Shown: positions 1-45,635 of the stretch, piece after piece
Layout of the letters: every line of letters starts with the position of its first letter
Numbering within the stretch: the first letter of the stretch is position 1
Assembly (NCBI GenBank): GCA_007280905.1
Contig: QYQM01000096.1
Location: forward strand, 1-45,635
Length of the DNA: 45,635 nucleotides
Direction: 5' to 3'
From: Porphyromonadaceae bacterium
Lineage (GTDB): Bacteria > Bacteroidota > Bacteroidia > Bacteroidales > UBA12481
The notes under the pieces: generated by a model
What the model was told of the DNA's origin: nothing
Seen by the model: the letters and a program-made list of their open reading frames with translations, nothing else
Database searches by the model: none
Made by a program: the position numbers and the translations under genes

Positions 1-400
<400 letters not shown>

Positions 401-487
401 ATGGCAGAAGCTGATTCTCTCTTTATTACCTTTAGAATTTTCTTATGGTATGTCAATCATATTATCCCTTTTATTAGGGCATGAGCT

Positions 488-597
<110 letters not shown>

Positions 598-603
598 TTT
601 TTT

Positions 604-636
604 AAAAGCCCCGATTCACCAGAATCGGGGCTTTTT
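604..636 (+). terminator. Intrinsic terminator of the rRNA operon
   Basis: A perfect stem (AAAAGCCCCGATT at 604-616 pairing with AATCGGGGCTTTT at 623-635) with a 6-nt loop and a T run lies seven bases after the 5S gene. This is a textbook rho-independent terminator closing the rRNA operon. Confidence 0.95.
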
Positions 637-637
637 G

Positions 638-645
638 TATCTTTA
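638..645 (+). promoter_or_regulatory. Candidate -7 box (TATCTTTA) of the porin gene
   Basis: TATCTTTA matches the Bacteroidetes -7 consensus TAnnTTTG in 7 of 8 positions. It begins directly after the rRNA terminator and ends only 6 nt before the porin ATG at 652, so the transcript could be leaderless or nearly so. No clear -33 box can be separated from the terminator T run. Confidence 0.5.
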
Positions 646-651
646 CCCTTC

Positions 652-2544
652 ATGAAAAACCTGGCTCTATTTTTTTTCCTCCTGGCTTTATCAATTCCCG
701 GATTCAGCCAGAAAACCAAAACCGAAGTGTCCCGGTTTCAATATCAGACAAATACCCAAACTTCAACCCCCCAGATCGTCGATACATTCCTGACCGGAAC
801 ACAAGCCCATAACCCTCTCTATTCGACGTTTAGCTCATGGTCCGACCTGGGAAATACCGGTCTTCCGGCCCTGATCAATCAATACCGGCCAATACGGGAA
901 GCTCTTAATCCTTTGATGTTTGAAGGATCCGACGGCTATGGTATCAATAATACAAACCTTGTGTTCTATTCGGCAAACAGCCCGTTCTCCATACTTGGTT
1001 ACAATAGCGGTGGAACCGCTGATAAAAACGGTCAAACCATAAAAGCGTTGTTTGCACGTAACCTTAAGAAAAAAAGCAATATTACCGTATTGGGAAATTA
1101 CTCAAATTCTGACGGCCATTTCAGTAAACAGAAATGTAATTCGTCAGCGATCAGGGTGAATTATCTCCTCATTCGGAAAAACTATAATCTGGTTACCGGA
1201 TTCTCCCGCAATTCTTTCAGCTTTAATGAAAACGGGGGACTTAAATCCGATGAACAGCTAATCGGCGCCTATCTGCCAAACCTGATTCCCGTTAATCTCT
1301 CAGGAGCTGCTACAAAAATGAGCGTTCTTACCTGGCAGGGTGTTCAAACAGGATCTATTCGCCTCCCGGGGAAGCATTCCATCACTCCTGATCAACCTGA
1401 TTCAACAGTCCGCGATAGCTTGTCGGAAACATCTTCGAACAAACATTCCCTCCGTGTTGTACATGCTTTCAGAATTTCCAGTGTATCGCGCAAATACACT
1501 GATTCGAGTTCTGATTCAGATTTTTATCAGAATACCTATTCAGAAGATAAGGCTACTAAAGATTCAATGAGTTTCTTGTCCTGGACAAATGACATTAGCC
1601 TATTATCCGATACCCTGCATATCGGAAAACATCCGGTTGTGCTAAAGGGTGGAATCAATCCCGATTTTTACCGGTATCAATATTCAAATATCGTTTCTAA
1701 TGGCTATTCTCTTGGTCTGAACGGAAAAATCACCAGGAGGGATCAGTTCAATTTTATTGAATTGGCGGGGAACTGGACTGCTGCAGGATATTCTGCCGGA
1801 GATTATAAGCTTGCAGCAACTTACAGCTTGATTCCCGGAAAGATTGAAAACGGATCAGAAATTTCATTCGAACTGTTTGTCAGAGGTTGTTCACCGGATC
1901 CGATAATCCGGGAGTATCAGTCGAATCATTTCCGCTGGACCAACGATTTCTTGCGTCAGCATGAATCAGGACTGAATGTAAAATGGAATGTAACTGAAAT
2001 TCGGTCTGCCCTGGCGGCAAGCATTATCAGCAATAAGGGCTGGATCTATTTTGATACCACCGGAATACCGGCTCAGCTTAAGGACCGCATGACGGTACTA
2101 TCCCTTAAAGGATCAAAGGATTTCACTGCCGGAGCCTTCCGATCGTCAATATCTGCATTGGTACAGTATAGCACTTCGGATAAAATCCGTCTTCCGCTAT
2201 TCGTCGGATCGACATCAACATTTATGCATCATGATATCCGGTTCCCGTCAACCGGTGGTGAAATGCAGGTTGAATACGGCATTGATCTCAGCTATTCCAC
2301 CGGTTTCTATGGTTATGCCTATATGCCGGCGACCGGGATATTCTTTGCCGAGAACGAAAAGGTTTTGGGTAATTATCCTAACCTGAATGTGTTTGCTCAG
2401 ATAAAAGTTAAAAGGACGAGGATGTTTGTTGAATGGGTCCAGACTTTTGCCGGCCTGCTTCCCGAACAGTCCTTTGCTGTGCTTCACTATCCATCGATGA
2501 GGCCACATCTTAAATATGGAATCTACTGGCATTTCTATGATTAA
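652..2544 (+). CDS. Putative outer-membrane porin (Porin_10-like beta-barrel)
   Basis: This 630-residue protein has a clear signal peptide (residues 1-19, cleavage after GFSQ). The rest alternates short polar turns with amphipathic strands rich in Tyr, Phe, Ser and Asn, as in an outer-membrane beta-barrel. The early segment HNPLYSTFSSWSDLGNTG (near residues 53-70) resembles the start of the Bacteroidetes putative porin family Porin_10, and the length fits. The C terminus (KYGIYWHFYD) is aromatic, typical of barrel ends recognised by the BAM machinery. It follows the rRNA terminator directly and overlaps the start of the Nudix gene by a few bases, so the two are probably co-transcribed. The substrate cannot be read from sequence. 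The family assignment is from recalled patterns, not from a search. Confidence 0.75.
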   Translation: MKNLALFFFLLALSIPGFSQKTKTEVSRFQYQTNTQTSTPQIVDTFLTGTQAHNPLYSTFSSWSDLGNTGLPALINQYRPIREALNPLMFEGSDGYGINNTNLVFYSANSPFSILGYNSGGTADKNGQTIKALFARNLKKKSNITVLGNYSNSDGHFSKQKCNSSAIRVNYLLIRKNYNLVTGFSRNSFSFNENGGLKSDEQLIGAYLPNLIPVNLSGAATKMSVLTWQGVQTGSIRLPGKHSITPDQPDSTVRDSLSETSSNKHSLRVVHAFRISSVSRKYTDSSSDSDFYQNTYSEDKATKDSMSFLSWTNDISLLSDTLHIGKHPVVLKGGINPDFYRYQYSNIVSNGYSLGLNGKITRRDQFNFIELAGNWTAAGYSAGDYKLAATYSLIPGKIENGSEISFELFVRGCSPDPIIREYQSNHFRWTNDFLRQHESGLNVKWNVTEIRSALAASIISNKGWIYFDTTGIPAQLKDRMTVLSLKGSKDFTAGAFRSSISALVQYSTSDKIRLPLFVGSTSTFMHHDIRFPSTGGEMQVEYGIDLSYSTGFYGYAYMPATGIFFAENEKVLGNYPNLNVFAQIKVKRTRMFVEWVQTFAGLLPEQSFAVLHYPSMRPHLKYGIYWHFYD

Positions 2545-3166
2545 TAATCAGATGCTTCAGCTCCAGGAATGCCTGAAAAAGGAACTGCCGGGCCCCTCTG
2601 CCCAGGAACTAATGGCTCCTTCAATCCGACCTCCGGGTTTAGCTCAGTTCGATGGAACAAATCCACGATCCAGCGGCGTTATGATCTTGCTATTCCCTTC
2701 AGAGAAAGGCATCAGCACGGTTTTTATTCTGAGAACCCCGGGAGGGATGCATGGCGGGCAAATTTCGCTGCCCGGCGGCAAGCAGGAGAATTCAGATAAG
2801 AATCTTTCAGAAACAGCCAGGCGGGAGACTTTTGAAGAGATTGGAGTTGATCCTGAGTTGATTAAGGAAATCGGTATATTGACTCCTTTGTACGTGCCAC
2901 ACAGTAATTTCATCATCCAGCCGGTTATCGGATATGTTGGGTTTCTTCCCGTTTTTGTTTTAGATCAGAAGGAAGTTGCCGGTGTTATTACAACCCCGTT
3001 AAAGCAACTTTTTGATCCGGATAATCGCAAAACAATGATATTGAATCGCTCAGGTGCGGAGATCGTAGCACCCTATTATGAGGCTTCCGGGCACCGGGTC
3101 TGGGGGGCAACCGCAATGATCATGAGTGAATTTGAACGAATTTTTATTTCCTGTATTTCCGGATAA
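2537..3166 (+). CDS. Nudix hydrolase, CoA-pyrophosphatase-like (NudL type)
   Basis: This is a 209-residue Nudix protein. The region HGGQISLPGG (about residues 72-81) followed by the core REXXEEXG (REtfEEiG, about 96-103) gives the Nudix box. The order resembles CoA pyrophosphatases of the NudL group, including an Asp where classical Nudix boxes have Glu. The likely reaction is hydrolysis of CoA or a similar nucleotide diphosphate derivative, with a metal ion held by the Glu residues. The start is ambiguous: ATG 2516 overlaps the porin gene by 29 bp, ATG 2537 by 8 bp, and ATG 2552 not at all. I chose 2537 as a compact coupled start. The 3' end overlaps the 3' end of gatD on the other strand by 23 bp. 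The substrate is inferred, not shown. Confidence 0.85.
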   Translation: MINNQMLQLQECLKKELPGPSAQELMAPSIRPPGLAQFDGTNPRSSGVMILLFPSEKGISTVFILRTPGGMHGGQISLPGGKQENSDKNLSETARRETFEEIGVDPELIKEIGILTPLYVPHSNFIIQPVIGYVGFLPVFVLDQKEVAGVITTPLKQLFDPDNRKTMILNRSGAEIVAPYYEASGHRVWGATAMIMSEFERIFISCISG

Positions 3167-4529
3167 ATTCCTCAACCTCTGGAACGCCGCCCTGGTAAAC
3201 CAGGTAGCCATTGTAAGGTTCTCGGCCGGTAATCTCTTCATTAACCGGCTTTAACATGATCTCCTTGACTTTTTCGAGATCTGATGTTTGTCCCAGAGCC
3301 CAGCCCAGTTTGATATAGGCAGCTTCCGGCAGCATATTCTCCAAGGGTATAACTCCCATTGCCATGAGGTCGCGGCCGGTATCATAAACATACATGTTGA
3401 CATAACCCCAGAAGGTTTGAACGGTCATGTATATTGCAACTCCGCGGTCGCGGGCTCTTTCAATTGCCGGATATAATTCTTTATTAACATGTCCAAGTCC
3501 TGTGCCGATAATAATGATTCCTTTATACCCCAGATCTACCAATGAGTCAATCGTATCCGGATGCATGTGGGGATAAAAATAGATCATGGAAACCCGGTCT
3601 TCAAAGAAAGGGTAGATATCCACATGCCGGTCTTTCCGGCGGTGGTTGTATTGTTTCTTGATCAGCTTTACTTCTCCACATTTAACAGTGGCTATCGGGG
3701 TGTCGCCAATGGTTCGGAAGGTTGAACGGTAGGAGGAGTGCATTTTCCTTACGCGGGTTCCACGATGCAGGAATCCATATTCGTCGGAAGTGGGTCCGAA
3801 CATACAAACCATAACCTCTGCAATATCTCCATGTCCGGCCGCATAACAGGAATGCATCAGGTTGAGCGCAGCATCGGAGGAGGGTCGGTCGGATGATCGT
3901 TGGGAGCCTACCAGAATGATCGGAATGGGAGGATTCTGTACCATATAGGAAAGTGCCATGGCAGTATGATGAAGAGTATCAGTGCCATGACCGATAACGA
4001 TTCCGTCAACCCCGGTTTCAATTTCTTTTTTAATGGCGACCGCAAGGGCTTTATACTGATCGGGCCCCATATTTTCACTGAAAACCGCAAATACCTTTTC
4101 GGTATTCAGGTTGCAGATGTCAGCAAGTTCGGGTACCGCTCCGTACAATTCCCCGGGTGAAAAGGCGGGAATAACTGCTCCGGTCCGGTAATCCAGGCGG
4201 CTGGCTATAGTTCCGCCGGTGCCGATCAACTTTACCTTAGGAAGATTGGGCGTGAACGGGAATTCCTTTTCGGGAATTTTATAATTTGCCTTAAAATAGT
4301 TTACCTCCTTCATTGACAGGATTGTTTGGGTATCAATCCCGATGTTGTATCCGGTGGCAATTTTAACAACGATGTGATGATCATCATCGTTTTCAGCCCG
4401 CGGCAGAACGGTGCCTTTGAAAAAACCCCGCGTTGTTTCGAATTCGGCGATACCCCAGACTCTGACATTAAACTTTTTCAGTATCTGGAGGCCATCACCT
4501 TTATATCCCTGGAAAAAATCTTCGTTCAT
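3144..4529 (-). CDS. gatD: Glutamyl-tRNA(Gln) amidotransferase subunit D, archaeal type
   Basis: GatD is the glutaminase subunit of the GatDE amidotransferase. It frees ammonia from Gln (or Asn), which GatE uses to convert Glu-tRNA(Gln) to Gln-tRNA(Gln). The protein has 461 residues. Residues 1-85 form the GatD-specific N-terminal domain (DDDHHIVVKIATGYNIGI, about 48-65), absent from ordinary asparaginases. An asparaginase-type domain follows, with GTGGTIAS at 103-110 (nucleophile Thr107), HGTDT at 181-185 (Thr183, Asp184) and a Lys at 262 in RVRKMHSS. These match the Thr/Thr/Asp/Lys set of archaeal GatD. The ATG overlaps the gatE stop (ATGA), implying translational coupling. A plain type I asparaginase would lack the N-terminal domain and the gatE partner. 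GatD is regarded as an archaeal protein, so its presence here is notable. Confidence 0.93.
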   Translation of the reverse strand: MNEDFFQGYKGDGLQILKKFNVRVWGIAEFETTRGFFKGTVLPRAENDDDHHIVVKIATGYNIGIDTQTILSMKEVNYFKANYKIPEKEFPFTPNLPKVKLIGTGGTIASRLDYRTGAVIPAFSPGELYGAVPELADICNLNTEKVFAVFSENMGPDQYKALAVAIKKEIETGVDGIVIGHGTDTLHHTAMALSYMVQNPPIPIILVGSQRSSDRPSSDAALNLMHSCYAAGHGDIAEVMVCMFGPTSDEYGFLHRGTRVRKMHSSYRSTFRTIGDTPIATVKCGEVKLIKKQYNHRRKDRHVDIYPFFEDRVSMIYFYPHMHPDTIDSLVDLGYKGIIIIGTGLGHVNKELYPAIERARDRGVAIYMTVQTFWGYVNMYVYDTGRDLMAMGVIPLENMLPEAAYIKLGWALGQTSDLEKVKEIMLKPVNEEITGREPYNGYLVYQGGVPEVEEFIRKYRK

Positions 4530-6538
4530 AACGGATCGGTGGACAATGGTTCGGAAATTTCTTTTGCTATCTGGACTTCAATAAGCTGACTGAACTCGTT
4601 CAATGGAATATTGCCGAGTGCCTGGTTGCGGATTTGACCCATTAACCAGTTCAGCGTAACCTCCGGATGATCGGATTTTCTGATCTCACGGAACTTTCTG
4701 ATGAGAAAGATCACCGGTGCCAGCAATTCTTCCTGTGTTCGTTTTTTGAACTTCAAACTGGTCAGGATACTCGCGACATCCATTTTTGGATAATCCATGA
4801 GGATTGCCAAAATAGGTTTGGCAATAGCGGGGTCGAGACGGTTCGATCGGATGAAATTGAAAAGATCATAGATTTTTTGCGGAGAAAACTCCTTATGCGG
4901 CTGTTTTTGCCCTTCGAGATGCTTCAAGGTATGCCCCAGAAAGATGCCGATGACTTTATGTGTAAAACCAAACTCATCTGAAATTCTCTCAATTAAAGGA
5001 ACCAGATTCTTCTTCAAAAGGTAATGATAAGTATCGGATGGTATTCCCCATTCCTTCATCTGAGATATTCTGGTACTGACCGGTACCGGGAGTTTCTGGC
5101 CCAGCCGGCTGATGTATTCTTCGGACAAGGGGATCGGGGCCGTATCGGTATCAGGATACATGCGGTCGGCACCGGGCAGCACCCGTTCGAAAATGGTAGT
5201 GCCGTTGGTGAGTGCCTTTCGGGTTTCCCTTGGAACCTGGTCAAATGCCATCAGGCAGCGCTCCTGGATAGTTTCCAAAGCCGTTTTAATATCTGCTTCC
5301 GGGCCCCAGAACACGATCTGGGCATCATTATCATTGCTGTTTAGCCATTTCCTGATTTTATCAAAATCGATGTGATTGCCTTCATTTTCAATTGATTCAG
5401 AGCTGGCCATGTTGGGCTTTTCGATGCAGGCAATTACTTTTAACCGGTCGGATATCTCGTCTGAAAAACATTTTCCGGGCTGCGTAAAATGAGAAAGAAT
5501 TCCCTGAAAGGCAGGAAGGTTTACAGCCATGATGCGGTAGCCGTTTTTCCGGGCATCGTTAATGATTTGGTAGTCAGAGTTTAATTTTTCGTAAACAAGG
5601 GGAATAGATTTGATTTGCCAGGTTCTTTTGTCCGAAATACGTTCCTTGAGTAAATCCTTGATTCTCAGCAGGGCAAACTGCCGGAAAGCTTCATTATGGC
5701 TCAGCCGGGGGATCCATTTGTTATGAGAAACCCCCTTGATTTCGACACGGTCGCCTCCGCGGCAACTAACGTTTACATCTTCCCGTCCCGAGCCGATACC
5801 GGTTCTTACCCGGCCAGTGCTGCGGTTGAGAAAACGGATATATTCTGCGGCTTCACGGAGTTCGAAGGGGGTTTCACAATCCGGATAGGTAACGGTTTCT
5901 ATCAGGGGCATACCCAGGCGGTCGGTTTTATACATCCTGGTGTGACCGATATCTGAAATTTCACGGCAGGAATCTTCTTCGATGCTAAGCTGTATCAATC
6001 TGATTTTTTTGGTGGATAATTGGATTTCACCTTCCACACCGAGGATCGCTGTACGCTGAAACCCGGTTGGTATACTGCCGTCGAGATATTGTTTGCGGGT
6101 GATGTGAACTTCTCCAACAATATTGAGATTAGAGAGCAACGAGATTTCGAGGGCATAATCCAGGGCTTCCCTGTTTATCTTGAAAGGCGGTGTATCATCA
6201 ATATCGTACGTACACGCATTTTCATTATTCAGCCGGTAGATAATCTCTTTCCGGGTTTTAAATTCCATAAGTGCGGTTCCGTCATATTCACCCATTTCAC
6301 TGAGGGTTGGGCGCATATGGCGGATCAATTCACCATCGTAATCCTCATCCTGATTATAGATACCTGCCGGGCATCTGCAGAAGAGTTTTTCACGGGTATT
6401 GAGTTGCTGATGAACCTCCAATCCTGACATGAAACCAATTCTTTTCCAGTCATCAACGGTGGCTTGGTGAAGAGGAACGTAACCGATTGCAATCCCTGAT
6501 TCCAGGTGGTTATGAACAGCATCAAATGAGTTTCTCAT
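4526..6538 (-). CDS. gatE: Glutamyl-tRNA(Gln) amidotransferase subunit E, archaeal type
   Basis: GatE is the tRNA-binding and kinase/transamidase subunit of archaeal-type GatDE. The protein has 670 residues. The core (GLEVHQQLNT at 39-48, KLFCRCPA at 51-58, then MRPTLSEMGEYDG and DIDDTPPFKINREALD) is the GatE form of the GatB/GatE fold. GatB would start differently and lack the inserted domain. An AspRS-like (GAD) insertion is visible around residues 435-465 (ETRKALTNGTT, PGADRMYPDTD). The C-terminal ~190 residues form the helical YqeY-like tail that holds the tRNA elbow. About 30 residues precede the usual archaeal start. The gene begins 24 bp after the permease stop and overlaps gatD by 4 bp, giving the order permease-gatE-gatD. 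The ATP-binding and ammonia-tunnel residues were not checked one by one. Confidence 0.94.
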   Translation of the reverse strand: MRNSFDAVHNHLESGIAIGYVPLHQATVDDWKRIGFMSGLEVHQQLNTREKLFCRCPAGIYNQDEDYDGELIRHMRPTLSEMGEYDGTALMEFKTRKEIIYRLNNENACTYDIDDTPPFKINREALDYALEISLLSNLNIVGEVHITRKQYLDGSIPTGFQRTAILGVEGEIQLSTKKIRLIQLSIEEDSCREISDIGHTRMYKTDRLGMPLIETVTYPDCETPFELREAAEYIRFLNRSTGRVRTGIGSGREDVNVSCRGGDRVEIKGVSHNKWIPRLSHNEAFRQFALLRIKDLLKERISDKRTWQIKSIPLVYEKLNSDYQIINDARKNGYRIMAVNLPAFQGILSHFTQPGKCFSDEISDRLKVIACIEKPNMASSESIENEGNHIDFDKIRKWLNSNDNDAQIVFWGPEADIKTALETIQERCLMAFDQVPRETRKALTNGTTIFERVLPGADRMYPDTDTAPIPLSEEYISRLGQKLPVPVSTRISQMKEWGIPSDTYHYLLKKNLVPLIERISDEFGFTHKVIGIFLGHTLKHLEGQKQPHKEFSPQKIYDLFNFIRSNRLDPAIAKPILAILMDYPKMDVASILTSLKFKKRTQEELLAPVIFLIRKFREIRKSDHPEVTLNWLMGQIRNQALGNIPLNEFSQLIEVQIAKEISEPLSTDPL

Positions 6539-6562
6539 ACAATGGGCGGAAAATTTGCAATA

Positions 6563-7804
6563 TTAGTCAAATTTTATAGTTTTTCCCGGGCTGATACGGG
6601 TTAATAACGTTGAAGGAATCAGCATCATAACAAGGGTTAGTACCAGTGTTCCGGTATTCAGTAGTAGCAGATGGAGGGGGTTGATAAGAATGGGTACGGA
6701 ATCAACAAAATAGGATTGAGGATTAAGTGGTATCAGCCGGAACCGATCCTGGATTAACGCCAGGGTCAATCCTATAAGATTGCCCAGAATCAATCCCTTC
6801 CCAATGATGTATCCTGCCTGGTAAAGAAATATCCGTGCCATAGATCTGTTATCGGTTCCAAGAGCTTTCAGGGTTCCGATCATTTTGGTGCGGTCGAGAA
6901 TTATGATTAGTAGCCCTGATATCATATTAAATCCTGCTATCAGGATCATAAGCGTTAATATCACCCATACATTGGTGTCGGTTAAACTCAGAAAATCAAA
7001 AAAGCCGGGAGCCAGATCTCGTAAAGTTTTGATTTGCAGAATATTATTGGTTTGAATGATGGTTTTGTCAATGGATTCACGAATTCGTGCAGCAACCTGA
7101 TCCATTTTTGCAGGATTAAATAGCCTGATTTCAAAACCACTGATCTCACCTGATTTCCAATTATTAATCTCCCTGATTTGCGAAAGACTGCAATAGACAA
7201 AAACCTTGTCATATTCCTCCAATCCGGTATCGTAGATTCCACAAACCTTAAATGGCCGCATCCTTGGCGGATCCTGGATAAAGTAGGTGGGCAGTATCAT
7301 ACCTGCTTTGATCCGGAGAAGGCGGGCCAGTGATTTTGATATCAGGACTTCAAGAGAGTCGGGATTATTGAGATCGGGAATCCTGCCTGCAGAAAGGTTC
7401 CTGGAAAAAAAATCCCAGTTATAACCGGGATCCACACCCTTCAGGATAATTCCTTGTAATTCCTTGCCTGACTGCACAATACCCGGTTTTGTGGCAAACG
7501 GATAAATACCACTGATATCCGGATCCAGTTTAAGCTGTTCTAAAAAGGGCTGGTCGATGCTGATGGGGCCGGCTTCCCAAGAATTATTAGCCGTGAGGCT
7601 ACTGATTTGAATATGGGAACCAAAACCGGTAAGTTTATCTTTGATTTCCTTTTTAAAGCCGGTGAGGATGGCGACAGACAGTATCATCACTGCCAAACTC
7701 AGGGAAATAGCTATAACGGAAACATTAACCAGTGCATTTGCACCTGATTTTTTACCCGGGCGGCTCCGGATGATTTTTTTTACGATGAAAATTTCGAAAT
7801 TCAC
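6563..7804 (-). CDS. LolC/LolE-type ABC transporter permease (FtsX family)
   Basis: This 413-residue inner-membrane permease has the layout of lipoprotein-releasing LolC/LolE proteins. There is one N-terminal transmembrane helix (about 25-50, LVNVSVIAISLSLAVMIL), a large periplasmic domain (about 55-270), and three C-terminal helices in an FtsX domain (MISGLLIIILDRTKMIGTLK is the usual FtsX coupling segment). With the ATPase LolD it would extract lipoproteins from the inner membrane and hand them to LolA. No ATPase lies next to it; a LolD-like gene is at 36784. It is the first gene of a run with gatE and gatD, with no terminator between. It diverges from namZ, with 34 bp between the two start codons (7804 and 7839). 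The exact cargo is inferred. Confidence 0.88.
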   Translation of the reverse strand: MNFEIFIVKKIIRSRPGKKSGANALVNVSVIAISLSLAVMILSVAILTGFKKEIKDKLTGFGSHIQISSLTANNSWEAGPISIDQPFLEQLKLDPDISGIYPFATKPGIVQSGKELQGIILKGVDPGYNWDFFSRNLSAGRIPDLNNPDSLEVLISKSLARLLRIKAGMILPTYFIQDPPRMRPFKVCGIYDTGLEEYDKVFVYCSLSQIREINNWKSGEISGFEIRLFNPAKMDQVAARIRESIDKTIIQTNNILQIKTLRDLAPGFFDFLSLTDTNVWVILTLMILIAGFNMISGLLIIILDRTKMIGTLKALGTDNRSMARIFLYQAGYIIGKGLILGNLIGLTLALIQDRFRLIPLNPQSYFVDSVPILINPLHLLLLNTGTLVLTLVMMLIPSTLLTRISPGKTIKFD

Positions 7805-7838
7805 AGGCAGAACCTGATTTTTGGCAAATGTACCAATT

Positions 7839-9053
7839 ATGAAGTTAAAACGTGCGTTGTGGCTGGTTATCCTGCTCCATTCCTGGATCGGAATTCAGGC
7901 GCAGTTAATTCCCGGTCTAAAGCAATCCCATATTTTGTGCGGTGCTGACCGGACTGATGCTTACCTGAATCTGATCACAGGGAAGAATATCGGGGTTGTG
8001 GCCAATCCCACCAGCCGTGTTGGATCGGTGCATCTCGTGGATTCTCTGGTTCACTCCGGCGTAAGGGTGATAAAAATATTTGCGCCTGAGCATGGATTCA
8101 GGGGGGAAGGTGAGGCAGGAGCTTCTATCCGTGATGGGCTTGATCCCGTTACCACTATTCCGGTGATTTCGCTTTATGGTAATCACAAGAAACCCAGTCC
8201 GGCAGATCTCACCGGACTCGACCTGGTTATATTCGATATTCAGGATATGGGGGTTCGGTTCTATACCTATATTTCAACACTTCATCTGGTTATGGAGGCA
8301 TGCGCCACTGCAGGGAAACCATTATTGGTGCTCGACAGGCCGAATCCCAATGGGTTTTATATCGACGGGCCGATCCTGGATACGGCTTACAGATCGTTTG
8401 TCGGGATGCATCCGGTTCCGGTTGTTCATGGCATGACTATCGGAGAATATGCCCGGATGATCAATGGTGAGCACTGGCTGCAGGATGGTATTCAATGCGA
8501 TCTGACTGTGATAAAATGTGCCGGGTATGATCATCAGACCGAATATATATTGCCTGTAAAACCATCACCGAATCTGCCTGACCAGGTTTCGGTTTATCTA
8601 TATCCTTCATTATGTTTTTTTGAGGGATCGATCATCAGTATTGGACGGGGTACCGAATTTCCTTTTCAGGTTTACGGACATCCGGCCATGTCGGGAGAAT
8701 TCAGGTTTACCCCGAAATCTTTACCCGGGATCAGCCTGCATCCACTCTATGAAAACAAGGCATGTTACGGGCGGGACCTTCGCCGGGATGGAATTCGTGA
8801 ATTCTCCCAACAACCAGGGCTTATTCTGGAATGGCTGATCGATGCCTATCAAAAGATGAATAGAAGTGGCGGTTTCTTTACTGATTATTTTGATACCCTT
8901 GCCGGCACAAACCAACTCAGGATTCAGATACAGAACGGGAGATCCCCGGAGGAGATCCGGGCAGGTTGGGAGCCGGGATTGAGCAAGTATCAGGAAATGA
9001 GATCGAAATATCTGCTCTATGAGGATAGCGAACTGTGTTTAAGGCTCAAGTAA
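7839..9053 (+). CDS. namZ: NamZ-type exo-beta-N-acetylmuramidase (DUF1343, GH171)
   Basis: The protein has 404 residues with a signal peptide (1-22, cleavage near IQAQ). The conserved DUF1343 blocks are visible: NIGVVANPTSRV, IFAPEHGFRGEGEAGA, DLVIFDIQDMGVRFYTYIST, VLDRPNPNG, PVVHGMTIGEYA and SIGRGTEFPFQVYG. DUF1343 proteins are now known as NamZ exo-lytic N-acetylmuramidases, which release MurNAc from the non-reducing end of peptidoglycan fragments. The role here would be periplasmic wall recycling or scavenging. An upstream TTG at 7821 is in frame, but the start at ATG 7839 gives a proper signal peptide. The stop codon lies inside short AAGGCTC repeats (9041-9064), so the last residues (LRLK) are encoded by repeat DNA. 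Confidence 0.9.
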   Translation: MKLKRALWLVILLHSWIGIQAQLIPGLKQSHILCGADRTDAYLNLITGKNIGVVANPTSRVGSVHLVDSLVHSGVRVIKIFAPEHGFRGEGEAGASIRDGLDPVTTIPVISLYGNHKKPSPADLTGLDLVIFDIQDMGVRFYTYISTLHLVMEACATAGKPLLVLDRPNPNGFYIDGPILDTAYRSFVGMHPVPVVHGMTIGEYARMINGEHWLQDGIQCDLTVIKCAGYDHQTEYILPVKPSPNLPDQVSVYLYPSLCFFEGSIISIGRGTEFPFQVYGHPAMSGEFRFTPKSLPGISLHPLYENKACYGRDLRRDGIREFSQQPGLILEWLIDAYQKMNRSGGFFTDYFDTLAGTNQLRIQIQNGRSPEEIRAGWEPGLSKYQEMRSKYLLYEDSELCLRLK

Positions 9054-9064
9054 GGCTCAAGGCT
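9041..9064 (+). repeat. Short AAGGCTC repeats spanning the namZ stop codon
   Basis: Two full copies of AAGGCTC (9041-9047 and 9052-9058) and a partial third (9059-9064) flank and include the namZ TAA at 9051-9053. The same heptamer is expanded to five tandem copies just after mutS at 45599. The rest of the spacer to 9271 is AT-rich with no recognised element. Confidence 0.8.
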
Positions 9065-9271
9065 AGACCACAATGGAAAGCAGGAGTTCGATCAGATGCA
9101 ATTGTCCAGCGTCAATCATGAGTTCCGGTTTATTGGCTGAAAGTAGATCCCGGGGCATTGAAAAAAAAGGACAGAAAAAGTGCGAGGTATTTTTTTAACT
9201 TTCGGACGGAGCGCTTTTGAAACCGACCCGATTAAGCCTGATCCCAAGAGAACCTTTAAGTATTTACCAAA

Positions 9272-9970
9272 ATGATAAAATCATAAAAAAAACAAAGTTT
9301 TATTTATTTGTGTATTGCACTCTGCTGGTCGTTAGTTTTGGTAATAATCCGATTTGTAATGCCCAGAATGGTACCTTCATGGATGTCCGGGATCAGCATG
9401 TGTACAAATATGTTAAGATCGGCACCCAAACCTGGATGGCCGAAAACCTGGCTTACTTGCCTGCTGTGAGTCCCTCATCAGATGGATCAGAATCTTCTGC
9501 CTTTTATTATGTATATAATTATGAGGGTAGTAGTATTAGTGAGGCCAAATCCCAAGGTAATTATACCTCGTATGGGGTTTTATACAACTGGGAGGCTGCT
9601 AAAATCGCTTGCCCATCGGGCTGGTATTTACCGAGTGGTCTGAGAATGGTAATGGAGATAACAGCAGTGGGTTTAACGCCCTTCCGGGCGGCCACCGCGA
9701 CTACAACGGGGCTTCCGCCACCTTGGCTACTACGCCGACTTCTGGTCGGCCTCCGAGTACGATGCATCGTTCGCCTGGTACCGGACCCTGCTCTCCGATT
9801 ACTATGTTGTGGACCGGTACGCCTTCTACCGCAGGCTCGGTTTCTCGGTCCGGTGCCTCCAGAACCAGAGCCAGTGCGCCGGCGGGTTAGTTTTATTTTT
9901 GGGGCATTGTCGCCGCCTGGGAAGCGAGCGGCGAGGTGTGTGTGAGTGTCGGTGTGAAGTGTGGGTGTGA
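9272..9970 (+). pseudogene. Broken FISUMP-domain secreted protein
   Basis: This is a remnant of a Fibrobacter succinogenes major paralogous (FISUMP) domain protein, spread over three frames. ATG 9272 followed by ATAAAA is the natural start of a signal peptide (KTKFYLFVYCTLLVVSFGNN...AQ), but one base is missing before 9290, so ATG and signal are in different frames. The middle reads VKIGTQTWMAENLAYLP ... YNWEAAKIACPSGWYLPS in frame 1. Near 9635 the domain jumps to another frame (EWSENGNGDNSSGFNALPGG) with roughly 20-30 usual residues missing. Near 9725 a further one-base loss moves the end (DFWSASEYDASFAWYR ... GFSVRCLQ) to the third frame, which stays open to TGA 9970. By hand count GC rises from about 30-35% upstream of 9560 to about 63% at 9661-9890. 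Sequencing error could explain single shifts but not the deletion. Confidence 0.8.
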
Positions 9971-9998
9971 AAGGACAGAAACGTCGCCAGTGAACATT

Positions 9999-10020
9999 GT
10001 AGGGACGCATATTTGCGTCC
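9999..10020 (+). repeat. REP-like hairpin, family A, copy 1
   Basis: GTAG head followed by the hairpin GGACGCA / TATT / TGCGTCC (7-bp stem, 4-nt loop). It has the same orientation and sequence as copy 2. Confidence 0.85.
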
Positions 10021-10048
10021 ATGTCCCATCCCCCCCGGTGATGCCGAT

Positions 10049-10070
10049 GTAGGGACGCATATTTGCGTCC
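10049..10070 (+). repeat. REP-like hairpin, family A, copy 2
   Basis: A 22-base identical direct copy of the element at 9999, including the GTAG head. Copies 1 and 2 start 50 bp apart. The spacer contains a C/G run but no gene. Confidence 0.85.
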
Positions 10071-10109
10071 GTGTCGATTTGCCAGAGGATGCCGCATGAT
10101 GTTTGAAAT

Positions 10110-10131
10110 GGACACAAATATGTGTCCCTAC
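10110..10131 (-). repeat. REP-like hairpin, family A, copy 3 (inverted, compensated)
   Basis: An inverted copy. Read on the minus strand it is GTAG + GGACACA / TATT / TGTGTCC. Compared with the other copies, both members of one stem base pair are changed (G-C to A-T), so pairing is kept. Confidence 0.85.
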
Positions 10132-10157
10132 AATGGCGGTGGGAATGATGCGGAAAA

Positions 10158-10179
10158 GGACGCAAATATGCGTCCCTAC
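10158..10179 (-). repeat. REP-like hairpin, family A, copy 4 (inverted)
   Basis: An exact inverted copy of elements 1 and 2. The four copies form a two-forward, two-inverted BIME-like cluster between the converging 3' ends of the FISUMP remnant and the aminotransferase gene. Hairpins here could also help end transcription from both sides. No other gene is visible in 9971-10216. Confidence 0.85.
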
Positions 10180-10216
10180 ATCATGCGTCACGTTTCATCT
10201 CCCACGCGATCAGCCG

Positions 10217-11407
10217 TCAATCCTTATATTGTTCAAGTGCAATACGCAAGCATTCCACTGCATTCTTAAGATCTTCCAGTTTGAGCACATAGGCAATTCT
10301 GACTTCATTTATTCCGAGGCCCGGAGTTGCATAGAATCCTGCTGCAGGTGCCAGCATAACGGTCTGATTATTATGCTCGAAATCGGTAAGCAGCCATTTC
10401 GAAAAAGCATCTGCGTCCTTTACCGGTAACCGGACCGTAGTATAAAAAGCACCTTTTGGATTGGGGCAAAAAACTCCAGGAATATCATTAAGTGCTTTGA
10501 CCAGGAAATTACGGCGGGCTATATATTCTTCAACCACCTCGTCGAAATAGGACTGCGGGGTATCGATAGCAGCTTCGGCAGCAATCTGACCCAGTCCGGG
10601 TGGACTTAACCTTGCCTGAGCGAATTTTAAGACGGTTGATAAAACATCGGCGTTCCTGGTGATCATACAACCAATTCTGACACCGCAGGCACTGAACCGT
10701 TTCGATACGGAATCAAACATTATCGCGTGGTTGTCAAGGCCTTCAAGTTCAAGAACACTGTAGTGCCTGAGTCCGTCATAGCAGAACTCCCGGTATACCT
10801 CATCGGCAAACAGGTAAAGATTGTGCCTGAGAACGATTTCACGCAATTTCAACAGCTCTTCTTTAGAGTAAAGGTAGCCAGTGGGGTTATTGGGGTTGCA
10901 GATCAGGATCCCCTTGGTTCTCGGAGTGATCAGCTTTTCAAATGCTTCGATCGGCGGCAGAGCAAAACCGTCCTCAATAGTGGAAGGAACCGGGATAACC
11001 TTTACCCCGGCTGCAATTGCGAACCCATTATAATTAGCATAGAATGGTTCGGGAACGATCACTTCATCACCGTGATCCATTGTTCCCATAAGGGTGAACA
11101 GGATTGCTTCCGATCCGCCGGTGGTTACAATGATCTGATTAAAGTTTACTTTGATTCCGATACCCTGGTAAAAAGTTGCCAGTTTTCGCCTGTAAGATTC
11201 ATAACCCGCCGAATGCGAGTATTCCAATACCGGTTTGGTAATTGACCGGATTGCTTTCATCACGGTTTCGGGAGTTTTGATATCCGGTTGACCTATATTC
11301 AGATGATAGATGATCCGACCTTTCCGTTTAGCTTCTTCGGCGAACGGAACGAGTTTGCGGATCGGGGATGGAGGCATGGCTATTCCCCTGAGGCTGATTG
11401 CTGGCAT
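10217..11407 (-). CDS. PLP-dependent aminotransferase (class I/II, AspC-like)
   Basis: This is a 396-residue fold-type I aminotransferase. Visible motifs are HLNIGQPDIKTP (35-46, substrate loop), NPNNPTG (171-177, PLP-ring contact), ADEVYREF (201-208, Asp202 to the pyridine nitrogen), and SVSKRFSACGVRIG, in which Lys236 forms the Schiff base with PLP. This pattern fits the COG0436 aspartate/aromatic aminotransferase group. The exact amino donor cannot be told from sequence. The gene lies 31 bp downstream of the DUF1573 gene on the same strand, so the pair is probably one transcript. Length and both ends look intact. Confidence 0.92.
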   Translation of the reverse strand: MPAISLRGIAMPPSPIRKLVPFAEEAKRKGRIIYHLNIGQPDIKTPETVMKAIRSITKPVLEYSHSAGYESYRRKLATFYQGIGIKVNFNQIIVTTGGSEAILFTLMGTMDHGDEVIVPEPFYANYNGFAIAAGVKVIPVPSTIEDGFALPPIEAFEKLITPRTKGILICNPNNPTGYLYSKEELLKLREIVLRHNLYLFADEVYREFCYDGLRHYSVLELEGLDNHAIMFDSVSKRFSACGVRIGCMITRNADVLSTVLKFAQARLSPPGLGQIAAEAAIDTPQSYFDEVVEEYIARRNFLVKALNDIPGVFCPNPKGAFYTTVRLPVKDADAFSKWLLTDFEHNNQTVMLAPAAGFYATPGLGINEVRIAYVLKLEDLKNAVECLRIALEQYKD

Positions 11408-11438
11408 GATTTCGGTTTAATAATAAAATTCCGGGGGA

Positions 11439-12101
11439 TTATTTCTTCTTGACTGGATACATGACCGACTGTTGAAAAGCTGTTCCGGTTTGCGGTGCGC
11501 CAGTTTGTTGAGTGGGTGACGGCTGGTCTAATAATTTTTTAAATGATTCTTGTTGTGCAGCCTTTTTCGCGTTAGAAACAGCAGCAGCTTGAGCTTTTAA
11601 TGCAGAATCTTGCGGAATGGCCTGGTTATCTTCTCCTTCCATCACGATATTCTGGTTCTGTGATCTGGCATCTTTTGTCTTTCCTGGTTTCAGATCGCTT
11701 GGCTGTGTATTTACCTTGCCCCTGATCGATATCCTTACAGGTGAGTTGTTTGCATTTGAATAAACCTCTACAGTTTTATTGAATACACCGGGAAGTGTGG
11801 TGTTGTATTCAATTTTAATGGTTCCTTTCTGACCCGGTGCAACCGGTTCTTTTGTCCAGTTGGGAATTGTACATCCGCAAGAAGATTTAACATCCGAGAT
11901 TACCAGCGGTTTGGTCCCTTGATTGGTATAGGTGAATTCAACCTTGCCATTTGCTCCAAATACTATTGAACCATAATCATGAAAAGTAAGTCCGTCGACT
12001 GTTTTGTCAAATGACATCTCTTCTTTAACCTTTTTTGTTTGAGCCTGAATCTGAGTTAAAGAGGCGAGAATTGTAAGAGCCAGTAAACCGATCTGTTTCA
12101 T
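11439..12101 (-). CDS. DUF1573 domain secreted protein
   Basis: The protein has 220 residues with a signal peptide (1-20, cleavage near IQAQ). Residues about 35-130 form an immunoglobulin-like DUF1573 domain with the hallmark SSCGCTIP (73-80), then PVAPGQKGTIKIEYNTT and a terminal strand VRISIRGKV. The two Cys of CGC are invariant in the family. The C-terminal 80 residues are low-complexity, rich in Gln, Ala and Pro, with a basic end (PVKKK). DUF1573 proteins are abundant in Bacteroidetes and usually periplasmic or cell-surface; their function is not established. It precedes the aminotransferase gene and diverges from valS. Confidence 0.88.
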   Translation of the reverse strand: MKQIGLLALTILASLTQIQAQTKKVKEEMSFDKTVDGLTFHDYGSIVFGANGKVEFTYTNQGTKPLVISDVKSSCGCTIPNWTKEPVAPGQKGTIKIEYNTTLPGVFNKTVEVYSNANNSPVRISIRGKVNTQPSDLKPGKTKDARSQNQNIVMEGEDNQAIPQDSALKAQAAAVSNAKKAAQQESFKKLLDQPSPTQQTGAPQTGTAFQQSVMYPVKKK

Positions 12102-12129
12102 AATAAGGTTTTTTTTACTTTAAAAATTT

Positions 12130-12137
12130 CAAATTTA
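12130..12137 (-). promoter_or_regulatory. Candidate -7 box (TAAATTTG) of the DUF1573 gene
   Basis: On the minus strand TAAATTTG matches TAnnTTTG exactly, 28 nt upstream of the ATG. A -33 box is not obvious. The rest of the 151-bp divergent spacer to valS shows no further element I can support. Confidence 0.5.
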
Positions 12138-12252
12138 CGCTAAACACTCTATATAACGGCTTATATGCCATCATTATTTTGTTGGAGAATGTTGTTAATT
12201 TTACGGCACTTTTTTTCAAGGGAGCGACCCATCTAAATCATAGTTATTAAGA

Positions 12253-14895
12253 ATGAACAAACTGGATATTCCTGCCAAGTACGATCCATCCAAAACGGAA
12301 GACAAGTGGTATTCCTACTGGATGGAACAAGGCTTTTTCCGTTCGGTTCCCGATTCGAGGGAGCCTTATACGATAGTCATACCACCGCCTAATGTGACCG
12401 GAGTGCTGCATATGGGGCACATGCTTAATAATACGATACAGGATATTCTGGTGCGCAGGGCAAGAATGATGGGCAAAAATGCCTGTTGGCTGCCAGGTAC
12501 TGATCATGCCTCTATTGCTACAGAAGCCCGGGTGGTTGCCAAATTGCGTGATCAAGGCATTAAAAAAACAGACATTACGCGGGATGAGTTTATCAATCAT
12601 GCCTGGGAATGGACCGATAAGCATGGCGGAATTATCCTGGAGCAACTTAAGAAACTGGGCGCCTCGTGTGATTGGGAGCGGACAAGTTTTACCATGGACC
12701 CCGCTTTATCGGAAAGTGTTCTCCGGGTTTTTGTAGATCTCTACAGGAAGGGATACGTTTACAGGGGTGTACGGATGGTAAACTGGGATCCGCAAGCTCA
12801 GACGGCTATATCAGATGAAGAGGTTGTATACAAAGAGGTGCAGTCGAAACTATACTATGTCAGGTACCGGATTGTTGGAGAGGATGATAGCTATCTTACA
12901 GTCGCTACCACCAGACCTGAAACCATTCTTGGGGATACTGCTATCTGTGTAAACCCAAATGATCCACGTTATCAACATCTTAGGGGCGCTAAAGTCATTG
13001 TCCCAATGGTCAACCGGGTTGTTCCTGTTGTTTTTGATGAATATGTTGATATTGAATTTGGTACGGGAGCCCTTAAAATTACCCCGGCTCACGATGAAAA
13101 TGACTATACCATCGGACTTAAATTTGGTCTGGAGGTAATTGATGTATTCAATGATGATGGAACGGTTAGTAACAGAGCCGGGTTATTTGCCGGGGTTGAC
13201 CGTTTTGCAGCGCGGAAACTAGCAGTGGAAGTGTTGAAAAAAAGCGGAAGTTTGGTAAAAACAGAGGAATACATCAATAAACTGGGCTATTCCGAGAGAA
13301 CTTCGGCTGTGATCGAGCCCAAATTGTCGAGGCAGTGGTTTATCAGGATGAAGGAACTTGCTGAGCCCGCTCTCCTGAATGTTATGAATGATGAGGTACG
13401 GCTTATTCCCTCAAAATTTAAAAATACCTACCGGTATTGGATGGAAAATATCAAGGACTGGTGTATTTCGAGGCAGCTCTGGTGGGGGCACAGGATTCCA
13501 GCCTGGTATGTGCCCGATGGCAGGGTGGTTGTTGGTCTCGATGAAGAGGAAGCACTCTCTGAAGCCAGGAAACTGACCGGTAACCCCGACCTGAAAATTT
13601 CCGATTTAACCCAGGATGAGGATGTGCTCGATACCTGGTTTTCATCCTGGCTTTGGCCGATTTCTGTTTTTGACGGGATCCGTAATCCTGATAATCCTGA
13701 TATTAAATATTATTATCCGACTAATGACCTGATTACAGCACCCGATATTCTGTTTTTCTGGGTAGCACGTATGATTATCGCCGGTTATGAGTACCGTCAA
13801 TCCAAGCCTTTCAGTACCGTTTATCTTACCGGGATGGTAAGAGATGTACAACATCGCAAAATGTCGAAATCGCTTGGGAATTCTCCGGACCCCCTGGATC
13901 TGATCGCAAAATATGGGGCCGATGGCGTTAGGGTGGGTATGTTATTATGCTCCTCCGCTGGCAATGACCTGCTTTTTGATGAATCATTGACGGAGCAGGG
14001 ACGAAATTTCGGTAATAAGATTTGGAATGCCTTCAGGCTTATTTCCGGGTGGAAGGTTTCTGAAAGCATCGGCCAACCTGAAACATCGCGTTTAGCCAAT
14101 GAATGGTTTATCGCGCGGCTGAACCAGGAATTGGGAGTTCTGAATGACCATTTTACCAAGTACCGCCTGTCGGAAGCTTTAATGGCAGCCTATAAATTGT
14201 TCTGGGACGAGTTCTCATCATGGTACCTTGAGATCATCAAGCCGGCTTATGGCCATCCGATTGACAAGGTTACGCGGAACCAGGCAATGGCTCTCCTTGA
14301 GAAACTGATGCTGGTGCTGCATCCATTTATCCCTTTCATTACCGAAGAAATTTGGCAGCGAGTGGCAACCAGGAAACCCGGCGAATCAGTTATGATAACC
14401 GGGCAGCCTGTTGCCGGCAGCTATAATCCTGACCAAATTGAACGATTTGAACGTATGAAAGAGGTGGTTGGATTTGTTCGGTCGGTTCGGGCCGACCGCA
14501 ACATTCCGGTTAAAACAGAATTCTCTCTTGAGGTTAAAACAACAGAAACGAAATACGATAATTATCTTGATCCGATCCTGATTAAGTTATTAAACCTTAA
14601 ATCAGTAACTGAAATTGACCAAAATACTTCAGGATCTGCCAGCCAGGTTATAAGATCAGTGGAGTATTATGTTCCCCTCATCGCTTCGGTTGATGCAGTT
14701 GCTGAAACGGAGAAACTTCAGAAAGAGCTTGACTATACTTTAGGTTTTCTTGACACCGTTATGAAAAAACTTGCCAATGAACGGTTTGTGAACCATGCTC
14801 CGGCTCAGGTAGTGGAAACCGAGAAGGCCAAGATGGCTGACGCCGAATCCAAGATCAGGGCGTTAAGGGAGCAGATTGAAGGACTTAGACTATAA
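12253..14895 (+). CDS. valS: Valyl-tRNA synthetase
   Basis: This class I aminoacyl-tRNA synthetase of 880 residues charges tRNA(Val). The opening [17 protein letters not shown] is typical of ValRS. The ATP-site HIGH motif appears as HMGH (53-56) after PPPNVTGVL, and the second signature is KMSKS (536-540) in [14 protein letters not shown]. The editing (CP1) domain occupies about 190-340, with [12 protein letters not shown] and the [16 protein letters not shown] segment. The anticodon-binding domain follows at about 600-760, and the C-terminal coiled-coil arm lies at about 815-880. Length is normal. The TAA stop lies inside the first unit of an AGACTATA tandem repeat, so the final residues (LRL) come from repeat DNA. 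The gene is separate from its neighbours and divergent from the DUF1573 gene. Confidence 0.98.
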
Positions 14896-14946
14896 GACTA
14901 TAAGACTATAAGACTATAAGACTATAAGACTATAAGACTATAAGAC
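14887..14946 (+). repeat. AGACTATA tandem repeat (7.5 copies) on the valS stop codon
   Basis: Seven perfect copies of the octamer AGACTATA plus AGAC begin inside the last codons of valS; the stop TAA is 14893-14895. The array is followed by degenerate GAAGACA-like units (14948-14975). It then runs into the glutamine synthetase remnant. Confidence 0.95.
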
Positions 14947-14968
14947 GGAAGACAGAAGACAGAAGAAG

Positions 14969-15522
14969 ATGAAAGATAATACCTATTCATTAAGGGCCAA
15001 TCCTCTGGAGCAATTTTACAGAAATCTTCAAAAGATTTTACAAGGGATGATATCATTCGATTTGTTTCGGGGAATGGTATTAAGATGCTGAATTTCAGAT
15101 ATGTTGCTGAGGATGGGAAATTAAAGATTTTGAATTTCGTGATACATAGCCTTGAGTATCTGGAATCCATATTGTCGACGGGAGAACGGGTGGATGGGAG
15201 TAGCTTGTTTTCCTGTATTGAAGCCGGATCGAGTGATTTATATGTGATACCGCGATTCTCCACTGCCTATGTAAATCCTTTTTCAAGTATTCCAACGCTT
15301 GATATTCTATGTTCGTTTTATACCAGCGAGGGTTCACCACTGGACACGGCTCCTGAACATATTTTCCATATGGCTCATACATTGTTTATAGAACGCACTG
15401 GTTAGATTTTCAAGGCCATGGGCGAACTGGAATATTATGTACAGGGCAAAAAGGAGGAATTGTACCCTGCTGAGGATCAGAAGATACGCACCTTGGTATA
15501 TAAATACCTGCATCACATGTAG
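14969..15522 (+). pseudogene. glnA: Glutamine synthetase remnant, N-terminal part only
   Basis: The block reads as the N-terminal beta-grasp domain of a Bacteroidetes-type glutamine synthetase: DFTRDDIIRFVSGNGIKMLN, FRYVAEDGKLKILNFV, GERVDGSSLFSCIEAGSSD, YVIPRFSTAYVNPFSSIPTL and, after a stop, MGELEYYV...ELYPAEDQK. Three lesions are visible. A start-proximal segment (MKDNTYSLRANPLEQF from ATG 14969) is one base out of frame with what follows, the shift lying near 15015. An in-frame TAG lies at 15403-15405. After DQK (near 15480) homology ends, and the frame stops at TAG 15520, so the whole ATP/glutamate-binding catalytic domain is absent. The ending KIRTLVYKYLHHM might be the original C terminus joined by an internal deletion; this is a guess. 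It is a non-functional relic. Confidence 0.85.
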
Positions 15523-15531
15523 TTGAGGCGA

Positions 15532-16503
15532 TTATATTTTCTTGGGTTCCTCTGGTATGGTTTTTTTATGGCGGGCTTTATTAATGTTCAGGTTCAGCTC
15601 AAACCCGATCAGCAACACCAGGGAGTTTACGAATAACCAGATCAGAAAAGCGATCAGAGTTCCGATGGAACCGTAAAATTTGTTGTATGTCCCGAAGTTA
15701 TTGATATAGGCGGAAAACCCCACTGATGTCATAATGATAATTAAAGAGCTCAGTATGCTTCCCGGAGTAATGAAACGGAACTTTCTGTGTTTGGCCGGAG
15801 CCAGGAAATAGAGAAATGAGATGCTGAAAAATGAGGATATCAGGATAATGAGCCACTTGCCATTCAGAAATAGGGCAATCAGGAATTTGTTGGTGAGTAT
15901 ATGCCTGGCTTCCAGAAAATTAATTACTATCCCGGAGAAAATAATCAGGATTACAGCAATGGAGATCAACATACAAAAAATGATGATCAATACAAGTGAA
16001 ATCAGTTGCCGTTTAAGCCAGGTGCGGTTTTCACGGTTGTGATAGCTGGCATTGAAGGCATTGATGAGAGCAGCTATACCTCCGGTTGCAAACCATAGGG
16101 AAAAGACGAAGCCGAACGATAACAGGTCGTTTCTTTTTCGCATCACAATTTCCTGAATGGAACTTTCAATTGCCGAATATACGTTGGCCGGCATCAGGTC
16201 TTTCAGTGTGGTCATCAGAACCTGCTGGAAATTCTCAATAGGAATATACGGAATCATCGTAAATAGAACAATGATGGCAGGAAACACAGCCAGGAAGAAA
16301 TTGTATGCAATAGCCGAGGCCCTTGTTGTGAGTGTTCCGTTATTTATTCCTTTTAGAAAAAATGAGGAAATGTCATAAAGGGTTAAACCTTCAAATCCGG
16401 GCAGTACGGTCCCTCTTGCCATCCTTTTAACCAGTATTGCAACGGCTTTAATGGTCCGGATGAGTTTCATTTTTATCGTCCGGATCAGTTCCATTTTGGT
16501 CAC
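15532..16503 (-). CDS. YihY/BrkB family inner-membrane protein
   Basis: This 323-residue protein with about six transmembrane helices is of the YihY (BrkB, formerly RNase BN-like) family. Conserved parts are ASAIAYNFFLAVFPAIIVLF (about 62-81), LWFATGGIAALINAFNASYH (about 136-155), the run of hydrophobic helices at about 170-265, and the late FNKFYGSIGTLIAFLIWLF-like segment. The function is not settled; the old ribonuclease BN name is an error. The annotated start is GTG 16501-16503, overlapping the nadC stop as GTGA. The N terminus holds an eight-codon tandem duplication (MELIRTIK, then MKLIRTIK), so ATG 16494 or ATG 16470 are also possible starts. It is probably co-transcribed with nadC. 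Confidence 0.87.
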   Translation of the reverse strand: MTKMELIRTIKMKLIRTIKAVAILVKRMARGTVLPGFEGLTLYDISSFFLKGINNGTLTTRASAIAYNFFLAVFPAIIVLFTMIPYIPIENFQQVLMTTLKDLMPANVYSAIESSIQEIVMRKRNDLLSFGFVFSLWFATGGIAALINAFNASYHNRENRTWLKRQLISLVLIIIFCMLISIAVILIIFSGIVINFLEARHILTNKFLIALFLNGKWLIILISSFFSISFLYFLAPAKHRKFRFITPGSILSSLIIIMTSVGFSAYINNFGTYNKFYGSIGTLIAFLIWLFVNSLVLLIGFELNLNINKARHKKTIPEEPKKI

Positions 16504-17345
16504 GATATTGCTTTTAGGCTCATATCTAAACTAAATATCTGATGAGTAAGGCCGCCAACCGAAATGAAATCCACTCCGGTTAAAGCATAATTCCTGATGT
16601 TTTCAAGAGTTATTCCTCCGGATGCTTCTGTTTCAACCTGGCCGCCAATCAGATGGATTGCTTTCCCGAGTCTTTTCGGTGTAAAATTATCGAGAAGAAT
16701 CCGGTTTACCTTGCCATACGCAAGAATTTCTCTGACATCTGTAAGATTCCTCGCTTCTATCTCAATTTTCAGATTCAGATTTTTGGTATTCAGATAGCTG
16801 ATCGTTCTATCCAGTGCCGGTGTAATTCCACCGGCATAGTCGATATGGTTATCTTTGATCAGGATCATATCGTATAAACCCATCCGGTGATTATAACCTC
16901 CTCCGATTCTGACTGCTTCTTTTTCGAGATACCGCATGTTTGGAGTAGTTTTTCGCGTGTCAAGAATTTTAGCAGGTGTTCCGCTTACCTGGTCGACAAA
17001 AAGGGCTGTCCGGGTGGCAATTCCACTCATTCGCTGAAGTATATTAAGAACGAGCCTCTCGGTTTGGAGGATCGACTGCTGTTTTCCGGCAACGATGAAA
17101 GCCTGGTCACCAGTTTTGATCCGGGTACCGTCGGGGATTTTTACGTCAACCATGAGCGTAGGGTCAAACGCAGCGAAAACCTTGCAGGCTACCTGGATAC
17201 CGGCAATGACACCTCCCTGTTTTACAAGCAGGACAGCCTTGCCGACCGCATCAGGCGGAATACAGGCCAGTGTGGTATGGTCGCCGGATCCGATGTCTTC
17301 ATAAAGGGCATCGGCAATGAACTTTTCGAGCGGATCAGTTATCAT
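16500..17345 (-). CDS. nadC: Nicotinate-nucleotide pyrophosphorylase (quinolinate phosphoribosyltransferase)
   Basis: NadC converts quinolinate and PRPP to nicotinate mononucleotide, CO2 and pyrophosphate in de novo NAD synthesis. Visible motifs are EDIGSGDHTT, LNILQRMSGIATRT, ILDTRKTTPNMRYLEKEAVRIGGG (the PRPP/quinolinate site), NHRMGLYDMILIKDNH, KIEIEARNL, ILLDNFTP and the glycine-rich ASGGITLENI near the end. From ATG 17345 the protein has 281 residues, normal for the family. An in-frame TTG at 17363 would add six residues but lies inside the candidate -7 box TATTTTTG, so ATG 17345 is preferred. The gene is divergent from the large histidine kinase and upstream of the BrkB-type gene. Confidence 0.96.
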   Translation of the reverse strand: MITDPLEKFIADALYEDIGSGDHTTLACIPPDAVGKAVLLVKQGGVIAGIQVACKVFAAFDPTLMVDVKIPDGTRIKTGDQAFIVAGKQQSILQTERLVLNILQRMSGIATRTALFVDQVSGTPAKILDTRKTTPNMRYLEKEAVRIGGGYNHRMGLYDMILIKDNHIDYAGGITPALDRTISYLNTKNLNLKIEIEARNLTDVREILAYGKVNRILLDNFTPKRLGKAIHLIGGQVETEASGGITLENIRNYALTGVDFISVGGLTHQIFSLDMSLKAIS

Positions 17346-17360
17346 CGGAATTGTTTGAAT

Positions 17361-17368
17361 CAAAAATA
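17361..17368 (-). promoter_or_regulatory. Candidate -7 box (TATTTTTG) of nadC
   Basis: On the minus strand TATTTTTG matches TAnnTTTG exactly and lies 15 nt upstream of the nadC ATG at 17345. It argues against the upstream TTG start. Confidence 0.5.
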
Positions 17369-17431
17369 TAAAGAAAGTATAAATTGGCGCGGAAATTGTA
17401 AATTGATCAGCCTTTATTGATCGATTGATAT

Positions 17432-20400
17432 ATGAAACAACCGGCTGAGATCAGGCCCCGCGACCTGCTGATTTCTTTTCGTTTTCTCTTTGTTGCAGTC
17501 ACTATTCTGCTGGTTGCCCTGATCATTGATCCGGTTGCTCACCTGAAAGAACCGGTTAAAGTATATCCCTCTCAGATTGAAAAAGACTTTCATCGGAAAA
17601 TCAGACTCCTTGAGAATACCGCACACGAAGTCTTGTCAATGGTCTCGAAATATGGCTGGCCGTTGGTCCTGGACAAGGATCCCGGGTTTACCGGCCGTTA
17701 TGCGAAGGATAACGACGGAATAGCCATTTTTATTTTACAGCAGGATTCGATGCTCTTTTGGTCCGATAATTCATTGGTCGTCGAAACAAAGGATCTTTTG
17801 CAGATGGAAACGGGCAGGGTTTACACGTTGCCAAACTGCTCGGTTTATACCAGGGTTTACCGGTTTGATAATTGCAAGGTTGTAGGGGTTGTATTTCTGA
17901 AAAAATTCTTTCCTTACAACAATGAGCTGGTTTCTAATGCATTTCTTGTTGGCAGCAATATTCCGGAATCCTACCGGATCAGTATTCCTCCCGTACCGGA
18001 TGCTATCCAGGTTACTGATGATCAGGGGAGATTTGCCTTTTCACTTATTCCAACTGAAGAGGTAACATCAAGGAAAACCTTGCATTGGCTGACCCTTTTT
18101 CTATACTTTGTAGTTTTCGTATTTATCCTGTTTTTTTTCAGTAATATCATGCGGTTGGCTTTTCGGCTCAAATCTTCAAACTGGTGGCTGTTAGCTTTAT
18201 TGGCAGATTTATTCCTTGTCCGATGGCTTTTATGGTATTTCCGTGAACCGCATTGCGTTTTTAACCTGCCGCTTTTCACTGTTTTTAATCAACCGGTCAT
18301 CTTTCTTGAATCGCGTGGCGATGTGCTGATTAGCATAGTTTTGCTGATCTTTTTTGCCATCTGGTTCTCCAGGTATTTTAAGTTATTCCCCGGACGGGGA
18401 CCCGGCCCTTCCGAAAAGAACGATAAGCGGCTGGTTCAGAGTATGGCGGTTGCGGGCTGGCTTCTGGCGATCATCTGTTTTCTGGGGGCAATCTGGATGA
18501 TCCGGTATTTGCTTCTTCAAAGAACCGGACTTTTAGAAATATACAGGATACTTACCATCAATTTTTCTAATTTACTGGATATCCTGATGTTGCTTGGCAT
18601 CCTGATTGCTTTTGTGCTTTTGCTCTACCGGCTGATCAACCGGATTAAGTCACGACTTACCTGGATTCAGAGTATTATCGGATTGGTTGTGATGTCCATT
18701 CTTTGTTTCGGCTTAGCCAGGGATTCCGGCACCGGTCAGGATTGGGTCAGCCTGATGTTCTTTCTTATACTTTCTGTTGTGATCCTTTCTGTTCAGAATT
18801 ATTCCAGGGTCCGGTTTAATCACGGACTGGTGACCATCATCCTGGTGCTTATTTCAGCATTTATGGTTTATTCCATTGACGGGGTTAACAGGACTAAAGA
18901 AGCCGCTCAGCATAACATGATTCTAAGCAAGTTGTCGTCGGAGCATGATCAGATCGCGGAAATGCTCCTGACCCAGATCGATCCCGATATCAGAGCCGAC
19001 TCGGTCCTTGCAGGATTAGTTCTCGATCGGGAAATGAAACCCGATGATCAGCAGATGGCGATCACCAATTATTTGAAAAACAAATACTTTGGATTATATT
19101 GGAACCGGTTTGAAATTCAGGCCTATTCCTGCAATGCGGCGAGCCGGACTGTGATTCAGCCCGATAATTCCGAAGTCGGCTGTTTGGATTTTTTCGTTCG
19201 CGGCATGCGCGACCGTTACGGGAAGATGCTCCCAGGGACAGCCGGGTTTTATTATCTCGATAATTTCGACGGTGTGATCGAATACCTTGGGGTTTATGAT
19301 CTTTTTACCAGGGATCCCCAAAATAAGACCAGCCTGATCATTAACATTTATTCCCGTTTTGTTGCCCAGGCACTGGGCTATCCCGAACTCCTGATAACAG
19401 GTAAGATCGACCGTGACAGCCTTGACCAGAGTTATTCCTATGCCAAATATCATCTGGGTAACCTTCAATTAACAAGCGGGGATTATGATTACAGCCTTAC
19501 CAGCGATATTTATCCGGGTAAAATAGGTGAAGTGATTGGATTTAAGTCAGATGGATATAATCACTGGATAAAAAAAATCGATAATAACAACGAAATTGTT
19601 ATCAGCCGCCAATCCAATAGAACAGGCGATAATCTGGTTACCTTTTCCTATGTTTTTGTTTTTCTGTTTTTAATCTGGCTGGTGCTGAATGCGATCATGA
19701 CCTGGCCACGGGGTTTCAAACTCCCCGTGTTGGGATTGAAGCAGCGCATTCAATTTACCATGGTATCTTTTCTTGTATTTTCCTTTATGCTGATAGGAGG
19801 AGGCATGACGTATTATGTGATTCAACAGTATAAGCAAAGCAACCGGAAATTGATCATTGAGAAAACTGAATCCCTCCTGGCTGATCTGCAGAATAAGTTG
19901 GGAAAGGCAAATGCGTTGACCAAGGAATGGCAGGATGAGAATTACCGCAGTCTGAATGAACTGATGATTAAGTTTTCTTATGTGTTCAATACCGACATGA
20001 ATATTTTTGATCCTTACGGTAATCTTGTCGTTTCATCCCGTCCGGAGGTTTTTGAATATTACCTGGCTGGCCACAAAATGAATCCCCGCGCTTATTATGT
20101 TATGCATCATCAGGGTAAACCCAGTTTTATTATGAGAGAAAGCATCGAAAACCTGGGTTATTATTCTTCTTACGTGCCTTTGTATAACCAGTACAATAAG
20201 CTTCTCGGATACCTGAACCTTCCTTATTTCAGCAGGCAAAGTGAGACCAGCCGGGAGATTTCCACCATTGTGGTCGCCATGGTTAATGCCTATTTTATCC
20301 TGATCCTTCTAACTGTCTTTCTGGCTGTGGTGCTGGCTAATCAGGTAGCACGCCCGTTGCAGCTTTTACAAAGCAAGCTTGCAGGGCTGCGATTTGGGCG

Positions 20401-21193
20401 AAAAAATCAGAGCATTGAATATCAGAGAGATGATGAGATCGGCCGATTGGTAAAAGAGTATAACCGGATGGTGAGTGAACTGCAGGCGAGTGCTGAAAAG
20501 TTGGCACGGTCGGAACGCGAGAGTGCATGGAGGGAGATGGCACGCCAGATTGCACATGAAATTAAGAATCCGTTGACTCCCATGAAGCTGAGTGTACAGC
20601 ATTTAAGAAAAGCCTGGAAAGACGGGGCACCTGACCTGGATGCTTACATTGACCGGATGACTACCACGCTGATTGACCAGATTGAAACATTATCCAACAT
20701 TGCGAACGAATTTTCAAAATTTGCCCAGATTCCCGGAGCCCATTTTGAGCCGATTGATTTAACGCAAAAAATTCAGCGGATCACGCATCTGTTTGAAGAT
20801 ACCTGCAAGGTTAACCTGATAAAGAATTTTAAGGGTTTGAGTGAGGTTTTAATTTTTGCTGATCCGGAGCAGGTGATACAGGTTTTTAACAATCTGATCA
20901 GAAATGCGATACAGGCGGTCGCTGAAGGAGTGGAGCCGGTTGTGGATATTTCAATTGAAGCAGGAGAGGATACTGTGATAGTTAAAGTTACCGACAATGG
21001 GATCGGAATTACGGACGACCTTCAATCGCGGCTTTTTGAGCCTAACTTCACGACGAAATCGTCGGGGATGGGTCTTGGGCTGGCCATTACGAAGAAAATC
21101 ATGGAGGGATCCAACGGGAAGATCTGGTTTGAGACCAGAAAAAATGCAGGAACCAGTTTTTATCTGGAATGGCCGTTATTTAAGCCGGAATAA
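17432..21193 (+). CDS. Large membrane sensor histidine kinase (NtrY-like)
   Basis: The protein has 1253 residues. An N-terminal helix (about 15-35) precedes a periplasmic domain (to ~220). Then comes a cluster of about seven to eight hydrophobic helices (about 220-500), a second long extracytoplasmic domain (about 500-720) and further helices (about 735-800). A smaller sensor segment (about 800-950) leads to a final helix and a HAMP-like linker (ARPLQLLQSKL, DDEIGRLVKEYNRMVSEL). The kinase core is complete: H-box HEIKNPLTPMKLS with His1042, N-box NNLIRNAIQA (about 1153-1162), G1 DNGIGI, F-box FEPNFTT and G2 GMGLGLAI. The core sequence resembles NtrY-type kinases. No response regulator is next to it, so its partner must be elsewhere. 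The stop codon is one base away from the stop of the converging lipoprotein gene. The stimulus is unknown. Confidence 0.9.
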   Translation: MKQPAEIRPRDLLISFRFLFVAVTILLVALIIDPVAHLKEPVKVYPSQIEKDFHRKIRLLENTAHEVLSMVSKYGWPLVLDKDPGFTGRYAKDNDGIAIFILQQDSMLFWSDNSLVVETKDLLQMETGRVYTLPNCSVYTRVYRFDNCKVVGVVFLKKFFPYNNELVSNAFLVGSNIPESYRISIPPVPDAIQVTDDQGRFAFSLIPTEEVTSRKTLHWLTLFLYFVVFVFILFFFSNIMRLAFRLKSSNWWLLALLADLFLVRWLLWYFREPHCVFNLPLFTVFNQPVIFLESRGDVLISIVLLIFFAIWFSRYFKLFPGRGPGPSEKNDKRLVQSMAVAGWLLAIICFLGAIWMIRYLLLQRTGLLEIYRILTINFSNLLDILMLLGILIAFVLLLYRLINRIKSRLTWIQSIIGLVVMSILCFGLARDSGTGQDWVSLMFFLILSVVILSVQNYSRVRFNHGLVTIILVLISAFMVYSIDGVNRTKEAAQHNMILSKLSSEHDQIAEMLLTQIDPDIRADSVLAGLVLDREMKPDDQQMAITNYLKNKYFGLYWNRFEIQAYSCNAASRTVIQPDNSEVGCLDFFVRGMRDRYGKMLPGTAGFYYLDNFDGVIEYLGVYDLFTRDPQNKTSLIINIYSRFVAQALGYPELLITGKIDRDSLDQSYSYAKYHLGNLQLTSGDYDYSLTSDIYPGKIGEVIGFKSDGYNHWIKKIDNNNEIVISRQSNRTGDNLVTFSYVFVFLFLIWLVLNAIMTWPRGFKLPVLGLKQRIQFTMVSFLVFSFMLIGGGMTYYVIQQYKQSNRKLIIEKTESLLADLQNKLGKANALTKEWQDENYRSLNELMIKFSYVFNTDMNIFDPYGNLVVSSRPEVFEYYLAGHKMNPRAYYVMHHQGKPSFIMRESIENLGYYSSYVPLYNQYNKLLGYLNLPYFSRQSETSREISTIVVAMVNAYFILILLTVFLAVVLANQVARPLQLLQSKLAGLRFGRKNQSIEYQRDDEIGRLVKEYNRMVSELQASAEKLARSERESAWREMARQIAHEIKNPLTPMKLSVQHLRKAWKDGAPDLDAYIDRMTTTLIDQIETLSNIANEFSKFAQIPGAHFEPIDLTQKIQRITHLFEDTCKVNLIKNFKGLSEVLIFADPEQVIQVFNNLIRNAIQAVAEGVEPVVDISIEAGEDTVIVKVTDNGIGITDDLQSRLFEPNFTTKSSGMGLGLAITKKIMEGSNGKIWFETRKNAGTSFYLEWPLFKPE

Positions 21194-21194
21194 T

Positions 21195-21725
21195 CTACCA
21201 GGTAATCACTGAACTCGTATCCCTGTTACTCATGTTCAGACTCCGGTCAACCACATAAAATTCATATCGAAATTCATTGAAAGGCAATGGATTGGAGATT
21301 GAATAGGGATATTCGACGGTCACCGAAATATCGGCAATAAGCGTTTTGTTCTGACCGGTTGGTGTCAGATTCGGGATGCGGTATCTCCTTAATCCGTCCG
21401 GTGCAGGTACTTCGGTAAAACTTCCGTTTTCCTTTTTGTATTCCTGCAGAAAAAGGTTGTAATAAAAGGCGCTGTCTTTGTTAAACGGACCTGTGGTATC
21501 GGTTATGCCGAGTCCGATATCGCCATTGCCATCCGTGAGATGAAAGGTTACCGTAACCCTCTTGACAGGATTATCCAGAACATCAGTAGAATCCTTGGTT
21601 GATACAGAGACAAAACTGATGACCGGTTCATCCGGATAGTCCACGATTTTCTTGCAGGCAGCCAAAAGCAGCAACAGTGCAAGAAATTTAGCCGAAGTTG
21701 ATAGCCTGAATAACATACGAATCAT
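21195..21725 (-). CDS. Conserved lipoprotein of unknown function
   Basis: The protein has 176 residues with a lipoprotein signal peptide ending in LLLAAC (Cys near residue 24). The mature part has strand-rich segments: [20 protein letters not shown] (acidic loop possibly binding Ca2+, inferred), [21 protein letters not shown], and a final [25 protein letters not shown]. This layout suggests a small beta-sandwich. I do not recognise a named family. It starts inside the der stop (ATGA overlap), so it is translationally coupled to der at the end of the era-der run. Its 3' end meets the histidine kinase gene with one base between stops. Confidence 0.75.
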
Positions 21726-23026
21726 TTTTCACGGAAAAAGATTTGAATCGGAACGCCGGTAAAATTAAAGTTCTCCCGGATTTTATTCTCAAGATACCGT
21801 TTGTAAGGTTCCTTGATGTATTGAGGTAGATTACAGAAAAAGGCAAATGAAGGAGTTTGATTTGGGAGCTGGGTTGCGTACTTAATCTTGATGAATTTAC
21901 CTTTATTTGCCGGCGGCGGATAAGCAATGATCAGTTCCTGAAGGAGTTCATTCAGTTTATGCGTCGGGACTTTCTGGCGACGGTTATTATAGACCTCAAT
22001 CGCTGTTTCGAGGGCCTTAAGAACCCTCTGTTTAGTGATCGTTGAAGTGAATATGATCGGTACGTCGGTATAGGGTGCTATTCGCTCCTGAATCTCCTTT
22101 GTGAAAGTTTTAGTGGAGTGGGTGTCTTTCTCAACAAGATCCCACTTGTTGACGAGGATCACCACTCCTTTACGGTTCCGCTGAATATTGCCGAAAATTG
22201 TAATATCTTGGGCTTTAATGCCTTCTGTTGCATCAATCATCAGCAGGCAAACATCTGAATTTTCGATGGCCCTGATGGACCGCATCACAGAGTAGAATTC
22301 AACGTCTTCTGAGACCTTGCCTCTTTTCCGGAGTCCGGCTGTATCCACAAGGAAGAAATCGAGCCCGAATTTCTGATACCGGGTATGAATGGAATCCCTG
22401 GTGGTGCCGGAAATCGGAGTAACGATATTCCGATCGACTCCGATCATGGCATTGATAAAGGATGATTTTCCGACATTAGGGCGGCCTACAACCGCAAATT
22501 TTGGAATGTCCGGTTCGTCTTCAAAAACGGCTCTTTCAAAAGCGCCGGTTACAGCATCCAGCAATTCGCCGGTCCCCGTTCCATTAACGGCGGAAACCGG
22601 ATAAATCTCACCCAGGCCGAGACTGAAAAACTCATTGGCCTCCATGAACCGTTTGTTGTTATCTGCCTTATTGACAGCCAGAAAAATCGGTTTTTTCGCT
22701 TTGCGCAAAAGTCCGGCAACAACCTGATCGAGGTCGGTGATCCCAGGTTCCACATCAACGGTAAAAATGATGACGTCAGCTTCCTCGATGGCTAGGACAA
22801 TTTGTTTCCTGATCTCCTCTTCAAAAACATCATCCGAATTGGTAATGTATCCGCCGGTATCGATCAATGAAAATTCATGCCCATTCCAGAAGGCTTTACC
22901 GTAATGACGGTCGCGGGTAACCCCGCTCGACTCATGAACGATTGCCTGCCGGGATTGGGTAATTCGATTGAAAAGGGTTGATTTGCCGACATTTGGCCGG
23001 CCAACGATTGCAACAATATTTGCCAT
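21722..23026 (-). CDS. der: Ribosome-assembly GTPase Der (EngA)
   Basis: Der has two tandem GTPase domains and a C-terminal KH-like domain, and acts in 50S subunit maturation. In this 434-residue protein both P-loops read GRPNVGKS (9-16 and about 179-186). The first domain also has DTGGY and NKAD; the second has [17 protein letters not shown] and NKWD. The C terminus ([44 protein letters not shown]) is the KH-like domain ending. Length is normal. It lies 17 bp downstream of era on the same strand and overlaps the lipoprotein gene by 4 bp. Confidence 0.98.
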
Positions 23027-23043
23027 AATTATATCTTTCTGTA

Positions 23044-23919
23044 TCAGAGTTCATAGCCAAAAGATCTCAGGCTTTCGGGTCTATTTCTCCAATCCTGGGC
23101 CACTTTTACGAACATTTCTAAAAATACTTTTTTCCCGAAGAAGACTTCGAGATTCTTTCTGGACTGCATACCGACCCGTTTGAGAGACGATCCTTTATGA
23201 CCGATCAGAATGCCTTTCTGGGAGTCCCGTTCAACGTAAATTATGGTCCGGATACGGATAATATCAGTTTCTTCCTTAAATTCCTCGACTACCGGTTCAA
23301 CCGAGTAGGGAATCTCTTTCTGGTAGTTCTCAAGAATCGCGCCACGTATAATCTCGGTTACGAAAAAACGCTCGGGGCGATCGGTAAGTTGATCCTGATC
23401 GAAATAGGGAGGAGCTTCAGGCAATAATTCTAAAATTCTGGCGAACAGGTTATCCAGGTTAAATTTGAGTAAAGCGGAGGAGGGAAAGATTTCGGCTTTG
23501 GGAAAAATCCCGTGCCATTTTTCTACCAGTTCCTCCACCTGTTGCTGATTGCTGATATCGATTTTATTGAGGATCAGCAACAGGGGAACTTCTGATTTCT
23601 GAACAATCGATATGATATCAGGGTTTTTATCAGCAGTTTCCATTACATCCGTCACATACAACAGAATATCAGCATCGGAAAGGGCTGATCTGGCTGATCT
23701 TACCATAGCTTCCTGAAGTTTGTAAGCCGGTTTGATCATGCCTGGTGTATCAGAATAAACAATCTGATAATCATCCCCGTTGACGATTCCGAAAATGCGG
23801 TGCCGGGTTGTTTGAGATTTGGCTGTAATTACTGACAGCCGTTCACCAACGAGGGCGTTCATTAAGGTGGATTTACCTACGTTGGGGTTACCAATTATAT
23901 TTACGAAGCCGGACTTCAT
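23044..23919 (-). CDS. era: GTPase Era
   Basis: Era is a GTPase that binds the 3' end of 16S rRNA during 30S maturation. The protein has 291 residues with GTPase motifs GNPNVGKS (10-17), SQTTRHRI (switch I), DTPGM and NKID. The C-terminal KH domain (about 195-280) contains [22 protein letters not shown] with the RNA-binding GxxG (GHKG). Size is typical. The start codon is directly preceded by a GGTTRTC tandem repeat (23921-23964), separated by one base. The 5' untranslated region of this transcript is therefore repetitive and no ribosome-binding sequence is visible. It is the first gene of the era-der-lipoprotein run. Confidence 0.97.
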
Positions 23920-23920
23920 G

Positions 23921-23964
23921 GGTTGTCGGTTATCGGTTATCGGTTATCGGTTATCGGTTGTCGG
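23921..23964 (-). repeat. GGTTRTC heptamer array touching the era start codon
   Basis: Six tandem copies of GGTTATC or GGTTGTC (four GGTTATC flanked by GGTTGTC at each end), plus GG, lie one base upstream of the era ATG. In the era transcript the units read GATAACC/GACAACC. Confidence 0.95.
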
Positions 23965-23984
23965 AACTCAGTGTAAAGTTTAAA

Positions 23985-24010
23985 GGTCCCTGCCTTCGCG
24001 GGGATGACAG
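23985..24010 (-). repeat. Dispersed palindromic element (GTCATCCCCGCGAAGGC type)
   Basis: On the minus strand: GTCATCCCCGCGAAGGC followed by AGGGACC. The GTCATCCC...GGGACC frame reappears near 41424, where a second palindrome is nested in it. It is similar in look to widely spread GTCATTCCCGCGAAGGCGGG repeats of other bacteria. It sits between era and the rluB-like gene. Confidence 0.5.
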
Positions 24011-24028
24011 TTTGGGATTTGAAACCCG

Positions 24029-24781
24029 TTATTTATGCATCTTAAGCCAGCCAACCTCTTTGGGGCTCATGAATCTCCATTTTCCGCGAGCGAGGGTTTT
24101 CTTGGTCAGTCCGGCAAAATAAACCCTGTCGAGTTTAATAATCTCAATACCAAGATGTTCGAACATTCTCCTGACTATTCTGTTTTTTCCTGAATGGATT
24201 TCAACGGATACATCTTTTTTCGATGCCGGATCGATATAGGAAATTGCATCCACCTGCATAAGGCCGTCTTCGAGTTCGATTCCCTTAACCATCGTGGTCA
24301 GCATATCTTCGGTTACATTTTGGGCGGTACGTACCTCATAAATTTTTTTAACCTTGTATTTGGGGTGCGTCAGTTTACTTGCCAGGTCTCCGTCGTTAGT
24401 GAGAAGAAGTACTCCGGTGGTGTTCCTGTCGAGACGGCCAACCGGGAAAATCCGTTCGTTTGTAGCGTTCTGCACGAGGTCGAGCACGGTACGGCGGCCT
24501 TCCGGGTCATCGGTGGTTGTAAGGGTATCCTTGGGTTTATTCAGTATAATATAAATTTTCCGTTCGTTTTTGATGGTTTTCCCATTCACTTTAACAGTAT
24601 CACCAGGGTTAACCTGGGTACCCAGTTCTGTTGTTTTTATTCCGTTTATTTCAACAACTCCCCGGCTGATCAGTTCATCTGCATCGCGTCGGGAGCAGAT
24701 TCCCGAAGAAGCAATATATCTGTTCAGACGAATTTTTTCGGGCCGGCTGGGCTTATTTATACTGATTGGTTTCCTGTTCAC
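24029..24781 (-). CDS. rluB: rRNA pseudouridine synthase (RluB/RsuA family)
   Basis: This 250-residue enzyme converts a specific uridine of rRNA to pseudouridine. An S4 RNA-binding domain lies at about 17-63 (IRLNRYIASSGICSRRDADELI, GVVEINGIK). The catalytic domain follows with GRLDRNTTGVLLLTNDGDL, in which Asp118 is the nucleophile. Later motifs are HPKYKVKKIYEV and EIHSGKNRIVRRMFEHLG. The short length with a bare C terminus fits the RluB/RsuA/RluF branch; which uridine is modified cannot be read. The start is GTG 24779-24781, with no better in-frame ATG nearby. The gene is divergent from glmM and upstream of era on the same strand, 109 bp away. Confidence 0.9.
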   Translation of the reverse strand: MNRKPISINKPSRPEKIRLNRYIASSGICSRRDADELISRGVVEINGIKTTELGTQVNPGDTVKVNGKTIKNERKIYIILNKPKDTLTTTDDPEGRRTVLDLVQNATNERIFPVGRLDRNTTGVLLLTNDGDLASKLTHPKYKVKKIYEVRTAQNVTEDMLTTMVKGIELEDGLMQVDAISYIDPASKKDVSVEIHSGKNRIVRRMFEHLGIEIIKLDRVYFAGLTKKTLARGKWRFMSPKEVGWLKMHK

Positions 24782-24799
24782 TTAACTTAAATTATTGAG

Positions 24800-24838
24800 T
24801 TTGCAAAGGTTGGCAAAAAAAAGTTGCCCTTTGCAAAG
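24800..24838. promoter_or_regulatory. Paired TTTGCAAAG sites between rluB and glmM
   Basis: TTTGCAAAG occurs at 24800-24808 and again at 24830-24838, exactly 30 bp apart. The core TTTGCAAA is itself a palindrome. The outer bases also make 10-bp inverted arms (TTTGCAAAGG at 24800, CCTTTGCAAA at 24828). The position in a divergent promoter region suggests an operator, but this is inference. Confidence 0.4.
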
Positions 24839-24881
24839 TTATCAGGAAAACTCAATACCTTGCCGGTTCGTTAATCATCTT

Positions 24882-26279
24882 ATGACTCTTATTAAATCGA
24901 TTTCAGGTATCCGGGGCACCATCGGAGGCCGCCCTGGTGAAGGTTTAACGCCTTTGGATATTGTAAAGTTTACTGCTGCATTTGGAACCTGGGCTTTGCA
25001 CCAAGTTCGAGCTACCGCAAAACGACCTGTTATGGTTGTTGGAAGGGATGCCAGAACTTCCGGAAAACTGGTTGATTCAATTGTATGCTCAACTTTAAAT
25101 GCGTTGGGTATTGATGTGGTTAACGCTGGTTTGGCCACTACACCGACGGTAGAAATGGCAGTGCCTTACCGCGGTGCTATTGCAGGTATTATTCTGACTG
25201 CCAGTCATAATCCCGGCCAATGGAATGCATTGAAACTGGTTAACCGGCACGGGGAATTTATTTCTGCTCAGGAGGGGGAAGAGGTTCTGCTTTTGGCCGG
25301 CCAGGAGATGTTTGAGTTTGTAGCGGCTGACAAATTAGGTGCATCCACAGAGATGGATTTTTTGCCGTATCACATTCGGAAAGTATTGAAATTGCCGCAG
25401 GTTAACCGCGATGAAATTATTTGCGCAGGGATAACCGTTGTGGTTGATGCTGTAAATTCCGTTGGCGGAGTGGCTGTGCCTGCGCTGCTGGAGGCGTTGG
25501 GGATAAAAAAGATCATCAGGCTGAACTGCAAACCAGATGGGAAATTCGCGCATAATCCCGAGCCTTTGCCTGAACATCTGGGTAAACTGGCAGAGGAGGT
25601 TTTAAAAAATAAGGCTGATTTAGGAATTGCGGTAGATCCTGATGTGGATCGCCTGGCTTTGGTGAATGAGGATGGCAGTTTCTTTGGAGAAGAATACACG
25701 CTCGTGGCTGTTGCAGATTATATTCTTTCAAAGAGCCCCGGCAATACGGTTTCCAACCTTTCGTCGAGCAGGGCACTAAGGATCGTTACGGAGAAGTACG
25801 GCGGATCTTACCTGGCAACGCCTGTCGGGGAGGTCAACGTGGTGAATGGTATGAAACTAACCAGAGCTGTGATTGGCGGGGAAGGTAACGGGGGAATTAT
25901 TCTACCCGCTTTGCATTATGGCAGGGATGCGCTGGTTGGAATAGCCCTTTTCCTTTCCTATTTTGCCGTCAGCGGAAAAACGATGACCGCGATAAAAGAG
26001 AATTTTCCGGCATTCGAGATGGCCAAAAAGAAAATTGATTTGACATCCGGGACAGATATCCAGAGAATTTTTGATGGCATAGGAAATCATTATAAAAATT
26101 ATCCGGCTATCACATCAGATGGGTTGAAAATTGAATTTCCGGAAGGCTGGGTCCATTTGCGCAAATCAAATACCGAACCGATTATCCGGGTTTATTCTGA
26201 AGCCGGATCTTTCGAAGAAGCCGATCAACTCGGAAACCAGTTTGTTCAGGAAATCCTTGATTTTGTTAAGAAGTGTTAA
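24882..26279 (+). CDS. glmM: Phosphoglucosamine mutase
   Basis: GlmM interconverts glucosamine-6-phosphate and glucosamine-1-phosphate for UDP-GlcNAc, peptidoglycan and LPS synthesis. From ATG 24882 the protein has 465 residues and begins MTLIKSISGIRGTIGG, the usual start. The longer frame from 24795 adds 29 residues without homology and is rejected. The phosphoserine loop TASHNPGQ has catalytic Ser108, the metal-binding loop is DPDVDR (252-257), the sugar loop is GEGNGG, and the phosphate loop is RKSNTEPIIRVYSEA near the C terminus. The form with TASHNPGQWNALK is typical of Bacteroidetes. A general phosphomannomutase or phosphoglucomutase cannot be fully excluded by sequence alone. Confidence 0.92.
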   Translation: MTLIKSISGIRGTIGGRPGEGLTPLDIVKFTAAFGTWALHQVRATAKRPVMVVGRDARTSGKLVDSIVCSTLNALGIDVVNAGLATTPTVEMAVPYRGAIAGIILTASHNPGQWNALKLVNRHGEFISAQEGEEVLLLAGQEMFEFVAADKLGASTEMDFLPYHIRKVLKLPQVNRDEIICAGITVVVDAVNSVGGVAVPALLEALGIKKIIRLNCKPDGKFAHNPEPLPEHLGKLAEEVLKNKADLGIAVDPDVDRLALVNEDGSFFGEEYTLVAVADYILSKSPGNTVSNLSSSRALRIVTEKYGGSYLATPVGEVNVVNGMKLTRAVIGGEGNGGIILPALHYGRDALVGIALFLSYFAVSGKTMTAIKENFPAFEMAKKKIDLTSGTDIQRIFDGIGNHYKNYPAITSDGLKIEFPEGWVHLRKSNTEPIIRVYSEAGSFEEADQLGNQFVQEILDFVKKC

Positions 26280-26327
26280 AAAATCCTAATTACAGGGTGA
26301 TTGTTTTATCAAACGGATTCGTTAGAT

Positions 26328-26335
26328 TAAGTTTG
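26328..26335 (+). promoter_or_regulatory. Candidate -7 box (TAAGTTTG) of the efflux operon
   Basis: TAAGTTTG matches TAnnTTTG exactly. A TTGTTTT run lies about 20-27 nt upstream, in the place of a -33 box. The adaptor ATG is 44 nt downstream. Confidence 0.55.
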
Positions 26336-26379
26336 CAGGCGGATAATTATTTTCAACAATCTTACTAATCCCCTTAGTT

Positions 26380-27846
26380 ATGAAAAGACGTTGGGTCTTT
26401 GTGACAATACTTATAGTGGTTCTTGCTTCAGTTGTGATATACAGCGCCACGCGGAAGGAAAAGAGTGTCATGATTAAAGCGGTGGTTGCATCCGGGAAAT
26501 TCGATGTGATAGTTAGTACAACGGGTGAACTGCAGGCTCTGAATTCTGTTGATATCCGCGGGCCGGAGGGTTTGAGGGAATCAAGGGTTCATAATGTAAA
26601 ACTTGTTGACCTGATCCCGGAAGGCAGCGTGGTAAAAGCCGGTGATTATATAGCAAGCCTGGATAAAACCGAAGCTACAACTGCACTTCAGTCGATGGGA
26701 GACCAGATTGAGAGGGACGAGGCCTCCTTGCGTCAGACCCAGCTCGATACCACGATGAGTTTGCGCGACTACCGGAATCAGATTAAAGACCTTGAATATG
26801 CCCTGGAAGAAAAACAAATTATTCTGGATCAATCGAAATTTGAACCACCCGCAACTATAAGGCAATCAGAGATGAACCTTGATAAAGCAAAAAGGGCTTA
26901 TGAACAGGCTAAAACAAACTATGGGTTGCGTAAGGAACAGTCAGAAGCAGCTATGACCAAATCTGAGATCAACCTGAAGCGTCAATATCAGCAGAGGAAT
27001 GAGCTGAATAAGGTTCTCGACGCCTTTACCGTTTATGCACCGCGGGACGGAATGGTAATCTATAAAAAAGAGTGGGGCGGTGCCAAACGAAAGGTGGGTT
27101 CGCAAATATCTGCCTGGGATCCCGTCGTGGCTACTCTTCCTGATCTGTCGAAAATGATATCAAAAACCTACGTTAACGAGATTGATATCAGTAAAATAAG
27201 TACCGGACAGGAAGTCACAATCGGAGTCGATGCATTTCCGGAAAAACAATATACGGGAAAAGTTACCGAAGTAGCTAATGTGGGTGAGCAGCTGCCTAAT
27301 TCAGATGCAAAAGTATTTGAAGTTATCGTTCTGCTGAATGAAAGCGATACAACCCTTCGTCCGGCAATGACCACAGTTACCCAGATCCGGACCAATACTT
27401 ATGATAATGTTAAGTTTATTCCCCTTGAAGCAGTTCATTCGACTGATTCCATGTCATATGTTTATCTGACAGTGGCTAAAGTGCGCCAGATCATCGATCT
27501 GATGGAAGCCAATGAGAATTTCATTATTGTAAATGCAGGCCTGGAAGCCGGTAACGAGGTTTTCCTGACCGTTCCGGAAGGCGGCGATAAATGGGAGATT
27601 AAAGGCTGGGATATTTACGAAAAAGTGAAACAGCGCCGTATTTTAGAAGAAAAGAAGAAGAAGGAAGATATGGAACGGATGCAGAAGGAGCAGGCTGAAC
27701 GTGCTAAGCTAATGGAAGAAAAGGGCGGAGTTCAGGGGATGCCAAAGTTCGACATGAAAAATATGACCAAAGAACAGCGGGAGCAAATGCAGAAAATGAT
27801 GAATCAAGGTGGTGCAGGTGGAATGAGAATGCAGACACAACGCTAA
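26380..27846 (+). CDS. HlyD/MacA-type periplasmic adaptor protein of an efflux system
   Basis: This 488-residue membrane-fusion protein has one N-terminal helix (about 4-22). A lipoyl/barrel half (GELQALNSVDIRGPEG) precedes a long coiled-coil hairpin (about 100-205, Gln/Glu/Lys rich). The second lipoyl half (FTVYAPRDGMVIYKKEW) and the beta-barrel (KTYVNEIDISKISTGQEVTIGVDAFP) follow, then a membrane-proximal domain. The last ~65 residues form a charged, Met- and Gln-rich tail (KKKKEDMERMQKEQAERAK and later Met-rich stretches) not found in MacA itself. It would bridge the permease (next gene, 10 bp away) and the TolC protein (third gene). The cargo is unknown. Confidence 0.88.
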   Translation: MKRRWVFVTILIVVLASVVIYSATRKEKSVMIKAVVASGKFDVIVSTTGELQALNSVDIRGPEGLRESRVHNVKLVDLIPEGSVVKAGDYIASLDKTEATTALQSMGDQIERDEASLRQTQLDTTMSLRDYRNQIKDLEYALEEKQIILDQSKFEPPATIRQSEMNLDKAKRAYEQAKTNYGLRKEQSEAAMTKSEINLKRQYQQRNELNKVLDAFTVYAPRDGMVIYKKEWGGAKRKVGSQISAWDPVVATLPDLSKMISKTYVNEIDISKISTGQEVTIGVDAFPEKQYTGKVTEVANVGEQLPNSDAKVFEVIVLLNESDTTLRPAMTTVTQIRTNTYDNVKFIPLEAVHSTDSMSYVYLTVAKVRQIIDLMEANENFIIVNAGLEAGNEVFLTVPEGGDKWEIKGWDIYEKVKQRRILEEKKKKEDMERMQKEQAERAKLMEEKGGVQGMPKFDMKNMTKEQREQMQKMMNQGGAGGMRMQTQR

Positions 27847-27856
27847 TTCAACAGCT

Positions 27857-29239
27857 ATGTTCAGACGCTATTTACATGACATTATTATTGCTGTTGAGGC
27901 CATTATGGCCAATAAGCTGAAATCGGTACTTACTGCTCTAGGAATTATCTTTGGAGTTGCCGCCGTAATCAGTATGCTTGCCATCGGTCAGGGTGCCCAG
28001 AAAGAAATTCTGGACCAGATCAAACTTGTGGGTGTTAATAACATTATCATTGAACCGATTATCGACCAATCATCCTCAGGTACTTCAGAGGAAGGCAAAA
28101 AAGAGTCGAAGAAATTTTCCAATGGCCTGAATCTGATGGATGTTAAAGCTATTCAGGAAGTTATACCCACGGTCAAGGCTGTCAGTTCTGAAGTGCAGCT
28201 GAATTCATTTGTTCAACATAACCAGATACGCCGTCCTACCGTCCTGATGGGTGTCAGCCCTTCCTATTTTACCCTTTTTAATCTTGGTTTGGAAAAAGGT
28301 AACCTGTTTAACGCCATTCATGAAGAAACCGGACAAGCAGTGTGTGTTATTGGTTCCAATGTTGCAGCTTTACTTTTCCCGGCAGAAAACTCGCTCGATC
28401 AATTCATTAAGGTGGGTCATAACTGGCTCAGAGTAATCGGGATTTTAAACCAACGGGATGTGATGGTTGCGTCTTCTTCGGCCGGACTGGGCATATCAAA
28501 CACCAATGACGAGGTTTTTGTACCCTCTAAAACCATGCTGATACGCTATCTGAACCGTGCCATTGCCAATCGTAAAATGGGGGAGGTTTCAACGAATATC
28601 CGGATGTTCGGGGGAATGGGACGGGGGATGATGATGGCTCAAACCATTACAACCGGATCAGATCAGGGGACCACCGAAAATGTTAACTACAACCAGCTGG
28701 ACAAGGTCGTTGTGCAGGTACATGAAACGCAGGAGCTTAAAACAACAACTGAAATTATGACCCGTATGCTTATGCGCAGGCATAATGGTGTGGCTGATTT
28801 CAAGATTACCGTTCCTGAACTCCTGCTTAAACAGGAGCAGCGCGCCAAAGATATTTTCAATATCGTTCTCGGGGCGATCGCAAGTATCTCCCTGATAGTG
28901 GGGGGAATAGGTATTATGAATATTATGCTGGCCTCCGTAATGGAACGAATACGGGAGATCGGGACCCGTCAGGCTATCGGAGCTTCGCGGAAAGATATTA
29001 TTGTTCAGTTCCTGTCTGAATCCACATTAATCAGTATTGTTGGCGGATTGATCGGGGTTGTTGTTGGAATCATCCTTTCAGGGTTGATCACTCAGTTTGC
29101 CGATATTAAAACTATTGTGAAACCATTCTCTGTTGTGATTGCTTTTGGTGTTTCGGCTGCCGTAGGTATTATCTTTGGCTACCTTCCGGCAAAGCGGGCT
29201 TCGGAACACGATCCGGTAGAATCATTGCGGGCTCCATAA
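27857..29239 (+). CDS. MacB-like ABC transporter permease without ATPase domain
   Basis: This 460-residue permease has the MacB/FtsX layout: N-terminal helix (about 22-45, SVLTALGIIFGVAAVISMLA), a periplasmic domain (about 50-330), and three C-terminal helices with the signature GIMNIMLASVMERIREIGTRQAIGA, split here as GIMNIMLASVMERIREIG and TRQAIGA. Full MacB carries an N-terminal ATPase, which is missing here, so a separate ATPase must work with it. None is in the operon; the nearest ABC ATPase in the window is the LolD-like gene at 36784. The periplasmic domain has a Ser/Lys-rich loop (SSSGTSEEGKKESKK) and a Met/Gly-rich loop (RMFGGMGRGMMM). Adaptor, permease and TolC genes are closely spaced on one strand. 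Confidence 0.88.
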   Translation: MFRRYLHDIIIAVEAIMANKLKSVLTALGIIFGVAAVISMLAIGQGAQKEILDQIKLVGVNNIIIEPIIDQSSSGTSEEGKKESKKFSNGLNLMDVKAIQEVIPTVKAVSSEVQLNSFVQHNQIRRPTVLMGVSPSYFTLFNLGLEKGNLFNAIHEETGQAVCVIGSNVAALLFPAENSLDQFIKVGHNWLRVIGILNQRDVMVASSSAGLGISNTNDEVFVPSKTMLIRYLNRAIANRKMGEVSTNIRMFGGMGRGMMMAQTITTGSDQGTTENVNYNQLDKVVVQVHETQELKTTTEIMTRMLMRRHNGVADFKITVPELLLKQEQRAKDIFNIVLGAIASISLIVGGIGIMNIMLASVMERIREIGTRQAIGASRKDIIVQFLSESTLISIVGGLIGVVVGIILSGLITQFADIKTIVKPFSVVIAFGVSAAVGIIFGYLPAKRASEHDPVESLRAP

Positions 29240-29276
29240 CCGCAAAACATAATTAAGATATTTAAGATCTTGCCAC

Positions 29277-30767
29277 ATGAGAAAAAACGTTGTTGTACTT
29301 TTTGTTATCAGCCTTTTGTTCCCCATGCTCCTTTCGGCCCAGCAACCGCAAGTCAGGCAACTGGACTTGCAGGATGTAATCAAGCTGGCGCAAGCAAACT
29401 CGCTCGATGCACTTCTGGCCAAACATCGCTTTCGCAGCAGCTACTGGTCATTCCGTTCCTATCAGGCTAATTATCTGCCTTCGGTTTCTTTGCAAACCGA
29501 CATCGTTGACCTTAGCCGTTCCATCGTCAAGGACGTTGTTCTTGAAAACGGTGAGTGGGTGACAAAATATGCCCCGTCCAACCGGCTGAGCTCCACCGTC
29601 AGTGTCGAGGCCAGCCAGAATATACCGATAACCGGCGGACGAGTTTATGTCAGTTCTGAGCTGGGTCGGCTCGACCTCCTGAATGATGATCCTGCCACAC
29701 TGATGTCCACTCCGGTCAGCATCGGTCTGATGCAACCACTTTTCTCATTCAATAAGTTTAAGTGGCAGAAAATAATCGAGCCACTGAAATATGAGGAGGC
29801 CAAAAAATCGTACCTGAGTTCGATGGAAGATTTAAATCTAAAGGCTGTCCGGTATTTTTATGACCTTTCTCTGGCACAGATGAATGTTAAGACCTCACAG
29901 TTTAATGTTGCCAATAATGATACACTTTACCAGATTGCCAAGGGTCGCTTTGAACTCGGCATGATCGATCAGGGTGATCTTATGCAGATGGAACTGAACT
30001 TGCTGACCAGTACAGATAACCTGAACAAAAGCATACTCGATCTGGAGGTTAAAAAATCAAATCTGAGAACATTCCTCGGATTCATTGATAAAATCAATAT
30101 TGAACTGGCTACTACACTGGATGTTCCCAAGCTGGAGGTTGATGTAGATCAGGCCTTACAGCATGCACGGGAGAATAACCCGCAGATGCTTTCGATGGAA
30201 CGGTTGATTTATGAGGCCGAGCAAAATGTGGCACAGCAGCAAGCCAACGCCCGTTTCAATGCCAATCTGATAGCCAGTTACGGATTGACCCAACAGGCAA
30301 GTGATCTGGCTGCGGTATATAAGAATCCTCAGCAGTCTCAGCGATTGAACATCGGTGTAACGGTGCCGATCCTCGACTGGGGAATGCGAAAGGGGCAGGT
30401 TAGAATGGCCAAATCGAGCCTGGATGTTACCAAAGTGAATGTCGAGCAGCAGAAAATTGATTTTGAACAGCAGGTTTTTCTGGACATCATGCAATTCAAC
30501 ATGCAGGATGAGCAGCTGATCCTTGCAGCCAAAACCGATACAATTTCCCGAACCCGTTATGATATTACCAAACAGAAATTCATGCTCGGCAGTTTGGATG
30601 TTTTGAAACTCAATGATGCTTTATCACAGAAGGACAGGGCTATTACCAATTACATGAGTGCTCTCCGTACCTACTGGAATTATTTTTATAACGTCAGGAA
30701 GACCACCTTATGGGATTTTGAGAAAAACCTCCCGCTGGAGCAGAATTATGATGACTTGATTCGATAG
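29277..30767 (+). CDS. TolC-family outer-membrane efflux protein
   Basis: The protein has 496 residues with a signal peptide (1-20, LLSAQQ). Two repeats of the TolC/OEP fold are visible: LDLQDVIKLAQANSLDALLA (about 28-47) starts the first, and VDVDQALQHARENNPQMLSM (about 280-300) starts the second. Long coiled-coil helices and short strands lie between (PVSIGLMQPLFSFNKFKWQK, LNIGVTVPILDWGMRKGQV). It forms the trimeric outer-membrane exit duct for the adaptor-permease pair upstream. It is the last gene of the operon, followed by a hairpin and T run. Confidence 0.92.
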   Translation: MRKNVVVLFVISLLFPMLLSAQQPQVRQLDLQDVIKLAQANSLDALLAKHRFRSSYWSFRSYQANYLPSVSLQTDIVDLSRSIVKDVVLENGEWVTKYAPSNRLSSTVSVEASQNIPITGGRVYVSSELGRLDLLNDDPATLMSTPVSIGLMQPLFSFNKFKWQKIIEPLKYEEAKKSYLSSMEDLNLKAVRYFYDLSLAQMNVKTSQFNVANNDTLYQIAKGRFELGMIDQGDLMQMELNLLTSTDNLNKSILDLEVKKSNLRTFLGFIDKINIELATTLDVPKLEVDVDQALQHARENNPQMLSMERLIYEAEQNVAQQQANARFNANLIASYGLTQQASDLAAVYKNPQQSQRLNIGVTVPILDWGMRKGQVRMAKSSLDVTKVNVEQQKIDFEQQVFLDIMQFNMQDEQLILAAKTDTISRTRYDITKQKFMLGSLDVLKLNDALSQKDRAITNYMSALRTYWNYFYNVRKTTLWDFEKNLPLEQNYDDLIR

Positions 30768-30784
30768 ATAATTAGATGATTAGG

Positions 30785-30822
30785 AAGGGGCGATTCCTAT
30801 GCTGGAATTGCCTCTTTTTTTT
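30785..30822 (+). terminator. Intrinsic terminator of the efflux operon
   Basis: A stem of GGGGCGATTCC (30787-30797) with GGAATTGCCTC (30804-30814), 6-nt loop and two G-U pairs, is followed by eight T. It lies about 20 nt after the TolC-family stop. Confidence 0.85.
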
Positions 30823-30835
30823 CAAATAATTCCAT

Positions 30836-30843
30836 TATATTTG
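30836..30843 (+). promoter_or_regulatory. Candidate -7 box (TATATTTG) of secDF
   Basis: TATATTTG matches TAnnTTTG exactly and lies just after the efflux terminator. It leaves a leader of about 45 nt before the secDF ATG. Confidence 0.6.
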
Positions 30844-30893
30844 CGCGTTCAAAATGGAACGGATTATAAAAGAATAATTTAAATCGGAAAAAC

Positions 30894-33893
30894 ATGCGTA
30901 ATAAAGGAGCGATCAAGCTGGTAGCTATATTGTTGGCATTGGTTTGTGTCTACCAGTTATCCTTCACCTTTGTCACAGCCCGTATCGAAAAAAAGGCTAC
31001 TTCGTATGCCAAAGGCGATCCTGCAAAGAAGATCTTTTACAAGGATTCACTGGCAGGATTGCCGGTATACAACTTCCTTTGGCTGAAGAAGTACACCTAC
31101 AGGCAGTGCCAGGAAAGGGAGTTTAACCTTGGACTCGACCTGAAAGGTGGAATGAACGTGATGCTGGAAGTATCGGTAATTGACCTGGTCCGGTCATTAT
31201 CGAATTATTCCACTGACAGTACATTCAAACAAGCACTTCGTTTGGCAAAAGAGAGGCTGAAGTCGAGTCAGGATGACTATGTTACGCTGTTTGGAAAAGC
31301 TTTTGAGGAGATTGACCCCAATGCCAAACTAGCTGCGGTTTTCAATACCATTCAACTTCGCGACCGGATCAAGTACAATTCAACCAATGCTGAGGTATTG
31401 GATGTATTGCATGCCGAAACAAAGATCGCCATTGATAACTCAGTAAAGATCCTTCGTGCCCGTATTGACCAGTTCGGTGTTGCGCAGCCTAACTTCCAGG
31501 AAATGGGAACCGCCGGCCGTGTAATGATTGAATTGCCGGGTATTAAGGATCACGAACGTGTACGAAAACTGTTACAGGTTTCAGCCAAGCTTGAGTTCTG
31601 GGAAACTTATGAAAACAGTGAGGTTTATGGCTTTTTGCAGGATGCCAATACCAAATTGAAGGAACTCGAAACGGTTGCTGCTTTACCGGCTGATACTACT
31701 GCAAAAACGGCTGAACAAACTGCCGCTGCCGCCGCTGATACGACAAAAGTCAGTACCCTTTTGGATAAACTGGAGAAAGATACTACCAAAGTCGCAGATG
31801 CTCAGAATATGGAGGCCTTCAGGAAGCAGAATCCACTGTTTTTCCTGTTAAGGCCCAATGCTGATAATAACGGCCAGCTGCAGTCCGGCCCGGTAGTTGG
31901 TTATTCCCACTTCCGCGATACCGCTGCAGTAAACAGGGCACTGGCTTTGCCGCAGATCAAGAGTATTTTCCCATCAACACTGAGATTGTACTGGTCAGCC
32001 AAGGCCATCGACGGTAATCCTGAAATGTATTCACTGGTGGCTATCAAAGTTTCCAACCGTGAAGGCAAACCGGCACTCGACGGCGCCATGGTGGTTAATG
32101 CCAGGTACGACCTCGGCGGAACAGGAAATAAGCCCGAGGTTACCCTGAATATGAACGGCGAGGGTGCAAAAATCTGGCAGCGGTTGACCAAGGAAAACGT
32201 TGGCAAATCAATCGCCATTGTTCTTGATAATTATGTAAGATCAAATCCTACTGTTCAGAATGAGATTTCCGGAGGCCGGTCATCTATTTCCGGAGGGGGA
32301 ATGACCATCGAAGAAGCTCAGGACTTAGCTAATATATTGAATGTGGGACGCATGGATGCTCCTGCACAGATTACCCAGGAAGAAATTGTAGGACCTTCGC
32401 TCGGACGCGAGGCTATCAATTCAGGTCTGCTTTCGTTTATTCTGGCCTTTATCCTGGTTCTGCTTTATATGCTTCTGTACTATAATCAAGCTGGTTGGAT
32501 CGCTAACGTAGCACTGGTTTCCAACATATTCTTTATCATGGGTGTTCTGGCATCCCTGGGTGCAGTACTCACATTGCCCGGTATCGCGGGTATCGTTTTA
32601 ACACTCGGTATGGCAGTTGACGCCAACGTTATTATCTATGAACGTATCCGTGAGGAATTACGGGCCGGAAAGGGGATAAAACTGGCCGTTAAGGAAGGTT
32701 ACAAACACGCTATGTCGGCTATTATCGACGGTAACGTTACCACAATCCTCACCGGTATCATCCTGTACATTTTCGGATCAGGCCCGATCCGCGGTTTTGC
32801 TACCACCCTGGTAATCGGTATCCTGACATCATTGTTCTCAGCCATCTTCATTTCCCGTTTAATCTTTGAATGGCTGCTGGATAAGGACAAAAAGATCCGC
32901 TTCGCTAACAAGTATACAAATACCTTCCTGGTCAACGCCAACCTGAAATTTATCGAGAAAAGAAAATATCTGTACATTTTCTCAGCTGTATTGATGCTGA
33001 TATCTATGGGTTCACTGACTTTCAGGGGATTAAATCTTGGAGTTGATTTCAAGGGAGGAAGAACCTTTACCGTTCGTTTCGACCAGCCCGTTAATACCCA
33101 AGCACTTACAATCAGCATAGCACAAGCCTGCAAAGGGGTGCAGCCGCAGGTTAAGGTATTCGGACAGACCAATCAGGTTAAGATTATTACTCCTTATATG
33201 GTTGACAACCAGGATCCCACTACTGCGGATCTTGTTGACCAGGCCATTTTTGAAGGATGTAAGGCTTCCCTGGCTCCCGGAACCGATCTGAAAACATTCC
33301 TCGAGAAGAACAGACAGGATAGCCAACTTGTTGGACCAACAGTGGCCAAGGATATTATGAGAGGTGCTATTTTCGCTGTAGTTTTCGCTTTGATCGTGAT
33401 ATTCCTCTATATCCTGGTACGCTTCCGCACCTGGCAGTTTGGTTTGGGCGCTGTTGCCTCACTTTTCCATGACTCGGTTATTGTATTGGGGATTTATTCT
33501 CTCCTTTACAGTATTATGCCGTTCTCAATGGAAGTGGACCAGGCGTTTATTGCTGCAATCCTGACGATTATCGGGTATTCCATCAATGATACCGTGATCG
33601 TATTTGACCGTATCAGGGAATATACCACCCTGTACCGGAAGCGCGGACGTCATGAACTCTTTAATCAGGCTGTCGACTCTACCCTTGGCCGCACCCTGAA
33701 CACTGCAGGTACAACCTTAATCGTATTGGTAGCCATCTTTATCTTTGGCGGACCATCGATCAGGGGTTTCGTTTTTGCTTTGCTGTGTGGTATCGGCTTC
33801 GGTACTTATTCGTCGATCTTCGTCGCATCTGCAATTACGTATGATCTGCACAGGATGCGACAGAAAAAATTAGGCCTGCCTGAAAATGAATAA
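30894..33893 (+). CDS. secDF: Fused protein-export membrane protein SecDF
   Basis: SecDF uses the proton gradient to help pull proteins through SecYEG. Here SecD and SecF are one 999-residue chain. The SecD half (about 1-665) starts with a transmembrane helix and FNLGLDLKGGMNVMLEV. It has a P1 head with a low-complexity Ala/Thr/Asp insert (ADTTAKTAEQTAAAAADTT, about 266-284) and ends in six-helix core segments such as ITGI/GMAVDANVIIYERIREEL. The SecF half (about 675-999) repeats the pattern with LGVDFKGGRTF and the helix motif GYSINDTVIVFDRIREY. Each conserved VDANVI and NDTVIVFDR motif carries the Asp involved in proton flow. The fused form is usual for Bacteroidetes. It is followed by a terminator and tatA. 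Confidence 0.97.
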   Translation: MRNKGAIKLVAILLALVCVYQLSFTFVTARIEKKATSYAKGDPAKKIFYKDSLAGLPVYNFLWLKKYTYRQCQEREFNLGLDLKGGMNVMLEVSVIDLVRSLSNYSTDSTFKQALRLAKERLKSSQDDYVTLFGKAFEEIDPNAKLAAVFNTIQLRDRIKYNSTNAEVLDVLHAETKIAIDNSVKILRARIDQFGVAQPNFQEMGTAGRVMIELPGIKDHERVRKLLQVSAKLEFWETYENSEVYGFLQDANTKLKELETVAALPADTTAKTAEQTAAAAADTTKVSTLLDKLEKDTTKVADAQNMEAFRKQNPLFFLLRPNADNNGQLQSGPVVGYSHFRDTAAVNRALALPQIKSIFPSTLRLYWSAKAIDGNPEMYSLVAIKVSNREGKPALDGAMVVNARYDLGGTGNKPEVTLNMNGEGAKIWQRLTKENVGKSIAIVLDNYVRSNPTVQNEISGGRSSISGGGMTIEEAQDLANILNVGRMDAPAQITQEEIVGPSLGREAINSGLLSFILAFILVLLYMLLYYNQAGWIANVALVSNIFFIMGVLASLGAVLTLPGIAGIVLTLGMAVDANVIIYERIREELRAGKGIKLAVKEGYKHAMSAIIDGNVTTILTGIILYIFGSGPIRGFATTLVIGILTSLFSAIFISRLIFEWLLDKDKKIRFANKYTNTFLVNANLKFIEKRKYLYIFSAVLMLISMGSLTFRGLNLGVDFKGGRTFTVRFDQPVNTQALTISIAQACKGVQPQVKVFGQTNQVKIITPYMVDNQDPTTADLVDQAIFEGCKASLAPGTDLKTFLEKNRQDSQLVGPTVAKDIMRGAIFAVVFALIVIFLYILVRFRTWQFGLGAVASLFHDSVIVLGIYSLLYSIMPFSMEVDQAFIAAILTIIGYSINDTVIVFDRIREYTTLYRKRGRHELFNQAVDSTLGRTLNTAGTTLIVLVAIFIFGGPSIRGFVFALLCGIGFGTYSSIFVASAITYDLHRMRQKKLGLPENE

Positions 33894-33896
33894 CAC

Positions 33897-33929
33897 AAAA
33901 AACCCCGGACTACCCTCCGGGGTTTTTTT
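33897..33929 (+). terminator. Intrinsic terminator of secDF
   Basis: AACCCCGGA (33901-33909) pairs with TCCGGGGTT (33916-33924) around a 6-nt loop, with flanking A and T runs. It lies immediately after the secDF stop. Confidence 0.93.
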
Positions 33930-33930
33930 A

Positions 33931-33938
33931 TATCTTTG
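33931..33938 (+). promoter_or_regulatory. Candidate -7 box (TATCTTTG) of tatA
   Basis: TATCTTTG matches TAnnTTTG exactly, begins one base after the secDF terminator and lies 16 nt before the tatA ATG. Confidence 0.65.
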
Positions 33939-33954
33939 CTAAAAATCTGGACAA

Positions 33955-34251
33955 ATGGGCGGAGGAGAGATTATCGTTGTTCTATTGGCTGCGTTGCTGC
34001 TTTTCGGAGCTGATAAGATGCCCGAAATAGTTAAAGGACTGGCCAAAGGCATGAAAGAATTCCGTAAAGTTTCAAATGATATCAAACGTGAATTCGAAGA
34101 GTCGACGCAGGATATCCGGAAAGATATCAGCGATGTAACCGCTGACGTTAAAAAGAACGCCGAAGAAGCTAATAAAAATATTCGCAGCTATATTGATGAA
34201 TCGGAAGTGGCAAAGGACATCAAGGATATAGGCAATGATCTCAAAGGTTAG
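33955..34251 (+). CDS. tatA: Sec-independent translocase component TatA
   Basis: This is a 98-residue TatA-family protein. A single N-terminal transmembrane helix (about 5-18, EIIVVLLAALLLFG) is followed by the hinge FGADKMPEI and an amphipathic helix (VKGLAKGMKEFRKVSNDIKRE). TatA oligomers form the pore-like assembly that moves folded proteins carrying twin-arginine signals. The C-terminal tail (about 45-98) is highly charged with a repeating Asp/Lys/Glu pattern. TatB is not separately visible; TatA may serve both roles. It has its own promoter after the secDF terminator and ends 27 bp before the DUF5916 gene. Confidence 0.92.
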   Translation: MGGGEIIVVLLAALLLFGADKMPEIVKGLAKGMKEFRKVSNDIKREFEESTQDIRKDISDVTADVKKNAEEANKNIRSYIDESEVAKDIKDIGNDLKG

Positions 34252-34278
34252 GCGGATTAACTTTTTTTAATATCCTGT

Positions 34279-36729
34279 ATGAAGAATGTTTTGCTGGGAC
34301 TATTCCTGTGTCTGCCTTTTTTACCTGCTCATAGCCTCAACGAAAAGAAACAGCTTGGTGCTGTTCGCTCAACAGGCAAAATCACCATCGACGGAGTATT
34401 GAATGAACCCATCTGGCAAAGTACAAATGCAGCCAGAGGGTTTGTGACCTATTCTCCCACCATGGGGCTCCCGGAAACCCAGCGAACTGAAGTGAGGGTG
34501 GTTTATGATAATAATGCTGTCTATTTTGGTGTATACCTGTATGATACGACTCCTGACAGTATAATGCGTGAACTTACCAAACGCGATCAGGTATCAGACG
34601 GGAATGTCGACCGTTTTAAGATATCACTGAACCCCTATAATAACGGCCAGAATCTGTTTCAGTTTGAGGTTTCAGCAGCAAATGTCCAGGGCGATTCAAA
34701 GCAATCTTCTACATCAAGCGGGGGCGAGGATATGTATCATCATGGTGATCCCTCCTGGAATACAGTATGGTACAGTAAGGTTAATATAACCAAAGATGGC
34801 TGGGTGCTCGAAGTGGAGATCCCTTTTGCCGCAATCCGTTTTCCAAAACAGGATGTGCAGGTTTGGGGTATCAATTTTCAAAGGACAGTGAGGCGCACCC
34901 GTGAAACGACTACCTGGAACCCGGTCGACCGGAATTTCGGAGAGGAAAGCCAGGTAGGCGAACTCGTCGGTATCCAATCGGTAAAATCACCTATCCGGCT
35001 CGAATTGTATCCATTCGCTGCCGGCTATTATCAGTTCTCGCCTGAAGGAAAGGGGTTTTCCTATGCAGCAGGAATGGACCTGAAATATGGCATCAACAAT
35101 GCCTATACGTTGGATATGACATTGATTCCCGATTTCGGTCAAAGGAAGTCGGACCAGATTGTTCTGAATCTGACTCCCTATGAAGTGCAATATCAGGAAA
35201 ACAGGCAGTTTTTTACGGAAGGGATGGAATTGTTTGATAAATCAGGTCTTTTTTACTCAAGAAGAATCGGGAAAAGGCCGGCCGGGTACTATGAGGTTTG
35301 GGATAAGCTGAAGGACGGAGAGACAGTGGTTCAGAATCCGGAGGAGGCTAAATTGATAAATGTGACCAAAATATCGGGCCGAAACACCAAAAATCTCGGG
35401 ATCGGCTTTTTAAATGCCATGACTGCAAATACTTATGCGGACGTTATCGATCCTGACGGGAAAAAGAAACGTGTTTTAACCGATCCGTTCAGTAATTATA
35501 ATATGATCGTTCTCGACCAGGTTTTTGGCCGTAATTCATACGTTAATCTAACCAATACCAACGTATTGACCCCGTCGACAACTCGTATGGCCAATGTGAC
35601 TAATGCTTCAATAAAATTGAGGGACAAAGCTAACCGGTATGGGATTTCGGGAAGCGGTGCGGTAAGTCTGATCTATGACTCGTTATCAGGAAAGCCTGTT
35701 ACCGGCCATTCAATGAATTTCAGGATGGGTAAGTATGGCGGAGCTCTTACAGCAGGGTATAGTTTTGGAATGATATCCGATGCATACAATCCCAACGACA
35801 TGGGTTATCTCAGGAACAACAATTCTATAGGTCACGATCTTTCCCTGTCGTACCGGTTTCTTGAGCCATTTTGGGTATTGAACACCCTTTCTAACAGCCT
35901 GGGTTTGGAATACAATATGATTTACAATCCCCGTGCCTATTCGGAATTTAATATTAGTTGGTCGACTCAGGCGGTGTACCGGAATTATTGGGATACCCGG
36001 ATTTCATTGGAATATAGCCCTGTTGAAATTCATGACTGGTATGAACCGCGTGTTGCCAATCGTTATTTTGTAAGGCCATCTTATCTTTTGTTTAATCTGA
36101 GCGGATCCAGCGACTATCGGAAAAAGGTTGCCTTCCAGGCGGGTTTCCAATGGTTTAGGAATGCCAGGGGAAACCAGGCATTCCAGTATAGTATCCAGCC
36201 AAGGTTCAGGCTGAATAATAAATTGAGCTTCTTCCCTTCGGTAAAATACTTAACCGATCGCGGCGATCAGGGTTATGTGACCAGTCTGGATAATGGTTCG
36301 CTTGTTTTTGGTCAGCGGGATATCAAAACTATTACTAATTCAATAACAGGCTCTTTCGTGTTCAACAATAAATCTGCGCTGAGCCTCTCTCTTCGCCATT
36401 ACTGGTCGCAGGTCAATTATTTACAGTACTATTTGCTTGATTCTAACGGTGGTTTGCTGGATTATCCTGAGTATTCCGGGAACCCAAACCTGGATTTCAA
36501 CATTTTTAATATCGATCTGGAGTATGCTTTGAATTTTGCACCGGGAAGCTACCTGACGGTGGTCTGGAAGAATAATATATCGAAAAGCGAAACTATTGAT
36601 AATCAAGATTTTCTGTCTTATTGGGAAAACCTCCAGGGTACACTGATCTCACCTCAGACCAACTCGTTTTCCATCAAGGTGATTTATTATCTCGATTATA
36701 AGCGGGTGCTGCCGGGTAAGAATCCGTGA
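34279..36729 (+). CDS. DUF5916 outer-membrane protein with N-terminal CBM9-like domain
   Basis: The protein has 816 residues with a signal peptide (1-19, LPAHS). Residues about 30-220 form a carbohydrate-binding family 9-like beta-sandwich (IDGVLNEPIWQSTNAARGF, EVRVVYDNNAVYFGVYLYD, GWVLEVEIPFAAIRFP, WGINFQRTVRRTRETTTWNP). The remainder resembles a large outer-membrane beta-barrel with many Tyr/Asn-rich strands and the segment NRQFFTEGMELFDKSGLFYSRRIG, which is typical of DUF5916 proteins. Its role is unknown; family members are common in Bacteroidetes, sometimes next to transport or peptidase genes. It ends with LDYKRVLPGKNP. It is probably read through from tatA. Confidence 0.83.
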   Translation: MKNVLLGLFLCLPFLPAHSLNEKKQLGAVRSTGKITIDGVLNEPIWQSTNAARGFVTYSPTMGLPETQRTEVRVVYDNNAVYFGVYLYDTTPDSIMRELTKRDQVSDGNVDRFKISLNPYNNGQNLFQFEVSAANVQGDSKQSSTSSGGEDMYHHGDPSWNTVWYSKVNITKDGWVLEVEIPFAAIRFPKQDVQVWGINFQRTVRRTRETTTWNPVDRNFGEESQVGELVGIQSVKSPIRLELYPFAAGYYQFSPEGKGFSYAAGMDLKYGINNAYTLDMTLIPDFGQRKSDQIVLNLTPYEVQYQENRQFFTEGMELFDKSGLFYSRRIGKRPAGYYEVWDKLKDGETVVQNPEEAKLINVTKISGRNTKNLGIGFLNAMTANTYADVIDPDGKKKRVLTDPFSNYNMIVLDQVFGRNSYVNLTNTNVLTPSTTRMANVTNASIKLRDKANRYGISGSGAVSLIYDSLSGKPVTGHSMNFRMGKYGGALTAGYSFGMISDAYNPNDMGYLRNNNSIGHDLSLSYRFLEPFWVLNTLSNSLGLEYNMIYNPRAYSEFNISWSTQAVYRNYWDTRISLEYSPVEIHDWYEPRVANRYFVRPSYLLFNLSGSSDYRKKVAFQAGFQWFRNARGNQAFQYSIQPRFRLNNKLSFFPSVKYLTDRGDQGYVTSLDNGSLVFGQRDIKTITNSITGSFVFNNKSALSLSLRHYWSQVNYLQYYLLDSNGGLLDYPEYSGNPNLDFNIFNIDLEYALNFAPGSYLTVVWKNNISKSETIDNQDFLSYWENLQGTLISPQTNSFSIKVIYYLDYKRVLPGKNP

Positions 36730-36749
36730 TCTTTGCCGGGGACCGATTA

Positions 36750-36768
36750 TTCCGTTACTTTTACGGAA
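36750..36768 (+). promoter_or_regulatory. Dyad TTCCGT-N7-ACGGAA over a promoter-like box, upstream of lolD
   Basis: The inverted repeat TTCCGT (36750-36755) / ACGGAA (36763-36768) encloses TACTTTT, which with the next base reads TACTTTTA, a 7 of 8 match to TAnnTTTG. It lies 15 nt before the lolD ATG. It could be an operator or just a weak hairpin. Confidence 0.35.
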
Positions 36769-36783
36769 GAAAGAGATTAGTGT

Positions 36784-37440
36784 ATGATCCGCGTTCAGAA
36801 AATCAGAAAATCATTCGGGAGCCTTGAAGTACTCAAAGGGATCGATCTGGATGTAGCATCCGGAGAGATTGTATCCATAGTCGGTCCGAGCGGTGCAGGT
36901 AAAACTACCCTGCTGCAGATCATGGGGACCCTGAACCGGCCGGATTCCGGGCAGATTTGGATCAGGGATACCGGGATCAGCTCGATGGATGACCGCAGGT
37001 TGGCAGCTTTTCGCAACCGCGAAATTGGATTTGTTTTTCAGTTCCATCATTTGCTGCCCGAGTTCACTGCACTTGAGAATGTGTGTATACCGGCCTATAT
37101 CTGCAAAACTCCCCGAAAAAAAGCTGAGAAGAGGGCAAAAGAATTGCTTGATTATCTGCGCCTTTCGGATCGCATGGAGCACAAACCGGCTGAACTGTCG
37201 GGTGGCGAAAAGCAGCGTGTTGCAGTGGCGCGGGCCCTGATGAATAATCCGGCAGTGATTCTTGCAGATGAGCCTTCCGGCAACCTCGATTCGGAGAACC
37301 AGCGTGAACTGCACCAGCTTTTCCTGAGGCTGAGGGATGAATTTCACCAGACATTTGTGATTGTTACCCACGATACTGCTCTTGCCACCCTGTCGGATCG
37401 CGTGATTACCATGCGCGATGGGCGGATCGTTCCCAGCTAA
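36784..37440 (+). CDS. lolD: LolD-type ABC transporter ATPase
   Basis: This 218-residue ATPase is of the LolD/MacB group. Walker A is GPSGAGKT (34-41), the Q-loop is [19 protein letters not shown] (about 79-97), the ABC signature is LSGGEKQR (138-145), Walker B is VILADEPSG with Asp162 and Glu163, and the switch His lies in VTHD. The segment [16 protein letters not shown] is typical of LolD. It probably drives the LolC/E-type permease at 6563. Serving the ATPase-less MacB-like permease at 27857 is an alternative. The next gene trmN6 starts 24 bp downstream. Confidence 0.88.
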
Positions 37441-37464
37441 ATAGTGCAGGGGGGCATTTCTGAT

Positions 37465-38199
37465 ATGTCAAATGAATGGTTTCAGTTCCGGCATTTTTTA
37501 ATCCGCCAGGATCAGTCGGCCATGAAGGTGGGTACCGACGGGGTGTTGCTCGGGACCTGGGCTGATTGCTCTAATTGCCGGGCTGTTCTGGATATTGGCA
37601 CGGGAACCGGATTGATTGCACTGATGGTAGCTCAAAGAAATCCGCAAGCTTTGATAACAGCTCTCGAAATTGATCCGGCAGCGACTAAACAGGCAAAGGA
37701 AAATATTCAGGCATCTTCCTGGTCAAACAGGATTGATGTTGTTCAGGCTGACTTCCGGACCTGGAAGCCGGCATCTGATCAGAAATTTGATCTTATCGTT
37801 TGTAATCCACCTTTTTTCACCCGATCACTCAAAAATCCTGATTTTCAGAAAGCGACAGCAAGACATGATGATGAATTGCCGCTTGCCGGATTAATCCCAA
37901 AATCAGCCGGTTTTCTCAAGCCTGAAGGTAAACTTGCACTAATCCTGCCGGTTAGCAGAATTCAGGAAGCAATGGCAATGGTAGATGAAAACGGACTTTA
38001 TCTTTTTCGGAGGATGGATATCAGAGGCAATATTAATGCACCGGTCAAGCGTGTTTTGCTTGAGTGGGGCAGGGAAAACCGGGTTACCGAAATATCAGAA
38101 CTGGTGATCGAAACGGGTATACGGGGCATTTACTCTGAGGAATATCGCAGGCTGACCGGGGAGTTTTATCTTGGGGCCAGATACCTTCCCCTGCATTAG
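37465..38199 (+). CDS. trmN6: tRNA1(Val) (adenine(37)-N6)-methyltransferase
   Basis: TrmN6 (YfiC) methylates A37 of tRNA1(Val) using S-adenosylmethionine. The protein has 244 residues with the opening FRHFLIRQDQSAMKVGTDGVLLG, here split as FRHFLIRQDQSAMKV and GTDGVLLG, which is characteristic. The SAM-binding motif is DIGTGTGL (43-50) and the N6-adenine methyltransferase motif is NPPF (114-117) after DLIVC. The frame opens at GTG 37444, but ATG 37465 (MSNEWFQF) gives the usual start. A purine-rich AGGGGGG lies about 12 nt upstream. It follows lolD closely, likely in one transcript. Confidence 0.92.
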   Translation: MSNEWFQFRHFLIRQDQSAMKVGTDGVLLGTWADCSNCRAVLDIGTGTGLIALMVAQRNPQALITALEIDPAATKQAKENIQASSWSNRIDVVQADFRTWKPASDQKFDLIVCNPPFFTRSLKNPDFQKATARHDDELPLAGLIPKSAGFLKPEGKLALILPVSRIQEAMAMVDENGLYLFRRMDIRGNINAPVKRVLLEWGRENRVTEISELVIETGIRGIYSEEYRRLTGEFYLGARYLPLH

Positions 38200-38459
38200 G
38201 TACCAAGATGATCTGGAATTGATCAACTTGTACTTTCTATATAAGTGTAAGTTGGAGAGAGAATCAGTTCCGCTGTGTAGGAAATAGTGATTGTGGAAAT
38301 ACCGGTATCTTGTGATTTGACATTGAATGGTTCTGATCATACTTTTCTTAGCGATTAAGAATTTTGTTGGGGTACTTGCATTTTGTTATAAACTTTTTTA
38401 AATTGTGTTCGCTTTATTAAACCTATAACACCGGTTAAGGATCAAATAAAAGGGAAAAC
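38200..38459. other. AT-rich spacer, no gene seen
   Basis: This 260-bp AT-rich spacer between trmN6 and the first orphan lipoprotein-like gene holds no convincing reading frame, RNA gene or strong terminator. A short dyad (TAACACCGGTTA, near 38426) lies about 20 nt upstream of the next gene. Confidence 0.6.
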
Positions 38460-39368
38460 ATGAAGAAATTTACTGTCGTATTGATGGCATTGGCGATAAC
38501 ACTTCTTGTGCGTTGCTATGGAGAAAAGACCGACAACAAAAAGAAGAATCCTGATAATGCAAAGCTACAGATAGAAACAAAGAAATCTGCGGACGTACCT
38601 ATCAAAAATGAAATCCAGATTGTATGCGACAAGTTTAAATTGGTCACTAAAGTTACTGGTTCAACACTATTTCTTTCGGTAAATACAGATCTGCCTGATA
38701 ATACTGATGTCATGGTTAGCGTATCGAGGTCCTATTGGGAAAAGGGTAACTCCAGCGAATATAATGTGGATTATTTCTCAGAAAAGAGCACTATCGGAAA
38801 ATGGAGGACAAGTCACAGCATATCCATTGATAGTAAGAATTGGAAAACGGCTCTCAGAGCTAAGCAGGAGCAGTGTTCCAGAGCTGGAATTGGCTTTGAT
38901 GTTGCTTCCATTAGCGACAAGATAAGCGTCTCTATGGTTGTTCCAGTCAACCAACAGGACCCAAAATTTGGAGATCGGAACCAGAACCTTATTGGTAAAG
39001 CAGTAAAAACCGAAGGTCTTCAAATTGTCGAGGATGAAATCGAAATATCCTACCCGTTGAATACACCACCTTTAGGCAAGTCTCCATTCCCAAACCTGAA
39101 TCCGCTTGAGCTTGAAATTGGTCAATCTTATGTTGTTTCGAAACAAACTCCATTAATGCCATCTCACAGTCCTGCTGATCCAATTTCAGCCCTTGAACAG
39201 ATGAAGGATATCCCGCAAGGGGGAGGATTTAAGGTTCTTGAGGTTTACAAAGGAAAAACTAATCCCTGGTATAGGGTAACTGCTTTTAACCAAAATAATG
39301 AAGGAATTGGGACAGGTTGGATTAATAGTACAGCGCTTATAGGGCAAAAATTAGAAGCTCACAAATGA
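38460..39368 (+). CDS. Secreted or lipid-anchored protein of unknown function, SH3-like C terminus
   Basis: The protein has 302 residues. An N-terminal hydrophobic segment (TVVLMALAITLLVRC) ends in Cys19. An Arg before the Cys makes it an unusual lipobox, so lipid anchoring is uncertain. A Lys/Asn/Asp-rich linker (25-45) leads to a strand-rich domain (FKLVTKVTGSTLFLSVNTDL, VMVSVSRSYWEKG). The C-terminal ~65 residues (GGGFKVLEVYKGKT, PWYRVTAF, GIGTGWINSTALIGQKLE) look like a bacterial SH3-type domain; this is inferred from the pattern, not confirmed. I recognise no named family. It is an orphan gene in an AT-rich accessory stretch before an IS remnant. Confidence 0.7.
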   Translation: MKKFTVVLMALAITLLVRCYGEKTDNKKKNPDNAKLQIETKKSADVPIKNEIQIVCDKFKLVTKVTGSTLFLSVNTDLPDNTDVMVSVSRSYWEKGNSSEYNVDYFSEKSTIGKWRTSHSISIDSKNWKTALRAKQEQCSRAGIGFDVASISDKISVSMVVPVNQQDPKFGDRNQNLIGKAVKTEGLQIVEDEIEISYPLNTPPLGKSPFPNLNPLELEIGQSYVVSKQTPLMPSHSPADPISALEQMKDIPQGGGFKVLEVYKGKTNPWYRVTAFNQNNEGIGTGWINSTALIGQKLEAHK

Positions 39369-39479
39369 TGCTCATAATCCCTATAAAAACACCGCACCTA
39401 ACCACCAATCGGCTGACGCTATCGTTGGAAACACGGGTTAAAAGTTGCACTAGGGAATCAAAACTTTAAATTAATGCTT

Positions 39480-40289
39480 ATGAAAAAGTCAATTAGTGTC
39501 TTCGTAATTGTGATGCTACTTGCATCTTGTCAACTTGACAAAAAATATCAGTATGTTGAAACGATCATCGCGGTAGGATTGCTTTCATCAAAAACATCAA
39601 TCAAAGAGAAAGACCCTGAAAATATAGTAGCACGAAATGATTCAATAGCTTATATGATGGCTTTTACCAAATTTTGCAGGGCACAAAAGGTTGATAATGA
39701 TATGTTAGAAGCGATGGGCTCCAATAATAATACTCGTATATCTTTTAAACTAATGGATAATAACGGAGTTGATATTACTAATAGCGTGATTTTTAATAAC
39801 AAGGATAGTTTGGAGAAAGAGGTTAAAGATCGGATATTTTCTAGATCAAATGTATTTCAAGAAGCTATTGACAGGAATAAAAAGAAAGATGATTTAGAAA
39901 TTGAGAAAAATTCAACTATTGTTGATCCGGCACAATCAATAGCCTATAAATTGGCGGTATTAGAAAAGGGGGGCTACGTTTCCGAAGATAATTTATTAGT
40001 AAAAAGGTTCGATAGTTTGCTAGGTCAGTTAGATGATAAATATGTCGAGAACAAACAACAGCTTGGAGATATGACTTATAAAGCAAAAGAACTATTAGAA
40101 AAGAGTGGAATAAAAGAAAGCATGATTAAAATGATGGAAGGAATGAATCTCCTCTTTAACCAGGTACTTGAAAATCAAAAGTATGCTGAATACATCTCCG
40201 CTTATATTACTATGAGAGAGCAAGGTCAGACCCATGATGACGCAATTAAAGGTTTGCAAGCATTATTAGGAGCTATAGGTGTAAACTAG
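39480..40289 (+). CDS. Lipoprotein of unknown function
   Basis: The protein has 269 residues from ATG 39480 (ATG 39474 adds two residues). The signal peptide ends in the lipobox LLASC (Cys near residue 17), so it is probably a lipoprotein. The mature part is strongly helical and charged (KEKDPENIVARNDSIAYMMA, EKEVKDRIFSRSNVFQEAID). The pair IAYMMAFTKFCRAQKV (about 58-73) and IAYKLAVLEKGGYVSED (about 158-174) looks like a loose internal duplication. The end contains a helix (YAEYISAYITMREQGQTHDD). No family is recognised. Base composition is clearly more AT-rich than the neighbouring core genes, suggesting acquired DNA. Confidence 0.72.
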   Translation: MKKSISVFVIVMLLASCQLDKKYQYVETIIAVGLLSSKTSIKEKDPENIVARNDSIAYMMAFTKFCRAQKVDNDMLEAMGSNNNTRISFKLMDNNGVDITNSVIFNNKDSLEKEVKDRIFSRSNVFQEAIDRNKKKDDLEIEKNSTIVDPAQSIAYKLAVLEKGGYVSEDNLLVKRFDSLLGQLDDKYVENKQQLGDMTYKAKELLEKSGIKESMIKMMEGMNLLFNQVLENQKYAEYISAYITMREQGQTHDDAIKGLQALLGAIGVN

Positions 40290-40322
40290 AAACCCTATTT
40301 ACATGGGATAGAACCCGGTGCA

Positions 40323-41220
40323 GGAGCCTGTAAAAATTTTTGTGTAAACGGATAGCTGCCTGTTTAACGGATACAACATCTGTCTCCAAATTTAATAATT
40401 AGTTGATTAATAATTGGTCCCCAGTCCCTCATGGGCATGGTCCATTTTTTTTCAATATTGGCAATAGCCAGATAGGCAGCTTTTTGAGCTGCCTGATCGT
40501 CGGGAAAGACTGTTTTCGTTTTCGTGTACTTTCGGATGGTTGAGTTCAGACTTTCGATGGCGTTAGTGGTGTAGATGATCTTCCGGATTTCCAGTGGGAA
40601 GTCAAAATAGGAAGTCAACTCATCCCAGTTATCACGCCAGGATTTGATCGCATAAACGTATTTCATGCCCCATTTCTGAGCAAATTCTTCCAGCGCATCC
40701 TAAGCCATTTCCTTGTTAATAGCGCCGTAAACCGTCTTTAAATCGGTCAGGAACTCTTTCCGATCTTTCCATGCCACATATTTAATGCTGTTGCGGATCT
40801 GGTGAACAACACATAACTGAGTAATGGTGTGGGGAAACGCTGATCTGATGGCCTGTCGGATCCCGGCTAGGTTATCTGTACAAGCGATCAGAATATCCTT
40901 GACTCCCCGGGCCTTCAGGTCAGTCAGGGCACTCAACCAAAAGGATGCGCTTTCATTTTCGCTTACCCACATCCCCAATGCTTCTTTTAATCCGTCCTGT
41001 TTGAGGCCGATCATCAGATAAATGGTCTTCCCCTGAACCTTGCCGTTTTGCCGTATTTTAATCACAATACCGTCCATCCAGACCACGAAGTACACCGGTT
41101 CCAGCGGTCGCTGCTGCCATTCCTTGATGTTATCCAAAACCGCATTGGTAATGTTGGAGGACGATCCTTCGCTCACTTCCACTCCATACACTTCATTATT
41201 TTTTTGATTGATTGAATTCA
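40323..41220 (-). mobile_element. Truncated IS256-family insertion sequence
   Basis: One end is preserved: GGAGCCTGTAAAAATTTTTG (40323-40342), continued by TGTAAAC, resembles IS256-family terminal repeats and lies just past the transposase stop. The other end is missing; the coding region breaks off near 41191 and is followed within 30 bp by a GTAG hairpin repeat at 41221. The element cannot move by itself. Confidence 0.75.
40364..41191 (-). pseudogene. IS256-family (mutator-type) transposase, truncated with an in-frame stop
   Basis: Two frames in the same phase join to one transposase. The first part starts at VYGVEVSEGSSSNITNAVLD, the middle of a normal IS256 transposase, so roughly the first 130 residues are absent. 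It holds the conserved VVWMDGIVIKIRQNGKV (first catalytic Asp region) and ACTDNLAGIRQAI (second Asp), then LCVVHQIRNSIKYV. A TAG (minus strand, 40700-40702) interrupts in KEMA-stop-DALEEFAQKWG. The rest carries the third acidic residue in YTTNAIESLNSTIRKY and ends normally. The family's typical length is about 400 residues. It is inactive. Confidence 0.88.
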
Positions 41221-41245
41221 GTAGGGGCGACCCTTGCGGTCGCCC
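41221..41245 (+). repeat. REP-like hairpin, family B, forward copy
   Basis: GTAG head followed by GGGCGACC / CTTGC / GGTCGCCC (8-bp perfect stem, 5-nt loop). It lies directly beside the truncated end of the IS256 remnant. Confidence 0.88.
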
Positions 41246-41341
41246 TTGCTAAATCACCGAATTCGCGATTGGGGATGATTAAAATGAAAGTTTTTAAGGT
41301 CAATTAGGGGTTCGAAAACAGTGAATCTCAACGTTTAGAAC

Positions 41342-41366
41342 GGGCGACCGCAAGGGTCGCCCCTAC
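41342..41366 (-). repeat. REP-like hairpin, family B, inverted copy
   Basis: An exact inverted copy of the 25-base element at 41221; with it, it brackets a 96-bp AT-rich segment (41246-41341) that holds no gene. The pair has BIME-like geometry. Confidence 0.88.
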
Positions 41367-41423
41367 AAAGAAACAAACCATAAAATTGGTGTGTATGGGT
41401 GTGGGTGTGGTCGTGCCATTGGG

Positions 41424-41472
41424 GGTCATCCCGGTGAAAGCCTGCCCCAGCGGAGGCGGGGGGCCGGGACCC
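41424..41472 (+). repeat. Palindromic element with a nested second palindrome
   Basis: GTCATCCCGGTGAAAGCC and GGGACCCC resemble the two ends of the element at 23985. Between them lies a GC-rich palindrome-like insert (TGCCCCAGCGGAGGCGGGG). The remainder of 41367-41522 is a G/T-rich run (41389-41410) and spacer. Confidence 0.45.
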
Positions 41473-41522
41473 CGTCGCAAACAACGAAATTAAGCAGGAG
41501 CAATCCTAACCTCCTGACCTCC

Positions 41523-42860
41523 TCACCTCTCTTCTTCTTCTTCTTCGATAAAGCGTATCCCGTATTGTTCCAGTTCTGCCAGAATCGGGAGGTAGAATTC
41601 CGGGGATGTGGGTACCTGAACGCCAGTGGCGCGGATGGAACCGTTTAAAACAAGGCGGGCGGCAATAGCCAACGGGGTGCCTACCGTAATGGCCATTGCC
41701 GTCTGACGCTGGTCCTTGCCGAGCACGATAAGGGATGATTTATGACGGAAATTCTTACCTTTCAACTGATAGTCAAATAGATGCTGCATAACGATCATGT
41801 CTTTATCGTCCGGCTCAAGTCCCCACTTTTGTTCCAGTTTATGCTGCAATATTTGGGCCGGGGTGGCATAGTTTAAGCCGATCGGTTCCTTGTCGAACAT
41901 GCCCAGCCAGGCCAGTTTGTCCATAATTATCCCTTTTGGTGCAATATTCAGGAAGGATCCAAGCCGTTCGGTGATGGTTCCTTCCTTGCCGGCCGGCAGG
42001 AACGATTCGGTGAATTCATACCAGCTATGGTTCCCTGAATAATCCATGGTAAAGCTGTCGTCAGTCATACCGAGCTGAACGAAAACATTCCATGCTTCGC
42101 AGTATCCGGGACGCCTCATGGTACCGCGGATCAGGGTTTTTATATCAGGAAGTTTATATACTTCTCTGTATTGTAATGAGTCACGGTTCGGATACACTTC
42201 GAATTCGCCAAGATCCAGTACGGTAGTTTTTTCGGTTGACCGGAATAACTGATGGTAAGGAATATATTTGTATTGCCCGTCGCGAATGTACATCGATGTT
42301 CCTTGTCCGGCCAGGACTACATTTCTCGGGTTCCAGGTAAATTTATAATTCCAGGGATTGTTATCGGATTCCGGAGCGATAAGTCCGCCGGTATAGGATC
42401 GGAAACCGTTTAGTTTGCCACCCTTGGCACGGATTGCATCGATCACGCGCATAGCCGACATATGGTCGATACCAGGATCGACACCCAATTCATTGAAAAA
42501 CAGCAAGCCTCTCTGGCGTGCCTGATAATCCAGACGGCGGATTTCCGGTGAAACATAGGAGGCGGTAAGCATACTGCGGCCGGCATCTAAACAGGCTTCG
42601 GCCACCATGGGGTGGAACCGGGCAGGAAGCATAGATATCACCACATCAGACTCCTTGATATGCCGTGTTTTATCCGTTTCATTGAAAATATCAAAGGCAA
42701 TAGCTGTACCCCGCGGGTGCCCATCAACTTTCATCAGTGCAGCTGCCTGATCGATATCCCCTACAGTTACCAGCCAGTCCTCCTTCTCTGCATGAGCAAG
42801 CAGATAGTCAATCAGACTCGACGTGCTTAGCCCTGATCCCAGTACCAGAATGCGTTTCAT
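41523..42860 (-). CDS. Saccharopine dehydrogenase family oxidoreductase
   Basis: This 445-residue protein has an N-terminal Rossmann nucleotide-binding motif (VLGSGLSTSSLIDYLL, about 5-20), VVISMLPARFHPMVAEACLDAG (about 73-94), and the hallmark ELGVDPGIDHMSAMRVID followed by FRSYTGGLIAPESDNNPWNYKFTW, here quoted as FRSYTGGLIAPES and NPWNYKFTW. These blocks place it in the saccharopine dehydrogenase (LYS9-like) family, which reduces or oxidises lysine-pathway imines with NAD(P). In bacteria the true substrate is often different, so the name should be read as a family label. The C terminus is a run of Glu (FIEEEEEER) encoded by a CTT/GAA trinucleotide repeat. No partner gene is adjacent; it diverges from mutS. 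Confidence 0.87.
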   Translation of the reverse strand: MKRILVLGSGLSTSSLIDYLLAHAEKEDWLVTVGDIDQAAALMKVDGHPRGTAIAFDIFNETDKTRHIKESDVVISMLPARFHPMVAEACLDAGRSMLTASYVSPEIRRLDYQARQRGLLFFNELGVDPGIDHMSAMRVIDAIRAKGGKLNGFRSYTGGLIAPESDNNPWNYKFTWNPRNVVLAGQGTSMYIRDGQYKYIPYHQLFRSTEKTTVLDLGEFEVYPNRDSLQYREVYKLPDIKTLIRGTMRRPGYCEAWNVFVQLGMTDDSFTMDYSGNHSWYEFTESFLPAGKEGTITERLGSFLNIAPKGIIMDKLAWLGMFDKEPIGLNYATPAQILQHKLEQKWGLEPDDKDMIVMQHLFDYQLKGKNFRHKSSLIVLGKDQRQTAMAITVGTPLAIAARLVLNGSIRATGVQVPTSPEFYLPILAELEQYGIRFIEEEEEER

Positions 42861-42948
42861 CGTTTTTCAGATATACGGTTGTTCTGCTAAGGTAAACAAT
42901 TGTGCCGGTTTGAAAGCGTTTTGGTCAAGGCAACTGCCGGATAAATTT

Positions 42949-42956
42949 TATCTTTG
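42949..42956 (+). promoter_or_regulatory. Candidate -7 box (TATCTTTG) of mutS
   Basis: TATCTTTG matches TAnnTTTG exactly and lies 20 nt before the mutS ATG. TTTTGG at 42919-42924 could be a -33 box, but the spacing is a few bases too long. Confidence 0.6.
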
Positions 42957-42976
42957 TTCAAATCGAAATCTTAAGG

Positions 42977-45595
42977 ATGGCCTTAAACGAACCACTGGTC
43001 GACACACCGCTGATGAAGCAATACATGGCGGTCAAGCATAAATACCCCGATGCGGTTTTGCTGTTTCGGGTAGGGGATTTTTATGAAACTTTTTCGGAAG
43101 ATGCGATTAAGGCATCCAGGATACTGGGTATCACACTCACCCGGCGGGCGAACGGTGCGGCCTCCTTTGTAGAGTTGGCCGGATTCCCGTTCCATGCCCT
43201 CGACACCTACCTTCCGAAACTAGTGAGGGCCGGGGAGCGTGTGGCGATTTGCGAGCAGCTCGAAGATCCGAAGCTGACTAAAAAGATCGTCAAAAGAGGG
43301 GTTACTGAGTTGATTACCCCTGGGGTGTCGATCAACGACCAGATACTGGAACATAAGGAAAACAACTTTCTTGCGGCAGTTCATATCGAACGTCAGATGG
43401 CCGGGGTCTCCTTTATGGATATCTCTACCGGTGAGTTTGTTACGGCCGAGGGTTCGTTTGAATATGTCGATAAGCTTCTGAATAACTTTGCTCCGAAAGA
43501 GGTTCTGTTTGAACGCGGAAAGGAAAAGCTATTTGAGAATTATTTCGGATATAAGTTTTATACCTATAAGCTGGATGACTGGATTTTCACCGCAGATGCC
43601 GCTCAGGAAAGGCTTCTGCGGCAGTTTGAAACAACCTCATTAAAGGGCTTTGGCATTGCAAACATGGAGTATGCCACGATCTCGGCCGGGGCGGTTCTTC
43701 ATTATCTTGATCTTACGCAACATGAGCGGACCAAACATATCCAGTCGATTTCGAGGATTGAAGAAGATAATTTTGTATGGCTTGATAAATTCACCATCCG
43801 GAACCTTGAACTGTTTCAGTCGATCAATGAGGGCGGAAAAACCCTGATTGATGTGATCGACCAGACCATTTCTCCAATCGGGGCCAGGATGCTGAAACGA
43901 TGGATGGCATTGCCATTGAAAGAGATACAGCTCCTGAATGAGCGATTCAATGTGGTCGAATATTTTCTGAAGCATTCCGATTTCCGGGAGCATATCGAGG
44001 ATCAGATCCGTCATATTGGCGATCTGGAGCGGTTAATCTCCAAAGCGGCAGTGGCGAGGATCAGTCCGAGGGAAGTTGTTCAACTGAGGTTTGCCTTATC
44101 GGCAATCGAACCGGTAAAGCTTGCCTGTGAATCTTCGGATGATGCCACACTTCGCCGTATCGGGGAGCAGCTGAATCCTTGCCGTACCATCCGCGACCGC
44201 ATCGAAAAGGAACTGGTGGTTGATGCACCGAACCAGGTGGGAAAAGGACGGGTGATTACCGCAGGTGTGCTGGCAGATCTAGATGAACTGCGGGATATGG
44301 CCTATTCAGGAAAAGATTATCTGGCGAATCTGCAGGAGCGCGAAAGTATCCGCACGGGGATCTCCTCTTTGAAGGTCGGTTTTAATAACATATTCGGATA
44401 TTATTTTGAGGTAAGGAATTTGCACAAGGAGAAGGTGCCGCCGGAATGGACCCGCAAACAAACCCTGGTTGGAGCCGAACGATATATCAATGAAGAGCTT
44501 AAAGAGTATGAAACCAAGATCCTTGGTGCTGAAGAGAGGATCCTTGAGATAGAGACACGGTTATTTAATGATCTCGTGGTTGCCTTATCGGATTACATCA
44601 CCCCGGTTCAGCTGGATGCCCGGTTAATTGCAACGCTGGATGTGCTTCGGTCGTTTGCTTCCATTGCCCTTTCCAACCAGTATATCCGGCCCACACTAAC
44701 GGAGGAGAATGTGCTGGAAATCCACCAGGGCCGTCATCCCGTGATTGAAAAACAGTTGCCGACAGGCGAGGAATATATCGCCAATGATCTATATCTCGAT
44801 ACGGATACCCAGCAAATTATCATCATAACTGGTCCGAATATGGCCGGTAAATCTGCCCTGCTTCGCCAAACGGCACTTATCGTGCTTTTAGCTCAGATTG
44901 GTTGCTTTGTTCCGGCTGAATCGGCCACCGTAGGCATTGTCGACAAGATATTTACCCGCGTGGGAGCGTCCGATAACCTTTCATTGGGTGAATCCACTTT
45001 TATGGTAGAGATGACAGAGGCCGCCAGTATTATCAATAACCTTTCGCCGAGATCCCTGATTCTGTTCGATGAACTCGGACGGGGCACCAGTACCTATGAT
45101 GGCATCTCCATTGCCTGGTCGATCGTGGAATATATCCATGAGCATCCCACAGCAAGAGCAAAGACTCTGTTTGCCACCCATTACCACGAACTGAACGAAA
45201 TGGAAGAATCCTTCAAAAGGGTCAAAAATTATAATGTTTCGGTAAGGGAACTTGATAACAAAGTTATTTTCCTGCGTAAACTCGTGAGAGGCGGCAGTGA
45301 GCACAGTTTTGGTATCCACGTGGCCCGGATGGCCGGAATGCCAAAATCCATTGTCGGTCGGGCCAACGAAATCCTTAAGGAGTTGGAATCTTCACATCGG
45401 ACCGAATTGACGAAGGAACCTGTTAAAGAGCTGGCCAGCCACCGCGAAGGCCTGCAGCTCTCCTTTTTCCAGCTGGATGATCCTGTTCTGAAACAGATCC
45501 GCGATGAGATCGTCAAGCTTGATATCAACAATCTTACGCCGATGGAGGCGCTGAATAAGCTGAATGACATTAAGAGGATTACGGGACTCAAATAA
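42977..45595 (+). CDS. mutS: DNA mismatch repair protein MutS
   Basis: MutS recognises mismatches and small loops and starts repair with MutL. The protein has 872 residues. The mismatch-binding Phe-X-Glu motif is FYE (35-37) in [14 protein letters not shown]. The connector, lever and clamp domains follow (about 130-560). The ATPase has Walker A GPNMAGKS (619-626), the segment [14 protein letters not shown], and Walker [17 protein letters not shown] (Asp698 region), ending with FATHYHEL. The C terminus has the helix-turn-helix dimer region ([11 protein letters not shown]) and a MutL/clamp-like [11 protein letters not shown]. Length is normal, so it is MutS1 and not a MutS2. A tandem heptamer array begins three bases past the stop. 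Confidence 0.98.
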
Positions 45596-45598
45596 AGA

Positions 45599-45635
45599 AA
45601 GGCTCAAGGCTCAAGGCTCAAGGCTCAAGGCTCAA
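45599..45635 (+). repeat. AAGGCTC tandem heptamers after mutS (cut by window edge)
   Basis: Five perfect copies of AAGGCTC plus AA run to the end of the window, starting three bases after the mutS stop. The same unit occurs at the namZ stop (9041). Confidence 0.95.

Follow-up and report, generated by a model that had tools for sequence, protein, structure and literature searches.

GatDE, which in archaea is the amidotransferase of Glu-tRNA(Gln), is described in reviews as present today in archaea only, and all known archaea are stated there to be devoid of GlnRS (PMC9499178). According to the same review, archaeal tRNA(Gln) carries the A1:U72 and C12:G23 pairs, and archaeal GatDE reads the D-loop together with A1:U72. 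Two evolutionary arguments are made there as well, namely, that archaeal tRNA(Gln) and GatDE have evolved together, and that the population from which bacteria descend may have had no GatDE (PMC9499178). A search of the open-licence PMC literature found no report of a bacterial GatDE. A bacterial amidotransferase of a different kind that persists beside both direct synthetases has been described in Bdellovibrio bacteriovorus, where GatCAB is retained despite the presence of AsnRS and GlnRS and can make asparagine on tRNA in an organism without asparagine synthetase (PMC4206432). Here we describe a gatE-gatD pair in a bacterial chromosome and compare it with these systems.

Results and discussion

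The two genes are located on the minus strand of the window (the whole stretch of DNA that was analysed, 45,635 nucleotides from a Porphyromonadaceae bacterium). The first of these, gatE (4526-6538, minus strand, read from 6538 to 4526), encodes a protein of 670 amino acids that consists of a GatB-like kinase/amidotransferase cradle, an insertion at the place of the archaeal GAD domain and a helical, YqeY-like tail. It is followed by gatD (3144-4529, minus strand, read from 4529 to 3144), whose product of 461 amino acids combines a GatD_N domain with a type I asparaginase-like domain. Both genes are intact, and the stop of gatE and the start of gatD share an ATGA overlap (4526-4529, minus strand). 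Both subunits score above the curated equivalog cut-offs: GatE reaches 473.3 bits with the NCBIfam model NF003107 (cut-off 456) and 407.6 bits with TIGR00134 (cut-off 319.55), and GatD reaches 499.2 bits with TIGR02153 (cut-off 324). Pfam detects the GatB/GatE catalytic domain in GatE, and GatD_N along with both asparaginase domains in GatD. The closest solved structures of GatE are chains of archaeal GatDE (2d6f_C, 2.6e-86, and 1zq1_C, 2e-79), followed at a long distance by a GatB (1.1e-20), and those of GatD come from the same two entries (1zq1_A, 1.1e-113, and 2d6f_A, 8.6e-111), with an asparaginase as the next match (2.7e-39); 2d6f is the M. thermautotrophicus entry and 1zq1 the P. abyssi one. 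In the region of the GAD insertion, GatE aligns with archaeal GatE, and the Pfam GAD model gives no match at E 1e-3; the AlphaFold model of GatE, which was built from an alignment of 11 rows, has a mean pLDDT of 60, a value too low for a verdict on this insertion. The original prediction had described an archaeal-type GatDE, intact in a bacterial chromosome, with this gene order and this overlap, a specific N-terminal domain in GatD and the residues Thr107, Thr183, Asp184 and Lys262; the coordinates and the curated cut-offs agree with the former, Pfam recovers the domain, and the four residues occupy exactly the positions that had been given.

The pair resembles archaeal GatDE in the presence of both subunits, in the domain order, in the catalytic residues of GatD and GatE and in the near full-length alignment, but differs from it in a bacterial host that bears GlnRS, in a tRNA(Gln) of bacterial type, in the placement of GatE on a separate side of the tree, and in fixed residues of its own. 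With GatCAB it shares the cradle and kinase residues of GatE, which are homologous to those of GatB; however, the scores of GatE with GatB models are far lower (at most 135 bits, with cut-offs of at least 314.8), the partner is of the GatD type instead of GatA, and GatB is missing from the window's genome. Likewise, type I L-asparaginase corresponds to the larger C-terminal part of GatD, including the Thr/Thr/Asp/Lys site, whereas GatD has the GatD_N domain, passes the GatD cut-off and is accompanied by gatE.

The genes that surround gatDE, including those for a LolCE-type permease (6563-7804, minus strand, that is, on the same strand as gatE and 24 bases upstream of it, a linkage found only in some relatives), Porin_10, NamZ, ValS and DUF1573, are consistent with Bacteroidetes, and several of the neighbours are syntenic in the Bacteroidetes MAG contigs L004 and L006. 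On the other side, a convergent NUDIX hydrolase gene (2516-3166, plus strand) shares 23 bases with the 3' end of gatD. The window's assembly is a draft of 185 contigs, which might raise the suspicion that gatDE represents archaeal contamination or misbinning. We give this explanation practically no credence, as the original prediction did not: the flanks are of Bacteroidetes type on both sides, the synteny is repeated in the two MAG contigs, and GatE is also encoded in assemblies that consist of one contig (G214, G312, G524 and G684) or two contigs (G303). Of 34 stretches (the window and 33 from relatives), 31 have gatD behind gatE on the same strand; one other gene stands between the two in L179 and L183, and gatD was not found in L177, L279 and L290, where the search covered the 0.6-1.5 kb that separate gatE from the end of the contig. 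There is no widely recurring neighbour in these 34 stretches, the commonest ones, gatD aside, being present in 6. The joint conservation of the pair in varying surroundings indicates that gatDE has no fixed partner gene.

Genes for GatE scoring above the cut-off were detected in 156 of the 393 genomes drawn from the window's order and in 30 of the 395 genomes drawn across the phylum, the window's own included; both draws are samples rather than a census. All 5 genomes drawn from the window's genus, again with the window's own among them, encode GatE. By their labels, the named relatives comprise 16 MAG contigs assigned to Bacteroidetes, Bacteroidota or Bacteroidales and one assigned to Myxococcota. 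No GatE relative came up when the viral_contigs set was scanned with two peptide patterns. The plasmid collection contained one archaeal GatE, that of Natrinema, which reads in two frames; of the six weaker matches there, four bear a GatB annotation. Bacterial gatDE is not a one-off, and it probably belongs to a long-established bacterial (Bacteroidota) subfamily.

The residues that are expected to perform catalysis are conserved in the bacterial rows compared. We compared 86 bacterial GatE rows (85 of them distinct in the central part), in all of which H43, E187 and E214 are present. H43 and E187 align with H15 and E157 of M. thermautotrophicus GatE, and E214 with E184, residues that we take to be the catalytic kinase/Mg residues of that enzyme. 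More generally, we followed 15 residues that archaeal GatE and GatB have in common (E41, H43, Q45, R148, K149, Q161, E187, E188, R207, E214, R252, D254, N256, E266 and K268), among which Q45 is found in 85 of the 86 bacterial rows and the other 14 in every row. In GatD, none of the 74 bacterial rows compared departs from Thr107, Thr183, Asp184 and Lys262; these rows were taken from 79 with a match, the shorter ones being left out. Measured against L004, gatE has a dN of 0.075, gatD one of 0.029 and valS one of 0.068, and dS is saturated and not computable for these three genes; for three other neighbour genes, dS lies between 1.6 and 2.5. The values obtained with L060 are identical to those for L004, and the two probably belong to the same genome. 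The low dN, similar to that of valS, indicates a constraint on gatE and gatD roughly equal to that on an essential synthetase; gatDE is under purifying selection. The presence of GatE is patchy, with 16 changes on a GluRS tree of 75 genomes and with GatE-less members in several families, a pattern that could be cited in favor of gatDE being the functionless leftover of an archaeal transfer. The invariant catalytic residues, the low dN and the persistent pairing of gatE with gatD all speak against such a leftover, and so does the scarcity of disrupted genes: among the GatE matches listed for the order draw, only five (G024, G034, G085, G089 and G360) have an in-gene stop, one TAA each. We deem this explanation very improbable.

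By analogy with archaeal GatDE, we infer the chemistry of an amidotransferase: GatD would use glutamine or asparagine as the source from which ammonia is freed, whereas the amino acid of a mischarged tRNA would be activated at its side-chain carboxylate, and then amidated, by GatE. Under the most economical assignment of function, the same analogy would make the substrate Glu-tRNA(Gln), so that its conversion to Gln-tRNA(Gln) would provide a second, back-up or repair route alongside GlnRS. That gatDE encodes a working, tRNA-dependent amidotransferase that belongs to a bacterial GatDE subfamily, with Glu-tRNA(Gln) as the likeliest substrate beside GlnRS, is the reading that we tentatively prefer, with a confidence that falls slightly short of even.

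The original prediction anticipated the loss of GlnRS and proposed a genome search for gatCAB, glnS and gltX. As regards GatB, the search agrees with the prediction: none was found in the window's genome (99.27% complete, in 185 contigs), where the search for the GatB/GatE family finds gatE only. The expected loss of GlnRS, by contrast, did not materialize. The window's genome encodes a GlnRS that scores 673 bits with the glnS model (cut-off 425.8), is 517 amino acids long before it is ended by the end of the contig, and lies on a short stretch of 2939 bases (L002); by the curated models, the complement of this genome includes GlnRS, one GluRS, one AspRS, LysRS and AsnRS. GatE and GlnRS are found together in all 5 genomes drawn from the genus. 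In the order as a whole, glnS is above the cut-off in 357 of 393 genomes, and GlnRS accompanies GatE in about 142 of 156 genomes, compared to about 215 of the 237 genomes without GatE over the cut-off, in a tally that was made from the best E-values of two lists and in which a few of the 237 hold partial GatE hits. Thus, GatDE is no substitute for GlnRS, and there is no evident need for a Glu-tRNA(Gln) route. GlnRS is missing from 14 GatE genomes (G009, G034, G075, G127, G130, G141, G180, G202, G246, G250, G253, G325, G342 and G346), three of which (G034, G075 and G346) are at least 95% complete. In other classes, at least 2 Glx-type synthetase genes are present in 26 of 29 GatE genomes; among the remaining ones, G704 and G677, which have no GlnRS, combine GatE with one GluRS and a full-length GatB, and G641 has one fragment of a Glx-type synthetase. 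The multiple Glx-type synthetases of the other classes and the GatB of G704 and G677 were both counted against the Glu-tRNA(Gln) reading.

Both tRNA(Gln) genes of the window's genome have U1:A72, G12:C23 and A73, with the positions counted by hand. The U1:A72 and G12:C23 pairs, where archaea have A1:U72 and C12:G23, imply that tRNA recognition must differ in part, and they too were counted against the Glu-tRNA(Gln) reading. A73 of tRNA(Gln), which the review treats as an archaeal sign (PMC9499178), was rejected as such because it is also present in the three phage tRNA(Gln) genes examined, one from a crAss-like phage and the others from phages of Cellulophaga and Bacteroides; A73 probably characterizes the phylum. 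As for the synthetases, the original prediction called for a non-discriminating GluRS. We searched 80 genomes for GluRS, 5 of which gave no match at E 1e-50, and inspected position 358 in the remainder. Arg358 marks the discriminating form of GluRS, and Arg occupies this position in 75 of 75 sequences (38 from genomes with GatE and 37 from genomes without it). The same is true of 35 of 35 further GluRS examined as a control, many of them from genomes that show one Glx-type synthetase only (G672, G434, G467, G688, G397, G077, G014, G136, G046, G154, G704 and G677). The comparison gives no sign of a relaxed GluRS, but Arg is found even in GlnRS-less relatives that would need one, so this residue has no power in this phylum as a test for relaxed specificity.

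Phylogenetic analysis of 63 GatE and GatB rows (54 selected bacterial GatE, three archaeal GatE and six GatB, on which the tree was rooted) placed archaeal GatE on one side (100/99) and bacterial GatE on the other (92/63), that is, the bacterial forms lie outside the three archaeal sequences, in a tree whose bootstrap had not settled, that has three archaeal rows only, one of them reading in two frames, and in which long branches meet at the root. Within the bacterial side, a clade of 26 (100/100) is of Bacteroidales type except for one row, and a clade of 27 (91/98) comes from other classes. The separation is mirrored in individual positions. Of 200 columns that are invariant in the three archaeal GatE sequences, 87 are unchanged in more than 95% of the 86 bacterial rows, and 25 have a different residue in more than 80% of them. 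In particular, T110, C191, T215 and D463 are fixed in bacterial GatE (84-86 of 86 rows) at columns that are invariant in archaea; at columns 110, 215 and 463, the residue of GatB is that of archaeal GatE, and C191 and T215 lie near the catalytic E187 and E214 along the chain. The 25 differing columns, which also were counted against the Glu-tRNA(Gln) reading, may reflect another specificity.

Conceivably, the substrate of GatDE has changed in bacteria, be it to a mischarged tRNA of a different kind or to an amidation that is not part of translation. Since GlnRS is present in most of the GatE genomes examined and GatB in at least two, neither of the standard needs explains GatDE, and the four fixed bacterial residues point in the same direction. 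Nevertheless, the residues that characterize tRNA-dependent amidation have been retained and, with the commonest gene other than gatD present in so few of the stretches, no neighbour indicates another pathway, so that we consider a move of this kind unlikely.

A more specific alternative is amidation of Asp-tRNA(Asn) by bacterial GatDE, which would thereby supply asparagine, formed on the tRNA, where asparagine synthetase is absent, in the manner of the Bdellovibrio GatCAB. The likeness consists in an amidotransferase that is retained despite both direct synthetases and in an asparagine synthetase that was not found (PMC4206432). AsnRS, AspRS and GlnRS are all encoded in the window's genome, and neither AsnA nor AsnB was found in this draft (99.27% complete; best match to TIGR01536, E 1.2e-11). 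Furthermore, AsnA or an E. coli-type AsnB is encoded in 9 of 40 GatE genomes, with one AsnA fragment in addition, compared to 28 of 40 GatE-less ones (Fisher p 4e-5), the 40 and 40 genomes having been hand-picked from the list for the order, at a completeness of 92-100%, and the AsnB types sorted manually by length and score. Strong as it is in the raw table, this association finds no support once kinship is taken into account: among 7 independent pairs that differ in GatE on the GluRS tree, which covers 75 of the 80 genomes, about one also differs in asparagine synthetase, so that kinship by itself may account for the association. Moreover, 7 of 8 GatE-less genomes from families that hold GatE lack AsnA and E. 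coli-type AsnB as well (G001, G049, G071, G073, G101, G115 and G148; the eighth, G032, has AsnA), and when the larger AsnB-like paralogues are counted, the figures become 21 of 40 GatE and 31 of 40 GatE-less genomes (p 0.03). In G233 and G311, which belong to the genus of the window, GatE occurs together with an E. coli-type AsnB, which, along with the different enzyme family, sets the present case apart from that of Bdellovibrio. Nor was a sign of a relaxed AspRS seen: His31 and Gly82 mark that form, and they are absent from all 31 sequences compared (30 loci returned from the 80 genomes and the window's own; 15 with GatE and 16 without), with no contrast between the two groups that would allow a conclusion. 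GatDE is not known to perform the asparagine job. In archaea, this job falls to GatCAB (PMC9499178). All considered, amidation of Asp-tRNA(Asn) by these enzymes appears rather improbable, and amidation of Glu-tRNA(Gln) beside GlnRS is still the assignment that we tentatively prefer.

Conclusions

Many bacterial genomes encode both GatDE and GlnRS, contrary to the statements that confine GatDE to archaea. If bacterial GatDE indeed acts on Glu-tRNA(Gln), these organisms would be the missing dual-route bacteria. It is also conceivable, although we doubt it, that they possess a distinct GatDE with a shifted specificity, for example, for Asp-tRNA(Asn), in which case some bacteria with both AsnRS and GlnRS would make asparagine on tRNA, and Asp-tRNA(Asn) would be a new substrate for GatDE, a family that is not known for it. 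Either outcome would bear on the arguments made in the review for the co-evolution of GatDE with archaeal tRNA(Gln) and for a possible descent of bacteria from GatDE-less ancestors (PMC9499178).

In the phylogenetic tree of GatE, the sequence encoded by contig L095 from a genome of another class of Bacteroidota (G548) falls inside the Bacteroidales-type clade, whereas the GatE sequences of four other genomes with the same family code belong to the other-class clade. This discordance within a single family suggests, as far as the sequences go, either transfer of the gene between classes or misbinning of the contig. Misbinning is also the likely explanation for a 4.3 kb contig labelled Myxococcota (L019), because the GatD that it encodes is so close to the Bacteroidales form, being 74% identical to the GatD of the window. 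Among the archaeal genes, gatE of the Natrinema thermotolerans plasmid CP031304.1 (L063) is split over two reading frames, and no gene is listed at its place in the plasmid; the shift of frame could be a sequencing error, or else the gene is a pseudogene.

A 7-base repeat, AAGGCTC/AAGGCGC, was found repeatedly in intergenic DNA. Within the window, it occupies positions 9042-9070 and 45600-45635, the latter forming the end of the window, where the assembly may have broken. The repeat has also invaded, in frame, the GluRS gene of the same genome (L003, 1387-1445 and 2573-2732, in the gene and at its 5' end), and a comparison within the genus showed that these sites differ in both letters and lengths in the genus mates.

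Pairs of tRNA-Leu and tRNA-Gly genes adjoin gatD in one relative (L018, 6895-7109) and lie upstream of gatE in another (L289, 3306-3508). In the genome that carries the window, the tRNA search, in which 150 of 249 candidates were scored, yielded 35 matches. The 30 loci scanned with ARAGORN included no tRNA-Asn, which is probably an assembly or search gap; the remaining five matches, 82-87 bases long, may be Leu or Ser tRNAs.

In four genomes of the window's order (G014, G077, G154 and G181), GlnRS was not found and the matches to the GatE model are weak and GatB-like in appearance, so a few lineages of this order may have exchanged GlnRS for a putative GatCAB. In two genomes of another class (G704 and G677), each 99% complete, no GlnRS was found and both GatE and GatB are present, so that these bacteria resemble archaea in their set-up.
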